Origin: Dolosigranulum savutiense
GTDB taxonomy: Bacteria; Bacillota; Bacilli; Lactobacillales; Carnobacteriaceae_A
DNA: 64,000 nucleotides
Assembly: GCF_039830095.1 (NCBI RefSeq)
Contig: NZ_CP142435.1
Span: 620,001 to 684,000, forward strand
Reading direction: 5' to 3'
The translations under genes were made by a program, and so were the position numbers. Position 1 is the first letter of the stretch. Each line of letters begins with the position of its first letter. Positions 1-64,000 of the stretch are shown one piece after another. Below the pieces are notes generated by a model. That model worked only from the letters and a program-made list of their open reading frames with translations. It had not been told where the DNA came from and did no database searches.

Positions 1-349
1 GAGCGAACGAAACCAAAATCGTCGCTACCTCTTCTGATAAGAACTCTTCGGGATTGGAGACAATCGATGTTGTTGGAATGCTTTGGACAGAAATGGCTGT
101 ATTACGATATTTGCCATGTAAGTATGGTTGAATTGTCTCGCCCACAAAAGCCGAAGTTCCTGCTCCCGTAAAAATAATATTAATCTGGTTATGCTGTTCT
201 TTAATCTGATCTAAAAACGTATCGATCCGCTCTTTATTTTCCCGATAAATAGCAAGTGTTTCTCGCCACAAATCTGGTTGTTGTTTAATTTCTGTCGTAG
301 TATGCAAGGCATCCAGTGCTTTCAGTTCGTCAGTTGATTTATTAAACAT
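1..349 (-). CDS. agaS: SIS-domain sugar isomerase/deaminase, AgaS-like (partial, runs off the window)
   Basis: Only the N-terminal ~116 residues are present; the gene continues beyond base 1. Translation from the ATG at 349 gives MFNKSTDELKALDALHTTTE followed by a SIS phosphosugar-binding start with the motif FTGAGTSAFVGE, and later LVSFARS at the window edge. AgaS-type proteins isomerise or deaminate amino-sugar phosphates (galactosamine-6-P or tagatose-6-P type) in the cytoplasm. The RBS GGAAGGAT lies just upstream. A GntR-family gene lies 98 bp upstream on the same strand, with a promoter and a palindrome between them, so local control is likely. The exact substrate cannot be told from the fragment. 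Confidence 0.75.
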   Translation of the reverse strand, partial: MFNKSTDELKALDALHTTTEIKQQPDLWRETLAIYRENKERIDTFLDQIKEQHNQINIIFTGAGTSAFVGETIQPYLHGKYRNTAISVQSIPTTSIVSNPEEFLSEEVATILVSFA

Positions 350-372
350 GATATCATCCTTCCAATTCTTTA

Positions 373-420
373 CTTGTTATAACCAATTATTATTATATCA
401 AGTAACTAGATGGATTGCAA
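373..420 (-). promoter_or_regulatory. Promoter with GntR-type operator in front of agaS
   Basis: On the minus strand a -35 TTGCAA (415-420) and a -10 TATAAT (392-397) are 17 bp apart. Just downstream, around the expected +1 (373-386), lies the imperfect palindrome TTGGTTATAACAAG, a size and position that suit a HutC/GntR repressor operator. A second inverted pair, TAACTAGA and TCTAGTTA (403-410 and 432-439), brackets the -35. Binding by the adjacent GntR protein is inferred. Confidence 0.6.
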
Positions 421-447
421 TCGATTGACTTCTAGTTATCCAGGAGA

Positions 448-1167
448 CTATTGTTGTAATTCAACTTTATATTTATACTTTTGTCCATTAATGACACTAA
501 TTGTATATTCAATCACTTCTTCTAACTTATCATAGGCCGTTCGCTTCACTAACATAGCTGGATCTCCAACCGCTTCCGCTAGTAGTTCTGCCTCGTGATC
601 ACGCAACGTTGTAATACTAAATTCTTCTTCCGCCCGGGTTGCTTGGATATTGTACGCTCGATTGAAGACATCATACATCGGCGAGTTAGCCAGATCTTTT
701 TCCGTCAAGTGGGCAAACTTATACCGCGGTAAGTAAGATGTCTCAACGATCAGCGGTTCCTGATCAGCTAGTCGACATCGGACAACTCGGTACATCTCGT
801 CCCCCACCCGAATCCCTAACTTGCTGGCATACTTCTTATCTGCCAATACAAGCTCGAACGACACGATATTGGTTTGTGGCGTTTTGCCCATCTTTTTCGT
901 CTCTTCGGTAAAACTATAGACATTCAGTAAGTTCTGTTGGTACGTTGTATTAGCAATGAATGTTCCTTTTCCTTGAAACTTTTTCACATATCCATCTCGT
1001 TCCAATTCACTCAGTGCACTCCGTACCGTAATGCGGCTCATATCATAAATATGACACAATTCGCGTTCTGACGGTAATTTATCTCCCGCTTCATAAGTAC
1101 CGTCATTAATTTGGTCAATAATCTTTTCTGTTAGTTGTAAGTATAATGGGACTCTTTTAGTGGTCAC
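448..1167 (-). CDS. GntR/HutC-family transcriptional regulator with UTRA effector domain
   Basis: A 239-residue protein with a winged helix-turn-helix at about residues 8-75 (key stretch SERELCHIYDMSRITVRSAL) and a UTRA ligand-binding domain at about 95-235. This is the classic HutC subfamily layout (NagR/YvoA, AgaR2). The start is GTG at 1167, preceded by AAGGAGGG. It is followed on the same strand by agaS, so the likely ligand is an amino-sugar phosphate and the likely target the palindrome at 373-386. That assignment rests on context. Confidence 0.85.
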   Translation of the reverse strand: MTTKRVPLYLQLTEKIIDQINDGTYEAGDKLPSERELCHIYDMSRITVRSALSELERDGYVKKFQGKGTFIANTTYQQNLLNVYSFTEETKKMGKTPQTNIVSFELVLADKKYASKLGIRVGDEMYRVVRCRLADQEPLIVETSYLPRYKFAHLTEKDLANSPMYDVFNRAYNIQATRAEEEFSITTLRDHEAELLAEAVGDPAMLVKRTAYDKLEEVIEYTISVINGQKYKYKVELQQ

Positions 1168-1197
1168 ACTATCCCTCCTTTTCTTTAATATTTATTT

Positions 1198-1893
1198 CTA
1201 AACTTCATCCGATGAGACGTGGTGAGGAAGTTCCCAATTAATCGGCTCCATCTCTAGTGCCTGCAACACCGTATTCGTCTTGGAGAACGGCTGAGATCCA
1301 AAAAAGCTACGATAAGCTGCCAATGGACTCGGATGAGAACTACGGATAATCGCATGTCGCGTCTCATCAATCATCGCTTCTTTGGCAATGGCTTGGTTGC
1401 CCCACAGAATGAAGACAATCGGGGTTGAGCGTTCATTTAACGCTTTGATGACATGATCGGTCAATGCTTCCCAGCCCTTCCCGCGGTGTGAATTCGCTTC
1501 TCCGGCCCGAACTGTCAGCACCGTGTTCAGCATCAGTACACCTTCTTCTGTCCATGCTCGTAAAAAGCCATGATTAACCGGCGCAATCCCGAGATCAGAC
1601 TGCAACTCTTTATAAATATTGTTCAGTGATGGTGGAATCGGTATGCCAGGCTGTACAGAGAATGATAAGCCGTGTGCTTGTCCTTCCCCATGATACGGAT
1701 CTTGTCCTAAGATAACAGCCTTCACCTTCTCATAAGGGGTCTGCTCGAAGGCATTCCAAATATGTTCCATCGCTGGATATACCGTATTTTCGCGATATTC
1801 TTGCTTTAAGAATGCTCGTAATTGTTGATACGCCTCTGTCTGCATCGCTTCTTCTAATATCGGTCGCCAGTCATTCATCACCGGTAAATTCAT
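1198..1893 (-). CDS. ung: Uracil-DNA glycosylase, family 1
   Basis: Excises uracil from DNA to start base-excision repair. The catalytic motif GQDPYHGEG (Asp65 from the chosen start) and the C-terminal HPSPLAAYR loop are intact, as is the TVLTVRAGEANSH segment. At 231 residues it has normal family length. The ATG at 1893 is chosen because GGAGGAG sits 6 bases ahead; the TTG at 1908 would put the RBS inside the gene. It lies 30 bp upstream of the GntR gene on the same strand, with no terminator seen between them. Confidence 0.96.
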   Translation of the reverse strand: MNLPVMNDWRPILEEAMQTEAYQQLRAFLKQEYRENTVYPAMEHIWNAFEQTPYEKVKAVILGQDPYHGEGQAHGLSFSVQPGIPIPPSLNNIYKELQSDLGIAPVNHGFLRAWTEEGVLMLNTVLTVRAGEANSHRGKGWEALTDHVIKALNERSTPIVFILWGNQAIAKEAMIDETRHAIIRSSHPSPLAAYRSFFGSQPFSKTNTVLQALEMEPINWELPHHVSSDEV

Positions 1894-2077
1894 CTGTCTC
1901 TCCTCCAATTCTTATCTCTATCATACTAGTAATTGCCTAAAATTTCATCCCTAATCCTAATTCTCCCTACTTTCATCACATTCGCTACATAAACTAGCTC
2001 TTATATTGTAGATAGGAGCATTTTTGCCTCATATGTGATACACTGGAAGTAGAATTTATTTTATGGGGAGATTTTAA

Positions 2078-2953
2078 ATGATTAAATTAATTGTGTCAGA
2101 TATGGATGGGACACTGCTGAATGAAGAAATTGAATTGTCAGATGAGAACTTAGCTGCGATCAAAGACGCTCAAGCACATGGGATTCACTTCGCTATTGCA
2201 ACTGGTCGCGACTATCAAACAGGCTACACCATTGTCCAAGAACGTGGCATAAACTGTTCGTTCTTTGGCTTGAACGGTGCAATTGGATACGATGAGGAAG
2301 GCAACCGCCTCTATACGAAGAACCTCAAGCCATCAACTGTCCAAACTTTATTGCATGTCTTAGATTGTGAGGATGTCCATGTTAATATCATGACGGACAA
2401 AGGGGTCTACTCAACCAATTACGAGCGCGAACGCGAATACTTACGCCATGTCCTTAGCGATATTAACAAGACCTTGGCTCCTGAACGCTTGGAAGAGAAG
2501 CTCGATCTGTTCTTAGAGCAACACAATATCACTTATCTCGACAACTTCCAAGAACTCATTCGTCGCGATGACGAGGAAATCTTAAAAGTATCTGCCCAAA
2601 CCACTGCCGGTGAAGAGATGCTAACCGAGCTGAAAGATTCATTGCTCCAAGCAGCTGATGATATTGTCATTACGGCCTCTAGTGCAATGAACCTAGAGAT
2701 CAACCACAAAGATGCGACCAAAGGATTTGCTGTTGCAACCTATGCTCGTGAACTCGGTATTGATCATACAGAAGTCCTCACAATCGGCGACAATATTAAT
2801 GACTTATCTATGCTTGAATGGGCAGAACACGGAACTGCTATGGCTAACGCTGCCCCAGAAGCAAAAGAAACGGCCGCATACGAGACAGGATCTAACAGTG
2901 AACATGGGGTGGCCCAAATTATTAACCGTGTCCTAGCCGGTGAAATTTACTAA
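2078..2953 (+). CDS. Cof-type HAD-superfamily phosphatase
   Basis: A 291-residue cytoplasmic sugar-phosphate or nucleotide phosphatase of the Cof/YidA group. HAD motif I is DMDGT at residues 8-12 with the nucleophile Asp. Motif II lies in AIATGRD, and motif IV is GDNINDLSML near residue 237. The large insertion between motifs II and III is the C2 cap typical of Cof proteins. The RBS GGGGAG precedes the ATG. The physiological substrate cannot be predicted; these enzymes are broad. Confidence 0.9.
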   Translation: MIKLIVSDMDGTLLNEEIELSDENLAAIKDAQAHGIHFAIATGRDYQTGYTIVQERGINCSFFGLNGAIGYDEEGNRLYTKNLKPSTVQTLLHVLDCEDVHVNIMTDKGVYSTNYEREREYLRHVLSDINKTLAPERLEEKLDLFLEQHNITYLDNFQELIRRDDEEILKVSAQTTAGEEMLTELKDSLLQAADDIVITASSAMNLEINHKDATKGFAVATYARELGIDHTEVLTIGDNINDLSMLEWAEHGTAMANAAPEAKETAAYETGSNSEHGVAQIINRVLAGEIY

Positions 2954-2961
2954 AAAGCGGA

Positions 2962-3020
2962 TGAATCACTGCGAGCCTCTATTCATGCACACTATTCTAA
3001 TAGAAGCTCGCAAATATTCA
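2962..3020. repeat. Long imperfect palindrome between the HAD gene and the exporter genes
   Basis: Arms GCGAGCCTCTATT (2971-2983) and AATAGAAGCTCGC (2999-3011) pair at 12 of 13 positions. The symmetry extends outward as TGAAT (2962-2966) and ATTCA (3015-3019). There is no T-run after it on the plus strand, so it is not a standard terminator. It lies ~30 bp before the exporter start codon and could act as a leader hairpin or processing site. Confidence 0.6.
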
Positions 3021-3051
3021 CCTTACACGGAATCTTTAAAGGAGTGATCTA

Positions 3052-3819
3052 ATGACAGAAGCTACTACCTATCAGGCAGAAGAAGCACTTAATATTTGCA
3101 TGGATATTGGTCGCTTAATGCTATCCAATGGGGCTGAGACTTATCGCGTGGAAGATACGATGCACCGTATTGCGACAAGTTTTAAATTAGAACATGTGAA
3201 TGTCTTCGTCGTTCCAACAGCGATTATTATGACAACCAAAAATGAAGTCGGAGCTGATGTCACGCAACTCGTCCGTGTGACTGATCGTGCCACGAACTTG
3301 GAGATGGTAGCAGAACTGAACCAACTTTCTCGCGATCTATCCACTCAGCCTAAGTCACCCAATGAAGTACGTGCCTATCTTTATCTCCTTCAGATGCGTA
3401 TCCGAGAATTTCCACCATACTTAACCGTTCTATTAGCGGCGATAACAACCGGCTTCTTCCCCTTCTTATTTGGTGGGAGTTGGCCCGACATTATTCCAGC
3501 TTTTCTCGCGGGAGGACTTGGCGAATTTTTATTCGAGTATGTGAATGGTAGTACCAATATTACCTTCTTCGCTGAAGTTGTTGCTGCTTTCGCTATCGGG
3601 CTCACAGCCTTTACACTCTATACGTTAGGTCTGGGGGAAAATATGAATGCCATTATCATCAGTGGCGTTATGACCTTGGTTCCAGGAATTGCAATTACGA
3701 ATGGTATCCGTGACCTCATGGCGGGCCACTTATTGGCTGGTGTGAGCACTTTAGCCAAAGCACTGCTAACAGCTGGTGCTATTGGCGTTGGCATTGCTGT
3801 TGTCTTGACATTTATTTAG
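3052..3819 (+). CDS. Threonine/serine exporter family protein, large subunit (ThrE N-terminal domain, YjjP-like)
   Basis: A 255-residue protein with a ~115-residue soluble N-terminal domain (motif LMLSNGAETYRVEDTM) and then about five membrane segments from residue 120 onward. This is the YjjP/ThrE N-terminal family, which works with a small YjjB-type partner as a split version of Corynebacterium ThrE, an amino-acid exporter. The partner follows 10 bp downstream. The RBS AAAGGAG precedes the ATG. Export substrates in this group are poorly tested, so threonine/serine is a family-level guess. Confidence 0.85.
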   Translation: MTEATTYQAEEALNICMDIGRLMLSNGAETYRVEDTMHRIATSFKLEHVNVFVVPTAIIMTTKNEVGADVTQLVRVTDRATNLEMVAELNQLSRDLSTQPKSPNEVRAYLYLLQMRIREFPPYLTVLLAAITTGFFPFLFGGSWPDIIPAFLAGGLGEFLFEYVNGSTNITFFAEVVAAFAIGLTAFTLYTLGLGENMNAIIISGVMTLVPGIAITNGIRDLMAGHLLAGVSTLAKALLTAGAIGVGIAVVLTFI

Positions 3820-3829
3820 GAGGTTTTGC

Positions 3830-4297
3830 ATGTTTACTTATTATATTATGCCTATTTTCTCAGCCACTATTGCAACAGTTGGGTTTGGCATTCTCTATAA
3901 TATTCCGAAGCGAACAATTCCGGCGTCCGCTACGACGAGTGGTCTGGGGTGGATCGTCTACTTCATCTGCACGCAAGTTTTTCACTTGCCGTTATTTGTC
4001 GGGACGACCCTAGCCTCCTTCACCATCGCCCTAATTAGTCAACTCTTCGCCAAGCATTACCGTATGCCAGTAACCATCTTCGCCATTCCAGCGATTATCC
4101 CGCTTGTCCCTGGGGGTAGCGCATATAACAGTATGCTTGCCTTCGTGACGGGTGAGATTCTATCAGCCATGCGATATTTAATTGAGACCTTTATTGTCGC
4201 AGGGGGCTTAGCACTAGGCCTGACCGTTAACAGCGCCATCTTCCAAGTCCTCTCGCCGCGCGCCATTATCCAACAAGGCCGACGTTACTTGCCTTGA
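3830..4297 (+). CDS. Threonine/serine exporter family protein, small subunit (ThrE_2, YjjB-like)
   Basis: A 155-residue integral membrane protein with about four or five hydrophobic segments and the family motif IPAIIPLVPGGSAYNSM. It is the second half of a split ThrE exporter and is co-transcribed with the large subunit 10 bp upstream. The RBS TAGGAGG is strong. The pair is complete. Confidence 0.85.
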   Translation: MFTYYIMPIFSATIATVGFGILYNIPKRTIPASATTSGLGWIVYFICTQVFHLPLFVGTTLASFTIALISQLFAKHYRMPVTIFAIPAIIPLVPGGSAYNSMLAFVTGEILSAMRYLIETFIVAGGLALGLTVNSAIFQVLSPRAIIQQGRRYLP

Positions 4298-4390
4298 TTA
4301 ACCTGTCAAAGCAATAGGGCACATACGTTTTATCAATTGGGTTATGCATCTTATTGTTTATCTTATCGGAAAAACCCCTTGTGAAAGCGT

Positions 4391-4419
4391 TTGACTTATG
4401 TGAAGATTTCCTTTATGCT
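4391..4419 (+). promoter_or_regulatory. Sigma-A type promoter of the small membrane-protein gene
   Basis: -35 TTGACT (4391-4396), a 17 bp spacer and -10 TATGCT (4414-4419). It predicts transcription from about 4426 and a short 5' leader ahead of the ORF at 4461. Confidence 0.7.
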
Positions 4420-4460
4420 TTAATTGTAAATTGAATTCTATTATAAGGAGAATGATTTGT

Positions 4461-4631
4461 ATGCATGAACGCCTATTCAGTTTCATCACTCGATTCGTCG
4501 GGTGGATAGACAAAATTCCGACTGCTTTGTTGTTCATACTGATATTTTTCCCCTTGTTCTATCGGTTAATTGTTAAAGGACATTCCCTATCTGATATCTT
4601 CTCAGATGCAAAAGATCGTCTCTTAAAATAA
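4461..4631 (+). CDS. Small single-pass membrane protein, unknown function
   Basis: A 56-residue ORF starting MHERLFSFITRFVGWIDKIP. One hydrophobic segment (about residues 21-38, TALLFILIFFPLFYRLIV) is followed by a short charged tail. The start at 4461 is preferred to the TTG at 4431 because AAGGAG lies 10 bases ahead. A good promoter lies just upstream and a strong terminator downstream, so it is probably a monocistronic expressed gene. I do not recognise the family. Confidence 0.65.
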   Translation: MHERLFSFITRFVGWIDKIPTALLFILIFFPLFYRLIVKGHSLSDIFSDAKDRLLK

Positions 4632-4935
4632 GGAAACACTCACACATGTAGCGTAGAATCAAGCAGGAGACTATTCGACATTTCGCACCACGATACGGAT
4701 AGTTGCATATGCGACCATTCCATATCTTGCATCAGCAAACTCCACACAGAAGATTGGCATTGTTAATCCTCTGTGTGGAGTTTCTTTGTTGTTATGCGCT
4801 TATTAACTTCATGTATTTTTGATAAGCGCCAGTAAACTTTACGGGCGCAAGTACTTTACTTTGGCTGGCCATCAACCGCCATAAATCATCATTATGTACC
4901 AAGCAACACCGACTAGATGTTGCTCGTTAATTATC
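4632..4935. other. Gene-free stretch with terminator and overlapping hairpins
   Basis: No coding potential was seen. After the terminator (4740-4793) there is an inverted pair GCGCTTAT (4796-4803) and ATAAGCGC (4822-4829). The right arm also pairs as GCGCC (4826-4830) with GGCGC (4844-4848). The two hairpins share bases and exclude each other. No riboswitch class is recognised and no gene follows on the plus strand. Confidence 0.4.
4740..4793 (+). terminator. Rho-independent terminator of the small membrane-protein gene
   Basis: The 11 bp stem CTCCACACAGA (4740-4750) pairs with TCTGTGTGGAG (4770-4780), followed by a T-rich run TTTCTTTGTTGTT. Confidence 0.85.
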
Positions 4936-5802
4936 TTATCCTAATCGTTTCAGTAATTCATCTGCCGCCAATATTCCCAGTGCATTCGCTGCCAGTGGAC
5001 TATCTCCCGTCAAGAGATTGCGATCTTTATGCACCTGACCGCTCATCTCGTCATTCAAGACAGTCGCGCCCAACTCTTCCAGACGCTCCGCCAATAACCA
5101 CTTCAGCTTCCCTGGCATATACCCAATCTCTTGGTTCGCCCCCTCATCAAGCGCATCCGGGAAGACCACCATCTCGAAGTCTTTGAATAAAAACTCCTGA
5201 TCGTCTAACGCCCCCGCCAAGAGTGCTGCTGGTCCGTGGCAGAGTGTAATAATATCTTTTTTCTCAGTCATCGCCCAATTAAGCACTTGGTTCACATCTG
5301 AACTCTCTGGCAAATTCACTAATGCGGCGTGACCACCCGGGAAGAAGACGCCTTCATAGACAGAATCTTCCGCTGTCACTGCTGCTAGTATATCCGCTAA
5401 TTTGTGGGGCTGTTCAAACTTCGGCAAAATCTCATGGTAGAAATCCATCACCGGCTTATCGTCTTCCGGCATCGCCCACATCTCAATTTTGACACTATTG
5501 CCAGACAATGTAGCCACCTCTAAATCAAAGCCAGCATGTGCTAAGTGCATCATCGGTAGCAATGTTTCAACCGGGTGATTCCCTGTTGAGAAAAACTTCC
5601 CATTCTTCATTTGAACATACCGCTCATCAGACGCCACGACTAAAATCTTTCGCGTCGGCCCTTCATACGGCGTCTCAATTTTGTACCCATCGAAGTCTGT
5701 TTTTGGACTAGTATAGGCATCTAGTGAATACTCTGATGGAAAATATGCATTATGTTCCGCTTTATCTCTTTGTGGCTGTTGACTTAATTCTGTCATTGTC
5801 AT
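4936..5802 (-). CDS. hchA: Hsp31/HchA-like DJ-1/PfpI-superfamily protein (glyoxalase III / chaperone type)
   Basis: About 288 residues. The DJ-1 nucleophile elbow is intact in DIITLCHGPAALLAGA (reactive Cys before His-Gly), preceded by FFPGGHAAL, both diagnostic of the Hsp31/HchA branch. The N-terminal FPSEYSLDAYTSPKTDFDGY extension fits HchA rather than short PfpI proteases. Family members remove methylglyoxal (glutathione-independent glyoxalase III) and act as stress chaperones. The start is MTMTEL at 5802, or MTELS six bases later; AAGGAG lies upstream of both. Confidence 0.88.
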   Translation of the reverse strand: MTMTELSQQPQRDKAEHNAYFPSEYSLDAYTSPKTDFDGYKIETPYEGPTRKILVVASDERYVQMKNGKFFSTGNHPVETLLPMMHLAHAGFDLEVATLSGNSVKIEMWAMPEDDKPVMDFYHEILPKFEQPHKLADILAAVTAEDSVYEGVFFPGGHAALVNLPESSDVNQVLNWAMTEKKDIITLCHGPAALLAGALDDQEFLFKDFEMVVFPDALDEGANQEIGYMPGKLKWLLAERLEELGATVLNDEMSGQVHKDRNLLTGDSPLAANALGILAADELLKRLG

Positions 5803-5935
5803 CCATCTCCTTTTTAAAATAATTGTTTGCATTACTTTTTTTATTATACATGAATGCATAGAGAATGAAATCATTTCGCTTCATACTCACTCTATTCGGC
5901 AACTCCTATATTTTTCAAGTGAATGAACGGTTTTC

Positions 5936-5965
5936 GGTGTTCAGGTACGCTCAACTGTGGTAAAA
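5936..5965 (+). repeat. Leader repeat copy A (30 bp, identical to 7401-7430)
   Basis: The 30 bases starting GGTGTTCAGGTACGCTCAAC and ending GTGGTAAAA occur unchanged at 7401-7430, where they precede an intact ABC ATPase gene. Here they precede only the ATPase C-terminal fragment. The block ends in a TGGTAAAA element that may be an extended -10. Confidence 0.9.
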
Positions 5966-6097
5966 GGGCTAGATATTGATATTGTAGATGAGACCACCTT
6001 ATACCTTAGTTCCAATGAGGTACCCTCCTATGATATCAACCGTCGCCTAGTCAGCAAAGGCATCCAAGTTGTCACCCATACCAAGCGCACACCTTAA
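5966..6097 (+). pseudogene. Truncated copy of the neighbouring ABC transporter ATPase (C-terminal fragment)
   Basis: The plus-strand frame from 5966 reads 43 codons (LDIDIVDETTLYLSSNEVPS, then YDINRRLVSKGIQV) to a TAA at 6095. This matches the C-terminal accessory region of the intact ATPase at 7472-8362 (EIKIVDATTLHLSSDDIPSY, then the same YDINRRLVSKGIQV). The ATP-binding domain is absent, and the last residues diverge after IQV. With leader copy A directly upstream, this is an internally deleted duplicate of the ATPase unit. It has no start codon or RBS. Confidence 0.85.
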
Positions 6098-6132
6098 AAC
6101 ATCAAGTCACTGATGATGTGACTTGATGTTTT
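6096..6132. terminator. Perfect 15 bp bidirectional terminator
   Basis: AAAACATCAAGTCAC (6096-6110) and GTGACTTGATGTTTT (6118-6132) form a perfect stem with a 7-base loop, with A-rich and T-rich ends on either strand. It lies between the ATPase remnant (plus strand) and the small membrane-protein gene (minus strand). Confidence 0.85.
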
Positions 6133-6137
6133 AATTT

Positions 6138-6371
6138 TCATCTATGATAGTCATTGCCCCATCGTGATGTAGCCAACCATTCGAGTAAGATAGTGATAAC
6201 TAATACAACTACACTTATAGCTAACATATAGATGTACAATTGATTGTGTTTAAAATATCGCTCAAATGACCACATCTCATCTAAAGCAATTCCCGACTGA
6301 TACGCTAACACTGCTCCGCTGATAACTGACAGTAAGCTGCATATACTGATTAAAGTTCGTCTGATAATCAT
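6138..6371 (-). CDS. Small two-pass membrane protein, possible immunity-type partner
   Basis: A 77-residue protein with two hydrophobic segments at about residues 5-27 and 47-67, joined by a polar loop (DEMWSFERYFKHNQ). AGGAG precedes the ATG. It lies 25 bp downstream of the secreted DUF2599-like gene on the same strand, so the two are probably co-transcribed. A small membrane protein coupled to a secreted protein beside an ABC-2 transporter resembles bacteriocin or toxin immunity layouts, but no homology supports that. Confidence 0.6.
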   Translation of the reverse strand: MIIRRTLISICSLLSVISGAVLAYQSGIALDEMWSFERYFKHNQLYIYMLAISVVVLVITILLEWLATSRWGNDYHR

Positions 6372-6396
6372 TAAATACGCTCCTATCCATCATAAC

Positions 6397-7140
6397 TTAA
6401 GGATTACAACTATTACTAGCTATTGCTGTTCCTGTTCTATGTGGCTCAAGATTCCATGGTGTTTTCCAATACCCAGCCCAATGAACATGACACATATACT
6501 GCGATCTCATACTGGAAGTGTTTCTCCAATTCGAATGTCCACTGTAATTGTTTAGGACTGTTTGCCAACTATCATTTTTTAATGACGCAGACGCATTAGG
6601 GTTGTCACCATGAACAACTGTACGAACCCATGATTGTTTTGGAGATAAGGACAGTGAAATTACTCCACTACGAGATATCCATTTACTACTTTGAAAGTAA
6701 TATGAAAAACTATTGACACTCCTTGCTGTTGCTATAGTTAAATCTCCATTAACATCAGACGTATCTATAGTGTACGATATTTTTTGGTTCTCAATAAAGG
6801 GTTCATGTACTTGAGCTTGTTTTACTTCTCCTGTGTTATCGTCTATATATGTTAGCATCAAAGATAATGAACTATTATATCCATTAACTGAGTCATATAT
6901 AGAAAATACATTTTCGCCATCTAACTCAGCACTAATTCCGTTAATACCTTCTAACAATACATCTAAATTAACTTCATTAGAACTTGAAGTGTCTACTACG
7001 CGATAATTTTCTTCTACTCCTACATCAAAGGACGAACGGTTTGAATAATTGTGTCCAACATCTATTGAGATGTCAACTTTATCGGAGATTTCTTCAGCAT
7101 GAGTCTCTATATCATCAACAGCAAACCCCATTACTAGCAC
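6397..7140 (-). CDS. Secreted DUF2599-like protein with frameshifted signal peptide
   Basis: The open frame gives ~247 residues. The C-terminal third resembles the DUF2599 domain: WISRSGVISLSLSPKQSW, then NWRNTSSMRSQYMCHVHWAG, then TPWNLEPHRTG and a terminal SNSCNP with paired Cys. Upstream, AAGGAG and an ATG at 7184 begin a frame reading M-K-K-stop. With one more A in the A6 run (7176-7181) the protein would start MKKIVSGIVSKIAVLVLVMG, a typical signal peptide. So this is a natural frameshift, slippage or a sequence error. Without it, translation from the GTG at 7140 would lack most of the signal peptide. Confidence 0.65.
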   Translation of the reverse strand: MLVMGFAVDDIETHAEEISDKVDISIDVGHNYSNRSSFDVGVEENYRVVDTSSSNEVNLDVLLEGINGISAELDGENVFSIYDSVNGYNSSLSLMLTYIDDNTGEVKQAQVHEPFIENQKISYTIDTSDVNGDLTIATARSVNSFSYYFQSSKWISRSGVISLSLSPKQSWVRTVVHGDNPNASASLKNDSWQTVLNNYSGHSNWRNTSSMRSQYMCHVHWAGYWKTPWNLEPHRTGTAIASNSCNP

Positions 7141-7225
7141 TAAAACAGCTATCTTTGATACAATGCCACTGACTATTTTTTCATAAACTAACCACTCCTT
7201 AATTTGATTATCTATTTATAATAAC

Positions 7226-7253
7226 ATTATAACACAAAAGAAATCGCCTTCAA
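7226..7253 (-). promoter_or_regulatory. Promoter of the DUF2599-like gene
   Basis: -35 TTGAAG (7248-7253) and -10 TATAAT (7226-7231) on the minus strand, 16 bp apart and ~40 bp ahead of the ATG at 7184. Confidence 0.6.
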
Positions 7254-7400
7254 TTAATAACCTTTATATTTGCAATAAAGAAATAGGAACAATCGACGCA
7301 AAGCGTCATAATTCATCGAAAACGATACTTCACCGCATACTGTAACTGAGAATTTATGTTCCTTATTTTGATATCTATTTCGCATAAATCAATTGTTTTG

Positions 7401-7430
7401 GGTGTTCAGGTACGCTCAACTGTGGTAAAA
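7401..7430 (+). repeat. Leader repeat copy B (30 bp, identical to 5936-5965)
   Basis: Second copy of the 30-base block, ending TGGTAAAAT, which looks like an extended -10 (TG-N-TAAAAT). It lies ~40 bp ahead of the intact ATPase start at 7472 and so is probably its promoter. Conservation in the truncated copy marks it as the 5' boundary of the duplicated unit. Confidence 0.85.
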
Positions 7431-7471
7431 TGGAGGGGACGCAATGGATTTTTTCTAGAAAAGGTGATCAT

Positions 7472-8362
7472 ATGACATTTCAATCCATACAAGTCCAAGA
7501 TTTGACAAAAAAATTTGGACGCAAGACCGTTATTGACAATGCAAATTTCAACATAGCAGCCGGTGAAATCTGTGCCGTTATCGGGAAAAACGGTGCCGGT
7601 AAGACAACGCTCTTCAAGTTACTAACGGAACAACTTTTTCCGAACAAAGGACATATTGAATTCCAAGGATCTTTCGAGCGCCCAAGTATCGGAACCTTAA
7701 TCGAGAACCCCGTCTTTTTCCCAAAATTCTCAGCCTATCATAATCTGGCTTACTTCTCTAAGCAGATCACTGGATCAATCGACAAGGAACGCATCCAAGA
7801 GGTCTTAGAGCTCGTTGAGCTGGAGAATTCTCGCCGAAAATTCGAACAATTCTCACTAGGAATGAAGCAACGTCTCGGCATCGCGCTAGCTCTCTTATTC
7901 AAACCAGACCTCTTAGTCTTGGATGAGCCTAGCAACGGACTTGACCCAGAAGGTGTACGCGATATTCGCCAAATCTTACTTAAAGTCAACCGCGAACGAC
8001 GCACCACCATTATCGTCTCCAGCCATGTACTAACTGAGCTGGAAGAGATCGCAACGGACTACATTATTCTAAACGAAGGTCAGATTGTGGAGAAAGTTTC
8101 AAAAGATAAACTTATTGATAACATGGTCAAGACACTTGTTATTAAAGTGGATGCTGCCAAGCAAGCTGCTACAGTGCTCAATGAACAGTTTGATGCCTTA
8201 GAGATTAAGATCGTCGACGCTACGACCTTGCACCTTAGCTCTGATGATATCCCATCTTATGATATCAACCGCCGCCTGGTCAGCAAAGGCATCCAGGTCC
8301 ATTCCCTTACTATTCAGAACGAGACCTTAGAAGATTACTTCTTCGAGAAAGTAGGTGTGTAA
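7472..8362 (+). CDS. ABC-2 type transporter ATP-binding protein (BcrA/lantibiotic-immunity type)
   Basis: A 296-residue ATPase. Walker A is GKNGAGKTT (about residue 37), the signature FSLGMKQRL, Walker B LLVLDEPSNGLD, and the H-loop SSHV. A ~80-residue C-terminal accessory region follows, as in BcrA-like ATPases. The start MTFQSI at 7472 has AAGGTGAT upstream; the upstream in-frame codons from 7430 are not used. It is coupled to a permease gene one base downstream. The family exports or expels membrane-active peptides; the substrate is unknown. Confidence 0.88.
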   Translation: MTFQSIQVQDLTKKFGRKTVIDNANFNIAAGEICAVIGKNGAGKTTLFKLLTEQLFPNKGHIEFQGSFERPSIGTLIENPVFFPKFSAYHNLAYFSKQITGSIDKERIQEVLELVELENSRRKFEQFSLGMKQRLGIALALLFKPDLLVLDEPSNGLDPEGVRDIRQILLKVNRERRTTIIVSSHVLTELEEIATDYIILNEGQIVEKVSKDKLIDNMVKTLVIKVDAAKQAATVLNEQFDALEIKIVDATTLHLSSDDIPSYDINRRLVSKGIQVHSLTIQNETLEDYFFEKVGV

Positions 8363-8363
8363 G

Positions 8364-9113
8364 ATGAAAAACTATATGAAAAGTGAATTTCGTCGACTTC
8401 GTAAGAAAAAAGTAGGCTACATTGTTCTATTATTAGGCATTGCCTTATTGGTCGGAGCTGCGTTCGGACTCGACTTCATGAGCCAGCGCGAGATGGAGTT
8501 CCCCTATGCTACGAACGTGTTTTATTATTCATCCATCTTCGTAGCGCCAAACTTTTTACTCATGCTAACGGGAACCTTGGCAATCGTGTTACTTGGACGC
8601 GATCGTGATCTTATTAGCGTCTCCATTGGTTTTGGTGTCAAACGATCACATATCTTTTGGGGCAAATATTTTGTCACCTTAATCAACTTTTTAATCATTG
8701 GTGCGATTTTCTTCGGGGTTGCTTATGCATCCGGCGAAATGATTGTACCGAATACAGAAGTCGAGCACTTACACCGCTTTATTAACAACTCGCTTAACTT
8801 ACTGCCCATTCTACTCAGTGCATTGACAGTAACTTACGTGACAGCCATTTTATTCAACAGCGAAATCAGTGCCTTTATCTTAATCTTCTTGATTTATCGC
8901 GTAATCAATTACGCCTCTAATGCTATTATTGGGATCTTGCCGCAGAGCGAACCTGTCTTCGACTACTTACCAGGCACCTTGTTCTCAGAACTACCGGTCA
9001 ACTACTTGACTGGCAACGTCCAGCTCGAATACGTCCACTGGGGCATCAACCTCGGCATTATCCTCGTGTTCCTACTACTAGGCTCACTCCTTTACCGCCG
9101 AAAAAGTTATTAA
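8364..9113 (+). CDS. ABC-2 type transporter permease
   Basis: About 249 residues with six predicted membrane segments, the usual fold for the BcrB/LanE kind of half permease. The ATG at 8364 lies one base after the ATPase stop, so the two are translationally coupled and form one transporter. A strong terminator follows at 9135. Confidence 0.82.
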   Translation: MKNYMKSEFRRLRKKKVGYIVLLLGIALLVGAAFGLDFMSQREMEFPYATNVFYYSSIFVAPNFLLMLTGTLAIVLLGRDRDLISVSIGFGVKRSHIFWGKYFVTLINFLIIGAIFFGVAYASGEMIVPNTEVEHLHRFINNSLNLLPILLSALTVTYVTAILFNSEISAFILIFLIYRVINYASNAIIGILPQSEPVFDYLPGTLFSELPVNYLTGNVQLEYVHWGINLGIILVFLLLGSLLYRRKSY

Positions 9114-9134
9114 TTATTAATCTATGCAAAGATA

Positions 9135-9172
9135 AAAAGGCTTCCCTTAATACGGGGAAGCCTTTTATATTA
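9135..9172. terminator. Bidirectional terminator between converging ABC operons
   Basis: AAAAGGCTTCCC (9135-9146) pairs with GGGAAGCCTTTT (9155-9166), with T-rich sequence on both outer sides. It separates the plus-strand transporter from the minus-strand transporter ending at 9203. Confidence 0.88.
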
Positions 9173-9202
9173 TCTTTTCATCAGACGTATCAAGCAAGTC
9201 GA

Positions 9203-9928
9203 TTAGAATAGCAAGCCTTTCTTATCGACCACTTTTTTATGTTTCAACCGGTAAACTAGCCCTGTTACAATAATCAACACGACTAATTTAATCCCCTCAA
9301 TCGCCAAATGTTCCCACTGTCCCGTCTGCAAATAATCTCGTACATTATAGAACGGGAAAATCTGACTGAACACCTTAAACACTGGCGGGTACTCACTGAC
9401 AGACACAATAACACCGTAAATAATAGGGATCGCTGCCGATAGTAAGTTTGTGTAAAAATAAGGATTCGACTCGCGCCATGCTAAGAAAAAGCCTAACATT
9501 CCTAATAAGATACCCGTCACTAACAATGCTGGTGACGCTAGCACAATTCGAGAAATAACGACCCAATCAACTCCAACTACGGCAAGAAGTCCTAAGTTAA
9601 TCGCCATTAATCCCCATGATACAACCATCGCTGTCAACATCTTATTCCCCCAATATCGCGGTGAATACGGTCGGTTGACGACCATTATTTTGTCAACTCC
9701 TCGCATAGAATCATGTGTCAGCAGTTGACTCACACTGGATAGCGAGATCGTAATAGCTGCCACCGCTACTGAGGTCACTGCTACTACTGGATTCAACACA
9801 TCTCCTCCCGTAAATTGACGGTGGATGAATAAGAACAGAATCATATTAATAATCGGCAGACACAAAAAATGCACGAATTGTGTCTTGCGATTGGCCATAA
9901 AAGATAAAGAGCTTAATTGTACACGCAT
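9203..9928 (-). CDS. ABC-2 type transporter permease (second half)
   Basis: A 241-residue membrane protein with about six hydrophobic segments, starting MRVQLSSLSFMANRKTQFVH. The ATG directly follows the stop of the upstream permease gene. It is the last gene of a three-gene ABC operon (ATPase, permease, permease), the layout of LanFEG-type immunity exporters and other ABC-2 systems. No substrate can be assigned. Confidence 0.8.
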   Translation of the reverse strand: MRVQLSSLSFMANRKTQFVHFLCLPIINMILFLFIHRQFTGGDVLNPVVAVTSVAVAAITISLSSVSQLLTHDSMRGVDKIMVVNRPYSPRYWGNKMLTAMVVSWGLMAINLGLLAVVGVDWVVISRIVLASPALLVTGILLGMLGFFLAWRESNPYFYTNLLSAAIPIIYGVIVSVSEYPPVFKVFSQIFPFYNVRDYLQTGQWEHLAIEGIKLVVLIIVTGLVYRLKHKKVVDKKGLLF

Positions 9929-10666
9929 CTAAACCCCTCCAATCTGACCAGTGATGTTGGCTCGCTTGAGTAACACACTCGCTAACCACCAAGATAGAAC
10001 ACTCCACAACACAAGGCTGCTTAACCAGGGCAGTATATCAAACACCGCTGCTTCTGTGAGTAAAAATTTAATCGGTGTCGCAAGCGGTAATAGCCATTGA
10101 AACACTGAGAAAATAGGCAATTGAACTAATTGTAACGAGAACAATCCTGACAACAATAAGATAGGAATCATAATCAGCTCTTCATAAGTCATCGCATTCG
10201 GAGTAAAGACGAAGAAAGCAGCAATGAACAAACTCATCACAAGCGCTGACAGCCATAAACTTATAATGGCCAACAGTGTCTCTATCACTAATGCATGAAT
10301 ACCAACGTTCAGAAGTAAACTCATCCCTAGTGCAACAGGATACGCCAGTAAACCATACGTCGATGCCGGTGTAATGGCAGCCGCCACGGACAACCGATCA
10401 TCAATCCGAGTATTCACAATATACTGCAACGTTCCCATATAGCGCTGGAATCCGATCGAACCAGCTGCTGTTGTTGTAGACGCCCACATGCCAAATGTTC
10501 CGCTGATCAGCCAAATATTACTACTTGCTAACGTCCCACTCGCATACGCTCCTAAATACTGGAGTAAGAAGATCGAGATTGTCCCCGAAATCGGCAACCA
10601 GACAAAGTAACTATTCTTCATGTAGAGCTTAAGATGGAACCAACATAATCTGAGAAATCGCATCAT
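9929..10666 (-). CDS. ABC-2 type transporter permease (first half)
   Basis: About 245 residues with six membrane segments. The ATG at 10666 overlaps the upstream ATPase stop as TGATG, with a G-rich RBS (GAGGGGG) five bases ahead. It is coupled on both sides, so the operon is tightly organised. It probably dimerises with the following permease. Confidence 0.8.
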   Translation of the reverse strand: MMRFLRLCWFHLKLYMKNSYFVWLPISGTISIFLLQYLGAYASGTLASSNIWLISGTFGMWASTTTAAGSIGFQRYMGTLQYIVNTRIDDRLSVAAAITPASTYGLLAYPVALGMSLLLNVGIHALVIETLLAIISLWLSALVMSLFIAAFFVFTPNAMTYEELIMIPILLLSGLFSLQLVQLPIFSVFQWLLPLATPIKFLLTEAAVFDILPWLSSLVLWSVLSWWLASVLLKRANITGQIGGV

Positions 10667-11445
10667 CAATTCCCCCTCTTCAACGTTGGTGCAATTGACA
10701 AATAAGACTCTTCTAATGTAGCTGGTCGATCAATATGCGTAACTTTAGCTAAGTCTAAAATATCAGCAACGGTGCCCTCATGCTTAATCTGACCCCCGCC
10801 AATTAAATAAATGCGGTCCGCTAACACTTCAATCTCACTCATAATATGACTTGTCAGTAAAATAGACATCCCTTGCTGCGCTAATTCTTTAATGGTATCG
10901 CGCACTTCTTTGGCAATTTCCACATCTAATCCGGTTGTTGGCTCATCTAGCAATAATAGTGCCGGATTCCCCAACATCGCACGAGCAATATGCAACCGTT
11001 GCATCATACCCGTCGACAATTGATGGGCTTCTTTTTCTTTCACATCGTACAAGTTAACTAATTTCAGTACACGTTCAATTTCTCTTGCATGTTCTTTCGG
11101 TGGAATACGAACCAGATCAGCAAAGAACGCTAAATTATCTGCCAATGTTGCCCGCCCATAAAATCCTGAATGCCCACCGAAGACAATTCCAATTTTGGGC
11201 TTATGCTTACTGGACGTTTTTACAATACTTTTTCCTTCTAATAAAACATCGCCTGATGTAGGCAGTAGGTACCCGCCAATCATCGAAACCGTTGTCGTCT
11301 TCCCTGCCCCATTCGGACCGATTAAAGCGACGATTTCACCTTCATGAATGGTCATTGATACATCGTCTACAGCTACGAATGGCTCTTTTCCTTGTTTATA
11401 CACTTTCTTTAAGTGATTAACGTCTAAAATAATTTTGTTATTCAA
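10666..11445 (-). CDS. ABC transporter ATP-binding protein
   Basis: 259 residues from a TTG start at 11445, chosen because AGAGGAG lies eight bases ahead; an in-frame GTG at 11523 has its RBS only two bases away. Walker A is GPNGAGKTTT, the signature LSTGMMQRL, Walker B LLLLDEPTTGLD, and the H-loop TSHIM. It energises the two permeases encoded downstream. Confidence 0.87.
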   Translation of the reverse strand: MNNKIILDVNHLKKVYKQGKEPFVAVDDVSMTIHEGEIVALIGPNGAGKTTTVSMIGGYLLPTSGDVLLEGKSIVKTSSKHKPKIGIVFGGHSGFYGRATLADNLAFFADLVRIPPKEHAREIERVLKLVNLYDVKEKEAHQLSTGMMQRLHIARAMLGNPALLLLDEPTTGLDVEIAKEVRDTIKELAQQGMSILLTSHIMSEIEVLADRIYLIGGGQIKHEGTVADILDLAKVTHIDRPATLEESYLSIAPTLKRGN

Positions 11446-11666
11446 TTTTTTAACTCCTCTAATGTGTAATAAGTATTTACCATTAGTGAGTTTTCTACAA
11501 TCTAACTCCTTAAGGGCAAACACTTCCTTCTAATACCAATACATCTCTTACTTTATTTGACACTTTCATATGACATTCTCCTGTAATTTTATTTTGTTGC
11601 TTAATAAGATTATACACCGATTACATGAGATATACAACTATAATTTTCAGAATAATTTTTTATCTA

Positions 11667-11700
11667 AAAAACTCTCCCACAAATTTGTAGGAGAGTTTTT
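11667..11700 (-). terminator. Terminator of the thiZXY operon
   Basis: AAAAACTCTCC (11667-11677) and GGAGAGTTTTT (11690-11700) form an 11 bp stem. The inner ACAAATTTGT can extend the pairing. On the minus strand it is followed by TTTTTT and lies 19 bp past the thiY stop. Confidence 0.85.
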
Positions 11701-11718
11701 GGTTATTTATATTAAAGT

Positions 11719-12774
11719 TTACAATGCTGGAGCTGTTAGGTCGTCCCCAGTTAGCTCACTCTCAATCGCACCGCGTTCATAAATCCACTTCGCATATTCT
11801 TCATATTGTGCGGGATCAATCGTTCCGAATTCACCGTCTGCGCTCATATACTCAATAAGGAACTCTTTCCAGGACTGGATTTCAATGTCTTTATCCAAGG
11901 CATATTCATTCTCTTCATTTTCGAATAACGTTTCAATCGCTTCGTCTGGGTTTTGGACTGCTGTTTCATAGCCTTTTTGTAGAGCTGTCATGAATTTTGT
12001 GAGAACTTCACTGCGCTCGTCAATTGTCTGATCACTCGCAATAAAGATCAGTTCTTGATTCTCTGGAATACCGTAATCTTGGAATTCGAAGTGCCCCATA
12101 TTGTACCCTTCATCCTCCAAGAGTAAATATTCATGGTTCATATAGGCACTGATCAACGCATCCACATTATCTGTGGATAAAGCAGGCATTAAATCATAAC
12201 CCACATCAATCATCTCAACTTTTGACGCATCTCCACCATCTTCTTCTACCATAGAGTAAATAATCTCTTCCGAAATAGAATCAGAAGCGTACCCGATTTT
12301 CTTGCCTTCTAAATCTTTTGGTGATTGAATACCGGACTCTTCTTTGTACATAATCGCATCTAATCGACGCTGTACAAGCGAGCCAAATGCTTTTACCGGA
12401 ATATCTTCAGCACGAGCTTTCATCAACACACCTGGATAACTCACCGCAATATCTGTCTGGTTCGCTCCAACTAATCGAATCGGATCATCCGCTTCAGCTG
12501 GCATCTTCAAGGTAACGTTCAACCCCGCTTCTTCAAAATATCCATGCTTCAATGCGGTATAAATAGGCACATGATTGGCATTCGGATACCAGTCCAGTGT
12601 TAATTCAAGATCTTCTAGTTCACCACTTGCCACATCTTCTGTTGCCGGATTCTCTGCTGGGGAATCAGCTGCCTGATCCGCACCATCCTGCCCACTTTGT
12701 CCACAAGCCGCCAACACCAACAACACCAATACTGCCGTAATTCCTTTCATCAATCGTCTAATGTAAGTTGTCAT
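11719..12774 (-). CDS. thiY: Thiamine-precursor ABC transporter substrate-binding lipoprotein (ThiY, NMT1/THI5-like)
   Basis: About 351 residues with a lipoprotein signal (LVLLVLAACGQ, lipid Cys) and an NMT1/SsuA-type periplasmic-binding fold (LDWYPNANHVPIYTALKHGY near the N-terminus). It lies in an operon under a TPP riboswitch with an ATPase and a permease. The best call is therefore ThiY, which binds the formylaminopyrimidine breakdown product of thiamine on the cell surface. The ATG at 12774 is chosen over 12783 because AAAGGA is nine bases ahead. A thiamine or HMP role is inference from the riboswitch. Confidence 0.85.
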   Translation of the reverse strand: MTTYIRRLMKGITAVLVLLVLAACGQSGQDGADQAADSPAENPATEDVASGELEDLELTLDWYPNANHVPIYTALKHGYFEEAGLNVTLKMPAEADDPIRLVGANQTDIAVSYPGVLMKARAEDIPVKAFGSLVQRRLDAIMYKEESGIQSPKDLEGKKIGYASDSISEEIIYSMVEEDGGDASKVEMIDVGYDLMPALSTDNVDALISAYMNHEYLLLEDEGYNMGHFEFQDYGIPENQELIFIASDQTIDERSEVLTKFMTALQKGYETAVQNPDEAIETLFENEENEYALDKDIEIQSWKEFLIEYMSADGEFGTIDPAQYEEYAKWIYERGAIESELTGDDLTAPAL

Positions 12775-12775
12775 A

Positions 12776-13549
12776 TTATGCATTCCTTTCTTGATTTCGA
12801 TAATGTAGTAACCATGCTTCCAGGCCAGAGACGACCCCGAATAATATCAGTCCAATCAGTGACAAAATCACAATCCCCGCGAAAACACCATCTGCCTTCA
12901 GATTGCTAGCTGTCCGCCTGATGTAGTACCCTAATCCATCTGAGCCACCTAACCATTCACCTACCGTTGCTCCCATTAAGGCATAAATCACACTCAACTT
13001 AATGCCTGACAGAACAGACGGCAAAGCCATTCGCCACTGCAAATACTTAAACATTTGCCACTTAGAGGCCTTCAAGTTGCGAAACAGGGACAAATAAGCA
13101 GAATCTGTTACCTTCAATCCATCAAATGTGCTCACGACCAATGGGAAAAAGCAGAACAGAAAAATAACCGCTACTTTTATTGTCAACCCATAACCAAACC
13201 ACATGACAAAGATCGGTGACAGAGCAATAATGGGAATCGTCTGCGAAACAAGCACGAAGGGATAGAGCGCTCGTTTAGCCCACGACGAATAATGTAGCAA
13301 AATCCCTAACGGAATACCAAGACCAATCGATACGCCAAGACCTACCGCTACTTCCAGCAGTGTAATGAGTGTATGTCGCCACAACAACTCATACTGCTCA
13401 ATTAAGGTCAACACAACGGATGAGGGTTTAGGAATAATGAAATGAGGCGTAATCTCTGCACTAACCGACCATTCGAAGAAACCTAACAGCGCCATCAGAA
13501 TTAACCCAAACGGATAGTACCGTCTCACTGCTGTTTTAACTTTTTTCAT
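12776..13549 (-). CDS. thiX: Thiamine-precursor ABC transporter permease (ThiX)
   Basis: 257 residues with six membrane segments and the EAA-like loop of the SsuC/TauC permease family (DSAYLSLFRNLKASKWQMFK). The ATG at 13549 overlaps the end of thiZ by 14 bases, and GGAGG lies six bases ahead inside thiZ. It forms the membrane channel with ThiZ and ThiY. Confidence 0.85.
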   Translation of the reverse strand: MKKVKTAVRRYYPFGLILMALLGFFEWSVSAEITPHFIIPKPSSVVLTLIEQYELLWRHTLITLLEVAVGLGVSIGLGIPLGILLHYSSWAKRALYPFVLVSQTIPIIALSPIFVMWFGYGLTIKVAVIFLFCFFPLVVSTFDGLKVTDSAYLSLFRNLKASKWQMFKYLQWRMALPSVLSGIKLSVIYALMGATVGEWLGGSDGLGYYIRRTASNLKADGVFAGIVILSLIGLILFGVVSGLEAWLLHYRNQERNA

Positions 13550-14288
13550 AGATGGCCTCCTCCAACTGTCGCTTATAAGCGATGAACTCACGGCTGTATC
13601 GCACTGCTTCTTCGCGCGGACGCGGCAAGTCAATCTGAATCGGTGTCACTTGCTCAGACTGCCCCGGTCGATACGGTTGCATCACATAGACCACATCGCT
13701 TAAGTACAAGGCTTCCTCGATATTATGTGTAATTACTAGAATCGTCTTATTCGTTGCCATCCACAACGTCAACAACCATTCCTGCATCTCCTTCTGCGTG
13801 AAATAATCCAACGCGCCAAAGGGTTCATCTAACAATAACACATCACTATCCGTCATCAATGTCCGAATAAAAGCGGCTCGTTGCTTCATCCCACCTGAGA
13901 GTTGATGCGGCAACTGATCTACCACCTCTCCTAGCCCCGCCTTCTCGAGCCACCGACGACCATGTTCTTCAGTCAGCTGATTGGCCTCATCTAGTTTTGT
14001 CGGCAACATCACATTCCCCAAGACCGTCTGCCAGGGAAGTAATAAATCTTGTTGGGGCATATAAGCCACATCCCCTAACTGAATCTCTCGCCCCTGGAAG
14101 CGAATCGCTCCCCTTGTTGGCGTCAACTCGGTCGTACATAGCTTGAAGAGCGTACTCTTCCCGCATCCACTCTTTCCAACAACACTGACAATTTGATTCG
14201 GTGCGACGGACAATGACACCTCTGACAGCACTCGTTTTTCCTGATCATGTTGGAACGAAAAATCCACCGACTGCAACTCTAACATCAT
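13536..14288 (-). CDS. thiZ: Thiamine-precursor ABC transporter ATPase (ThiZ)
   Basis: 250 residues. Walker A is GKSGCGKSTL, the signature LSGGMKQRA, Walker B VLLLDEPFGALD, and the H-loop ITHNIEEA, typical of SsuB/TauB/ThiZ ATPases. It is the first gene after the TPP riboswitch, 62 bp downstream of the switch terminator, so the whole operon should turn off when TPP is plentiful. Confidence 0.86.
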   Translation of the reverse strand: MMLELQSVDFSFQHDQEKRVLSEVSLSVAPNQIVSVVGKSGCGKSTLFKLCTTELTPTRGAIRFQGREIQLGDVAYMPQQDLLLPWQTVLGNVMLPTKLDEANQLTEEHGRRWLEKAGLGEVVDQLPHQLSGGMKQRAAFIRTLMTDSDVLLLDEPFGALDYFTQKEMQEWLLTLWMATNKTILVITHNIEEALYLSDVVYVMQPYRPGQSEQVTPIQIDLPRPREEAVRYSREFIAYKRQLEEAIYEKS

Positions 14289-14350
14289 TCACTCCCTAAC
14301 CTCTCTACTCTTCATTCAATGCTACCTGCCTTAATTCTCACTTCACGTAC

Positions 14351-14515
14351 AAAAAAGCACTCCCCCATCAAAGAAAGTGCCCGTCAGAAATTATAGTCAG
14401 TAGCTAGATCACGTATTTTTTACACACGAAATCCAGCTACGTTCCGATCATTTCCCTACGCAAGCCCTAACTTGACAGGTTCAGTGGGTCTATCTCAGCA
14501 CACGGCACCCCAAAT
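14351..14515 (-). promoter_or_regulatory. TPP (THI-box) riboswitch with intrinsic terminator, upstream of thiZXY
   Basis: On the minus strand the aptamer runs from about 14512 to 14451 with the THI-box signatures GGGGTGCC, GCTGAGA, ACCC, TGAACCTG and CGTAGGGAA in the right order. An expression-platform hairpin follows: GCACT (14376-14380, read on the minus strand) pairs with AGTGC (14357-14361), then TTTTTT (14351-14356). Binding of TPP should favour this terminator and silence the transporter. Confidence 0.93.
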
Positions 14516-14537
14516 GATTGAACAAATATCTACCCTT

Positions 14538-14565
14538 ACTATACCATACTTACATGGGAAAACAA
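14538..14565 (-). promoter_or_regulatory. Promoter of the TPP-riboswitch thi operon
   Basis: -35 TTGTTT (14560-14565), a 16 bp spacer, and -10 TATAGT (14538-14543) preceded by TGG, an extended -10. Transcription would start just before the aptamer. Confidence 0.6.
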
Positions 14566-14596
14566 AAGGAGATTTTAAAATAATCTCTACTGATTG

Positions 14597-14711
14597 CTAC
14601 TCTATCTTTGAACTAATCTCCTGATCAAATTCCTCTAAATACGCTCTAAAAAATAGATCAACACTAAATGTTGAAGAGCCTGTATCTTTCCATGTAATCC
14701 CAATCTGGAAT
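14597..14711 (-). pseudogene. Orphan 3' coding tail, possibly of a LysR-type regulator
   Basis: Right after the DUF3021 stop, the minus strand reads 38 codons (TFQIGITWKDTGSSTFSVDL, then FFRAYLEEFDQEISSKIE) to a TAG. There is no start codon. It resembles the last strand and helix of a LysR effector domain, but the match is by eye. Its first 27 bases are one copy of the direct repeat seen again at 16074, so a gene was cut here by recombination. Confidence 0.45.
14683..14709. repeat. Direct repeat, left copy (27 bp, one base longer than 16074-16099)
   Basis: TATCTTTCCATGTAATCC, then CAATCTGGA, recurs at 16074-16099 with a single C missing. The two copies flank the LytTR/DUF3021/DUF3847 segment in the same orientation. 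Confidence 0.8.
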
Positions 14712-14712
14712 G

Positions 14713-15138
14713 TTATAACTTTTTGTTGATTTTTTTTATCATATTTTTCTCATAAAAATAAGAGATGTAGGCTATTAGTAAATAAATGCCCACAAAGAAG
14801 ATGGCGGAAGTCACAATAGAGAAATCATAATTAAACCACCTTAGGTAAAAGCCTGCAAAGATAAAATAGATAAGCATTGTACAAAAGTGGATGGTTCGAT
14901 TTAAATAGGTTGCCCTATTTTTATTTTTGAAAATTGCCCCCATTAGGACAGATACCAAACCAAAGCCACCGTAAACTAGGCATTGGATAATTTTTGCATA
15001 ACCTACTGTATGACTTGCTACAAACTCTGGAACTCCAACTATATTTTCTTTAATTATCATAGATAAAATCGCCTCGATTAAGGCACCTATTCCTACACCA
15101 GCCAAAAATCCTATTAATAAATTTTTAATTTTTTCCAT
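14713..15138 (-). CDS. DUF3021 family membrane protein
   Basis: A 141-residue protein with four membrane segments (about residues 7-29, 46-66, 80-100 and 105-130) and a basic tail, the DUF3021 layout. Such proteins are commonly encoded directly after a LytTR-domain regulator, as here with an 8 bp gap, and are thought to restrain that regulator at the membrane. The coding sequence is AT-rich and ends exactly where the direct repeat begins. Confidence 0.82.
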   Translation of the reverse strand: MEKIKNLLIGFLAGVGIGALIEAILSMIIKENIVGVPEFVASHTVGYAKIIQCLVYGGFGLVSVLMGAIFKNKNRATYLNRTIHFCTMLIYFIFAGFYLRWFNYDFSIVTSAIFFVGIYLLIAYISYFYEKNMIKKINKKL

Positions 15139-15146
15139 AAGTCCTC

Positions 15147-15587
15147 CTAAAGGCCAAGAGCCTTTCTAAATTCTTTTAAATTTCTCCTAGAAACATAAGC
15201 AACTTCTCCGTTTTTAAGTTCAACTGCGATTGTCCCTGTAAAAGACAAGTCAAGCTTTTTGACAAAGTCGAGATTTACAATGTCTGAACGAGATATCCTG
15301 ATAAACTTCTTTTTATCAAGTCTCTGATCTAATTCATAAATAGCAAGTCTTGATGAAAAAGTTCCGTTCTTTGTTTTTATAAAAACACTCTTATCTTGGG
15401 CGAAGATTCTTATAATCTCTTCGTGGGAAAGTATGAAAACTTCCTTATCACGAAAAGCAACTAGCTTATCCACTAGCCTATCAACAAGTAAATCTTTTAT
15501 GGTTTCGACTTCCTTAGAATACTCCTTGGCAAATATTTTCACTCTTGTTTCTTCAATGGTTTCGTCAATAATTATGTCAACTTTCAT
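15147..15587 (-). CDS. LytTR-domain DNA-binding regulator (stand-alone)
   Basis: 146 residues from the ATG at 15587, with GGAGG upstream. The last ~95 residues form a LytTR domain (FIKTKNGTFSSRLAIYELDQ, then RISRSDIVNLDFVKKLDL). The first ~45 residues are a short extension with no receiver domain. Stand-alone LytTR/DUF3021 pairs often control a nearby ABC transporter or themselves. A TATAAT (15611-15616) lies upstream, and two small hairpins (15668-15694) lie further up. Confidence 0.85.
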   Translation of the reverse strand: MKVDIIIDETIEETRVKIFAKEYSKEVETIKDLLVDRLVDKLVAFRDKEVFILSHEEIIRIFAQDKSVFIKTKNGTFSSRLAIYELDQRLDKKKFIRISRSDIVNLDFVKKLDLSFTGTIAVELKNGEVAYVSRRNLKEFRKALGL

Positions 15588-15726
15588 CTCTACCTCCACC
15601 TCCTGATTCTATTATAGAACCTATCCCAGTTTTCTGCATTCAATTTCTGACAAAAGGTCAAATTTTAGGGATAAGTGGTCCCTTGTCACCAAGGAACAAT
15701 TATGTTATTTCATCTTTAGATACTTC

Positions 15727-15963
15727 CTATACACGATTATCTATTATTTCTTCATCTGTTAGTTCTTCTGCGTTTTCTATAAGGCTTTCTAAGATTACTC
15801 CTCTTGTTATTAGCCTATGAGTTCTTTCTTTTCTTCTTTTTATTATGTCTTGTTTTAATATCTTATTTTCTTGATTTTTTAGTTGCCTTAATCTTTCTTC
15901 TGTATCGCCAATTTTATCTTTTATTTCTTTTGAATCTTGTCTTAGTTGATCTAATTTTTTCAT
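15727..15963 (-). CDS. Small coiled-coil protein, DUF3847-like (mobile-element associated)
   Basis: 78 residues, strongly charged, with a heptad-like coiled coil over residues 3-45 and a conserved-looking RKERTHRLITRGVILESLIE stretch. This matches the pattern of DUF3847 proteins, which lie beside relaxase (mob) genes in mobilizable elements. No relaxase is present here, so it looks like a leftover of such an element. AAGGA precedes the ATG. The family call is by eye. Confidence 0.6.
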   Translation of the reverse strand: MKKLDQLRQDSKEIKDKIGDTEERLRQLKNQENKILKQDIIKRRKERTHRLITRGVILESLIENAEELTDEEIIDNRV

Positions 15964-15984
15964 ACTAATTCCTTTCTTGTATTG

Positions 15985-16021
15985 AAAAAAGACGACTAGA
16001 TTTTTAATTTCTAATCGTCTT
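15985..16021 (-). terminator. Terminator upstream of the DUF3847-like gene
   Basis: On the minus strand AAGACGA (16015-16021) pairs with TCGTCTT (15989-15995), the stem extends through TTAGA/TCTAG, and a T-run follows. It would stop transcripts arriving from the truncated coding tail at about 16068-16160, another sign that a gene once ended here. Confidence 0.7.
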
Positions 16022-16073
16022 GTTTTAAATATTATAATTTACTATATTCCAATTTAATTTTATGTTTTCTATA

Positions 16074-16099
16074 TATCTTTCCATGTAATCCAATCTGGA
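16074..16099. repeat. Direct repeat, right copy (26 bp)
   Basis: Matches 14683-14709 except for one missing C. On the minus strand it ends a different orphan coding tail (GNIKNFVDKYQPTPDWITWK, then DI and stop at ~16068). So the two copies join different upstream sequences. Confidence 0.8.
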
Positions 16100-16232
16100 G
16101 TAGGTTGATATTTGTCAACAAAGTTTTTTATATTGCCACATCTGCCCATAGAAATAATTATGAAAATGCTCTATAATTATAATATAACAAGCTCGATCAA
16201 CTTGATATAATAAAATTGAAAGGAGAACCACA

Positions 16233-16355
16233 ATGAATCCAGAAACTATTAAAGGAACTTTGGAGTTTTATGCTCCTGTTATCATAATTATTGCAATAAT
16301 CATTGTAGCAGTTGTGATATACAAAAAAATGAAAAACAGAAAAAATAAACGATAA
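16233..16355 (+). CDS. Very small single-pass membrane protein
   Basis: 40 residues beginning MNPETIKGTLEFYAPVIIII, with one long hydrophobic segment (about residues 14-30) and a basic tail (KKMKNRKNKR). AAGGAG lies at the right distance and a TATAAT lies ~25 bp upstream. It resembles the membrane microproteins found near peptide-antibiotic transporters, but I recognise no family. Confidence 0.55.
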   Translation: MNPETIKGTLEFYAPVIIIIAIIIVAVVIYKKMKNRKNKR

Positions 16356-16432
16356 TTTATTTTATTAAAGTCTATAATACTCTGTATCATAGACATAGAG
16401 TGTTTTCTTTACATATTAATATAGGGCAAAAA

Positions 16433-16567
16433 ATGAAAAGACTATTGATTGATGATGAAATGTTATTTTCTTTAGGACTAAAAACATTATTGGAGCAAAA
16501 TGATAACAGATATGAGGCTACTATGAAGGCTGTTGAATTAGGTTATTTTGACCAAATGAATAAATAG
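16433..16567 (+). pseudogene. Response-regulator stub (N-terminal receiver fragment)
   Basis: A 44-codon ORF starting MKRLLIDDEMLFSLGLKTLL. The opening strand, the acidic pair (IDDE) and the first helix match a LuxR-type response-regulator receiver domain. The phospho-acceptor Asp and the DNA-binding domain are missing, and the end (EATMKAVELGYFDQMNK) looks like a later part joined by deletion. It lies next to the BceAB-like transporter, where a two-component system is usual. Confidence 0.55.
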
Positions 16568-16589
16568 ATATTAGAATTTTCCCCATATA

Positions 16590-16620
16590 AAAACGGATTC
16601 TTAAATTAAGAATCCGTTTT
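16590..16620. terminator. Bidirectional terminator after the BceB-like gene
   Basis: AAAACGGATTCTTAA (16590-16604) pairs with TTAAGAATCCGTTTT (16606-16620), with A and T runs on the outer sides. It ends the minus-strand BceAB operon and the plus-strand response-regulator stub. Confidence 0.88.
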
Positions 16621-16635
16621 TTATTTCCTATTTGT

Positions 16636-18642
16636 TTAGTCTTTAATAATTTTTTTGCTAATATTATAGGTCATAAAAATATAAAGTGTAAATAACGCTA
16701 TTTGTATAATTAAAACCACTGGGTTGACTTGAATTGTAAAATTAAGAAAAGTTTCAAAGAAACTAATAATTTTTTTCCCAACTAATATTCCCCCTGGTAT
16801 TGCTAAAATACAAGGAATCGAAAAATATATCAGTATTTCTTTGAGCAATAACTTTGATATTTTTTCATATTTCAATCCTAATGAATTAAGTATTTTGGAA
16901 TCTTTTTTAAAACTGATTGCAGTTGTTGTAATTTGAATTGATAGTATACATAAAGAAATCAATGTAAATATTACACCTGTAAACATCGTTAAGAATACTA
17001 TTGCACCCATAGAACCACTAAACATATCTCTAAGTCTGTCTCTTGTTTGATATTTATAATCAAATTGTAATCCAGAATCATTTGTCCATGTATGATCCAT
17101 TATATATTCATTAATCATTCGTGTTAACTTACGCTCATCAACACCTTTTTTATAGATAGCATTTAATACAATATCATCTTTTTCTAAACTATCAGTTATA
17201 CTATCATCTACAATTAAAGTCCCTCTATCATTATTCCCTACACTAGTCATAATTATTGTATTGTCTGTTGGACTTTGGAATTTAGGTTGTAATTCTGAAT
17301 TTCCTATGTTTAAGGATTTTCCTTGTTCTAAAAAATTATTTATATAAGATAGAGTTCCTTTATAGTTGCCATTTATGATATATTGATTTTTATCTAAATT
17401 TATTTTTTCTTTGCCTTGCATTTCCAGAGTTTTATTAAACTCTGATATATTTATTACTGAAACCGATTGATTTTCTAGACCATTATCTATCTGCCATAAA
17501 TTTTTATCCTCAATCCCTAAATCTTTATACTTTATTGTTGATTTATAAGTGTAAAAATCTACGGAATTAGAAAATAAGGCATTGGTATCTATCCCCTCAT
17601 CATTCAATTCTTTTATAAATTGCCCCTTATTTAAAGGCTTATTAGCTATAATTGTTAAGTTATATGGACTTGAATTGCTAATTTCTTTGTTCATTGAGAT
17701 ATATGAGCTTCCTCCAATTAATACTATTGAAAAAGATAGTGTTAAAAATATGGACATCACTGCAATAGTAATGGAGTTCTTATTTGACTCAGTAGATAAC
17801 TCTCTAAATAAAACTGTGTTAGATGATTTATAGTATAATTTTGGAATTCGTTTAATCATCCGAATCAACATATCCCCAAATGTATAGTAAAAAATCAAAA
17901 TACCAATAACAGAAACTATTAATATAATGTAGCCTAAACTTTTTAACGCTGATATATCCTGCAAACTGTTAATTAAATAGGTTGATACTGATAAGCAAAT
18001 AATAGATATACCCATACCAATAATCTGGGATATGCTATTCAATTTTATTTCATTACCATTTGCATCTTCTTCCTTTAAAAGCGAAATAATGCTAACTCTA
18101 TTAATTTTTATTTTATTAAAAATAGATGAAATTATCACAATTATAAAAAAGCATATTACCGTTATAAATATTGCCTTAGAACTTACATAAAAATAATTAA
18201 CCTTACTACTCAATGCAAATATACTAATAAGAATTTTTGTTAAAAATAAGGAAATAATCCACCCAATAATAAAACCTAAAATAAGTGAGCCTGAATTGAC
18301 TATTATACTTTCAAAAAATAAAATTTTTCCTATTTTTTTATTTTTCATACCTAGAGATGAGTATAAACCTAATTCCTTACTTCTTCTTTTAAGAACAAAT
18401 TGAGTAGAGTATAACACTAAAAATATAAAGGCTACTGCTGCAAATATTGATAACACTCCCATAAACTGTTCCATAAATCTTGATAATATTTGTTTTGTAT
18501 CTCCAGCCTCATTTAAGACTGGATTACTAACCACAGTATTAAATGAATATAATAAACTATAAATTATCGTTAGCGTTGCAAAATATATAGAATAGGTTTG
18601 AAGATTTCTTTTTACATTTCTAAAAACTAATTTAGCTAACAT
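16636..18642 (-). CDS. FtsX-like ABC permease, BceB type (peptide-antibiotic resistance)
   Basis: A 668-residue permease with about ten membrane segments and a large extracellular domain (about residues 310-520) after the seventh segment, the BceB hallmark. FtsX domains flank it. BceAB transporters sense and remove cell-wall peptide antibiotics such as bacitracin at the membrane. The ATG at 18642 follows the ATPase stop directly. Codon use is strongly AT-rich compared with the opp or ecf genes, suggesting acquisition. No intact histidine kinase or response regulator is adjacent. Confidence 0.85.
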   Translation of the reverse strand: MLAKLVFRNVKRNLQTYSIYFATLTIIYSLLYSFNTVVSNPVLNEAGDTKQILSRFMEQFMGVLSIFAAVAFIFLVLYSTQFVLKRRSKELGLYSSLGMKNKKIGKILFFESIIVNSGSLILGFIIGWIISLFLTKILISIFALSSKVNYFYVSSKAIFITVICFFIIVIISSIFNKIKINRVSIISLLKEEDANGNEIKLNSISQIIGMGISIICLSVSTYLINSLQDISALKSLGYIILIVSVIGILIFYYTFGDMLIRMIKRIPKLYYKSSNTVLFRELSTESNKNSITIAVMSIFLTLSFSIVLIGGSSYISMNKEISNSSPYNLTIIANKPLNKGQFIKELNDEGIDTNALFSNSVDFYTYKSTIKYKDLGIEDKNLWQIDNGLENQSVSVINISEFNKTLEMQGKEKINLDKNQYIINGNYKGTLSYINNFLEQGKSLNIGNSELQPKFQSPTDNTIIMTSVGNNDRGTLIVDDSITDSLEKDDIVLNAIYKKGVDERKLTRMINEYIMDHTWTNDSGLQFDYKYQTRDRLRDMFSGSMGAIVFLTMFTGVIFTLISLCILSIQITTTAISFKKDSKILNSLGLKYEKISKLLLKEILIYFSIPCILAIPGGILVGKKIISFFETFLNFTIQVNPVVLIIQIALFTLYIFMTYNISKKIIKD

Positions 18643-19398
18643 TTATCTCACCTCTTGATCTATATATTTTTGTTTCTCTATTATTTTTTCTAAAAACTTT
18701 GAATCATCATCTTCACCTTGTCTTATTAGTTGATCTATTATCCTACCATCTGATAAAAATATGACCTTTGATGAATATTTTGCTGCTAAAGGATCATGTG
18801 TAACCATTAAAATTGATAATTTTATCTCTTTATTTAATTCACGTAACAAGTACATTAACTTATCTGAATTTGATGAATCTAAAGCACCTGTAGGCTCATC
18901 TGCAATTAAAATATTTGTTGAATTAATGATTGCTCTAGCTGTTGCAACTCTTTGTTGCTGTCCACCTGATAATTGATTTGGAAATTTAGACTTTAATTCT
19001 TTTATTGCTAGTCTACTCATTATATCATCAATTCTTTTTTGATTATCTTTTATATTTTTTTTTGATATTTGTAATGGTAAAATGATATTCTCATATACAG
19101 TTAAGTTTGTTATTAAATTATAACTTTGAAATATAAATGATATGTTTTTTGCTCTGTATTCTGCTAATTTGTCTGAATCCAAATTTATCAAACTTTTCCC
19201 ATTAATTAGAATATCTCCTGAAGTAGGTTTATCAATACTTGATATACAGTTGAGAAGAGTAGTTTTTCCTGAGCCGCTACTTCCCATGACAGATACAAAC
19301 TCTCCTTCGTTGAATTGTAAAGATATTCCATCTAATGCTTTTACTTTATTTTCTTGTTCTCCATAAACCTTTGTAACATCTTTAATTTCTAATAACAT
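18643..19398 (-). CDS. ABC ATPase, BceA type
   Basis: 251 residues from the ATG at 19398 (AAAGGAG ahead). Walker A is GSSGSGKTTLL, the signature LSGGQQQRV, Walker B ILIADEPTGALD, and the H-loop VTHD, all typical of the LolD/BceA group. It partners the permease immediately downstream. Its start codon overlaps the tail of an orphan ABC-exporter fragment, so its original operon has been rearranged. Confidence 0.87.
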   Translation of the reverse strand: MLLEIKDVTKVYGEQENKVKALDGISLQFNEGEFVSVMGSSGSGKTTLLNCISSIDKPTSGDILINGKSLINLDSDKLAEYRAKNISFIFQSYNLITNLTVYENIILPLQISKKNIKDNQKRIDDIMSRLAIKELKSKFPNQLSGGQQQRVATARAIINSTNILIADEPTGALDSSNSDKLMYLLRELNKEIKLSILMVTHDPLAAKYSSKVIFLSDGRIIDQLIRQGEDDDSKFLEKIIEKQKYIDQEVR

Positions 19399-19692
19399 TT
19401 TTTTCTCCTTTAAAAGATTCATACATTTTTTTGTAAATTCCACAATCTCTGGTCATTAATTGGGCATGTTTTCCAAATTCTCGAACTTCTCCTTCATCTA
19501 CCTTAACAACCGCAGATTCTAAAACAGAAATATTCATTTGGTCGAGCAACCTTATAAAATTTTTATAACTAACATCTCCTTTTCCTTGTTCAAAAGTTGA
19601 TAATCGGCTATGAGATATAATGCTTTCAGATGCTTCTTTTTGCGTTAATTTTTTTCGATGACGTAATAATTTAAATGTTTCGCTGTTTTCAT
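19382..19692 (-). pseudogene. Fusion scar: N-terminus of an Rgg-type regulator joined to the C-terminus of an ABC exporter
   Basis: One continuous minus-strand frame reads ETFKLLRHRKKLTQKEASES, then IISHSRLSTFEQGKGDVSYK and NFIRLLDQMNISVLE, a Rgg-type helix-turn-helix. It runs straight into VVKVDEGEVREFGKHAQLM, then TRDCGIYKKMYESFKGEK, the end of an exporter ABC ATPase domain. The join is near 19515. The ATG at 19692 with AGGAGG upstream is out of frame by one base; one more A after ATGAAAA would give MKNSETFKLLRHRKK. It is deleted and frameshifted, so not functional. Confidence 0.75.
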
Positions 19693-19735
19693 AGCTAGCC
19701 TCCTTCCTTTTCGTGTTTACAATACAAAACTTTAC

Positions 19736-19764
19736 TTGACATTATTTAAAATCATTAGTATGTT
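19736..19764 (+). promoter_or_regulatory. Consensus promoter reading into a gene-poor stretch
   Basis: TTGACA (19736-19741), a 17 bp spacer and TATGTT (19759-19764). It diverges from the Rgg remnant and drives toward the degraded small ORFs at 19848 onward. Confidence 0.55.
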
Positions 19765-19847
19765 ATTATTGTAACAGAAAACAAATTGAAATAATATAAT
19801 TCACGGACAGATTATAAATTATGAATTTTACAGGGAAGAATTTGTTA

Positions 19848-20081
19848 TGAATAAAATGTCAAAGAAAATAATAATCAGTTTCTCAGCAACTCAAACTATT
19901 ATAGCTTATGAATAATTCAAAACTTATTAAAATCTTCTGTGTAACCGCATTAATGTTTTCATTAGGAGTCTTGTTGAGAAATATTATCTAGCTAGATAAT
20001 TACAGTAGCTATATTCTTGTCGGAATAATGGTCATTTTAGCTGCAATTGGCTTATACACCGTGCTTGATTATTTCATGTGA
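19848..20081 (+). pseudogene. Degraded small ORFs (short peptide plus broken membrane protein)
   Basis: A 22-codon ORF (MNKMSKKIIISFSATQTIIA, then YE, 19848-19916) overlaps a second ATG at 19909 whose frame closes after 11 codons. One extra A near 19920 would lead into a hydrophobic frame (IFCVTALMFSLGVLLRNII) that meets a TAG at 19989 and then continues as NYSSYILVGIMVILAAIGLY to a TGA at 20079. This looks like a peptide plus a small membrane protein, now broken by an indel and a stop. Confidence 0.4.
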
Positions 20082-20533
20082 GCTTTTTTCTGCTACACAC
20101 TTAATGACGCTATCTAGCATATAAAATTTTTTTTAAGTTTCAGCCTGCACTCCTGACACACCACGTGTTGCAGGCTGATTTGTTGTCGTTTTTAGTTATA
20201 AGTAGTAATCAAGTTTTCTAACTTGTTAAAAAAACGCTAATTTGCGTATTCCAAGACGGTGTAAGCTGAATTCAAAAAGCGGTATAATGAACATAGATTG
20301 GTTCAGCAGAGCTCGCAGAAGGATAATGGAGGCGTATTGGCGACCGCCTAAAATAATATTTAACCACATACCAGAAGAAATCAAACAATATCAACATATG
20401 ATGATATTAAGGTCAGACGGATTGAGTTGCTCAGCGGTGGACACATACGAAGACATCTATATATTCTGCATTCCCACGCTCTTCCACCTTGTTGTATCAT
20501 AAGCTTTCTACTTGTACTGGTTCTCAATAATGG
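20082..20533. other. Gene-poor stretch with a hairpin and an unassigned 86-codon ORF
   Basis: A hairpin CAGCCTGCA (20141-20149) with TGCAGGCTG (20169-20177) is followed by a T-rich stretch and may be a terminator. An 86-codon plus-strand ORF (20242-20502) starts with TTG, has no RBS, unusual composition (many Arg, Trp and Ile) and no recognised domain. A TATAAT at 20283-20288 could be a promoter. I do not call a gene here. Confidence 0.35.
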
Positions 20534-20539
20534 TATACT
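20512..20539 (+). promoter_or_regulatory. Promoter of the TPP-riboswitch tenA unit
   Basis: -35 TTGTAC (20512-20517), a 16 bp spacer and -10 TATACT (20534-20539) preceded by TGG, an extended -10. The aptamer starts ~12 bp later. Confidence 0.65.
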
Positions 20540-20551
20540 GTCTACAAATAA

Positions 20552-20626
20552 CTGCTAGGGGTAGTCGCAAGGCTTGAGAGAGACCCTTATAACCTGATTC
20601 GATTAAGATCGACGGAGGGAAGCGAA
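20552..20626 (+). promoter_or_regulatory. TPP (THI-box) riboswitch upstream of tenA
   Basis: The signatures TAGGGGT, GGCTTGAGA, GACCCTTA, AACCTGAT and GGAGGGAAGCG occur in THI-box order. The gap to the tenA start is short, and a hairpin (AGCG and CGCT, 20650-20663) lies immediately ahead of AAGGAGGG. No clear T-run terminator is present, so control of translation at the ribosome site is more likely than termination. Confidence 0.9.
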
Positions 20627-20679
20627 TGTGGATGAGGGCTCTCTGTCTAGCGGTTAAAACGCTTAAGGAGGGCTTTTTT

Positions 20680-21348
20680 ATGAGTTTTAGTGAAGAGATG
20701 AAAGCACGGTCGCAGGAAGCATGGGAGAAAAATATTCACCATCCTTATATTGAAGAGTTGGTAGCAGGGACGCTGGATAAGGAAGCATTCAAGTTTTATA
20801 TTAAGCAAGATATATACTACTTGAAGCACTTTGGAAAGGCACATGCCCTAGCATCCGCTCACTCTGATGACTTCAAGCTAACAGTTCGGTTAGCAGAAAA
20901 AGCACAAAAGACAGCTCAGGCTGAACTGACTGTGCACGAACAGCATGCGAAGGCACTGGATTTAGCAGATTTCAAGGCAGAAGACTTCTCGCCTGCGCCA
21001 GCTGCCTATAACTATACATCGCATATGTATCGCTGTTGCTTATTTGGTGACGTAGGCGAGATGATTGCGGCGATTTTGCCTTGTTATTGGGTCTATGCCG
21101 ATATTGGTGCCTATTATGCTGACCAGCATCCAGCTGAGGAACTTTATGATAACTGGATTCAGACATACGCTAGCGACTGGTTCCAATCGTCCAAGAATGA
21201 GATGATTCAAATTATGGATAACCTCGCAGCAGAAGCATCCGATGCCCAAAAAGAAAAATATTTCGATGCCTTCCATAAAGCCGTTGAATTCGAAATTGCC
21301 TTCTGGAGCATGGCTTACGAACATGAGAAGTGGTATTCGGAACGATAA
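20680..21348 (+). CDS. tenA: Aminopyrimidine aminohydrolase / thiaminase II
   Basis: 222 residues from the ATG at 20680, with AAGGAGGG nine bases ahead; the GTG frame from 20626 lies inside the riboswitch region. Family residues are visible in YIKQDIYYLKHF, in the CCLFGDVGEM block containing the catalytic Cys, in YDNWIQTYAS, and in the FEIAFWSMAYE end. TenA hydrolyses aminomethylpyrimidine from degraded thiamine to HMP in the cytoplasm. Together with the riboswitch-controlled ThiXYZ transporter, it gives a salvage route in this window. Confidence 0.94.
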   Translation: MSFSEEMKARSQEAWEKNIHHPYIEELVAGTLDKEAFKFYIKQDIYYLKHFGKAHALASAHSDDFKLTVRLAEKAQKTAQAELTVHEQHAKALDLADFKAEDFSPAPAAYNYTSHMYRCCLFGDVGEMIAAILPCYWVYADIGAYYADQHPAEELYDNWIQTYASDWFQSSKNEMIQIMDNLAAEASDAQKEKYFDAFHKAVEFEIAFWSMAYEHEKWYSER

Positions 21349-21364
21349 TGTACTGAATATACTT

Positions 21365-21422
21365 AAAAAGCATCTACTTCACTTATTAGAACACTGCAGA
21401 TTCATGAAGTAGGTGCTTTTTT
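21365..21422. terminator. Terminator between tenA and ktrA (converging)
   Basis: AAAAAGCATCTACTTCA (21365-21381) pairs with TGAAGTAGGTGCTTTT (21405-21420) with one G-T wobble, followed by TT. It is usable in both directions. Confidence 0.88.
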
Positions 21423-21452
21423 ATAATATTTAATTTATTTTGATAGGTAGCC

Positions 21453-22115
21453 TTAATCTTCTACATAATCGAATTCTTCGATGTCATCTTTATTCCCAAT
21501 GGCTACTAGGATATCCGTTTCATCAAGTGGTGCATCGACTGCTAAGTTATAATTGATCATGTTGGTTTGAGCTGATTTGACCCCAATAATATTTAGTCCA
21601 AATTCTGATCGTAAGTCTAACTCTTTAATTGACTTACCGAACCATTTTTTCGGCGGAGTAAATTCGACAATCGATACATCATCTTCCAGATCAATCACAT
21701 CGCGAATATTTGGATTGCGCAATTGTTTGGAAAGCTTCAATCCTGCCGCATACTCTGGTCGAATCACTTCGGTGGCACCCAGTTGTTCCATAATCTCTCT
21801 ATGTCGCTTATTCTTTACTTTGACGATAATATTTTTAATACCAAGGTTCTTACAGTTCAAGGTCGCGATAACGCTTGACTCCAAGGAAGATGCCGTCGCA
21901 ATAATGACCGTCTCGCACTGCGCGATACCAACTGACTTGATTAACTCCATATCTGTGAAGTCCCCAATAACCGCTTCTAACACATAAGATTCTATGCGTT
22001 GCGTGATCGTCTTATCCTTATCAATCGTGATAATATCAACTGGCTCGTCCGTCAATTCTTTCACTACCGTACGACCGAACACGCCTAATCCAAGTACTCC
22101 AATTGTTCGTCTCAT
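21453..22115 (-). CDS. ktrA: Ktr potassium uptake regulatory subunit (RCK domain)
   Basis: 220 residues with an N-terminal Rossmann RCK domain (GVLGLGVFGRTVVKEL, then the acidic TIDKD) and a C-terminal TrkA_C domain (VSIVEFTPPKKWFGKSIKEL). The cytoplasmic octameric ring binds ATP/ADP, and c-di-AMP in Firmicutes, to gate KtrB. Its ATG lies 9 bp after ktrB, so the two form one operon. Confidence 0.92.
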   Translation of the reverse strand: MRRTIGVLGLGVFGRTVVKELTDEPVDIITIDKDKTITQRIESYVLEAVIGDFTDMELIKSVGIAQCETVIIATASSLESSVIATLNCKNLGIKNIIVKVKNKRHREIMEQLGATEVIRPEYAAGLKLSKQLRNPNIRDVIDLEDDVSIVEFTPPKKWFGKSIKELDLRSEFGLNIIGVKSAQTNMINYNLAVDAPLDETDILVAIGNKDDIEEFDYVED

Positions 22116-22124
22116 CTAATCATC

Positions 22125-23495
22125 CTATCCTATTAATATTTGTCCTGTTGCTCGTTGGACATCTGGGCTTGATTTTTTCAACTTAAGTGCCGTGAAGATT
22201 GTAATTGGACCAACACGACCGATAAACATTAATACCATAATGATGGTCTGACTCATCCGACTTAACTCTGGTGTCAAGTCAGCTGTTACCCCGACCGTTG
22301 CTAGGGCTGACACTACTTCAAAAATAACAAATTCTAAATCTACCCAACTATCAAGTAACGTAATCGCAATAATACTAGTGACAATAATTGCCAAGAAAGT
22401 CATCGCAATAATGAGTGATTTTTGAACTGCTTTTTTGTCAATTAAGCGTCGGAAGAAAATAACCTGTTGCTCTCCTCTCATTTCTGAGAGAATCATCTTC
22501 CCGATAATCGCACATGTCGTTGTCTTCACTCCCCCAGCCGTTCCACCCGGAGATCCACCGATGAACATAAAAATCGTACAAATTAACAAAGTCGCCGTAT
22601 GTAACTTGGTATAGTTTACCGTCGCAAAACCTGCCGTCCGCATAGTTGTGGACTGGAAGAAGGATATCTTCAACTGATCAACGAACGCTGAGCCCACCAT
22701 TGTATGGCCCACTTCCAATAGATAAAACAGCACCGTTCCACTTAACAGCAATGCTCCCGTAACCGTAATCGCCACCTTAGAACTCAACGATAACCGTCGA
22801 AACAAATGCTTAGGACTAATATAATCTTCCCAAGAAGTTGCTTGCTTAAAGTGTTCCTTCAAATCATTCCAAACCGAAAACCCAAGTCCACCAAAAATAA
22901 TAAGCATCGGAATGACAATATTAATGATAGTCACATGGCTATACGCAATTAAACTTGTAGGTCCCAGATTATCAAACCCGGCATTATTAAAAGCCGAAAT
23001 GGATAAAAAAGCTGACGTGAATGCTCCTTTTTTCCACCCTAAATCAGGAATGAAATACGTCATCAACAATAAGGCTCCTACAACTTCCACCATTGCAACA
23101 AACTTAAAAACTGACTTAATAAACGGCTTGAAATCCTCAACACTCTCCCGATTCAACGCCTCTGTAACTGCAACTTGTTCCGAAAAACTCACACGCTCAT
23201 TAATCGCATAGTAGAGATATGCAATAATCGTCAAAATCCCCAAACCTCCGATAGACATCAGAATCATACTGACCACTTGACCAAACAAATTATACGTCAA
23301 ATAGACTGGTTGTGTGTATAAGCCGGTTACACATACCATTGAAATGGCAGTAAACAAGTGATCAAAGAACACCGCTTCTGAACTATGTGCCTGACTAATC
23401 GGTAAACTCAGTAACCCTGAACCAATCAGCACCGTGACTAAAAAACTGAGCGAAATTTTTAACGGAATCGATAATTTATTAAATTGATGTAACAT
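22125..23495 (-). CDS. ktrB: Ktr potassium uptake membrane subunit
   Basis: 456 residues with four M1-P-M2 repeats of the Trk/Ktr/HKT superfamily. The selectivity-filter glycines are visible in VCVTGLY, FNNAGFDN, MRTAGFAT and ALATVGVT, and a gating loop is seen in SPGGTAGGVKTTT. It imports K+ driven by the membrane gradient and pairs with KtrA. A promoter lies upstream. Confidence 0.93.
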   Translation of the reverse strand: MLHQFNKLSIPLKISLSFLVTVLIGSGLLSLPISQAHSSEAVFFDHLFTAISMVCVTGLYTQPVYLTYNLFGQVVSMILMSIGGLGILTIIAYLYYAINERVSFSEQVAVTEALNRESVEDFKPFIKSVFKFVAMVEVVGALLLMTYFIPDLGWKKGAFTSAFLSISAFNNAGFDNLGPTSLIAYSHVTIINIVIPMLIIFGGLGFSVWNDLKEHFKQATSWEDYISPKHLFRRLSLSSKVAITVTGALLLSGTVLFYLLEVGHTMVGSAFVDQLKISFFQSTTMRTAGFATVNYTKLHTATLLICTIFMFIGGSPGGTAGGVKTTTCAIIGKMILSEMRGEQQVIFFRRLIDKKAVQKSLIIAMTFLAIIVTSIIAITLLDSWVDLEFVIFEVVSALATVGVTADLTPELSRMSQTIIMVLMFIGRVGPITIFTALKLKKSSPDVQRATGQILIG

Positions 23496-23543
23496 AAAAA
23501 ACCTTCTATCTATTTTAAAATCGAATAATACATACCAATAGCT

Positions 23544-23572
23544 AGTTTAACGCATATGAAGTAAATTGTCAC
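23544..23572 (-). promoter_or_regulatory. Candidate promoter of ktrBA
   Basis: On the minus strand GTGACA (23567-23572), a 17 bp spacer and TAAACT (23544-23549), ~50 bp ahead of ktrB. No room or signature for a ydaO c-di-AMP riboswitch was seen between it and the upstream terminator. Confidence 0.5.
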
Positions 23573-23664
23573 TAAAAAATTAACAAAAATATGATGAGAA
23601 TACGCCCCTAACCTCGTCTGACAATACTGAATCATACTAAAATCATCTCGCTTGTATGATTCAT

Positions 23665-23698
23665 CAAAAAATCCCCTACTCACACACTATGAGTAGGG
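23665..23698 (-). terminator. Terminator of the YtnP-like lactonase gene
   Basis: CCCTACTC (23674-23681) and GAGTAGGG (23691-23698) form an 8 bp stem. On the minus strand it is followed by GATTTTTTG. Confidence 0.8.
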
Positions 23699-23748
23699 AA
23701 TTCCTATTTATTAATTTAATAATCTATCAATTAATTGTCACGTCCTAT

Positions 23749-24630
23749 TTATATCATATAGTCCTCACTATATGGGATAAGCGGTTCTTTATTTCTCGGA
23801 ATCGATTTTACTATCTTTTCACCCGATTTATCCCATTGCACAAGTGCATAGTACGGATCATGATAAAAAATAAATTGAGACTGATGACTGAATCCATATT
23901 CTAACCATTTCTTCTTTTGTTCGATTGAAGTCATCGGATAATCATCAACAGCTGGAACCCATAATGGATTAAGGTGTGCTGTGGTCATTAATAAATCGCC
24001 CATATGAATCATGGTCTCATCATTCTGAGCAATAACAACAATCGAATGCCCCCGCGAATGACCTCCTGTATGATGAAGTGTTATCGCATCATTTAACTCA
24101 AACTTGTCAGAAAATGTAACCACTTGATCTTGAACCGGCTGCCAATTATCTGTCAAATACGTCCCGACCGTTCTCTCATTTGGATTTCGGACGTCATCCC
24201 ACTCTATTTCATTCATATAAATAGTTGCATTAGGAAAAACAGGCTTTAAGGTTTCATTCACTAATTTGGTGAGACCTCCCGCATGATCATTATGCATATG
24301 TGTTTGAATAATCGTATCAATATCAGCCGCAGTTAGATCTAACGCTTGGAGACTCTCTTCAACGGTTGTATCTCGAGTGACCCCAGCATTTCGCCGCTGT
24401 TTATTAGTCATTTTAGAGGTCCCAATTCCAGTATCTATCAAAATATTTTCTCCTTGATATTGCAGTAAAATTGGATCCATTACCTGTGGAATTTGGTTTT
24501 TATTGTTCACTGGAAATTTTTTATTCCAAACAGCTTTCGGTACGGGCCCAAATAATACGCCCCCATCATGATATGAACGCATACCATCTAACCAAGTAAT
24601 CGAAACTTCTCCAAATTGATACGTATTCAT
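23749..24630 (-). CDS. Metallo-beta-lactamase-fold hydrolase, YtnP-like (putative quorum-quenching lactonase)
   Basis: 293 residues. The zinc motif THMHNDHAGGL, the upstream IDTGIG and a later metal His (HTGGHSRGH) are intact, with Asp in HMGDLL. The N-terminal pattern (ITWLDGMRSYHDGGVLFGPV, then PKAVWNKKFP) closely resembles B. subtilis YtnP, a lactonase that degrades acyl-homoserine-lactone-type or Streptomyces signals. GGGAGTGAG precedes the ATG. It is probably co-transcribed with the FabK-like gene 18 bp upstream. The natural substrate is not proven. Confidence 0.8.
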   Translation of the reverse strand: MNTYQFGEVSITWLDGMRSYHDGGVLFGPVPKAVWNKKFPVNNKNQIPQVMDPILLQYQGENILIDTGIGTSKMTNKQRRNAGVTRDTTVEESLQALDLTAADIDTIIQTHMHNDHAGGLTKLVNETLKPVFPNATIYMNEIEWDDVRNPNERTVGTYLTDNWQPVQDQVVTFSDKFELNDAITLHHTGGHSRGHSIVVIAQNDETMIHMGDLLMTTAHLNPLWVPAVDDYPMTSIEQKKKWLEYGFSHQSQFIFYHDPYYALVQWDKSGEKIVKSIPRNKEPLIPYSEDYMI

Positions 24631-24648
24631 AAAGCCTACTCACTCCCT

Positions 24649-25587
24649 TTAATACGGTAGTTCTAATTGTTTTAAGACATCTTTTGCTTCACTCGTAATA
24701 GACGTTATTACTTCAGCGACTGACTTTATTTCTGTAATCAATCCACTAATCTCTCCGGCTTGCATAGTTCCTCTTTGTCTATCCCCTTCTTTAATGGCTT
24801 TGTACAGAGATCCGTTAACTAAATTATCCAGTTCTTCCTGAGAAGCATTAGTTTGTTCCAATTCTAAATATTCTTGCAGCATTTCATTTCTAATCGCACG
24901 AACCGGATGCCCTAAAGTTCTTCCGGTTACAATAGTAGATAAATCATCTGCTTCTATAATCGCCTGTTTAAAACTATCTGGTATTGGACATTCATGAGTT
25001 GCTAAGAATACCGTTCCCATTTGAACACCACTAGCTCCTAAAGCGAGTGTTGCTACTAACCCATGGCCATCACCTATTCCACCAGCAGCTACAACAGGTA
25101 AATGAGTTGCTTTAACAATTTGTCGAACAAGTGGTAGGGTAGATAATTGCCCAATGTGTCCCCCAGCTTCTTGCCCTTCGACTATCAACCCATCTACATT
25201 TAATGCTTCCATTTTTTTAGCGTGCTTAACCGCTGCGATTACTGGCAAAATAATTGTATTATTTTCTTTAAGTTTTGGAATAAACTTTTTAGGGGATCCC
25301 GCTCCTGTAGTGACTATAGGAACATTTTCTTCCACTACCACGTCTACTAGCTCTTCTATATTCTTTTGAATTAATGTCAAATTAACAGCAAATGGCTTAT
25401 CTGTCTGCTTCTTAACTTCTTGTATTTGTTCTCTTAACTCTTCTTTATCCATCCCACCGGTTGTCAGTACACCTAATCCACCAGCATTAGATACCGCACT
25501 AACTAATGGACTACGTGATATATACTGCAGTCCCCCTTGAATGATTGGATATTTTATATTAAGTAACTCTGTAATACTAGACATCAT
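24649..25587 (-). CDS. FabK/nitronate monooxygenase-family FMN flavoprotein (copy 1)
   Basis: About 312 residues from the ATG at 25587 (AAGGAG ahead). A TIM-barrel NMO/FabK enzyme with NIKYPIIQGG, TTGAGSPKKFI, EGQEAGGHIG and VAAGGIGDGHG (FMN phosphate loop). FabK reduces enoyl-ACP in fatty-acid synthesis, while NMOs oxidise nitronates; sequence alone does not separate them well. A paralogue with the same motifs lies in the beta-oxidation cluster at 42273, and no fatty-acid synthesis genes are nearby. Confidence 0.8.
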   Translation of the reverse strand: MMSSITELLNIKYPIIQGGLQYISRSPLVSAVSNAGGLGVLTTGGMDKEELREQIQEVKKQTDKPFAVNLTLIQKNIEELVDVVVEENVPIVTTGAGSPKKFIPKLKENNTIILPVIAAVKHAKKMEALNVDGLIVEGQEAGGHIGQLSTLPLVRQIVKATHLPVVAAGGIGDGHGLVATLALGASGVQMGTVFLATHECPIPDSFKQAIIEADDLSTIVTGRTLGHPVRAIRNEMLQEYLELEQTNASQEELDNLVNGSLYKAIKEGDRQRGTMQAGEISGLITEIKSVAEVITSITSEAKDVLKQLELPY

Positions 25588-25866
25588 AACACTCCTTCTT
25601 ATAATCGTTTCCAATGACTATTAACTAAAGTATAAACATTTAAAGTGCTTTATTCAAACATTTACCGTTTTTTCGGAAAGGATTTCAAAAATGAATTCTA
25701 GAAAATCCAGGGCAGCACATCATATTATGGAAAACTCAGTTTCAAGAGGAATACTCCTTTTTAATATCTAGAAACAGATTTATTACCTACTATCATTAAA
25801 TTATTAATAACAAATAAAATTTCTCAACTATATCTATTATTTAATCAAATCACGTACAGGAATAAA

Positions 25867-26787
25867 TTATTTGATATATTCTTCTACTTTTTCAACAATT
25901 TTTTCAGTGGTTAATCCATATACTTCCCGCAAATAGGCTTCTTTACCAACTTGACCAAATTGTTCATCTACACCAATTCTCTTAACTTGCACATTTTGTT
26001 CATCCATCAATTCACATATAGCACTACCTAAACCGCCTATTTTATTATGGTTTTCAACTGTAACAATATTTTGCCCAGAAAGTAATTCTTTCAATTCTAT
26101 AGGCAGTGGTTTGATCCTAAACACATTAATTACACTAGTAGATATCCCTCTTTCTTCTAAAATTTTTACGGCTTCAAGGGCATACTGTACCATAATTCCA
26201 CTTGCAATAATTGTAGCGTCTGATCCATTTGTGATTTGGACAAACCCTTTAGAAAAATCTTCTGTCCCATTAAAAATAGGATATGGTGTTTTTCTGATAG
26301 TTCTTATATAATTAAATCCATCTGAATCTAAGGTTTCTTCCAAAATAGCTTTAAATTGAATATCATCTACAGCTTCATAAACAGTTGCTTTAGGAATAAT
26401 TCTCATTAAAGCTAATTCCTCAAATGGCATATGCGTACCACCATTCATTTCAGCCGTTACTCCTGCATCAGAACCAATAATTGTTGCATTCAATTGTGCA
26501 TACGCTAAAGAAATAAATACTTGATCATAAACTCGCCTAGATGCAAATGGCCCAAAAGTATGAATATATGGTTTAAGGCCAGTGACTGATAATCCTGCGG
26601 CTGCTCCCACCATTTGAGCTTCCATAATCCCTACATTAATATATCGTTTACCCATTTTTTTCTTCAAACTATCTGTTTTCATTGAACTAGATAAATCAGC
26701 TTCTAAAACTGCTAAGTCCTCACGTTTCTCCGCATGTTCCAACAAAAAATCTCGATAAACTTCTCTCATTTCTTTTGCTTCACGCAT
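25867..26787 (-). CDS. Transketolase, C-terminal subunit (split enzyme)
   Basis: About 306 residues covering the pyrimidine-binding and C-terminal domains (EADLSSSMKTDSLKKKMGKR, MEAQMVGAAAGLSVTGLKPY, TVENHNKIGGLGSAICEL). Its ATG overlaps the stop of the N-terminal subunit as TGATG. The pair makes one active thiamine-diphosphate enzyme that moves two-carbon units between sugar phosphates. It is the last gene of the PTS operon. Confidence 0.9.
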   Translation of the reverse strand: MREAKEMREVYRDFLLEHAEKREDLAVLEADLSSSMKTDSLKKKMGKRYINVGIMEAQMVGAAAGLSVTGLKPYIHTFGPFASRRVYDQVFISLAYAQLNATIIGSDAGVTAEMNGGTHMPFEELALMRIIPKATVYEAVDDIQFKAILEETLDSDGFNYIRTIRKTPYPIFNGTEDFSKGFVQITNGSDATIIASGIMVQYALEAVKILEERGISTSVINVFRIKPLPIELKELLSGQNIVTVENHNKIGGLGSAICELMDEQNVQVKRIGVDEQFGQVGKEAYLREVYGLTTEKIVEKVEEYIK

Positions 26788-27629
26788 CACTGATCACCAA
26801 TCTTTCTTGCCATCATTTCTTCAATTTCCTTAAATTCACCTAACATATCTTCTGATAGACGTAAGTGATGATTATTTTTTATTGTCTCAATTTCTTCAAT
26901 TCCTTGCCCCTTGATTGTATCTAAAACTATACATTTGGGTTTTTTAACATTAGACGCTTGATACATTTGAATAGTTTGTAATATTTTCATTGTATCTGCT
27001 CCATCTATTGTAGTTGCCTCCCAACCAAATGCCTTAAACTTATCTTCAATTACAAACTGTTTACAAATTTCTTCTGTTGGTCCATCTAGTTGTTTTTTAT
27101 TATCATCTACAAAAACAATTAGCTTATCTAACTGATAGTGAGCAGCAAATTGAATAGCTTCCCAACATTGTCCCTCATTCAATTCACCATCTCCAACTAT
27201 GGTATAAGTGAAGTAATCTAAATTTTGAATCTCTTTACCATGTGCTATACCTGTCGCTACACTGATACCCTGTCCCAAAGATCCGGTTGTCATATCTACC
27301 CCCGGGGTTAAATTACGATCAGGATGTGATGGTAAGCTAGTGCCATTCTGATTTAATGACATTAATATTTCTTTACCAAAAAAGTCTTTCAAATACAATG
27401 CACTATATAGAGCTGGACCTCCATGTCCTTTAGATAAAACAAAATGATCTCTATCAATTTTATCAAAATTCTCAGGAGATATATCCATTACTGCTCCGTA
27501 TAGAACAGCTAAAACTTCTACAATTGATAAACTTCCTCCATAGTGACCAAATCCTAAATTATTTAGCATCGATAATGTATTATATCTTATTTTGTCAGCA
27601 AACAAATCTATCGAATCTATTTTATGCAT
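26787..27629 (-). CDS. Transketolase, N-terminal subunit (split enzyme)
   Basis: 280 residues forming the diphosphate-binding half. The ThDP motif is GDGELNEGQCWEA followed by FVDDNKK, with SKGHGGPALY and GSLGQGISVATG ahead. It lies five bases after the PTS IIC gene. This PTS IIC/IIB, BglG regulator and split transketolase order is known from streptococci (for example pneumococcus), and implies that the imported sugar acid or pentose phosphate enters the pentose phosphate pathway. Confidence 0.92.
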   Translation of the reverse strand: MHKIDSIDLFADKIRYNTLSMLNNLGFGHYGGSLSIVEVLAVLYGAVMDISPENFDKIDRDHFVLSKGHGGPALYSALYLKDFFGKEILMSLNQNGTSLPSHPDRNLTPGVDMTTGSLGQGISVATGIAHGKEIQNLDYFTYTIVGDGELNEGQCWEAIQFAAHYQLDKLIVFVDDNKKQLDGPTEEICKQFVIEDKFKAFGWEATTIDGADTMKILQTIQMYQASNVKKPKCIVLDTIKGQGIEEIETIKNNHHLRLSEDMLGEFKEIEEMMARKIGDQ

Positions 27630-27634
27630 TCTAT

Positions 27635-28993
27635 TTACATTCCTTTCTCAGACTCTTTAGTAAATACTGACAGTCCAATCATAATAGCTAGCACAACTAA
27701 AATTCCAATAGCTACTAAAGTGGTTCCACCATTATCTGCCAGTACTCCTAAGAAAATCCCACTGACTCCAAAATCTGCATCAGAAAATGTTGATCCAGCA
27801 AAACCTAAATTTCCTAAAACTGGCATTAAAAATACCGGAAGGAAACTAATCAAAATACCTTGCAAAAAGGCTCCAATTGTCGCTCCTTTAACTCCACCAG
27901 AAGCATTTCCTATTACTCCCGCTGTTGCACCCACAAAGAAATGTGGAACAACTCCTGGAAGAATAACCACAGTACCAGTGAATATCATAATTACCATACT
28001 AAGTAATCCACCAATAAAACTTGAAATAAAGCCTATTAATACTGCATTAGGTGCGTAAGTAAATACAATCGGACAATCTAAGGCTGGTTTTGAATTTGGT
28101 ACTAATTTCTCAGAAATCCCCTTAAATGCTGGCACAATTTCTGACAGAACTAATCGAACACCAGCCAAAATAACAAATACTCCAGCTGCAAACAATCCTG
28201 CTAATTTTAGTGCAAATACAATCCCATTTGTTCCATCACTTAAGCTAGTTGTAATAAACTCATTTCCGGCAAAAATTGCAACAATCAGGTAAATAATCGC
28301 CATTGAAATCGTAATACTGACTGTGCTATCACGTAAAAATGATAAACTCTTCGGAAATTTAATATCTTCAGTAGATTTTGCATCTTCGCCACCCACTAGT
28401 TGTCCTACAAATCCACTTAACCAGTAACTTAGTGCACTAAAGTGACCTAGCGCAATGTTATTATTCCCGGTTAACTGGACCATATATTTTTGAACAATTG
28501 CAGGTGAAAGTGTCATAATAATTCCTAATGCTAGTCCTCCAAAGAGAATTAATCCGATAGAATTAAAGCCTGCTACTGACAAAATTACTGCAACCATACA
28601 GGCCATATATAGTGTATGATGACCCGTTAGAAAAATATACTTAAATTTAGTAAATCGAGCAATTAAAATATTAGCAATCATCCCTGTTAACATAATTAAA
28701 GCAGTACTTGTTCCATAAGTAGTTAACGCTACTGCAACAATTGCTTCATTATTAGGTACTACTCCTTGTAAGTTAAATGCTTCCTCAAACATAGTTCCAA
28801 ATGGTTCTAATGAAGAAACAACCATATCAGCTCCACCACTTAGCACAATAAATCCTACAAATGTTTTAATTCCACCTTTGACTGTATCGGGTAGTGATTT
28901 TTTTTGTAAAATCAAGCCTAATATAGCAATTGATGCCACCAATATAGATGGCTCTTTAACGACATCAATGATAAAATCTAAAATACCTTTCAT
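27635..28993 (-). CDS. PTS transporter subunit IIC, ascorbate (UlaA/SgaT) family
   Basis: 452 residues with about eleven membrane segments. The family pattern includes GGIKTFVGFIVLSGGADMVV near the N-terminus, LTGHHTLYMACM, and GVVPHFFVGATAGVIGNASG. UlaA moves L-ascorbate while its IIB and IIA partners phosphorylate it. Here the neighbours are transketolase halves instead of ulaDEFG enzymes, so the substrate may be a different sugar; ascorbate is a family name only. Confidence 0.9.
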   Translation of the reverse strand: MKGILDFIIDVVKEPSILVASIAILGLILQKKSLPDTVKGGIKTFVGFIVLSGGADMVVSSLEPFGTMFEEAFNLQGVVPNNEAIVAVALTTYGTSTALIMLTGMIANILIARFTKFKYIFLTGHHTLYMACMVAVILSVAGFNSIGLILFGGLALGIIMTLSPAIVQKYMVQLTGNNNIALGHFSALSYWLSGFVGQLVGGEDAKSTEDIKFPKSLSFLRDSTVSITISMAIIYLIVAIFAGNEFITTSLSDGTNGIVFALKLAGLFAAGVFVILAGVRLVLSEIVPAFKGISEKLVPNSKPALDCPIVFTYAPNAVLIGFISSFIGGLLSMVIMIFTGTVVILPGVVPHFFVGATAGVIGNASGGVKGATIGAFLQGILISFLPVFLMPVLGNLGFAGSTFSDADFGVSGIFLGVLADNGGTTLVAIGILVVLAIMIGLSVFTKESEKGM

Positions 28994-29012
28994 TGTATAT
29001 CACTCCTTGTTT

Positions 29013-29303
29013 TTATATTAAATTTTTCTCTCTGCAGAGCTCAGTAATTGCTTCTCTCAATTCATCCATGTCAATAATACTTTGCAGTACTCTTACATCT
29101 CCTAGATGTTTAGCTGAATCTTCTAAGTCCCTTCCTACAAACCATACATCAGCATCATTTGAAGTAGCACTCCCCATATCATAGTGTTCTACTTCAACCT
29201 TATTCATATCCACCTCTAATTCCTTAAGAATTGATTCTATATTCATTTGCACCATAAAACTTGATCCCAAACCTGATCCACATACTGCACCTATTTTTAA
29301 CAT
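29013..29303 (-). CDS. PTS transporter subunit IIB, ascorbate (SgaB/UlaB) family
   Basis: 96 residues with the phospho-Cys loop at the N-terminus (KIGAVCGSGLGSSFMVQMN, Cys9). It accepts phosphate from an IIA domain and passes it to the sugar at IIC. No separate IIA gene occurs in the operon. The regulator encoded just upstream carries an EIIA domain that may serve. Confidence 0.92.
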   Translation of the reverse strand: MLKIGAVCGSGLGSSFMVQMNIESILKELEVDMNKVEVEHYDMGSATSNDADVWFVGRDLEDSAKHLGDVRVLQSIIDMDELREAITELCREKNLI

Positions 29304-29306
29304 TTC

Positions 29307-31352
29307 CTATTCCTCCTCGTTTAATATGTCTTCAATATCAACAAATTTATTTGATTGCTTTATTTGTTCAACCATCTCATTATCTCTAAGAATTCTTGTT
29401 AAATGTGATAATGCTTTTAAATGACTTTTATTGTCTACTGCGGCAATACATATCATCACTTCAATTGGATGATTTTTATCATTAGCTAAATAAACAGGTT
29501 CCTTCAACACTAGCATAGACATCCCTATTTCATTTACACCATCTTCTGGTCTAGCATGAGGTATAGCTACTCCTTTTCCTAAGTCAATAAATGGACCAAA
29601 CTCCTCAACTTTATTCACCATTGCAGGAATATAATTATCATCTATAATAGATTTTTCTTGTAATGGCTTAGCTGATAATGCAATTGCCTCCTTCCAATTT
29701 AAATTTTGATCCGTTACTTGATAAGTTTCTTCAGTTATTAATTCTTTTAACAATGGACTTACCACCTTTTTATAATTTTTTTCTGTATTTAGATATTGAG
29801 AAATCAAAAATTTTAAATCCTTTTCGTTATTAATATCTGCATGTTTTTCAATAATTATCATTAATTCTTCAACATCTCTAGAGTATCGATCAGCTCTTGG
29901 AAACTCTTTTTTAACCATATAAAATAATTCATTCTTCTCATGCTCATTCATTAAAACCGGCACTGTATAGGTTGGTTTACTTGTTCTAACCTTCACTGTA
30001 GAAAAAACTAAATCATACTCTAAAAACCCCACACTATTTATATCTTCATGTCTATGAATATCTAAAAATATAATATTAGGAAAAAGTTTTTTTAATTCAT
30101 CTTGTACTACAAGCGATGAACTGACTCCATTTGGGCATATTAACAATGCTTTTATTTTTGTTTCTTGTTTTTGGATATCTTTAATAAAACCTCCAAAATG
30201 AATAACAAAATAACAAATTTCACTATCCGGAATAGGGTAGTCAATTAATCGCTGCAACGGTTTTAATGCTACTTTCACAATATCAAATAGCGATTGATAT
30301 TCATCTTTAACAACAGAAGTATACGTATTTACTGTAAACATCTTATTTTTCAGCCGATAATAAGCAGGTACCAAATGTTGAAACAAACCTTCAATAAGTC
30401 TTTCCCGATTATTAAATTCTACCAATGATAGCTTTTCCATTCTTTGTACAATATCAATTGTAAGTTGTTGAAAAAATTCATTACGAGTATCCAATATATT
30501 TCCTTCAAAACATCCCATTAAGATATTTTGGAAATATATACCTATACTAGTCGCGACAATATTCTCTAATCCAAACTTACTTGATAAAAAGATACAAATA
30601 TTTTTAACTAAATTATCCATCATATCAGAATTATACGTTTCTAAATTCAATACAGGGATACTGTGATATTTAAATCTAATAGAAAGCATCAAAATTAATG
30701 TTACACATTCATTTAATCTGTCATCTAATGTAATTAAATTATGATTTTTTACAAACTTTAAAATTAGTTGTTGTAAAGCATCACTTTCATTTTTATGCCC
30801 CCATTGATTAAACAGATACGTTGTTGACCATTCTCCATTAGATTGTGACTGCATTTTACTTATAAATTTTTGTGCTAATCTATATTTATCAATTTCATCA
30901 CCAACTAAGTGATAACCTTTGGAACGTGTATATTCAAATTTTACCTTGTTATCTAAACACTCCTTCCTTAGCTTTTTTATATCATTAAGTGTCGTATTTT
31001 TGCTTACATTTAAAAAATCCTGTAAATGATGATTCGAAATAAATTCCTGTCGACAAAATATAAATAAATATACTAAAATTAATCTTTCTTCTTGGGAAAG
31101 AATTATTTGATGGCTTCGGAACAAATCAAGCACTTCATCCTTATTTTCCCTAAGTATATTTGGAACTGAATATTGACCATTGTCTTCTACAATACAATTT
31201 AAATCCTTCTTATCTAGAACCTTGTTAATAAGATTTATATTATTTTGGATTGATTCTCTATCTAGTTTTGTCTCTACTTCTAACTCAAATAATGAAATCG
31301 TTGAATATTTTAAAATGGTCATCAATATCCCTATCGTCCAATTATCAATCAT
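29307..31352 (-). CDS. BglG-family transcriptional regulator with PRD, EIIB and EIIA domains
   Basis: 681 residues from the ATG at 31352 (AGGAGG ahead). Domain order is N-terminal HTH segments (about 10-170), two PRD domains (about 180-400), an EIIB-Gat-like domain with LLICPNGVSSSLVVQDEL, and a C-terminal EIIA type-2 domain with the active His in GVAIPHARPE. Such regulators are activated or inhibited by PTS phosphorylation. The EIIA domain could also supply phosphate to the IIB next door. It heads the PTS/transketolase operon, four bases from IIB, and is highly AT-rich. Confidence 0.9.
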   Translation of the reverse strand: MIDNWTIGILMTILKYSTISLFELEVETKLDRESIQNNINLINKVLDKKDLNCIVEDNGQYSVPNILRENKDEVLDLFRSHQIILSQEERLILVYLFIFCRQEFISNHHLQDFLNVSKNTTLNDIKKLRKECLDNKVKFEYTRSKGYHLVGDEIDKYRLAQKFISKMQSQSNGEWSTTYLFNQWGHKNESDALQQLILKFVKNHNLITLDDRLNECVTLILMLSIRFKYHSIPVLNLETYNSDMMDNLVKNICIFLSSKFGLENIVATSIGIYFQNILMGCFEGNILDTRNEFFQQLTIDIVQRMEKLSLVEFNNRERLIEGLFQHLVPAYYRLKNKMFTVNTYTSVVKDEYQSLFDIVKVALKPLQRLIDYPIPDSEICYFVIHFGGFIKDIQKQETKIKALLICPNGVSSSLVVQDELKKLFPNIIFLDIHRHEDINSVGFLEYDLVFSTVKVRTSKPTYTVPVLMNEHEKNELFYMVKKEFPRADRYSRDVEELMIIIEKHADINNEKDLKFLISQYLNTEKNYKKVVSPLLKELITEETYQVTDQNLNWKEAIALSAKPLQEKSIIDDNYIPAMVNKVEEFGPFIDLGKGVAIPHARPEDGVNEIGMSMLVLKEPVYLANDKNHPIEVMICIAAVDNKSHLKALSHLTRILRDNEMVEQIKQSNKFVDIEDILNEEE

Positions 31353-31474
31353 TTCATCCCTCCTAATTACATTGTAAGCGCAAGCAGTAAAATACTCAAT
31401 AATTTTTGAGCACAAGCTAACTATTCAAAGTAACCAGTCTATTGTGCTAAAAAATTAACTACAATTTAATATTA

Positions 31475-31519
31475 AAACTCACACTAAAACTAGTTGGTTA
31501 CTAGTTTTAGTGCGAGTTT
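31475..31519. terminator. Long-stem terminator after rbsB
   Basis: Arms AAACTCACACTAAAACTAG (31475-31493) and CTAGTTTTAGTGCGAGTTT (31501-31519) pair with a single mismatch around a 7-base loop. It ends the rbs operon on the minus strand. A smaller hairpin, AGCACAA (31409-31415) with TTGTGCT (31442-31448), lies closer to the BglG gene. Confidence 0.85.
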
Positions 31520-31551
31520 ATCTTGGGAATATCTAGTTTGTTAACACAGTA

Positions 31552-32478
31552 CTACTTAATTAATTCCAAAGGTGAATCAATTTGTTCTTCAATTGCTTCA
31601 CCACTGAAGAATTTGTAGACTGTTTCGACAGCAATTTTACCCATATCATATGGTTTTTGGGCAACTGTTCCACTTAATTGACCTTTTTCAACAGCACTTA
31701 CTGCATCTTCATTGCCGTCAAAACCTACTACAACAATATCTTTCCCAGCAGATTCAATAGCTTCTAGTGCGCCTAATGCCATCTCATCGTTCTGAGCAAA
31801 TACAGCCTGAATCTCTGAATGAGATTGTAACATATCTTCCATGACAGATAATCCTTCTGCCCGGTTAAAGTTTGCTGATTGACTATCAAGTACATTCAGT
31901 TTTTCATTAGCAATATTTTCGAACCCTTCTCCACGTTCATTTGCAGCAGATGTTCCAGGAACACCTTCTAATTGTACAACATTCGCACCTTCTCCTAATA
32001 ATTCAACAATATATTCAGCAGCCATTTCTCCCCCATCAACATTATTTGAAGCAATATAGGATAAAATACTCCCACCATCTGTAGATCTATCAATTGTAAT
32101 AACCGGAATTTGAGCTGCATTAGCAGCTTCAACTGCTGATTGAATAGCAGATGAATCAACTGGATTGATTAGTAGAATATCCACATTTTGTTGAATTAGA
32201 TCATCAATATCATTACTCTGTGTAGCAGAATCATCTTGTGCGTCTAATACTTGAACTTGACTACCATTAGCTTCTGCTGTTTCAACAACACCATCACGTA
32301 ATGCTCCAAAGAATGGATTATTTAAAGTAGACACTGACAATCCAATCGTAATATCTCCAGCTTGTTTTTCTTCAACTGGTTCATCAACACTTACTTCTCC
32401 ACCCCCTGTATCTAATCCACCACATCCTACTAGTACAAATGCAATTAATACTATTAATAAACTGTATATTTTTTTCAT
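31552..32478 (-). CDS. rbsB: Ribose ABC transporter substrate-binding lipoprotein
   Basis: 308 residues with a lipoprotein signal (LIAFVLVGCGG) and a periplasmic-binding type-1 fold (IGLSVSTLNNPFFGALRDGV, then LLINPVDSSAIQSAVEAA and AQNDEMALGALEAI). It captures ribose at the outer membrane face and delivers it to RbsAC. It is the last gene of the rbsRKDACB operon. Confidence 0.93.
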   Translation of the reverse strand: MKKIYSLLIVLIAFVLVGCGGLDTGGGEVSVDEPVEEKQAGDITIGLSVSTLNNPFFGALRDGVVETAEANGSQVQVLDAQDDSATQSNDIDDLIQQNVDILLINPVDSSAIQSAVEAANAAQIPVITIDRSTDGGSILSYIASNNVDGGEMAAEYIVELLGEGANVVQLEGVPGTSAANERGEGFENIANEKLNVLDSQSANFNRAEGLSVMEDMLQSHSEIQAVFAQNDEMALGALEAIESAGKDIVVVGFDGNEDAVSAVEKGQLSGTVAQKPYDMGKIAVETVYKFFSGEAIEEQIDSPLELIK

Positions 32479-32495
32479 TCTTCTATTCTCCTTTT

Positions 32496-33437
32496 TTAGT
32501 TTTCTTGTCCACGATCTACAAAGACGGCAATTAAGATTACAATCCCTCGTACAACTTGCTGGTAGAAACTTGATACTCCCAAAATATTTAACCCATTATT
32601 AAGTGTCCCAATAATTAAGGCGCCAATTAACGTTCCAAATATTCTTCCTTTTCCGCCTGATAAACTAGTTCCTCCAATAACAACTGCTGCAATAGCGTCT
32701 AATTCATATGAAGTACCTGCTGTTGGCTGAGCTGAATTTAATCTTGAAACTAAGATTAAACCTGCAAGAGAGGACATCATCCCAGAAATAGTGTATACCC
32801 AAAGTTTAATTCTATCTGTTTTAATACCCGCAATATGTGCAGCTTCTTCATTTCCTCCTATTGCAAAAACTTTTCTTCCGAATGTCATTTTATGCAAGAG
32901 TGCATACAAAATAGCAAATACAAGCAACATGACAATAACTGGAATAGGAACTCCAAAATAACTTCCTCGGCCTAAAATTTGAAGTGATAATCCCGGATCG
33001 AAATTAGATACTGGATTCCCACCAGTATAAACAAGTGTCAAGCCACGATAAATAGTCATTGTTGCTAACGTGGCAATAAATGGTGCTACATTCCCTTTCG
33101 TGATAAAGAATCCATTTGCAAATCCCATAACTCCACCAATTAATAATCCAAATATAATCGCTAATGAAGAAGGGATTCCACTAGCTATCATACCTGCTGT
33201 TAAAGCACTGCTTAGTGCCAAGATTGATCCAACTGATAAATCAATACCGGACGTAATAATTACAAATGTCATCCCAAAAGCAAGTAATGCATTTATACTA
33301 ACTTGACGTAGTAAATTAAACAAATTGGATAATCTAATAAAGCTTGGATTTAAAGCTGTAACAAAAAGCACAAGTACAATAAGTGCAATGACTGGTCCCA
33401 GCTTTCTAAAGTCTATTTTCTTCAATGCTTTACTCAT
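32496..33437 (-). CDS. rbsC: Ribose ABC transporter permease
   Basis: 313 residues with about eight to ten membrane segments and the family motif AIGGNEEAAHIAGIKTDRIK (cytoplasmic coupling loop). GIDLSVGSILALSSALTAGM is also typical of RbsC/XylH/AraH. It starts right after rbsA and completes the importer. Confidence 0.94.
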   Translation of the reverse strand: MSKALKKIDFRKLGPVIALIVLVLFVTALNPSFIRLSNLFNLLRQVSINALLAFGMTFVIITSGIDLSVGSILALSSALTAGMIASGIPSSLAIIFGLLIGGVMGFANGFFITKGNVAPFIATLATMTIYRGLTLVYTGGNPVSNFDPGLSLQILGRGSYFGVPIPVIVMLLVFAILYALLHKMTFGRKVFAIGGNEEAAHIAGIKTDRIKLWVYTISGMMSSLAGLILVSRLNSAQPTAGTSYELDAIAAVVIGGTSLSGGKGRIFGTLIGALIIGTLNNGLNILGVSSFYQQVVRGIVILIAVFVDRGQEN

Positions 33438-34916
33438 TTATTTTCCTCCTGTAGCTAATGTCATAATTTTTTCTTCGTTAATATCTGTTCCTTCAACTAT
33501 TCCTGCAATACTTCCTTCATGAACTACGCACACTCGATTACTAATATTTATTACTTCCGGTAAATCACTAGAAATCATAATAATACCTACACCACGTTCA
33601 GTTAATTCATTCATTAAATTATATATTTCACGTTTTGCTCCTACATCAACACCTCGCGTTGGTTCATCTAAAATAAGAATTCGCGTCCCTGAACCGATCC
33701 ATTTAGCAAATACAACTTTTTGTTGATTACCGCCTGAAAGAGATTTAACAGGTAAGTAACGGCTTTCTGTCTTAACAGTTAAACGCTTAATTAATAAATC
33801 AACAAAATCCTCTTCTTCTCTTGTATTTATCCAACCATACTTTGAAAATTCCCCTAATGAAGTAAGTGCGATATTGTCTTTTACTGAAAAATCAAGAACT
33901 AAACCTTCTTCTTTTCTATTTTCCGTTAAAAATCCAATACCATAACTTTTAGCATTAGTTGGCGATGCCAAATTTACTTTTTCTCCTTCTAAATAAAAAT
34001 TACCATCTTGAACAGTATCCATTCCAAAAATAGCTCTAGCTATTTCTGTCCTGCCTGCCCCCATTAATCCTGAAAACCCTAATATTTCTCCTGAATGTAA
34101 TTTGAAGGAAATATCTTTTATTTTATCTGTAGAAATATTGTCTAACTCAAGTAAAACATCATCCGTTCGATTATCTTGACTTGGATAAAAATCATCAATA
34201 TCTCTACCCACCATTTGCTTAACAATTTCTTTCTCACTAGTATTCTCAATTAAATTAGTTTCTATAGATAATCCATCTCGCATGACAGTTACTCTATCAC
34301 ATATTTCAAAAATTTCTTCCATACGATGTGATATATACACAATTGAAACGCCACTAGTTTTTAGTTTTCTTATAATCCGAAATAATACTTTTATTTCACT
34401 ATCAGTTAATGCTGCTGTTGGCTCATCCATAATAATAACTTCTGCATTATTCATTAATGTTTTAGCAATTTCAATTAACTGTTGTTCTCCAACACTCAAA
34501 GCTTTCATGGTCTTATCTAAAGGAATATTTACTTCAAGTTCACTTAGAATATTACTAGCTTTCTTTTTCATTTTTGCCATGTTGAGCCAAGAAAATTTTG
34601 ATGTTAATTCCTTGCCCATGAACATATTATCGATAACCTTCATTTCTGGCCAAGTAATCATCTCCTGATGAATAAAGCTAACACCATTATTTTCTGCTTC
34701 TTTTGGATTATCATAAATAATTTCAGACCCATTTATCTTAATTAGACCACTATCTTTTTCATGCAATCCAGTTAAGATATTCATCAATGTTGATTTACCT
34801 GCACCATTCTCTCCCATTAAAGCATGAACTTCGCCTTCTTTTAGTTCAAAACTCACACCTTTTAATACCTCATTAGAACCAAAACTTTTTTCAATATGTG
34901 TCATTTCGATATTCAT
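33438..34916 (-). CDS. rbsA: Ribose ABC transporter ATPase with two nucleotide-binding domains
   Basis: 492 residues with two ABC domains. The first has Walker A GENGAGKSTL, signature LSVGEQQLIE and Walker B VIIMDEPTAAL. The second has a degenerate Walker A (GLMGAGRTEI), signature LSGGNQQKV and Walker B ILILDEPTRGVD. This pattern is normal for RbsA/MglA. It energises ribose uptake. Confidence 0.95.
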   Translation of the reverse strand: MNIEMTHIEKSFGSNEVLKGVSFELKEGEVHALMGENGAGKSTLMNILTGLHEKDSGLIKINGSEIIYDNPKEAENNGVSFIHQEMITWPEMKVIDNMFMGKELTSKFSWLNMAKMKKKASNILSELEVNIPLDKTMKALSVGEQQLIEIAKTLMNNAEVIIMDEPTAALTDSEIKVLFRIIRKLKTSGVSIVYISHRMEEIFEICDRVTVMRDGLSIETNLIENTSEKEIVKQMVGRDIDDFYPSQDNRTDDVLLELDNISTDKIKDISFKLHSGEILGFSGLMGAGRTEIARAIFGMDTVQDGNFYLEGEKVNLASPTNAKSYGIGFLTENRKEEGLVLDFSVKDNIALTSLGEFSKYGWINTREEEDFVDLLIKRLTVKTESRYLPVKSLSGGNQQKVVFAKWIGSGTRILILDEPTRGVDVGAKREIYNLMNELTERGVGIIMISSDLPEVINISNRVCVVHEGSIAGIVEGTDINEEKIMTLATGGK

Positions 34917-34933
34917 TACTTCACCTCCCCTGA

Positions 34934-35323
34934 TTAAAAATTAACACCAGCCTGTAAAATCACATTAGCATATGGAGTGGCTTCCCCCGTTCTAATAATA
35001 GCTTTAGCTACGTTTGATTGTTTTTTCAATTCTTCATGAGAGACATAATTAATATTATTGATACTATTATTAATTATATTTTCTAACTGTTCATTATGTT
35101 CTGTTATTTCATTAGCAATGACAGCATGTTCAACATACATATTTTCCAAAATAACTTCAAAAACCTCTGAAAAGCTAGGACTTCCTAATTTTAAAGCTAA
35201 GTCAATTTTTTTTACATGATCTGGTATTGGCAAACCACAATCTGCTATTATAATCTGATCAGTATGTCCAAGATCAGCTAATACTTTACTGATCGAACTA
35301 TTTAAAATCCCATGTTTTTTCAT
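34934..35323 (-). CDS. rbsD: D-ribose pyranase
   Basis: 129 residues with the family start MKKHGILNSSISKVLADLGH, catalytic His20, and CGLPIP. It interconverts pyranose and furanose forms of ribose so that RbsK can act. Its start overlaps the rbsK 3' end by 26 bases, indicating coupling. Confidence 0.96.
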   Translation of the reverse strand: MKKHGILNSSISKVLADLGHTDQIIIADCGLPIPDHVKKIDLALKLGSPSFSEVFEVILENMYVEHAVIANEITEHNEQLENIINNSINNINYVSHEELKKQSNVAKAIIRTGEATPYANVILQAGVNF

Positions 35324-36206
35324 ACGTATTTCTCTCCTTCATTACACTTAAAGTGGGGCTCCCTGTTTGTGCTCCAAGTTTTTCAATCGATATAGAGGCA
35401 GCTAAGTTAGCAAATTTTATAGCTTGTTCTAATGAAAAGTCATTAACTATTGCTATTGATAAAGCACCATTAAATGTATCTCCTGCTCCAGTCGTATCAA
35501 CAATCTCTTCCGGTTCAATTGGATCTACCTTTACTATATTGTTACCATTATGATATATCACACCTTCAGACCCTAAAGTAACTATTAGTTTATTCGGATA
35601 TTCTTTAAGTACTGATTTAATATCTTTATTTGGAAAGAGAACTTCACATTCTGTTTCATTTGGAGTTAAATATGTTACTTGATCAATAAGTGCTCGGTCT
35701 ATTTTTCTAGCTGGAGCTGGATTTAATAATATAGGGACTCCTGCTTTCTGACAGAGATTAATAACATACTCAACTGTTTTTTCTGGTATTTCATTCTGAA
35801 TCACTATTAAATCTGATTCCAAGATAATTTGTTTTGAACTATGAATAATTTCTTCTGACACTTTACTATTGGCACCAGGAATATAAATAATATTATTATC
35901 CTGCTCAGCTAGCGTGATCAACGCAGAACCTGAATTTATATCTGTAACCCGTTCCACATTGTCAGCATCTATCCCATTTTCTGTTAGGTTATTAATTAAC
36001 GCCTCTGCAAATCGATCTGACCCAACAGCTCCAATCATTGAAACAGTTCCACCTAGTTTTGATATAGCAACTGCTTGATTAGCCCCTTTCCCACCAAATC
36101 CAGTGTCAAATGAAAATCCAGTTATCGTTTCACCTTTTTGTGGAAACCTCGGCGCTGTTGCAAAAAAATCCGTTGAAATACTTCCGATTACAGTAATTCT
36201 CTTCAT
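35298..36206 (-). CDS. rbsK: Ribokinase
   Basis: 302 residues from the ATG at 36206 (GGGAGTGAT ahead). PfkB family: GGKGANQAVAISKLGG near the N-terminus and the C-terminal catalytic DTTGAGDTFNGAL with Asp as base. It phosphorylates ribose to ribose-5-phosphate. It is second in the operon after rbsR. Confidence 0.95.
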   Translation of the reverse strand: MKRITVIGSISTDFFATAPRFPQKGETITGFSFDTGFGGKGANQAVAISKLGGTVSMIGAVGSDRFAEALINNLTENGIDADNVERVTDINSGSALITLAEQDNNIIYIPGANSKVSEEIIHSSKQIILESDLIVIQNEIPEKTVEYVINLCQKAGVPILLNPAPARKIDRALIDQVTYLTPNETECEVLFPNKDIKSVLKEYPNKLIVTLGSEGVIYHNGNNIVKVDPIEPEEIVDTTGAGDTFNGALSIAIVNDFSLEQAIKFANLAASISIEKLGAQTGSPTLSVMKERNTYEKTWDFK

Positions 36207-36211
36207 AAATA

Positions 36212-37171
36212 TCACTCCCTAATTGATTCTCGTTTAATTAATTTTGGTTTTAATTTAATATTTTGACTAATAATATTTTTATTCTCAATTATTTTTATAA
36301 GCATCTCAGCTGCTGATTTTCCAATTTTTTCTGCTGGCTGTGCTACTGTAGTAAGTCCTGGTGATGTATACTCCCCGAATGATATTCCGTCATAACCAAC
36401 AACCTGAATATCATTGGGTACTTTTTTATCTCTATTTTGAATCTCTTTCAAAATTGAAAGAGCAAAAATATCATTAGATGATAGAATTGTATCAGCCTGT
36501 GGAAACTTATCTAACACTTCTTTAGCTATTATATTAGCTTTTTCAGGACTATGAGTATGAGTTTCGAAAATATAAACTTCTTTATCACGAAGAACCTCCA
36601 AAGCTCCGTTAAGTCTTTCTTTTGAACTAGGTAACTTATCTGGTCCTTTTAAAATAACTACTCTATGCGCAGAATTTTTTACACTTTTAGCAGCAATTTT
36701 TCCACCGTAGTAATCATCATTTAACACGCTATATACTTTATTCTCAAAAATTCTATCTAAATAAACTCTTGGTATATCTTTCCCTATTTTCTTATTGACA
36801 CCAGTAGCTATTAATAAGCCACTTATATTGTACTGTAGGAAGTATTGAAGATACTGTTCTTCTTTTTTAATATTTTCTGATATATCACCAACTATAAGCA
36901 TGTATCCATGTAAAGATAGGAATTCTTCTGCACCCTTAACAATCATATTAAAATATGGATTAGTAACATCTGGAATGAGCATTCCAATCATTCTCGATGT
37001 TTTCTTATATAATGATCTGGCAACTTCATTCGGTACATAATTCAATTTTTGTATAGCTTCGTTAATACTATGTTGCGCTTCTTTACTTACATAACCACTA
37101 TTATTTATTGATCTAGAAACTGTGGCAACAGAAACATTTGCTTCATTTGCTACATCCTTCATCGTAACCAT
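36212..37171 (-). CDS. rbsR: LacI-family regulator of the ribose operon
   Basis: About 319 residues from the ATG at 37171. The LacI helix-turn-helix (MKDVANEANVSVATVSRSIN) is at the N-terminus, followed by a sugar-binding core like RbsB. It is the first gene of the operon and lies directly behind a near-palindromic operator at the transcription start, so autorepression relieved by ribose or a derivative is likely. The in-frame codons up to 37204 run into the operator and are not used. Confidence 0.93.
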   Translation of the reverse strand: MVTMKDVANEANVSVATVSRSINNSGYVSKEAQHSINEAIQKLNYVPNEVARSLYKKTSRMIGMLIPDVTNPYFNMIVKGAEEFLSLHGYMLIVGDISENIKKEEQYLQYFLQYNISGLLIATGVNKKIGKDIPRVYLDRIFENKVYSVLNDDYYGGKIAAKSVKNSAHRVVILKGPDKLPSSKERLNGALEVLRDKEVYIFETHTHSPEKANIIAKEVLDKFPQADTILSSNDIFALSILKEIQNRDKKVPNDIQVVGYDGISFGEYTSPGLTTVAQPAEKIGKSAAEMLIKIIENKNIISQNIKLKPKLIKRESIRE

Positions 37172-37187
37172 CTTATCTTCACCCCAA

Positions 37188-37238
37188 TGTGTAACCGGTA
37201 TCACACTTTAATAATATCATACGCTTTCATTTTGTCAA
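37188..37238 (-). promoter_or_regulatory. rbs operon promoter, LacI-type operator and possible cre
   Basis: -35 TTGACA (37233-37238), a 16 bp spacer and -10 TATTAT (37211-37216). The operator TGTGATACCGGTTACACA (37188-37205, minus strand) is symmetric at 14 of 18 positions with a central ACCGGT, and covers the transcription start. The spacer holds TGAAAGCGTATGAT, which partly fits a CcpA cre. RbsR binding and cre function are inferred. Confidence 0.8.
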
Positions 37239-37301
37239 GTGTTATTTACAAAATATTTGATTTTTATAGAATACTCGCTATATTTTACTGATAGAATGCC
37301 A

Positions 37302-37335
37302 AAAAACGCCCGACTCGTGTGAGTTGGACGTTTTT
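37302..37335 (-). terminator. Terminator of rplM-rpsI
   Basis: On the minus strand AAAAACG, CAACTC, a short loop, GAGTCGGGCG and TTTTT form a stem around 37303-37334. It lies ~19 bp past the rpsI stop and has T-runs on both sides. Confidence 0.85.
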
Positions 37336-37353
37336 GTAGTATATAATTGTAAA

Positions 37354-37746
37354 TTAACGTTTTGAGAATTGTGGTGATTTACGCGCTTTTTTGCGACCTG
37401 GTTTCATACGTTCTTTCATACGTGAGTCACGTGTGAGGAGTCCAGCTGCTTTAAGTGGTCCGCGGAAGTCTGGGTCTACTTCGAGGAGTGCACGAGCAAT
37501 TCCGTGACGAACTGCACCTGCTTGTCCTGCGTAGCCGCCTCCTTGAACTTTTACGCGAACGTCATAACTACCTTTTGTGTCTGTTGTTTCGAATGGTTGG
37601 TTAACAATCAGACGGTGGTGGTCATAGTTCAAGTATTCATTGATATCTTTCCCATTAATTGTGATCGTACCAGAACCTGGCTCTAGAATAACACGAGCTG
37701 TTGAGTTCTTACGACGACCTGTTCCAAAATATTGTACTTTAGCCAA
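37354..37746 (-). CDS. rpsI: 30S ribosomal protein S9
   Basis: 130 residues with the S9 patterns [33 protein letters not shown] and the basic terminal [12 protein letters not shown] that reaches the P-site tRNA. It follows rplM by 13 bp as usual. Length and ends are normal. Confidence 0.98.
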
Positions 37747-37759
37747 TGAAATTCCCTCC

Positions 37760-38203
37760 TTAGATTAAGTTTTTAATGTCGAGTTCTTGTGGCTGTTGTG
37801 CTTGGTGCTTGTGTTCACCATCAGCGTAAACGAATAATTTTTTCGCTTGTTTACGTCCTAATGGTCCACTTGGTAGCATTCCTTTAATTGATAATTCAAC
37901 CAAGCGTTCAGGTTTGCGCTCACGCAATTCACCTGCTGAAATTTGTTTTAAACCACCAGGATATCCTGTGTGACGTGAGTAAATCTTGTCACTTGCTTTG
38001 TTTCCTGTTAATTTCACGTTGCTTGCGTTTAAGATAATAACGTAATCCCCTGTATCAACGTGAGGTGTGTAAGTTGGTTTGTGTTTTCCGCGTAAAATTT
38101 TAGCAACCGCAGCTGACAAACGACCTAATGGAATATCCGTCGCGTCAACTACATGCCACTTACGCTCGATATCGCTCTCTTTTGCCATATAAGTTGTGCG
38201 CAT
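37760..38203 (-). CDS. rplM: 50S ribosomal protein L13
   Basis: 147 residues starting [20 protein letters not shown], with the L13 motif [10 protein letters not shown]. The ATG at 38203 has TTGGAGGAA ahead. In most Lactobacillales it follows truA; here truA is 22 kb away, so the usual block is split, and rplM has its own promoter and structured leader. Confidence 0.98.
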
Positions 38204-38314
38204 GTTTGTTTCCTCCAATTATAATTAGTTTATTCAGTCTAAATCTGTTATTCAGCTTTTCCTAACTCTGTCCCACCAGAATTAAAAAAAGATCATCATT
38301 AAATATTAGCCGTC

Positions 38315-38367
38315 ATTGTTTACAATAGCATAATAAGTTCCGGGGCTTACCATGTGGGGTAAACAAT
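38315..38367 (-). ncRNA. Structured leader of the rplM-rpsI mRNA (L13-leader-like)
   Basis: In the 5' leader between promoter and rplM, ATTGTTTAC (38359-38367, minus) pairs perfectly with GTAAACAAT (38315-38323). The pair encloses a 35-base apical region containing GGTAAGCCCCGG. Firmicute rplM leaders are known to fold for autoregulation by L13; the class match here is by position and shape only. Confidence 0.6.
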
Positions 38368-38377
38368 ACCATTTATT

Positions 38378-38406
38378 ATCTTACCAAGTCTATCCCTTGA
38401 TGTCAA
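38378..38406 (-). promoter_or_regulatory. Promoter of rplM-rpsI
   Basis: -35 TTGACA (38401-38406), a 17 bp spacer and -10 TAAGAT (38378-38383). This is a strong consensus promoter ~175 bp upstream of rplM, leaving a long structured leader. Confidence 0.8.
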
Positions 38407-38566
38407 GGAGTTAAAGAGAAGTTTTTAGCCAGAATTTTGATGTGTTTCAAAAATACATTTTTGAATATAAAAATGGGGTTTTCATATCAAATTCACGCCA
38501 TAATCATCTTTTTTTCTCTTAAAATGAGTGAAAATTATCGCTGTGCTATATTGCCAAGAAAAAATT

Positions 38567-38575
38567 TGATACAAT
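38567..38575 (+). promoter_or_regulatory. Extended -10 element ahead of the flavin oxidoreductase gene
   Basis: TGATACAAT (TG-N-TACAAT) lies 45 bp upstream of the ATG at 38620. No good -35 is seen at the usual distance, which is tolerable for an extended -10. Confidence 0.45.
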
Positions 38576-38619
38576 AATGGTTGTGATCACATAGATTGAT
38601 AGATTGGGAAGGAGCATTT

Positions 38620-39816
38620 ATGACTGAAACGACTTATTCTAAGCTGTTTAAACCGGTAACTTTACCGAACGGAATCGTTCTACCTAACCGTTTCTGTATG
38701 TGTCCGGTCACCACCAATTCCTCGACGCGAGAAGGATTCGTCACACAAGAAGATATTGATTATGCTCGACGCCGTAGTCACTCAGCTCCACTGCAAGTAA
38801 CGAGTGCCGCTTATATCGAGCCTTATGGTCAACTGTTTGAGTTTTCATTTAGTATTGACGATGATCGCTCAATTCCTGGCCTGACGAAATTGGCTGAAGC
38901 AATGCAACAAGATGGAGCTCACGGTATCATCCAACTTGCACATGCGGGCCGATTCTCTACTCAAGCCATCAAAGATTATGGCGTGTCTTATGGACCAAGT
39001 GCAATGGAGTTGAAGACACCGATCCCTCACCAAGTACTCGCAATGAGTGAACGAAAGATTAGACATGTCATCCAAGCTTACGGTGACGCTACGAGACGGG
39101 CAATTAAGGCCGGCTTTAGTGGCGTTGAAATCTCAATGGCCCAGCGATTGTTACCCCAAACATTCTTCTCCACCTTCTCCAACAAGCGTGATGATCAATA
39201 TGGCACGGATTCGTTGGAGAACCGTGCGCGGTTAACACTGGAAATCTTTGAAGAAGTTCAGCGGGTTATCGATGAAGAAGCCCCTGATAATTTCATTTTA
39301 GGCTTCCGCGGCACCCCTGAGGAAACACGGGGAGATGAAGTAGGCTACAGCATTGAAGAATACTTAACCTTATTAGACTGGGTTTTAGAGATAGCCAATG
39401 TCCAGTATTTTGCTGTTGCTAGCTGGGGGAAAAATATTTATCTCAATAAAGTTCGCTCTCAAGGAAACTATCACGGCCAATACGTCAATGAAGTTGTGCA
39501 ACATCACTTATCAGGGCGTACAGTTACCATGGCGACGGGTGGTATTAATTCACCATACAAAGCACTCGAAGCGCTCGAAAATGGGGATATGGTTGGTCTC
39601 TCTAGTGTATTCGTCACTGAGCCCGATTTTGTCACAAAAATTGAAGACGGACGAGCAGAAGACATTGACTTAGGGATTGACTTAGACAACATAGATGAAT
39701 TAGCTATCCCACAAGCCGCCTTCAAAGACTTAATTAAATTAATGGATCTCGGACAATCCCTGTCCAAAGACACAACATCCACCCTAAAAGAACTCGAAAA
39801 AAATTATACAAAATAA
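38620..39816 (+). CDS. Old Yellow Enzyme-family flavin oxidoreductase with altered active site
   Basis: 398 residues from the ATG at 38620 (GGAAGGAG ahead). An FMN TIM barrel: LFKPVTLPNGIVLPNRFCMC start, IIQLAHAGR, GFSGVEI, YGTDSLENRARL and MATGGINSP. Typical OYE/YqjM enzymes have a His pair in the IHAAHGYL segment that binds the substrate. Here that segment reads ISMAQRLL, so both His are replaced (Ser and Gln). Fold and cofactor sites look intact but the substrate may be unusual. It is 16 bp upstream of the MetQ-like genes and probably co-transcribed. Confidence 0.82.
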   Translation: MTETTYSKLFKPVTLPNGIVLPNRFCMCPVTTNSSTREGFVTQEDIDYARRRSHSAPLQVTSAAYIEPYGQLFEFSFSIDDDRSIPGLTKLAEAMQQDGAHGIIQLAHAGRFSTQAIKDYGVSYGPSAMELKTPIPHQVLAMSERKIRHVIQAYGDATRRAIKAGFSGVEISMAQRLLPQTFFSTFSNKRDDQYGTDSLENRARLTLEIFEEVQRVIDEEAPDNFILGFRGTPEETRGDEVGYSIEEYLTLLDWVLEIANVQYFAVASWGKNIYLNKVRSQGNYHGQYVNEVVQHHLSGRTVTMATGGINSPYKALEALENGDMVGLSSVFVTEPDFVTKIEDGRAEDIDLGIDLDNIDELAIPQAAFKDLIKLMDLGQSLSKDTTSTLKELEKNYTK

Positions 39817-39832
39817 AGGAGAAATTTTTTAA

Positions 39833-40783
39833 ATGAAACATATAAAAACATTACTGAAAGCAGCTGTACTATTCTTAGTATCATTTATTATTGTTGCTTG
39901 TACGAGCCAAGATGCTGGATCTAAAGATACGGATACAACTACCCAAGATGACACCGCACAAGAAACGACGACAGATAGTGGAGAGCCCACTGTTATTAAA
40001 GTCGGCATGGCTAATGAGCTTACTAAAGCAACTTGGGATGACGTGGGTAAACGTTTATTAGAAAAAGAAAATATTAAGGTAGAAACTCAAGTCTTCAGTG
40101 ATTTCAGCACACCTAACCGTGCACTTAGTGATGGGGACATTGACTTAAATGCTTACCAATACATTTCATTCTTGGCCCAATACAATCAAGATGCCGATAC
40201 TGAATTACGTCCAATCGGTTATGCTTACTTGCCACCACTAGCTATGTTTGCTAAAGAGGGGATTGAATCAATTGATGATATTCCTGAAGGAGCTAAAATT
40301 TCATTCACAGAAGATCCGACGAACACAGATAATACCTTGCTTCAATTAGAAAAAATGGGCTTAATCGAAGTAGAACACAAACCGGGTGAACGTCTAACAA
40401 TTGATGATGTCACTAAAAACCCTAAAAATCTTGAATTTGTTCCGCTAGCAAGCCCAGAGGTGGTTCGTTCATTGCTTACTGGTGATGTGGACTTAATGAT
40501 TACCGGATTATCTATGTCAACAGATGGTGGTCTAGATCCTGAAGATGCTCTCTACATTGAAGATCCCGCTGACACACCTTACTACTACAAAGTTATGATT
40601 GTCTCTCAAGAAGATCGTGTTGATGATGAAGTTCTCCAAAAAGCGGTAGCAGAATTCCAGAGCGAAGAAACTCGACAATTTGTGGAAGAAAACTTCGGTC
40701 AATCCTACTTGCCAGCTTGGACAGAAGGAGAAACACCGCTAGAAGACTATGATAAATATGTTGAAGAGTTTATGAAGAACTAA
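39833..40783 (+). CDS. MetQ/NlpA-family substrate-binding lipoprotein, copy 1
   Basis: 316 residues with a lipoprotein signal (LVSFIIVACTSQ) and a Thr/Asp-rich linker (about residues 25-50). The MetQ fold then follows (VIKVGMANELTKATWDDVGK, DLNAYQYISFLAQYN, GYAYLPPLAMFAKEGI). MetQ proteins bind methionine or its relatives for the MetNI importer. No metN or metI is adjacent. It shares strong similarity with the next gene. Confidence 0.88.
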   Translation: MKHIKTLLKAAVLFLVSFIIVACTSQDAGSKDTDTTTQDDTAQETTTDSGEPTVIKVGMANELTKATWDDVGKRLLEKENIKVETQVFSDFSTPNRALSDGDIDLNAYQYISFLAQYNQDADTELRPIGYAYLPPLAMFAKEGIESIDDIPEGAKISFTEDPTNTDNTLLQLEKMGLIEVEHKPGERLTIDDVTKNPKNLEFVPLASPEVVRSLLTGDVDLMITGLSMSTDGGLDPEDALYIEDPADTPYYYKVMIVSQEDRVDDEVLQKAVAEFQSEETRQFVEENFGQSYLPAWTEGETPLEDYDKYVEEFMKN

Positions 40784-40805
40784 CAATTAGTTAAAGGAGA
40801 ATTCA

Positions 40806-41735
40806 ATGAAACAATTGAAAGTTTTTTTCAGAGCATCACTGCTACTATTAGTATCGTTTATCATCGTAGCGTGTGGAAACCAAGACTCTAGTAATGCATC
40901 CACAACTAACCAAGATGTTGTAACTAATGATGAGGAGCCAACTGTTGTCAAAGTCGGTATGGGAACTGAAGATGGTCGCATCATGTGGGAAGAAATTGGA
41001 GAACGTCTATTAGAGCACGAAAATATTAAAATAGAACCCGTTGTTATTAACGACTTTTATCAACTCAATCGTGCACTAAGTGACGGAGATATTGATATGA
41101 ATCTTTATCAATATATATCTTTCCTCGCTCAGTACAACGAAGATGCTGGAACAGAATTACGTCCAATTGGATATGGTTCTATTCCACCAATTGCCATTTT
41201 TGCTGATCCATCAATTCAGTCGATTGATGACATTCCAGACGGTGCTCGTGTATCATTTACGGATGACCCGGTTAATATTGACAACTCATTAATTCAATTA
41301 AAAACGGCCGGCTTAATTGAAGTTGAAGAAGTTGAAGGAGAACGACTAAGTATTGACAAAATCACTAACAATCCGAAAAACTTAGAATTTATTCCACTTG
41401 AAGGCCCTGAAGTTGCTCGTTCATTAGCAACAGGTGATGTGGACGTGATGATCACCGGTCTTTCGATGGCTAATGATGCTGGATTCAAACCAGAAGATGC
41501 ACTTTATATTGAAGATACTGACAAAACACCTTATTACTACCAAGTTATGATGGTTACAAATAAAGATCGGGTAGATGATGAAGTGCTCAAAACAGTTGTT
41601 GACTACTATCAATCAGAAGAAACTGTGAAATCCGAAAAAGCTCGTCGTGGTGATGCATATGTTCCCGCATGGCATGAAGGAGAAACACCGCTAGAAGACT
41701 ATGATAAATACGTTGAAGAGTTTATGAAGAACTAA
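40806..41735 (+). CDS. MetQ/NlpA-family substrate-binding lipoprotein, copy 2
   Basis: 309 residues, a tandem paralogue of the previous gene, with the same signal (VSFIIVACGNQ) and an identical C-terminus (GETPLEDYDKYVEEFMKN). Differences cluster in the ligand region (TEDGRIMWEEIGERLL against NELTKATWDDVGKRLL), suggesting separate ligands. AAAGGAG precedes the ATG and a strong terminator follows. No cognate ATPase or permease is nearby. Confidence 0.88.
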   Translation: MKQLKVFFRASLLLLVSFIIVACGNQDSSNASTTNQDVVTNDEEPTVVKVGMGTEDGRIMWEEIGERLLEHENIKIEPVVINDFYQLNRALSDGDIDMNLYQYISFLAQYNEDAGTELRPIGYGSIPPIAIFADPSIQSIDDIPDGARVSFTDDPVNIDNSLIQLKTAGLIEVEEVEGERLSIDKITNNPKNLEFIPLEGPEVARSLATGDVDVMITGLSMANDAGFKPEDALYIEDTDKTPYYYQVMMVTNKDRVDDEVLKTVVDYYQSEETVKSEKARRGDAYVPAWHEGETPLEDYDKYVEEFMKN

Positions 41736-41754
41736 TTTTTTTGTTTTCAATTTA

Positions 41755-41794
41755 AAAATCCCAATCTAGTATTGTTGCTAGATTGGGATTTTTT
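41755..41794 (+). terminator. Terminator after the MetQ-like pair
   Basis: AATCCCAATCTAG (41757-41769) pairs with CTAGATTGGGATT (41778-41790), followed by TTTT. The stem is 13 bp. Confidence 0.92.
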
Positions 41795-41903
41795 GAATTT
41801 AGATTGGTTAGCTTATCAGTAAGCTCATCGTCATCATCTTTAACAATCTTTAGAGCTAACTGACGCAAGCTATCGCTTGGTTAAGGGCTAACGCCCTATT
41901 TCT

Positions 41904-41953
41904 TAAGTTCTATTTACTTTTATTTTTGAAACAATAAAAGTAGATAGAACTTA
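41904..41953. repeat. Inverted repeat with 20 bp arms at the 3' end of a small ORF
   Basis: TAAGTTCTATTTACTTTTAT (41904-41923) and ATAAAAGTAGATAGAACTTA (41934-41953) pair at 19 of 20 positions around a 10-base loop. It overlaps the last ~14 codons of the ORF at 41910. Two short hairpins (AAGC/GCTT and AGGGC/GCCCT) lie at 41871-41897. Confidence 0.75.
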
Positions 41954-42086
41954 TTAAATAATAAAACATTATTAAAGTCGCCGTTGTTTCAAATCCAGCA
42001 AAATTATTTTTAGCAATTAAAAAATGCCATACTAAGCTAGCTATTAAAATAACTAATGGAAAATCTACAAAAATTTTTTTCCCCAC
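41910..42086 (-). CDS. Small two-pass membrane protein, unknown
   Basis: 58 residues from a GTG at 42086 with GAGGTG seven bases ahead: MGKKIFVDFPLVILIASLVW, then a second hydrophobic segment (TLIMFYYLISSIYFYCF) and a basic end. It is too short for a default gene search. A TTGACA-17-TAATTT promoter lies 80 bp upstream. The 3' end doubles as one arm of a long inverted repeat. I recognise no family. Confidence 0.5.
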   Translation of the reverse strand: MGKKIFVDFPLVILIASLVWHFLIAKNNFAGFETTATLIMFYYLISSIYFYCFKNKSK

Positions 42087-42167
42087 TTATACACACCTCA
42101 CAGAATAATACGCTAAAGAATGTTCTATAATTTCCATTCCTTAAATTTTTATAGTACCCTTATGTTA

Positions 42168-42196
42168 AAATTAACATTTTTTGTTAGCGTTGTCAA
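42168..42196 (-). promoter_or_regulatory. Candidate promoter of the small membrane-protein ORF
   Basis: -35 TTGACA (42191-42196), a 17 bp spacer and -10 TAATTT (42168-42173) on the minus strand. The rest of 42087-42272 shows no coding sequence. Confidence 0.5.
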
Positions 42197-42272
42197 TGCT
42201 GGAAGTATAATAATTTCTTTGTTCCTATTTCAATTTTACCCGTTCTATTTGATATCGTTGAACTTTTAATTA

Positions 42273-43199
42273 TTATATGCGCTCTTTCGCTTCATGGTAG
42301 CTTGCCATTAACGCTTCGATAATAGTCGCTGCTGGCTGAATGCGGTCAATCATCCCTGCAATCTGACCGGTCATCACACTCCCTCGTTCAACATCATCCT
42401 GCTCTACTGCACGAACATATGATTCATATAACATCGGCCGGATTGCTTCATAATTAGCTCCAGAAAATTCTTTTTTCAAGCAGTCTTGAATAAGTTCATT
42501 CGCAATATTACGCACCGGAAGTCCCCATGATAAACCTGTCAGAGCTGTCGCAACATCATCGGCATCGATAAGCGCCTGCTTATAGCGTTGACCCAGCGCA
42601 CATTCTTCTGCTGTCAGGAATAGCGACCCAATCTGCACCCCGATTGCTCCCAAGGCTTCCATGGCCAATATCGCCTCGCCACTCCCAATGCCGCCCGCTG
42701 CAATAATAGGTAATTCCACTTTTTTTCGTAACTGCTGAATAAGCGGTAAAGTCGCTGTCAAGCCAACATGTCCACCTGCCTCATACCCTTCAGCAATAAT
42801 AGCATCTACACCTAATTTAGCCATTTTAACCGCATGCTTAACTTGAGACACTACCGGTATCACTTTAATCCCTGCTGCTTGTAAATCAGCTGCGAAAGCC
42901 TTCGGTGAGCCTGCTCCGGTGGTTACAGCAGTGACCTTTTCAGTTAATATCACTTCCACTATTTCGGGAATATTATCTTGTTGTAACATTAAATTAACAC
43001 CAAATGGATGCTCAGTTAATGATTTAACTCGCCGAATTTCTTGTCGTAATTCCTCCTTGGTGTATCCAACTGATGTGAGCACCCCAAATCCACCTGCTTC
43101 GCTTACCGCACTAACTAAGGTGCTATCAGAGATCCGAGCCATACCCCCTTGAATAATCGGATATTGTATCCCTAATAGTTCTGTTAACGGCTTAGTCAT
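42273..43199 (-). CDS. FabK/nitronate monooxygenase-family flavoprotein in the beta-oxidation operon (copy 2)
   Basis: 308 residues with the FMN-barrel motifs GIQYPIIQGGMARI, TTGAGSPKAF, EGYEAGGHVG and AAGGIGSGEAI. Its ATG overlaps the thiolase stop by 8 bases with AGGAGG inside the thiolase gene, so it is an integral fourth member of the operon. In Bacillus the fadNA genes are followed by the acyl-CoA dehydrogenase fadE; here this flavoprotein takes that place. It may reduce enoyl-CoA or act on nitronates; its reaction is not known from sequence. Confidence 0.82.
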   Translation of the reverse strand: MTKPLTELLGIQYPIIQGGMARISDSTLVSAVSEAGGFGVLTSVGYTKEELRQEIRRVKSLTEHPFGVNLMLQQDNIPEIVEVILTEKVTAVTTGAGSPKAFAADLQAAGIKVIPVVSQVKHAVKMAKLGVDAIIAEGYEAGGHVGLTATLPLIQQLRKKVELPIIAAGGIGSGEAILAMEALGAIGVQIGSLFLTAEECALGQRYKQALIDADDVATALTGLSWGLPVRNIANELIQDCLKKEFSGANYEAIRPMLYESYVRAVEQDDVERGSVMTGQIAGMIDRIQPAATIIEALMASYHEAKERI

Positions 43200-44412
43200 T
43201 TGCCCTTCCTCCTTTTGGGGAACCTACGTACTCTACAATAGCAGCAGCTCCCATTCCGCCACCAACACACATCGTTATCAGTCCATATCGTCCACCTATT
43301 CGCTCCAGTTCAGATAAGACTTTAGCCACTAGAATCGTTCCTGTAGCACCTGTTGGATGACCCAAAGCAATGGCTCCCCCATTAGGATTTACCCGGTCTG
43401 GATCTAATCCGAGTTCATGGATTACCGCTAGAGCTTGGGCTGCGAAAGCTTCATTCAATTCAATCACATCCATATCTTCCAGAGCTAAACCGGTCTGTTT
43501 CAACACAGCTCTTACTGCCTCGACAGGCCCCATTCCCATGTAATCGGGATCCAGTCCCACAACTTGATATCCCAGAAATACGCCAATAGGGTCAATCCCA
43601 TCTTCGGCTAGTTTTTCTTCTGACATGACGACAACAAACCCGGCTCCATCACTCACTTGTGAACTTGTCGCAGCAGTCACAGTCCCCTCTTGTTTGAAAA
43701 CTGGACGTAATTTGCTGACAGCTTCTATTGTGGTGTCTGGTCGCACTCCTTCATCGGTATCTATCTGGTGTTTGTCCAAGGTGGGATAATGGTTCTCATC
43801 ATAAGTTACAACTGTTGCTTCAACAGGAATAATTTCACGCGCAAAGTATCTTTCTTCCTGTGCTCTTGCTGCTTTATAATGACTAGAAACACCGAACTGA
43901 TCCTGCTCGGCACGAGAGATGTTATATCGCTCAGCTATATTTTCAGCTGTCATGCCCATTGAAGTACTTAAGGATGGCCCGACTGTTTCAAGTTGCCAGT
44001 TCGCAGACAGTTCACACGCCGAAACACCACTTGTTGACATAAACTCGAGCCCCCCAGCAACGACACTGCTGGCTTGTCCAACTTTAATCTGATTTGCAGC
44101 TAATGCGATAGCTTCCAATCCTGAGGCACAAAAACGAGTAAGGGTCATCCCCGGAACAGTTGCTGGTAAGCCTGCTCTCAGTAATAGACGTCGAGCTATA
44201 TTCATTCCTTGCATATTTTCAGGTAATGAACACCCTACAATTAAATCTTGTATCGATGCCGGGTCGAAGGATCCTCCCACTCGTTGCAATACACCCGCTA
44301 AGACTTGTCTCCCTATCTCTTCAGGTTTATCATGGGCAAAATAGCCATTTTCTTTGCCTTTACCTATTGGCGACCGTCCGTAAGCAACAATATAAGCTTT
44401 ATTATCGGTCAT
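43192..44412 (-). CDS. fadA: Acetyl-CoA acyltransferase (3-ketoacyl-CoA thiolase)
   Basis: 406 residues. The nucleophile Cys95 is in [14 protein letters not shown]. The His in [14 protein letters not shown] and the second Cys in [14 protein letters not shown] complete the triad. It cleaves 3-ketoacyl-CoA with CoA to release acetyl-CoA in beta-oxidation; the reverse is possible in chain elongation. It follows fadN as in the Bacillus fadNAE operon. It is longer and more FadA-like than the housekeeping acetoacetyl-CoA thiolase of the mevalonate route. Confidence 0.9.
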
Positions 44413-44435
44413 ATCGATTCTCTCCTTCTATTGCA

Positions 44436-46694
44436 TTAATTCCTAAGTGGTCGTTTGTAAACTTGCATATGGTGAAGTCTCTCCCATGTTGAGTCATGTT
44501 CAATGAGTTCCAAATAATGTGATTGCTCTAATTCGAGGAGATACTCATAATCTATCTCCACGCCTAACGGTAACTCCCCTCCAGCTAATACATCAGCTAT
44601 ACGATTAGCCAACTCTTGTTCAAAATCAGTCACATATCCACCTATGCGCCAATTTTTTACTAGACCGGAAACAACTGCCTTGAAATCTTGGCCTAATGCT
44701 TGATAACGGATGTTTGTCGCAGAGATATGACCAGCTTGGCTAAGCATCTGAACCATAGATAACGCCGTCTGCAATAAGTAACGCTCATTAGCGACAATGA
44801 TATCTTCCGATCGTAAGAATCCTAATTCTCGGGCATGTTGGGCATGTTTCGATACTTGACCATAAGCAACTGTATTAAAGATAGCAAGTAGTTTTTGCTT
44901 TTTCTCGAACCGAGAATCGTCCTGTTGGTAAATACGATCTGCTAATTCAGCTAATCCGCCTCCAGCTGGTAAGAGCCCCACTCCTACTTCGGGAAGTCCC
45001 ATGTAAGTTTGAGCAGCCGCAACAATTCGCGTGGACTGTAGCGCTATTTCTGCTCCTCCGCCCAGCACATGACCTCTAACAGCAGCGACAATTGGTTTAC
45101 GTGCAAACTTCAATCGCTTGACAACTTCATAGCCTAAGTTCGAAATTTCTTTTGCTTTTTGTGAGGGATGGGGATCCTGCTTGATCATCTCAAAGCCACT
45201 AAAATCAAATCCAACTGAAAAATGTGCTCCTTCACCAATGATGACAAGTCCCTTATAATGACCATGTTCTAGTTCATCCACTGCTGCCAAGATATCTTCT
45301 AGAACAGCTGAATTTAAGGCATGATTAGCTGTTCGTAACTCTAGGACTAAACTATTTTGTTTGGTTTGGCTGAGGCGCGTTTGGTGATCATGATGCCATA
45401 ATATTTTTTTAGCTATGGCTAGCGGCGAATTTTCTGAATCTAATGGCTTGTCTTCTGGATAGAACCCGTCTTGGATAGTCTGAATCCAGTCCGGTAACGG
45501 GCCACATTCGACTTCAAGTCGTTCCTTCACACGATGGAAGCCTAACTTATCCCAAATTTGGAATGGTCCTAATGTCCAATTATACCCCCATATGAGTGCT
45601 TGATCGATAGTCCGATAGTCATCAGCTGCTCGCCCAACATTCAAGGTTGCGAAGTACATCACATTACGCAATGATTCCCACATAAAGTGCGCTTCAGGGC
45701 TGTCTTCTGTAAAAATAATATCTAAATTATGTGCCCAATCGCCAGTCTTAAATTTCTTAAAGATAGGAAATGTAGGAAAACTGGCCTGGCGATATTCTCC
45801 CGTTTCAAAATCAAAGGCCCAGCGTTGTCCTTGCTCTTTTTTATAATAACCTTGTCCGACTTTATCTCCCACATAGCCTGCTTTTAATAAAGCATGAGGT
45901 TGCTTTCGTGGCGGAAAAAATTCAGCCAAAAATGTATTTTGGCGATATGCTTTTAAGGCACTTTCTGATAAATCAATTCCGGTTAAATCGGTGAGACGAT
46001 ACGGTCCCATTTTTACCCGCGCCAATTTTGCTCCGGTTAATGCATCGACTTTGGGTATTGACCAATGACGTGCTTCTCCTCGACACATGGCTTCATAATT
46101 CGCATAAAATCCCATTCGATTGGCGACAAATCCCGTCACATCCCGACTCACAATAAATCGTTTGGCTAAAACTTTATCCACTAACTGTTTAAGTTGATTG
46201 ATAGATGAGGGAGTTGTCTGATCTAACGGAATCAGTTCAACTAACTTACTCTGGCTTAATGGTGTAAAAAAATGCACGCCACTGAACCGTTCCTGCACTT
46301 GCTTCGGTAAATTTGTGGCAATCTCTTTCACTTGAAGCGAAGACGTATTCGTACTTAATATAGCTTCTGCAGCAACATAATCAACTACCTCTGCCCAAAC
46401 ATCTTGTTTGATGGTCAAATCCTCTATGACTGACTCGATCACCCATTCACACGTAGCTGCTTCTTCCAAAAACTGAGGATACGAAATGAATCGTAAATGA
46501 TGAATTCGGTCTGTCTCTTGTAATTTTTGCTGAATATCTGCTTGAATAGATTGTTCGGTCTTTTTATCAATCATTCCTTCTGTAACATCTGTCATCTTAA
46601 CTAACGTTGTCTCTAACCCGCGACTGATACACCACGAAGCTAGGTCACGTCCCATCTGTCCTGCTCCTAAAATATGAACCGACTGAATTGTCAT
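44436..46694 (-). CDS. fadN: Bifunctional 3-hydroxyacyl-CoA dehydrogenase / enoyl-CoA hydratase
   Basis: 752 residues. The N-terminal half is a 3-hydroxyacyl-CoA dehydrogenase with NAD motif LGAGQMGRDLASWC (from residue 9), STNTSSL and GVHFFTP. The C-terminal half is a crotonase domain with GAHFSVGFDFSGF and AVRGHVLGGGAEIAL. This HAD-first order is that of Bacillus FadN (789 residues) and opposite to E. coli FadB. It catalyses the second and third steps of beta-oxidation. Some crotonase residues should be checked because one of the Glu positions is unclear by eye. Confidence 0.88.
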   Translation of the reverse strand: MTIQSVHILGAGQMGRDLASWCISRGLETTLVKMTDVTEGMIDKKTEQSIQADIQQKLQETDRIHHLRFISYPQFLEEAATCEWVIESVIEDLTIKQDVWAEVVDYVAAEAILSTNTSSLQVKEIATNLPKQVQERFSGVHFFTPLSQSKLVELIPLDQTTPSSINQLKQLVDKVLAKRFIVSRDVTGFVANRMGFYANYEAMCRGEARHWSIPKVDALTGAKLARVKMGPYRLTDLTGIDLSESALKAYRQNTFLAEFFPPRKQPHALLKAGYVGDKVGQGYYKKEQGQRWAFDFETGEYRQASFPTFPIFKKFKTGDWAHNLDIIFTEDSPEAHFMWESLRNVMYFATLNVGRAADDYRTIDQALIWGYNWTLGPFQIWDKLGFHRVKERLEVECGPLPDWIQTIQDGFYPEDKPLDSENSPLAIAKKILWHHDHQTRLSQTKQNSLVLELRTANHALNSAVLEDILAAVDELEHGHYKGLVIIGEGAHFSVGFDFSGFEMIKQDPHPSQKAKEISNLGYEVVKRLKFARKPIVAAVRGHVLGGGAEIALQSTRIVAAAQTYMGLPEVGVGLLPAGGGLAELADRIYQQDDSRFEKKQKLLAIFNTVAYGQVSKHAQHARELGFLRSEDIIVANERYLLQTALSMVQMLSQAGHISATNIRYQALGQDFKAVVSGLVKNWRIGGYVTDFEQELANRIADVLAGGELPLGVEIDYEYLLELEQSHYLELIEHDSTWERLHHMQVYKRPLRN

Positions 46695-46731
46695 CTCAGG
46701 CCCCTTCCTCGAATTATTCTCATTAATCAGA

Positions 46732-48381
46732 TTAGCTATACTTTTGGACTAAATCATATTTACGAATTTTGCCCGCAACTGATTCAGGTAAACTATCGGT
46801 AAAAATAACTTTCTTCGGTGTCTCGAACCCAGCTAAGCGCTCCCGACAAAAAGCAATCAAGTCCGCTTCATGAATAGTCACTCCATCTTTTAAGACAACC
46901 ACTGCAGTCACTTCTTCTCCCCATTTTTCACTGGGCAGTCCGATAACCGCTGCATTATCCACTGCATCATGTAATTTTATAACAGATTCTACCCGCGGAC
47001 TAGCCACATTTTCTCCACCTGATTTAATAATATCTTTATAACGACCAATCATAATAGAGACCCCCTCGCTATCCTTAGCCAGGCCATCTCCTGATTTGAA
47101 CCAGCCATCTGAGGTGAATGATGCTTTCGTTGCTTCTTCATTCTTATAATAGCCAGAGAAAGAGATTGGAGATTGATAGACCACTTCTCCTGCTTCTTCT
47201 GCGTCTACTTCCTGACCCTGTTCATCAATTCGTTTGGCAGCTAGTGTTGCATCAGGGAAGCCGACATAGTTAACGAACGGCGCTTTTTCAAGATAGGCTG
47301 CTTCATGTTGATCATGGTAGAATCGATAACCAGCAATCACTTCTGTCTGAGCAAAAGATTCAAAAATTTGAATCTGAGGGGCTCCGATTTCTTTCAACCG
47401 TTTGTGATAAGCAGGTTTTAACGCGGCATAGCCATATAAGATAGATGTCAAGCTACTAAAATCGTACAACTGCTCGTGGTCATCATAACAGTCTACTAAT
47501 TTCTCTAACATATCAGAGAACCCCGCCCACAAAGCAGTGACTTTATAATCAGTAATTGCTTGCGCTAACTGAGGATAATCGAGACTTCGACCTAATACTA
47601 GTGTTCCGGCATGTAAAAAAACGGAAGCTGGTAATGTCTGGTCAGCTACATGGTAAATAGTCGGCAAGAAACTAGCCAATACATAATCGCCCGGGAAGGT
47701 AAGTCCGCGTGAAAAATGCATCCCATAATCATAACCAGCAAAATATGTGTAATGATGACTAATCATTACTCCCTTCGGCATACTAGTTGTGCCTGATGTG
47801 AACAAAATTTCCCAAATATCATCACCATGAATCGTTACATCTGGAGCTTCGGTAGAACTTCTATTAACAAAATCAGTAAAGGACTCTGATCCTGTAGCTA
47901 ATTCATCTCCCCCAATCAAAATCGTCACATCACTTGTTCGATTTAGCCGGGATAAGACGGACTCTAATTTTTCATTATGGGCTGCGTCACTAACAATAAA
48001 TACGGGCTCAGTTAATTGAATAATATATTCAATCACATCTGGCGCAATCATTGTATTCACCGGCACATTAACTAAACCCGCCTTAGCTACCCCGAACTTC
48101 CCTATCATTGCTTCAGCTGAATTATCACAGAAAAATAATACTCGATCACCGCGCTGAAATCCTTTTTCTAATAAAGCATTGGCGAACTGATTAGCTGTCT
48201 CATTAAACTGGCGATAACTCACTTTTTGATAATTAGGATGACTATATGCTCCTTCACATGCTATGATCGCATGTTTATCTGGATAACTATACGTAATCCG
48301 TTCTACTAAATCTCCCACGGCTACCCGATTAAATCGACTATCATTACGCCGATTAAATAATGTATTTACATCCACTTCCAC
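46732..48381 (-). CDS. Acyl-CoA ligase (AMP-forming, long/medium-chain type)
   Basis: 549 residues of the ANL superfamily. The AMP motif is LFTSGTTSMPKGVM, with later SGGENVASPRVES and the catalytic Lys in GKIRKYDL. It activates a carboxylic acid with ATP and CoA and would feed FadN. The GTG at 48381 has GAGAGGA ahead. It is the first gene of the operon, behind a clear promoter. Substrate (fatty acid or other acid) is unknown. Confidence 0.85.
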   Translation of the reverse strand: MEVDVNTLFNRRNDSRFNRVAVGDLVERITYSYPDKHAIIACEGAYSHPNYQKVSYRQFNETANQFANALLEKGFQRGDRVLFFCDNSAEAMIGKFGVAKAGLVNVPVNTMIAPDVIEYIIQLTEPVFIVSDAAHNEKLESVLSRLNRTSDVTILIGGDELATGSESFTDFVNRSSTEAPDVTIHGDDIWEILFTSGTTSMPKGVMISHHYTYFAGYDYGMHFSRGLTFPGDYVLASFLPTIYHVADQTLPASVFLHAGTLVLGRSLDYPQLAQAITDYKVTALWAGFSDMLEKLVDCYDDHEQLYDFSSLTSILYGYAALKPAYHKRLKEIGAPQIQIFESFAQTEVIAGYRFYHDQHEAAYLEKAPFVNYVGFPDATLAAKRIDEQGQEVDAEEAGEVVYQSPISFSGYYKNEEATKASFTSDGWFKSGDGLAKDSEGVSIMIGRYKDIIKSGGENVASPRVESVIKLHDAVDNAAVIGLPSEKWGEEVTAVVVLKDGVTIHEADLIAFCRERLAGFETPKKVIFTDSLPESVAGKIRKYDLVQKYS

Positions 48382-48415
48382 ACTTCATTATCCTCTCATT
48401 TATGGTTACTTAAAT

Positions 48416-48443
48416 TGTATAACAGCTGCGCAAAGCCCGTCAA
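48416..48443 (-). promoter_or_regulatory. Promoter of the beta-oxidation operon
   Basis: -35 TTGACG (48438-48443), a 16 bp spacer and -10 TATACA (48416-48421). No FadR-like TetR gene is adjacent and no obvious operator was identified. Confidence 0.65.
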
Positions 48444-48627
48444 TTCAATCGTTATTATTTCTTCACAAATCACCCATTCACTATCTCCCACACAACCACA
48501 TCAGCTTTTTGCTTCACTATTTCGAACAATAATGCACTTAAAAATACGGTCTAGAACGAGTTCTACCCGTGTTAGTAATGATCATACTATTCATCGAACA
48601 TCTCACCTATTTTTTAATCGAACATAC
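48444..48627. other. Intergenic stretch, nothing recognised
   Basis: The part of the 318 bp gap between the ligase and amidase genes that lies outside the ligase promoter and the amidase terminator. A 73-codon plus-strand frame here has no RBS and a Ser/His/Thr-rich composition, and is not called a gene. Confidence 0.4.
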
Positions 48628-48661
48628 AAAAAATGATGCCAGCGAGGAAACAATCCTCACT
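48628..48661 (-). terminator. Terminator of the amidase gene
   Basis: On the minus strand AGTGAGGA and TCCTCGCT (48641-48661, one G-T wobble) form an 8 bp stem followed after seven bases by TTTTTT. Confidence 0.65.
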
Positions 48662-48699
48662 AACACCAAATCTTGTCATACTGTAAAATAAATAACGTA

Positions 48700-50196
48700 T
48701 TATTGAGCTAATAGTTCAGCTGATAATTTCAGATCAGTCTTTAAGTGTCCGGCATCTTCTAATTGTTTCGCCAGTTGAAGTAAGACATATTCTTGTCCTT
48801 TGCCCGCCCAGAAGTGAGTTCCTAGCGGCAAGCCTTCCTCAGTCTCAAATAATGGTAAGCTTATCGCAGGTTGGCCGGCAATATTTTGGCAAAATGCATA
48901 GGCCATATAATCTTGTCCTTTCTTAAAATCTTTCCAAATCAAGGCTTGTTGCTCTTCTCTTGATAGTGATTCAGCCGCTAACATATCGGCTTCATATTTT
49001 CCATATTCAAATTGACCATGAATGGGTGCAGGTCCATCGGTAATAGGAGTTATGGCTAAATCATATTGACTGATAAATGCTTCGCGTTGTACCGTATATT
49101 GGTCCCAAAACGCTAATATCCGAGAAAAATCTGCTGCAGGAATTTTTTCTCCCGCTTTAAATATTAACCAGGTCATTGGCTCCATATCATCTGACGTTAG
49201 TTTTCGCCCTATATTCTCTTCAAGCTCTTGAAATACAGCAGCTGTCTCAACGCTATTCATTTCATAATAAGTTTTTAGTAATTTGAAGTCATCCGTATGT
49301 GGCTTCGCTTCAATTAATTTGTGTCCAAGTTGTTTTAATACCTCAACTGTGTGTGTTATGTTTTGTTTGCTTATTTCGGAAACTTCTGCCCCAATAGGCG
49401 AATCATACGAATAAGCAATAGTCAGTGGACGATCTAGCTCAGCTAAAGACTTTTCTTCGATCATTGGGATATTAAACGGCGCTTCAAGTTGTTGTGTTTG
49501 CAACTCTTTTAACAATGTCCACGTATCATGAACTGAACGTGTCAGGGCGAAGTTGACCGAACAGCCTTGCCAGCCACGATATCCCCCAGGCCCAACAATA
49601 ACTCGACCACGTGATGGTTTCAGGCCAATGAGTCCACTATAACTAGCCGGTAGACGGATACTTCCTCCACCATCACTGGCAAAGGCAAGGGGCACAATGC
49701 CTGCCTTCAATGCTGCTGCCGCTCCACCACTGGATCCTCCCGGGTTGCGTGATAGGTCATACGGTGCATTGACCCGCCCCGTCTGCTTAGCATCACTAAT
49801 TCCTTTAAAGCCAAACTCAGGGACATTTGTTCGTCCAATAATAATAAATCCGGCATTTATGACTTTTTCTACAAAATAATCCGTTTGTTCTGCGATATAA
49901 TCTTTTAATAACTTAGACCCACTTGTGGCTGGAAACCCTTCTTGTTGTTGGCCTAGATCTTTTAATAAAGTCGGCACCCCATAAAATGGTGGTAATACAT
50001 CTTTATTTTTCATCTCCCGGTCATAGTGTTCCGCTTGTTTGAGTGCATATTCTTCTTGAGTGCTTATCACGGCATTCAACTTGGGATTTAACCCTTCAAT
50101 ATTTTCGAGGGCTTGTTTGACAAGCTCAACACAAGTAACTTTTCCTTCTTTAATCTGCTCTGCATAGTAACTAGCATCCTGTGTAAATAACTGCAT
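48700..50196 (-). CDS. Amidase (amidase-signature family)
   Basis: 498 residues with the Ser-cisSer-Lys triad: Lys in PTLLKDLGQ, and the signature NPGGSSGGAAAALKAG followed by FASDGGGSIRLPASYSGLIG. It hydrolyses an amide to acid and ammonia in the cytoplasm. The second, partial amidase at the window end is a close paralogue (shared YAFCQNIAGQPAISLPLF and THFWAGKG). It is monocistronic, just downstream of the opp operon. Confidence 0.9.
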   Translation of the reverse strand: MQLFTQDASYYAEQIKEGKVTCVELVKQALENIEGLNPKLNAVISTQEEYALKQAEHYDREMKNKDVLPPFYGVPTLLKDLGQQQEGFPATSGSKLLKDYIAEQTDYFVEKVINAGFIIIGRTNVPEFGFKGISDAKQTGRVNAPYDLSRNPGGSSGGAAAALKAGIVPLAFASDGGGSIRLPASYSGLIGLKPSRGRVIVGPGGYRGWQGCSVNFALTRSVHDTWTLLKELQTQQLEAPFNIPMIEEKSLAELDRPLTIAYSYDSPIGAEVSEISKQNITHTVEVLKQLGHKLIEAKPHTDDFKLLKTYYEMNSVETAAVFQELEENIGRKLTSDDMEPMTWLIFKAGEKIPAADFSRILAFWDQYTVQREAFISQYDLAITPITDGPAPIHGQFEYGKYEADMLAAESLSREEQQALIWKDFKKGQDYMAYAFCQNIAGQPAISLPLFETEEGLPLGTHFWAGKGQEYVLLQLAKQLEDAGHLKTDLKLSAELLAQ

Positions 50197-50360
50197 ATCC
50201 TTCTCCTATCCCTTCCTTATGTTATGATTCTCATTATTTGTTCCCTAGCATGTGTTAGACCGATATGTTTAGTAACTCCTGGTACTTTTTATCCGCAGAC
50301 ACGCCATCCGTTCCCAAAGCATTCAGAAAAATTACACCACATAATTTTCTTTGCAAGATA

Positions 50361-50389
50361 ACCCATGCTTATTGAAGTACAGCATGGGT
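50361..50389 (-). terminator. Stem-loop overlapping the oppF stop
   Basis: ACCCATGCT (50361-50369) and AGCATGGGT (50381-50389) form a 9 bp stem straddling the oppF stop codon. The following T-run is weak (TTATCTTG), so it may be an inefficient terminator. Confidence 0.5.
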
Positions 50390-51226
50390 TTTGGTGATCT
50401 GATACCAGTTCAAATGATCTTTACGTTCAGAGGATTTATAATCCACCATTTCTCTTTTTTCTTCTCGAATAGGATCCGCAATGGGCACAGATGATAGTAA
50501 ACTTTTTGTATATGGATGTTGCGGATTTTGGAATAACTCTTCCGGTGTCCCTATTTCTACTATTTTTCCTTCCGTCATAATGGCGACTCGATCACACACA
50601 TAGGGCACAATTGATAAATCATGCGTGATGAATAAATACGCCATTTTTTCTGTTTCTTTCAACTTTTGGAGTAAGGTCAAGATAGTCGCCTGATTAGACA
50701 CATCTAATCCCGAAATAATTTCATCGGCAATAAGCACCTTAGGCTTCAGAATGATGCTTCGTGCTAACCCGATACGTTGCCGCTGTCCGCCTGAGAGCTC
50801 ATGTGGATACCGTTCAAGTAAATGCTCGGTTAAGCCTACTTGACGCATACTTTCATTTACTCTTTTTTTCTTTGCTTCTCTAGATAAATCAGGGAAATGA
50901 ATGTTCACACCCTCTTGCATAATATCTTTAAGTTTCATGCGTGGATTCATCGCTGCTGAAGCGTCTTGAAAGACCATCTGAATCGCTTGTTTCTCTGCTT
51001 TGCTTCTTTTGTGATTTAATTTTTCTCCTCGGAAGTAGATGTCTCCTTTAGTGAGTTTCTCTAGTCCCATTATCCCTTTCGCTAAGGTTGATTTTCCGCT
51101 CCCTGATTCTCCGACTAAACCGATTAATTCGCCTTCGTGAATCCGCAATGTAATATTTGAGACAGCTTCAACAGAGCCATAATGAATGGAAATATCTTGT
51201 AGTGCTAATAGTGCTTGATTCGTCAT
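50369..51226 (-). CDS. oppF: Oligopeptide ABC transporter ATPase OppF type
   Basis: 285 residues. Walker A is GESGSGKSTLAKGI, the signature ELSGGQRQRIG, Walker B VLIADEIISGLD (with Ile in place of the usual Pro), and the H-loop FITHDLS. The C-terminal HPYTKSLLSSVP motif is typical of OppF/DppF. It pairs with the OppD ATPase encoded upstream and overlaps it by 4 bases. Confidence 0.88.
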   Translation of the reverse strand: MTNQALLALQDISIHYGSVEAVSNITLRIHEGELIGLVGESGSGKSTLAKGIMGLEKLTKGDIYFRGEKLNHKRSKAEKQAIQMVFQDASAAMNPRMKLKDIMQEGVNIHFPDLSREAKKKRVNESMRQVGLTEHLLERYPHELSGGQRQRIGLARSIILKPKVLIADEIISGLDVSNQATILTLLQKLKETEKMAYLFITHDLSIVPYVCDRVAIMTEGKIVEIGTPEELFQNPQHPYTKSLLSSVPIADPIREEKREMVDYKSSERKDHLNWYQITKTHAVLQ

Positions 51227-52269
51227 TCTGCACCCTCTTTTTCTAACGATCGAAATATTTCTTTTCTTTGTTTAATATTATCCGACAATTCAACTTGAGG
51301 CGCTTGAGGATGAAGTAACCACGTTGCAGCATAGTGATGCGTATTGACTTGAAAAAAAGGAGGTTGTTGTTCATAATCAATTTTTAAAGCATATTTACTC
51401 CGTGGTGCAAAAGCATCTCCTTTTATTTGTTGGGATAAATTAGGAGGTACTCCTGGAATACTGAGTAATGTTTGATTCGAATGAATATCAGGAATAGATT
51501 CTAATAATGCCCACGTATATGGATGTTGCGGATTATAAAATATATCTCTTTTGGTCCCATGCTCTACCAGTCTCCCGGCATACATAACGGCTACTCGATC
51601 AGCCACACCTGATACAATTCCTAGATCATGCGTAATAAAAATTATCGAAAATCCTATTTTCTTTTGGAATTTTTTTATTAATTTGATTATTTTGTCTTGA
51701 ATACGAACATCTAGCGCAGTTGTCGGTTCGTCAGCGATGAGTAATTCTGGCTCGCCACATAATGCGATAGCAATAGCAATTCGTTGTTTTTGTCCGCCTG
51801 AGAATTCATGTGGATACTGTTTCATCCGCAAGTCAACATCATCTAATTCACAATCTGTCAACAGTTGGATAGCTTGTTGCTTAGCGGCTGCTTTTGTTAT
51901 TTTATGATGTTGTCTAATGGTTTCGATTAGTTGATGACCAATTGTGAGGGCTGGATTTAAGACCGTCATCGCATTCTGAAAAATCATCGCTATTTTTTTA
52001 CCCCGAATAGCTTGCCACGTAGACGGTGAATGCGTCAGCAATGATTGATTATTAAATCTTATATCGCCTTCAATGCGCCGATTCGTCTGATCCAGCCCCA
52101 AAATTGTTCGTACAAAAACTGATTTCCCTGAACCTGATTCTCCTACAATTGCGACGGTTTCCTGAGGATAAATATCCAAGCTAATCCCTCGAACCGGATA
52201 AACCGCTTGTTGATCTTGAGTTATGGTCACTTTTAAGTCTTTTATCGTTAAAAGGGGTATTGTCATCAT
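51223..52269 (-). CDS. oppD: Oligopeptide ABC transporter ATPase OppD type
   Basis: 348 residues. Walker A is GESGSGKSVFVR, the signature EFSGGQKQRIAIA, Walker B LLIADEPTTALD, the H-loop ITHDLG, and the C-terminal HPYTWALLESIP. The usual OppD iron-sulfur-like Cys cluster in the tail is absent (RSKYALKIDYEQQPPFF). It overlaps the oppC stop. Confidence 0.88.
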   Translation of the reverse strand: MMTIPLLTIKDLKVTITQDQQAVYPVRGISLDIYPQETVAIVGESGSGKSVFVRTILGLDQTNRRIEGDIRFNNQSLLTHSPSTWQAIRGKKIAMIFQNAMTVLNPALTIGHQLIETIRQHHKITKAAAKQQAIQLLTDCELDDVDLRMKQYPHEFSGGQKQRIAIAIALCGEPELLIADEPTTALDVRIQDKIIKLIKKFQKKIGFSIIFITHDLGIVSGVADRVAVMYAGRLVEHGTKRDIFYNPQHPYTWALLESIPDIHSNQTLLSIPGVPPNLSQQIKGDAFAPRSKYALKIDYEQQPPFFQVNTHHYAATWLLHPQAPQVELSDNIKQRKEIFRSLEKEGAE

Positions 52270-53342
52270 TAACCTCCTTCACTCTTCGTATCAAAAGCAT
52301 CTCTTAAGCCATCAGCTAATAAATTAAAAGCTAACATAATGATTGAAATAGCAGCAGCCGGATACCACATTTTATGGGGATATAACAGAAATGTCTGGTA
52401 GCCATCATTAATCAGCGAACCCAAAGAAGCATGTGGTACGGGAATACCCACACCTATAAAACTCAAAAATGCTTCATAAAAAATAGCAAACGGAATGCCC
52501 ATCATAATTTGAACGGCCAGTGTTCCCATTATATTCGGTAAAATATGTTTAAAAAGAATGAATACTGATGATTGACCGAATAATTTTGATGCCAAGATAA
52601 ATTCTTCTTCCTTAAGACTGAGTGTTTGGTTCCGTACAACTCGTGCTGTATCCATCCAACTGGTCAAAGCAATGGCTAGTACAACTGAGGTAATAGTTGA
52701 TTTAAGTGCTAACAATAATAAAATAATCATAACCAAACTCGGTATCCCAAAGAAAACTTCTAGCGCACGTTGCATTAAGGTGTCAATTTTTCCCCCAGCC
52801 CAACCAGAAATCAGTCCGTAAGAAATCCCAATGATGCAATTAATTATCATCGCTGAAAAAGATACAAGTAAGGAGATCCGTATGCCATATATAATACGTG
52901 TTAACATATCTCTTCCTAAACTATCCGTTCCCAGTGCATAAGCAACTGGGGATGATTCATCCGACTGATCTAATGATTCATATGCATCAACAACTTCCCC
53001 ACCTCGATTAACTCGCTTCCCATCAAACCACGAATAGGATGACAAGCTTTCAATTTTTGGTGGTAAATTAGCGTGATTAGATCGCTGCTCAGTAGGCGAA
53101 TAATCTGTTAACCATGGGGCAAATAGTGCCACCACTATAAATACTATAATAATGATTAACGACACCATTGCGCTTTTTGACCGTAAAAACCGCTTCAATA
53201 TTCTTTTTTTATTAGATGAATGGGGATCATCCTCATAACCGATTAACTTATTTTCTTGAAAGCTAAAGTCTTCCGAAGACATGTGCTTTGTTTGCTGCAA
53301 TAGAGAATTATTATATGCATTGTTTAATACGTTCGATTTCAT
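52269..53342 (-). CDS. oppC: Oligopeptide ABC transporter permease OppC type
   Basis: 357 residues with an N-terminal cytoplasmic extension (~70 residues) and six membrane segments, and the EAA loop (LASKLFGQSSVFILFKHILP). It joins OppB to make the channel. Its start overlaps the oppB stop. Confidence 0.9.
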   Translation of the reverse strand: MKSNVLNNAYNNSLLQQTKHMSSEDFSFQENKLIGYEDDPHSSNKKRILKRFLRSKSAMVSLIIIIVFIVVALFAPWLTDYSPTEQRSNHANLPPKIESLSSYSWFDGKRVNRGGEVVDAYESLDQSDESSPVAYALGTDSLGRDMLTRIIYGIRISLLVSFSAMIINCIIGISYGLISGWAGGKIDTLMQRALEVFFGIPSLVMIILLLLALKSTITSVVLAIALTSWMDTARVVRNQTLSLKEEEFILASKLFGQSSVFILFKHILPNIMGTLAVQIMMGIPFAIFYEAFLSFIGVGIPVPHASLGSLINDGYQTFLLYPHKMWYPAAAISIIMLAFNLLADGLRDAFDTKSEGG

Positions 53343-54274
53343 GACGCTTCCTCCTCTGTTAAGTGCACCTTAGGATTGATCGCTGCATGAATAATATCGG
53401 TTAAGAAGATCACACCTATTAATAGGACAGAAAACACAATCGTCATGGCCATAATCACACTATAGTCATTACTTAAGATGGATTCGATAAATAAATGTCC
53501 CATTCCTGGAATGGCAAATATTTTCTCTACAGCAATTGAACCAGTAATTAATCGAGCCGTTACCGGTCCTAGTACAGTTAACATCGGTAACGCTGCATTA
53601 GGTAATGCATGGACGAGCATCACTTTAAATCGTGGTAACCCTTTTGCATACGAAAATTCAATGTAATCCGATGACAATACTTCAATCATTTCACTTCTAA
53701 TCAACCGTGCAGCAATAGCAAGTGGTGTCAGAGAAAGAGCAATAGTTGGCAAGATAGTTGATCGCCAACCTTCATTCCAAAAGGCAATCGGAAACCACGT
53801 CCACCTCACTGCAAATAAATACTGCAAAATAACAGCCAGTACAAAAACAGGTGTTGATCGTCCGAAAATAGCCAGTGATTGCATTAGCGTATCTCCCCAA
53901 CTATGGCGATAAATAGCAGAGATAAAGCCCACGCCTATCCCTGCTATTGTTCCGACTATTATCGATTGGATGCCTAATTGTAATGAAGGCCCCATTCGAC
54001 TTGTAATCATATGACTTACCGCCGCATTATTTTGTTGAAAAGACAGCCCGAAATTCCCCCGTATCATTTGATTCATATAAATGAAATATTGTTTATATAG
54101 TGGTTCATTCAGGCCATAATGTTCATACATTATTCGGATCTGTTCATCTGTTAAATGTGCTTCTGTTGAAAAAGGTGTCCCTGGCATGCTATGCATCAAA
54201 AAGAAGGTTATTGTAATAATGATCCATATGGTAATCACTGATATACCGAATCGTTTTAAACAATATTTAAACAT
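53339..54274 (-). CDS. oppB: Oligopeptide ABC transporter permease OppB type
   Basis: 311 residues with six membrane segments, the family MPGTPF motif near residue 30 and the EAA loop EFSYAKGLPRFKVMLVHALP. It starts 14 bp after oppA. Confidence 0.9.
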   Translation of the reverse strand: MFKYCLKRFGISVITIWIIITITFFLMHSMPGTPFSTEAHLTDEQIRIMYEHYGLNEPLYKQYFIYMNQMIRGNFGLSFQQNNAAVSHMITSRMGPSLQLGIQSIIVGTIAGIGVGFISAIYRHSWGDTLMQSLAIFGRSTPVFVLAVILQYLFAVRWTWFPIAFWNEGWRSTILPTIALSLTPLAIAARLIRSEMIEVLSSDYIEFSYAKGLPRFKVMLVHALPNAALPMLTVLGPVTARLITGSIAVEKIFAIPGMGHLFIESILSNDYSVIMAMTIVFSVLLIGVIFLTDIIHAAINPKVHLTEEEAS

Positions 54275-54288
54275 GCCTACCTCGCATT

Positions 54289-55944
54289 CTATTGATTTAA
54301 TTTAACATTTCTGAAGTATAGATAGCCACTGACTGGAAGTGTTTCGAAGTTTTCAATCTCAGGATTTACTAGATAAGATCGTTGATTCTGGTGCAATGTT
54401 GAGTTGCTCGCATCTTCATACACCTTTAGTTCTTCAGCTTCCATCATAATGTCACGACGTTTACGCGGATCTGTTCCAAAGTCATATTTGGCTTGATCTA
54501 ATAATTCATCATATTTTTCATTACTATATTTTGATAAGTTAATGCCATCGGTGTAGCTCCACTCTAAGACTGCAAATGCATCTGGCAAGAACGGTGTCAG
54601 CGTGTAGTAAGCTAACTCCCAATCATCTTTCCCTAGACGTTCATACAATGACATTAGTGGCAATTGTTCAATATTAACTGAAATATTTTCCAAGTTATTT
54701 TCTAATTGTGATTGAATAAATTCCGCAACTTGTGGATCTTGACCATCTTCAGACACAACCATCGTCAACTCAGCTGATTCAATGTCCAACTCTTTAAATG
54801 CTGCATCCAATTCTTCTTGAGCTTTGTCTGCATCAAAGTTATAATATTGTCCGGCTTCTTCACGGAAATCGACATCATCGACATTTTTATCTAATTCATA
54901 TGGTACGTACCCAGTAACTGGTAGTGAACCATCTGCTAGAATATTTTCTGTCAATTCTTCACGATCAATCGCATAAAACATTGCTCGACCAAAATGATCA
55001 TTAGCCGTAATATCTACTTTTTGGTTCGCTTCCACATTCCCAGAAAAAGTGGTTAGATCCTGAGCGAACCCTTCATGTGATTTAAACTCAGGTACAAAGT
55101 CAGGGGTTAATGTTGCAAAATCTAATTGACCACTTTCATATAATTGAACAGCAGTTGATGTTTCTGGGACTACTTTAAAATCAATTTGATCAATATCAAC
55201 TGATTCATGATCATAATAGTTCTCATTCTTCACAAGAGACCATTCAGAAGCAGAGGTCTGCCAATTTTGAATTTTGTAAGGTCCTGAAGCCATAAAATTA
55301 TCAGCACTCGTTCCATAGTTTTCAGCACCGACTTCATTATAAAACTTTTCTTGAATAGGAGCCCAGCGTCCTCCAGACATATCATAATCAAAGATAGCTG
55401 ATGGATATGCCAGATGCATCACTAACGTCTTATCGTCCGGAGCCTCTACCCCTAGTTCTGACAACTCCATTTCGCCTGCTCTAATTTTATCAGCATTTAC
55501 GATAATTTCGTCTGAAGTTGAAGGGTAAACAGCTGATTCTGGATCAATACTACGTTGAATTCCAAACACAAAATCGGCTGCAACAATTGGGTCGCCATTT
55601 TCCCAGTAGATATCATCCCGTAAAGTAAATGTATGTGTTAATCCATCTTCACTTTCTTCATGCTTAGCCGCTAGCCCTAGTTCTACCTCGTTGCCATTAC
55701 CCGTTTTTCGATACATATTCTCAGTAATATTCAAATACATATTAGTTGTTGGCAAGTCATATGTTGATCCATCTAATGTAGATAATTCTGTTTTTGACTC
55801 GAATGTCACAACCTTTTTGTCTTCTGTTGATTCAGTTGTTTGCTCTGCAGATCCATTATCTGTCCCGCCTGTCTCGGTTCCACATGCGCCTAATAGCAAT
55901 GCTGAACTAAGTGCGACTACCAATCCTTTTTTGAATAATGCCAT
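54289..55944 (-). CDS. oppA: Oligopeptide-binding lipoprotein OppA type
   Basis: 551 residues with a lipoprotein signal (LVVALSSALLLGACGTE) and an SBP_bac_5 fold (HTFTLRDDIYWENGDPIVAA, MASGPYKIQNWQ, FGRAMFYAIDREELT). It captures extracellular peptides for import by OppBCDF. It lies 52 bp past the luciferase-like gene with no terminator seen between, so it may share transcripts with the SirTM operon. Confidence 0.9.
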   Translation of the reverse strand: MALFKKGLVVALSSALLLGACGTETGGTDNGSAEQTTESTEDKKVVTFESKTELSTLDGSTYDLPTTNMYLNITENMYRKTGNGNEVELGLAAKHEESEDGLTHTFTLRDDIYWENGDPIVAADFVFGIQRSIDPESAVYPSTSDEIIVNADKIRAGEMELSELGVEAPDDKTLVMHLAYPSAIFDYDMSGGRWAPIQEKFYNEVGAENYGTSADNFMASGPYKIQNWQTSASEWSLVKNENYYDHESVDIDQIDFKVVPETSTAVQLYESGQLDFATLTPDFVPEFKSHEGFAQDLTTFSGNVEANQKVDITANDHFGRAMFYAIDREELTENILADGSLPVTGYVPYELDKNVDDVDFREEAGQYYNFDADKAQEELDAAFKELDIESAELTMVVSEDGQDPQVAEFIQSQLENNLENISVNIEQLPLMSLYERLGKDDWELAYYTLTPFLPDAFAVLEWSYTDGINLSKYSNEKYDELLDQAKYDFGTDPRKRRDIMMEAEELKVYEDASNSTLHQNQRSYLVNPEIENFETLPVSGYLYFRNVKLNQ

Positions 55945-55996
55945 TTTATATTCCTTCTTTCTGATATTTAATTTTTAATTTCTATTTAGTGATGTC

Positions 55997-56995
55997 CTAT
56001 AACTCCATCTCAGCCAAGGCCTCCAAGGTATATCGGCGCTTATCCTCGCCTGGAATGAGCGGGACAATGAGGAGTTCATCTGCATCGGTTATATCGATGA
56101 GTTGTTGTAATTGTTGTTGCACATCTGTGGGAGTGCCAATAATTGCTTTATTCTTGTTCTTCTGAATATGCTCCTTATCTTCAGTACTTAGTTGATATTG
56201 AGCAGCTGTTTCAATAGAGGGAAAATGAGTAAACTCACGGTAATCATGCTTCCCTAACATCCACACATCGAGTGCTCGCTCTAGTTGAGTAGCTTCTTCT
56301 TCAGTCGGTGCCACCACTACAGACAGGGCAATACTGACAAGTGGCTGCTTTAAGAAGGGAGAGGGCTTGAAATGATAACGGTAAGCGTTAATGCCATTTT
56401 GCACATAGTCCATACCGACTAAGAATTTCCCATAGACATAGCCTAAGCCAAGCTTTCCTGCTTGTTGTGCTGTTGCGGGAGAGCCCGTGGTTAAGACAAA
56501 CGGAATAGGATTAGCCTTAACATTCGGGTGGACAACCATATCACTAAAGCGGTGGTCTTCGTCCACATCATTTTGTAAGTAGTAAACCAAGTCAGCTACT
56601 TGTTCTTGATGGTCTACTTCACTTGTGCGGTATTCATTCAATGCTTCGCGAGCGGGTTTTACTCCTGGATTGTTCCCTAAGCCTGCATCCACACGATCAG
56701 GAAAAAAAGCGGTTAATGTTTTTAAGCTTTCGGCTACTTTTAGTGGACTGTAGTGAGGTAACATAATGCCACCCGATCCAATACGAATCCGTGTTGTTTG
56801 GTTTAATAAGTGCATCATAAGCATTTCGGGTGCACTCGAGGTAAATGCAGGTACATTGTGATGCTCAGCCACCCAAAAGCGGTGATAGCCTAAATGCTCA
56901 GCTAGCCGAGCACGCTCTACCGTCTGAGCAAGTGCTTCTTCTGAGGTTTGGCCTTCATCACGAATGCCGTAATCTAAAATCGACAGCAGTGTCAT
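55997..56995 (-). CDS. Luciferase-like (LLM class) flavin oxidoreductase, SirTM-operon member
   Basis: 332 residues with the LLM pattern LGYHRFWVAEHHNVPAFTSS, IRIGSGGIMLPHYSPLKVAE, and a C-terminal NKAIIGTPTDVQQQLQQL. It is an FMN-dependent oxidoreductase. Members of this family are reported as part of the extended SirTM/macrodomain/GcvH-L/LplA operon in Firmicutes and Streptococci, which links protein ADP-ribosylation and lipoylation to redox stress. It follows lplA by 30 bp. Confidence 0.86.
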   Translation of the reverse strand: MTLLSILDYGIRDEGQTSEEALAQTVERARLAEHLGYHRFWVAEHHNVPAFTSSAPEMLMMHLLNQTTRIRIGSGGIMLPHYSPLKVAESLKTLTAFFPDRVDAGLGNNPGVKPAREALNEYRTSEVDHQEQVADLVYYLQNDVDEDHRFSDMVVHPNVKANPIPFVLTTGSPATAQQAGKLGLGYVYGKFLVGMDYVQNGINAYRYHFKPSPFLKQPLVSIALSVVVAPTEEEATQLERALDVWMLGKHDYREFTHFPSIETAAQYQLSTEDKEHIQKNKNKAIIGTPTDVQQQLQQLIDITDADELLIVPLIPGEDKRRYTLEALAEMEL

Positions 56996-57025
56996 TGAAC
57001 TTCCTCCATTCGTACAATGATGGTT

Positions 57026-58048
57026 TTAGCTTAAAATAAGATCCACTAATTGTTCTGGATTTAGTGCCCCAAAATATTGCTCAAACTCTAGGTCTTGCAA
57101 AGCTTCCAGTAAGTCTTTGCGTTCTGTCCGTGTACCAATCAATGCTTGTTCAACCTCTGAAACATCTCCCTTAGAGAAGAAATCCCCATAAATCTTGCAT
57201 TGATCGATGCGACTCGCTTGGATCGATAGAGATACCTCAATCGTACCAATATCGAATCGTTCACTTCGATTGTATTCGTATTGAGGAGCTTGACCGTATA
57301 CCCAATCCCAATTGCTATATTTTTCTTCGACTAACTGATCGATAGCTGCCCAATCTTCATCTGTTAAGATATAACGTTTCGCTTCCGCTAGATCATCAAC
57401 CTGAAGTAATTCTTTGAGCATTAAGTCCTTAAATTCCATATTCGTAACATCTTGATACTTATCTGCTAAGTGTGGCCGAATATTGGTTACACGCGCACGA
57501 ACGGATTCGATCCCTTTTGAGATCAACTTCTGACGACTTGGGGTTAAGCTCTTCACCATCGCTTCCGGATCAATATCTAATAATAGCGAAAACCCTCCAT
57601 ACAAGCGATCTCCCACCGGCATCATTGCTGCTCCGGATACTTTTTTATCATGAATAACCAGATCATTCCGGCCTTTTTGATCGATCTCAGTTACGCCAAG
57701 ATTTTTTAAGGCTGCAATCGCTGGAGCATAGAATTGCTTGTAGTCTCCAACTAGGCTATCTTCAAGAGGCAATAGAAAACAAAAATTTACACTTCCATGG
57801 TCCAAATAAATTGCTCCGCCTCCCGTATCACGGCGCACAACCGGCATATTATGCGCGTTTAAAAATTCTTTACCCACTTCTTTTTCTGGATTTTGGAAGC
57901 GACCAATTTGGACATGGGGGTCACATATATATGGGAAGATAAGGGCTTCGCCTGGTTTGATATGTTTTTGGGCATATACTTGAATAGCTAAGGAAGTTGC
58001 CCCATCTGTCATAAACTTACCATCACGAATTGGCTCGACTAAGTACAT
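57026..58048 (-). CDS. lplA: Lipoate-protein ligase A (LplA2 type)
   Basis: 340 residues with the RRDTGGGAIYLDHGSVN active-site motif, the lipoyl-AMP Lys in VIHDKKVSGAAM and a C-terminal accessory domain. It attaches lipoate to the GcvH-L protein of this operon. That modification is known to be needed before SirTM ADP-ribosylates the target. Its ATG follows the SirTM stop directly. Confidence 0.92.
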   Translation of the reverse strand: MYLVEPIRDGKFMTDGATSLAIQVYAQKHIKPGEALIFPYICDPHVQIGRFQNPEKEVGKEFLNAHNMPVVRRDTGGGAIYLDHGSVNFCFLLPLEDSLVGDYKQFYAPAIAALKNLGVTEIDQKGRNDLVIHDKKVSGAAMMPVGDRLYGGFSLLLDIDPEAMVKSLTPSRQKLISKGIESVRARVTNIRPHLADKYQDVTNMEFKDLMLKELLQVDDLAEAKRYILTDEDWAAIDQLVEEKYSNWDWVYGQAPQYEYNRSERFDIGTIEVSLSIQASRIDQCKIYGDFFSKGDVSEVEQALIGTRTERKDLLEALQDLEFEQYFGALNPEQLVDLILS

Positions 58049-58936
58049 TTACTTCTCTCCTTTGATCTGATTAGCTTGTGTTAATGTTTGTTGGATATCA
58101 TCTGTTAAACGAATCGTTCGGTGACGGATTGCTTGTGGTAATCGATAACGCTTCTGATTCATAGGTGCATAAATGGCTGCTGGGTTAGATTCCACACGTT
58201 CAGTAAACGGCTGCTTAATAAACTGTGGTGTGGTAAACCCGACTCCAATTTCTAAATACAATACTTGACCGGCTTCATGTTGTGCGAGGAAAGCTTCATA
58301 CCGCTCCAACTGGGCGTAGAAGTCCGCATCTTCTACCATTCCTTTTTCGGCGTTGCGCTTATTCACTTCAAGATAAGCGCCGCACCGTGGGCAATAAGGA
58401 ATCAATTCATACGGAATCGTCATCTCTGATTGTTCTGTCACCATTTGTCGGATTAAGTCATCTTTCCGATATGTCTGAGCATGGCAGAACTGACTACACT
58501 GCATTAAGCCGTACTCGCCCTGGATATGAAAGACTTTTTCCGGATCATAATCAGCCACCCAAAAAGCATTATCCGCATTTGTCGTAATAATGTGATATGG
58601 CTTATCGGCTAGTAAAGACTTCAGCGCTAAATATGATGGCCCGACAGGTTGATCCAAGTAATTCAATGCAATGAAGCGACTTTGGAATGCCCAGTATTCC
58701 GTAATACTCTCATAATCATACAAACTCGCCTGGAGCATATCAATTAAGCCATACTTCTCGATAAAATCGTCAAAATGATCAGTAAAGCGCTCGCCACTGT
58801 ATAAAAAGCCGTCCGCCGCTGACATCCCGGCTCCAATCCCAACCACCACCGCATCAGCTTCTGCTATTAATTCGCATAGCTTCTCAGCTTCAGACTGATG
58901 GGGTAAAATCTCAGCTGTCCATTTATGTTGTGCCAT
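58049..58936 (-). CDS. SirTM: class M sirtuin (protein ADP-ribosyltransferase)
   Basis: About 295 residues from the ATG at 58936 (GGGAGGAG ahead; the ATG at 58945 is too close to that site). The NAD motif [13 protein letters not shown] is present, as are Cys pairs (CSQFCH and CPRCG) for zinc. Classical sirtuins carry a catalytic His in an ELHG-like segment; here the segment is FHIQGEYG, the Gln substitution seen in SirTM, which modifies rather than deacetylates. It overlaps the macrodomain gene by 14 bp. Confidence 0.9.
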
Positions 58937-59753
58937 CTGAATCATCTCCTCCCGCCGTTAAAAGTCGTTCGTATATTTCTTTATCTTTATCCGTAAAAAC
59001 ATTAAATACTACCTGCATCGGTTCGGTATGTTTTGCTAAAAATGTTGTGACTTCTTGAATAGCGATTTCGGCAGCTTCTTGTTGAGGAAAGCCAAACTCA
59101 CCTGTTGCAATACAACAAAAAGCAAGACTCGCTAAAGAATGATCCACCGCTGCTAACAAACAGTGTTGGTAACAATTAGCTAATAAATCCCGATGTAGCT
59201 GGCCCACTTGCTTACCGTGTACATTCGGACCTACCGTATGAAGAACATAGTTACTGGGCAAGTTGTAAGCTGGTGTTAATTTTGCACGCCCAACTGGTTC
59301 TTTTCGTCCTTGTTTTTGGACCAATTGATGACAATCTTGGCGCAGTTGAATACCCGCCTTGGAATGAATCACATTGTCGATACAATTATGTCCTGGTAAA
59401 TAACAGCCTTCTAACTGACTATTGGCTGCATTCACAATCCCATCAACGACTAGAGCTGTTATATCTCCTTGCCAGAGATAGAGTTGTGAGCCATTCTTGA
59501 ACTCACGTACAGGCGTTAGAGCTGCCAGTTCAGTTGTTGGCTGGTTATACGCACCTAATACCTTATTTTGTTGCGCCATCCACTCATCCGACATTGGAGC
59601 AGGTGGTCGGACATTGACTAATTTGCGATAACAGTAAAAGTAATCATCCACTGTATGCAACTCGGGTAATGGTCTGTTACTCCCGTACTGTTCTTGCCAT
59701 AAGGGGTGAATGACCGCTTCCCAGGTTGCCTGTAGAGTTGTCTGCTGCTCCAT
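58923..59753 (-). CDS. Macrodomain ADP-ribosyl hydrolase of the SirTM operon (Zn-macro type)
   Basis: 276 residues with an N-terminal ~90-residue extension and a macrodomain. Key parts are [20 protein letters not shown], then [31 protein letters not shown] and [13 protein letters not shown]. The Cys-His-Cys pattern in that loop suits the zinc-bound macrodomain branch that removes SirTM-made ADP-ribose from GcvH-L. Its ATG overlaps the gcvH-L stop as TAATG. Confidence 0.9.
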
Positions 59754-60085
59754 TATTCGTCTTCTAATGCTGCAAATTCAGCTTCATCCACATCGGTCAA
59801 CTGAACTAACCAATTTTCGGATTCATCAGCGGAATTCAATAAGTTTGGTTGGTCAACTGCCGCTTCGTTTTTAGCATGTACCGTACCACTAATTGGCGTT
59901 TTCAGTTCAATAACCGTTTTCGAAGCTTCTAAAAAGAGAATGAAGTCCCCTTTTTTCAATGTGTCTTCGAAATTGTACTCTACAAACGCTACTGTCCCTA
60001 CATCATCTTGCAATTCAGGGGTCATTCGAATCGTGTAAATATCATCTTGTTTTTCTACAAATAAGTAATTTCCAATTTTTCGCAT
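59753..60085 (-). CDS. Glycine cleavage H-like protein (GcvH-L), lipoylated target of the SirTM operon
   Basis: 110 residues with the lipoyl hairpin LFLEASKTVIELKTPISGTV, lipoyl Lys56 in EASKTV. In GcvH-L proteins lipoylation by LplA2 allows SirTM to ADP-ribosylate the protein, which is reversed by the macrodomain. No gcvPT genes are present here, so it is a stand-alone redox carrier. It is the first gene of the operon. Confidence 0.93.
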   Translation of the reverse strand: MRKIGNYLFVEKQDDIYTIRMTPELQDDVGTVAFVEYNFEDTLKKGDFILFLEASKTVIELKTPISGTVHAKNEAAVDQPNLLNSADESENWLVQLTDVDEAEFAALEDE

Positions 60086-60113
60086 AATTATACTCCTTTT
60101 TATTCCTATCTGA

Positions 60114-60142
60114 TTGTAACTTATACCTTATTTATTCGTCAA
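60114..60142 (-). promoter_or_regulatory. Promoter of the SirTM operon
   Basis: -35 TTGACG (60137-60142), a 17 bp spacer and -10 TTACAA (60114-60119), close to consensus and ~25 bp ahead of gcvH-L. Confidence 0.7.
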
Positions 60143-60231
60143 TAGTCGGTCTGAGAACTTCAACTTAGTTCGTTAAAAAACCGTTATCATCTAATAAGTT
60201 TAAGTTGTTTGGGGCCGTATTCTAATTCCAA

Positions 60232-61014
60232 TTAACCAATATTGTTTTCTAACAACTCGTGCTGTTGGTCTTCCTTTTCATAATAAACTTCAACCATCTT
60301 CAATCCTACCGGCGAAGCGGTTCGACTGGCAGCTTGACGCTCTTTTGCTTGCAATATGTCAGGAATCGCATCCGGATCCAACTTACCATCCGACACATCG
60401 AGCAATGTTCCTACCATTATTCGAATCATATTGTACAAAAAACCACTCCCGCTAAAACGCAAAATATAATCGGTTCCCTCTTGAATTAAGCAAGCTTCAT
60501 AAATTTCACGCACTCGGCTATCAACTTCTGCATTGACGGCTGAGAAGCTTGTGAAGTCATGTTCCCCTTTAAAATGCTCTAAGGCTTGCTTAATGCGGTC
60601 AACATTAAGTGCATGCGGATGATGATACGCGTACAGTCGCTTGAATGGATCAGCTTGTTTACCTGTATAGATCCGATATTCATACATCTTCCCACACGCA
60701 TCATACCGTGCATGAAAAGTGTCAGATACTTGCTCCACTTTTTGAGGGACAATATCACTGGGCGTATTCGCATTGATTGCCCGTAACATTCCTGCTTCTG
60801 AAATGTAAAATGGAAAATCAAAATGACACACTTGTCCCGCCGCATGCACACCTGCATCCGTCCGTCCTGCCCCATGAATGCGAATAAACGTCCCCTTCGC
60901 TATTCGTTGAAGTGCTTGTTCAAGTTCACCTTGAATCGTCGGTACATTCGGTTGCACTTGAAACCCACTATAATTCGTTCCATCATAGGCTAAAGTTAGT
61001 TTATAACGTTGCAT
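60232..61014 (-). CDS. truA: tRNA pseudouridine synthase A
   Basis: 260 residues from the ATG at 61014, with AAAGGATGA ahead. The catalytic Asp is in GAGRTDAGVHAAGQV, and LAYDGTNYSGFQ and FLYNMIRIMVG are typical. It modifies tRNA positions 38-40. It lies at the end of the ecfA1-ecfA2-ecfT-truA block; the rplM-rpsI pair that normally follows is at 37-38 kb. Confidence 0.97.
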   Translation of the reverse strand: MQRYKLTLAYDGTNYSGFQVQPNVPTIQGELEQALQRIAKGTFIRIHGAGRTDAGVHAAGQVCHFDFPFYISEAGMLRAINANTPSDIVPQKVEQVSDTFHARYDACGKMYEYRIYTGKQADPFKRLYAYHHPHALNVDRIKQALEHFKGEHDFTSFSAVNAEVDSRVREIYEACLIQEGTDYILRFSGSGFLYNMIRIMVGTLLDVSDGKLDPDAIPDILQAKERQAASRTASPVGLKMVEVYYEKEDQQHELLENNIG

Positions 61015-61037
61015 AAAGGTTTCATCCTTTCTCAATC

Positions 61038-61064
61038 GAAAAGAGCCTGCACTACGCAAGCTCT
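61038..61064 (-). terminator. Hairpin between ecfT and truA
   Basis: AGAGC (61060-61064, minus) pairs with GCTCT (61042-61046), with an inner GC pair, followed by TTTC. It may be a weak terminator or attenuator. Confidence 0.45.
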
Positions 61065-61074
61065 CCTGTCTTCT

Positions 61075-61872
61075 TTATGTTCTAAAAATAATAAGGAAAA
61101 TAGTCATTGCTAGATAGATTCCTAACAAATACGTATCGCGTCGCTGCCAAGTAAGCTGGCGAAATTTTGTTCGGCCTTGTCCACCTTTATATCCCCGTGC
61201 TTCCATCGCTGTTGCCAATTCCTCAGCTCGGTTAATCGAGCTAACAAATAGTGGAATTAACATCGGCACAATTGATTTCATTTGGTTATACAAGTTTCCT
61301 TCCCCAAAATCAATTCCACGGGCACGTTGAGCATTCATAATTTTCTCCGTCTCATCCATTAATGTCGGCACAAAACGCAATGCAATACTCAACATCAACG
61401 CAATCTCATGCACAGGCACCCCGATCTTTTTACCCGGATGTAATAAATATTCGATCGCTTCGGTCAAACTCATGGGCATCGTTGTCAACGTCAATAAAGT
61501 TGTCATAAAAATAATTAAGACAAATCGCATAAAAATAAACACCCCATTGACAAGACCTTCCTTAGAAATAACGATCACCCACCAACTGAACAGTACATTC
61601 TCCCCTGCCGTAAAGACAACTTGCAATAATACTGTAAATAAAATTAGCCAAATTAACGGTTTGACACCATTAATAAAGAAACTTAACTTGATATCTGACA
61701 AATAAATACCGAGCCCAACAAACAAGGCCAGTCCTAAGTAGGTAAGCCAGTTGTTAGCCAAGAAAATAATAACGACAAATAATAGGGTACTCAATAGCTT
61801 TGCTCGCGGATCCAGTCGGTGAATAAGTGAATCTCCCGTCACATATCGCCCAAAAATCAGCTTATCCATCAT
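61075..61872 (-). CDS. ecfT: ECF transporter transmembrane component
   Basis: 265 residues from the ATG at 61872 (AGGTGA ahead; overlaps ecfA2). Five or six membrane segments and the ARG signatures MNAQRARGID and AMEARGYKGGQGR that contact the ATPases. It is the shared module for vitamin-binding S-components encoded elsewhere. Confidence 0.95.
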   Translation of the reverse strand: MMDKLIFGRYVTGDSLIHRLDPRAKLLSTLLFVVIIFLANNWLTYLGLALFVGLGIYLSDIKLSFFINGVKPLIWLILFTVLLQVVFTAGENVLFSWWVIVISKEGLVNGVFIFMRFVLIIFMTTLLTLTTMPMSLTEAIEYLLHPGKKIGVPVHEIALMLSIALRFVPTLMDETEKIMNAQRARGIDFGEGNLYNQMKSIVPMLIPLFVSSINRAEELATAMEARGYKGGQGRTKFRQLTWQRRDTYLLGIYLAMTIFLIIFRT

Positions 61873-62740
61873 GGTGATCACCTACCCTCTTCAGCGTTGT
61901 GGCTAATTGTTCCGCCAATTCTTCCGTTGTCAAAGGCAAGTAATCAAACTGCCAATCATATTGTGCTTGCAATTGGTTGGCAAGTTCCGTTGCACTTGGT
62001 ACACCCAGCTGCAAGTTAGACAACCAGTCTGATTCTGCAAAAATTTCACGCGGATCCCCTTGACGGCGCACTGTCCCGGCTTCCAACACAATTAAGTGAT
62101 CCGCATATGTTGCCACATCATCCATCTGATGCGTCACTAAGACAATGGTTAATCCGTGTTCTTTATGTAAGCGATAGAACATATCCATGATTTCTTTTTG
62201 CCCGCGTGGATCTAACCCGGCTGTCGGCTCATCCAGTACTAATACTTCCGGCTCTAAAGCCAACACCCCTGCAATCGCAACTCGGCGCATCTGTCCACCT
62301 GACAAGTCGAAGGGAGATCGCTCCATAAAACTTTCATCTAATCCCACAACTTCTAACAAAGCTTCTGCCTTCGCTAATGCTTCTTCTTTCTCCACACCAA
62401 AGTTGCGCGGACCAAAAGCAATATCTAAACCCACCGTCTCTTCAAATAACTGAGCTTCTGGAAATTGAAAGACAATCCCTACTTTTTTTCGCAATGGCTT
62501 TAATTTTTTATTCTCACTCTCTGAAGTAATCGTCCGATCACCGATTTGTACCATACCTTCTGTTGGCGTCTTCAGTGCATTCAAGTGTTGCAAGACCGTT
62601 GATTTTCCACTACCGGTATGACCAATCAGTGCGGTATATTTCCCAGTCTCAATCATTAAATTGACATCATAGAGTGCCCGACTTTCGAAAGGGGACCCTA
62701 TTTGATAAGCATATCCTACATCTTGGAAACGGATGTCCAT
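61862..62740 (-). CDS. ecfA2: ECF transporter ATPase 2
   Basis: 292 residues. Walker A is GHTGSGKSTVLQ, the Q-loop VFQFPEAQLF is diagnostic, the signature LSGGQMRRVA, Walker B VLVLDEPTAGLD, and the H-loop VTHQM. The ATG at 62740 is chosen over a TTG six bases upstream. It overlaps ecfA1 by 25 bases. Confidence 0.96.
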   Translation of the reverse strand: MDIRFQDVGYAYQIGSPFESRALYDVNLMIETGKYTALIGHTGSGKSTVLQHLNALKTPTEGMVQIGDRTITSESENKKLKPLRKKVGIVFQFPEAQLFEETVGLDIAFGPRNFGVEKEEALAKAEALLEVVGLDESFMERSPFDLSGGQMRRVAIAGVLALEPEVLVLDEPTAGLDPRGQKEIMDMFYRLHKEHGLTIVLVTHQMDDVATYADHLIVLEAGTVRRQGDPREIFAESDWLSNLQLGVPSATELANQLQAQYDWQFDYLPLTTEELAEQLATTLKRVGDHHDG

Positions 62741-63555
62741 AACCAATCAATCAACCCTTCTTTTGTTAAGTAATCATCTGGCACCTTAATATTCTCTTGT
62801 GCCAAGGCTTGCTTCAACCGCTCAGGAAACGGTACATCAAGTCCATAAGACATTAGATTCTTCGTCTGCGAAAAAATAGCTTCTGGTTTATCGTGATCAA
62901 TAATTCGACCACTCTTCATTACCAATACACGGTCACTCGCTGCCGCTTCATCAACATCGTGTGTAATAGAAAGCACCGTTAAATTCTCTCGTTCTTTCAC
63001 TTCTTTTACTGTCTGCAATACTTCCCGACGCCCGCGTGGATCCAACATGCTTGTCGCTTCATCTAGAATCATAATCTTGGGCTTCAGGGCCACAATACCA
63101 GCAATAGCTACCCGCTGCTTTTGCCCACCTGACAGACGTGCGGGTTCTTTTTCAGCGAAGTCCGCCATGCCTACTTGAGCGAGGGCTTGCTCGATTCGCT
63201 CAATCATTTCCGGTCGTGGTACACCCAGATTTTCCAGTCCAAATGCGACATCATCTTGCACGGTAGCACCGACAAACTGATTATCTGGATTTTGAAATAC
63301 CATACCGACCCGTTGCCGAATATCCCACACATTTTCCATCGTTAAGTCCAGACCATCAACTTGAACCATGCCTTCTTGAGGAGCGATCAAGCCATTTAAA
63401 GTTTTCGCTAGAGTTGACTTCCCCGATCCATTGGGTCCCACGATACTCAACCATTCCCCCTGCTTGACGGAGAAGGACACATCATTCAACGCCAAGTGGT
63501 CATCATCTATATTATATTTATACTTTATATTGTTCACTGTAATGATATCTGACAT
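62716..63555 (-). CDS. ecfA1: ECF transporter ATPase 1
   Basis: 279 residues. Walker A is GPNGSGKSTLAK, the Q-loop VFQNPDNQFVG diagnostic of EcfA1, the signature LSGGQKQRVA, Walker B IMILDEATSMLD, and the H-loop ITHDVDE. It starts the ecf block; no ribosomal gene such as rplQ is adjacent here. Confidence 0.96.
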   Translation of the reverse strand: MSDIITVNNIKYKYNIDDDHLALNDVSFSVKQGEWLSIVGPNGSGKSTLAKTLNGLIAPQEGMVQVDGLDLTMENVWDIRQRVGMVFQNPDNQFVGATVQDDVAFGLENLGVPRPEMIERIEQALAQVGMADFAEKEPARLSGGQKQRVAIAGIVALKPKIMILDEATSMLDPRGRREVLQTVKEVKERENLTVLSITHDVDEAAASDRVLVMKSGRIIDHDKPEAIFSQTKNLMSYGLDVPFPERLKQALAQENIKVPDDYLTKEGLIDWLWTSVSKM

Positions 63556-63688
63556 ACTATTAACTCCAATATTCTAGGGTATAAAATTGACACTCAATGG
63601 TTCAATATTACCAAAAATAGCCTCTTAATACAATCTTAATCAGCTTTTTCAAGGTAAAATGTGTGCGAGTTGTAAGTCAATGGCGCCC

Positions 63689-64000
63689 TTATTTTCTCCA
63701 CTCATTATCTAATCTTTCGATACCTGTCTGTAAGTGTCCCGCTTCTTCTAATTGTAGTGCGAGTTGTAATAAAAGATAATCTTTCCCTTTCCCTGTCCAG
63801 AAGTGTGTGCCAATCGGGTAGCCCTCTGACGTCATAAAGAGGGGCAGACTAATCGCAGGTTGACCGGCAATATTTTGGCTGAAAGCATAGCCCATATAGT
63901 CATGTCCGCTTTTATACATCCGCATAATAAGCTCTTCTATTTCACCTGCTGATAACTGCTCGGCTTGTCCCATCTCCTGCTCATAAGTCCTATATCCAAA
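63689..64000 (-). CDS. Second amidase (amidase-signature family), C-terminal part, runs off the window
   Basis: Only the last ~103 residues are present and the frame is open through base 64000 (FGYRTYEQEMGQAEQ on the minus strand). The part HDYMGYAFSQNIAGQPAISL and GTHFWTGKGKDYLLLQLALQ match the amidase at 48700-50196 closely, so this is a paralogue. The active site lies outside the window. Confidence 0.88.
   Translation of the reverse strand, partial: FGYRTYEQEMGQAEQLSAGEIEELIMRMYKSGHDYMGYAFSQNIAGQPAISLPLFMTSEGYPIGTHFWTGKGKDYLLLQLALQLEEAGHLQTGIERLDNEWRK

Follow-up and report, generated by a model that had tools for sequence, protein, structure and literature searches.

What carries out the redox step between acyl-CoA and enoyl-CoA in a beta-oxidation operon that has a FabK-related flavoprotein gene where an acyl-CoA dehydrogenase (ACAD) gene usually stands? 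The question is raised by a locus of Dolosigranulum savutiense, a fermentative bacterium of the order Lactobacillales. We analysed it within a 64-kb stretch of the genome (the window, to which plain coordinates refer), and compared it with other genomes of the order.

A four-gene operon that ends in a FabK-like gene

Positions 42273–48381 of the window, on the minus strand, hold a tight operon of four intact open reading frames, for each of which Pfam and NCBIfam profiles support the family name. The order is acyl-CoA ligase, FadN-type hydratase/3-hydroxyacyl-CoA dehydrogenase, thiolase and FabK-like FMN protein. The first gene (46732–48381, minus strand) has a GTG start and encodes an AMP-forming acyl-CoA ligase of 549 amino acids (PF00501/PF13193). 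It is followed after 37 bp by a gene for a 752-amino-acid fusion of the FadN/Staphylococcus FadB type (44436–46694, minus strand; NF052272), and after a further 23 bp by the gene for the 406-amino-acid 3-ketoacyl-CoA thiolase FadA (43192–44412, minus strand; TIGR01930). The final gene (42273–43199, minus strand; PF03060), which encodes a FabK-like FMN flavoprotein of 308 amino acids, overlaps fadA by 8 bp (43192–43199), so that the coupled operon of the original prediction holds in its reading frames, families and spacing.

Directly upstream of the ligase gene lies a promoter-like site, TTGACG-18-TACAAT (48414–48443, minus strand; 10/12 consensus matches), a weak pattern match of a type whose count in the region is not above chance. 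Between the upstream amidase gene and the operon is a terminator-like stem of 15 pairs followed by a T run (48634–48668, minus strand), also a weak pattern match. A search upstream of the cassettes described here revealed neither an operator nor a cre site common to them. Genes for an OYE-family flavoprotein and two MetQ-like lipoproteins (38596–41735) converge on the 3′ end of the operon; OYE (33% identical) and MetQ genes also adjoin an Aerococcus cassette (L054:16775–19027, L074).

In the FadN fusion, the 3-hydroxyacyl-CoA dehydrogenase is N-terminal and the enoyl-CoA hydratase C-terminal. The protein matches the Staphylococcus FadB model NF052272 over its full length, with a score of 741 bits that falls short of the 999 cut-off, and retains the crotonase residues Glu549 and Glu569, which align with E550 and E570 of S. 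aureus FadB, both functionally required (PMC12369327). FadA scores above the TIGR01930 cut-off, at 429.6 bits, and its alignment retains the thiolase active site: the nucleophilic Cys, the GHP/GHA His and the C-terminal Cys. The ligase is more divergent, reaching 216.9 bits against the Staphylococcus FadD model NF052269 (cut-off 650), compared with 697 for a canonical Aerococcus FadD. The solved chain closest to it is that of Mycobacterium tuberculosis FadD13 (3r44).

The cassette thus shares with fadXDEBA of S. aureus and with the Staphylococcus-type operons of Lactobacillales a ligase, a dehydrogenase-first FadN/FadB fusion, a thiolase and the crotonase glutamates, but has neither FadE nor FadX, and its ligase belongs to another clade, sharing about 25% identity with FadD from the ordinary fad operons of Lactobacillales. 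It also carries a FabK, whereas many of the Staphylococcus-type operons of Lactobacillales carry a PA1024-like nitronate monooxygenase (NMO)-family protein. With the Bacillus fadN–fadA–fadE operon it shares fadN, fadA and a flavoprotein gene in third place; that third gene encodes an FMN-binding TIM-barrel FabK in the cassette rather than the ACAD FadE, and the D. savutiense genome has no ETF.

No canonical ACAD or ETF in the genome

The D. savutiense genome is a single finished contig (C1) of 1.98 Mb, 98.6% complete, and we searched it with family profiles, among them PF00441 (ACAD) and PF01012 (ETF), both of which gave matches in control genomes. No ACAD is encoded in the window, as originally claimed. 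In the whole genome PF00441 yielded a single match (C1:1653910–1654284, 44.5 bits), in a 379-amino-acid protein unlinked to the operon, and PF01012 yielded none. The unlinked protein was rejected as a FadE: its NCBIfam matches, to FadE16, SfnB and DszC-type proteins, are loose, and in the alignment it has no catalytic Glu, QPSD replacing the YEGT of FadE proteins. The genome is therefore without a canonical ACAD and without ETF, and the finding that the original prediction had named as speaking against it, a true ACAD with etfAB elsewhere in the genome, did not appear with either profile.

The cassette recurs in a second family

Among 246 sampled genomes of the order Lactobacillales, 19 encode FadN. 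This count refines the original view of beta-oxidation as unusual in this order: FadN-type operons are uncommon, yet at this frequency not exceptional. The same ligase–FadN–FadA–FabK order, with nothing added, is present in two further genomes, G188 and G076 (Aerococcus sp. HMSC062A02), of a second family that we take, from G076, to be Aerococcaceae. Comparison of these two genomes shows purifying selection on each of the four genes (dN/dS 0.07–0.17). Because the order recurs and its genes are under such selection, the grouping is not due to chance, and conservation of the operon together with FabK, which the original prediction had left to be checked, extends beyond the family of D. savutiense. 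In trees, the ligase, FadN and thiolase of the cassette fall into supported clades of their own, apart from canonical fad operons (support 100/100 for the ligase).

G188 gave no ACAD match whatever and G076 only a weak DszC-like one, and no ETF was found in either. By eye, the G076 match was annotated as belonging to an operon that also encodes a sulfonate-type ABC transporter. A canonical ACAD is encoded in 15 of the 16 other FadN genomes, the exception being G198. The association between the FabK cassette and the absence of a canonical ACAD (Fisher p 0.004) comes from three carriers, two of which are sister species, and so is not phylogenetically independent.

Partial forms of the cassette also occur. 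G260 has ligase, FadN and FadA without FabK, with a canonical FadE elsewhere in the genome, and G175 has the cassette ligase alone. A class-wide sample of 399 genomes contained no further cassette ligase. Scanning named genomes with the FadN alignment recovered one true cassette only, that of Aerococcus sp. HMSC062A02 (L074); the other matches were remoter, mostly confined to the 3-hydroxyacyl-CoA dehydrogenase part, and had no FabK or NMO nearby.

The operon flavoprotein groups with FabK, apart from enzymes of fatty acid synthesis

D. savutiense encodes three FabK paralogs. The FabK of fatty acid synthesis (FAS) is a separate gene (C1:706959) between fabH and fabD in a fabH–fabK–fabD–fabG–fabF–fabZ–acc operon, and it scores above the TIGR03151 equivalog cut-off of 453.1 (463.4 bits), whereas the operon FabK falls below it (325.3 bits). 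The third, FabK2 (24649–25614, minus strand; 49% identical), is a second non-FAS paralog outside the operon, likewise below the cut-off at 390 bits. It neighbours a gene for a YtnP-like metallo-hydrolase (23749–24630), and a FabK2-like protein is encoded inside a FadE-containing operon of G260 (L165:9242–10141), which suggests that FabK2 and this counterpart both act in CoA-level fatty acid metabolism.

In alignments the operon FabK keeps the catalytic His144 within a GGH motif but has lost the FAS-conserved Trp22, which is replaced by Arg, and Tyr102-Met103; at the Trp22 motif FabK carries Trp and 2-NMOs carry Gly (PMC13311796). Its only cysteines are Cys200 and Cys240. The protein scores 143.6 bits against PA1024 and 266.7 against the best FabK. 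In the tree, the cassette FabKs and a tandem pair from G139 form their own clade (100/99), away from the FAS FabK clade (100/99) and distinct from the PA1024-like NMO clade of ordinary Lactobacillales fad operons. A nitronate monooxygenase reading of the operon FabK was accordingly rejected, and an active site of the nitronate type, cited at the outset as a finding that would count against the prediction, is disfavoured. The fold of the predicted model best matches FabKs (Z 31.3 with NADPH-bound 4iql, against 22.4 with FabX); the model, whose quality is moderate (pLDDT 70.6, with a low-scoring C-terminal lid), serves only to rank folds. Judged by its sequence, the operon FabK has left the FAS clade.

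FabK and NMO proteins accompany other fad operons

The remaining FadN genomes mostly have a Staphylococcus-type operon with FadE, often with an added hydratase, LysR regulator, NMO, second FadE or FadX. The NMO of these operons forms a clade of its own and is closest to PA1024, an NADH:quinone reductase according to its PDB entry. ETF was not found in 16 of the 19 FadN genomes, in searches that left out G260 and G175. In eight genomes, a fadXDEBA-type operon with a canonical FadE occurs with no ETF found genome-wide. FadN loci without an NMO/FabK flavoprotein occur only in one genus, g30, which is also the sole genus with ETF (three of its four genomes). We rejected this pattern as independent evidence that NMO/FabK proteins stand in for ETF, as it rests on that one genus.

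FabKs outside FAS likewise lie near CoA-level genes. They are found in or beside FadE-containing CoA operons in G261 and G055, and beside a FadX-like transferase in G088. G139 has the tandem pair of cassette-type FabKs near two FadN–FadA pairs, a split CoA transferase and FadE. In G261 the gene order is LysR–ECH–CoA transferase–FadE–thiolase–HBD–FabK, and in G138 LysR–FabK only, with identical flanking genes, as if the middle genes had come or gone together. Whether or not FadE is present, FabK thus turns up repeatedly alongside genes of CoA-level fatty acid metabolism. G198, in which the genomic ACAD match is weak, has a FadE-less operon of a different make-up (NMO, ligase, FadA, FadN, a CoA-transferase-like gene and two ECH genes), and may represent an ACAD-free fad operon that arose a second time.

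A candidate enoyl-CoA reductase in a ligase-fed pathway

Our preferred but tentative reading of these sequence relationships, to which we assign a probability of roughly 0.42, is that the operon FabK may be an NAD(P)H-dependent enoyl-CoA reductase in a ligase-fed pathway whose entry point lies below the ACAD step. The ligase would activate an exogenous acid that is already α,β-unsaturated or 3-oxygenated, FadN would hydrate and oxidise the activated acid, yielding NADH, and the thiolase would liberate acetyl-CoA, while FabK would convert part of the enoyl-CoA to acyl-CoA with NAD(P)H. Thermodynamically, the reduction of enoyl-CoA with NAD(P)H is strongly favoured. With a FAS FabK already encoded in the fab operon, the copy studied here is free for another role, and the genes linked to it all encode, by their profiles, CoA-thioester enzymes. 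That the carrier is CoA rather than ACP, that the reaction runs reductively and what kind of substrate is used are inferences from these data.

A precedent is ArkA, a non-FAS FabK of Bacillaceae that is linked to acrylate resistance and proposed to reduce acrylyl-CoA, as given in the available part of the source (PMC4029986). By that description, ArkA and the cassette protein would be alike as FabK-type proteins outside FAS with a proposed enoyl-CoA reduction, and the gain from FabK could be redox balance or the removal of reactive enoyl-CoA, as proposed for ArkA. They differ in that the same part of the source describes no beta-oxidation operon for ArkA.

Three observations run against an enoyl-CoA reductase: with FabK at the ACAD step, the four genes would make up exactly one full turn of beta-oxidation; the genomes that carry FabK in the cassette are the ones lacking a canonical ACAD; and, as the cassette has no thioesterase or CoA-transferase, disposal of the acyl-CoA would be left to other genes. 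The first two lead to the leading alternative, the substitution proposed in the original prediction, by which FabK would replace FadE as an ETF-independent dehydrogenase or oxidase, using O2 or another acceptor, that converts acyl-CoA to trans-2-enoyl-CoA and completes an ACAD-free four-enzyme spiral. We consider this less likely but a serious rival. In its favour, the three cassette genomes have no canonical ACAD or ETF, nearly all other FadN genomes have an ACAD, the FabK-less cassette genome G260 has FadE elsewhere, and the FadE-less exception G198 also carries a flavoprotein of the superfamily in its operon. Against it, redox potentials make NAD+-linked acyl-CoA oxidation unfavourable, and the best structural matches of the predicted fold are FabKs that use NAD(P)H. 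G139 has FadE near sister FabKs, and in G261 FadE and FabK share one operon. Because G260 has the cassette without FabK and related FabKs stand beside FadE operons, FabK is not simply a FadE substitute, and its relatives in FadE-bearing CoA operons fit an accessory reductase better than a replacement. The original proposal therefore stands as regards the missing ACAD and ETF, but G260, G139, G261 and G055 speak against a plain swap.

Precedents for the dehydrogenating direction exist in the NMO/FabK superfamily. FabX, the acyl-ACP dehydrogenase/isomerase of Helicobacter, needs four C-terminal Fe-S cysteines (PMC8626469); the operon FabK, a remote relative by sequence (E ~8e-11), has none of these four cysteines of the 4Fe-4S subdomain. 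IpdC, together with IpdF, helps to introduce a double bond into a CoA thioester in steroid-ring catabolism (PMC5380842), and so works on a CoA thioester in a beta-oxidation-like pathway, but it is about 30% identical to FabK, has a ring substrate and acts with IpdF.

It is improbable that FabK is just a passenger in last position, either an extra enoyl-ACP reductase or a flavoenzyme that detoxifies quinones or nitronates. The cassette of G260 does exist without FabK, and PA1024-like relatives of the NADH:quinone reductase sit in ordinary fad operons, but FabK holds an identical position, with coupled spacing and under purifying selection, in the three genomes, which span two families, and the protein falls outside the FAS clade as well as the NMO clade. 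Less probable still is reverse beta-oxidation, in which thiolase, FadN and FabK would use NADH to elongate a ligase-activated primer with acetyl-CoA: FabK would supply the one reaction by which the reverse route differs from the forward one, and neither ETF nor Bcd would be needed, but the cassette has no thioesterase, CoA-transferase or alcohol-forming enzyme for product release, it begins with an AMP-forming ligase, typical of uptake, and the genome has type II FAS. On balance we favour a reductive role at the CoA level over dehydrogenation, with elongation and passenger roles less likely.

Discussion

The cassette is a real and previously unstudied unit in a fermentative bacterium, in which a FabK-related flavoenzyme stands at the usual place of an ACAD; we found no biochemical data on its proteins in the literature. 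Acyl-CoA/enoyl-CoA redox in Lactobacillales without ETF is unexplained, even where FadE is present. As the cassette is conserved and compact, with no canonical ACAD and one candidate flavoenzyme, the redox question becomes testable with four proteins. Either role, CoA-level reduction in a ligase-fed pathway or ACAD-free acyl-CoA dehydrogenation, would, if true, widen the known repertoire of the FabK/NMO superfamily.
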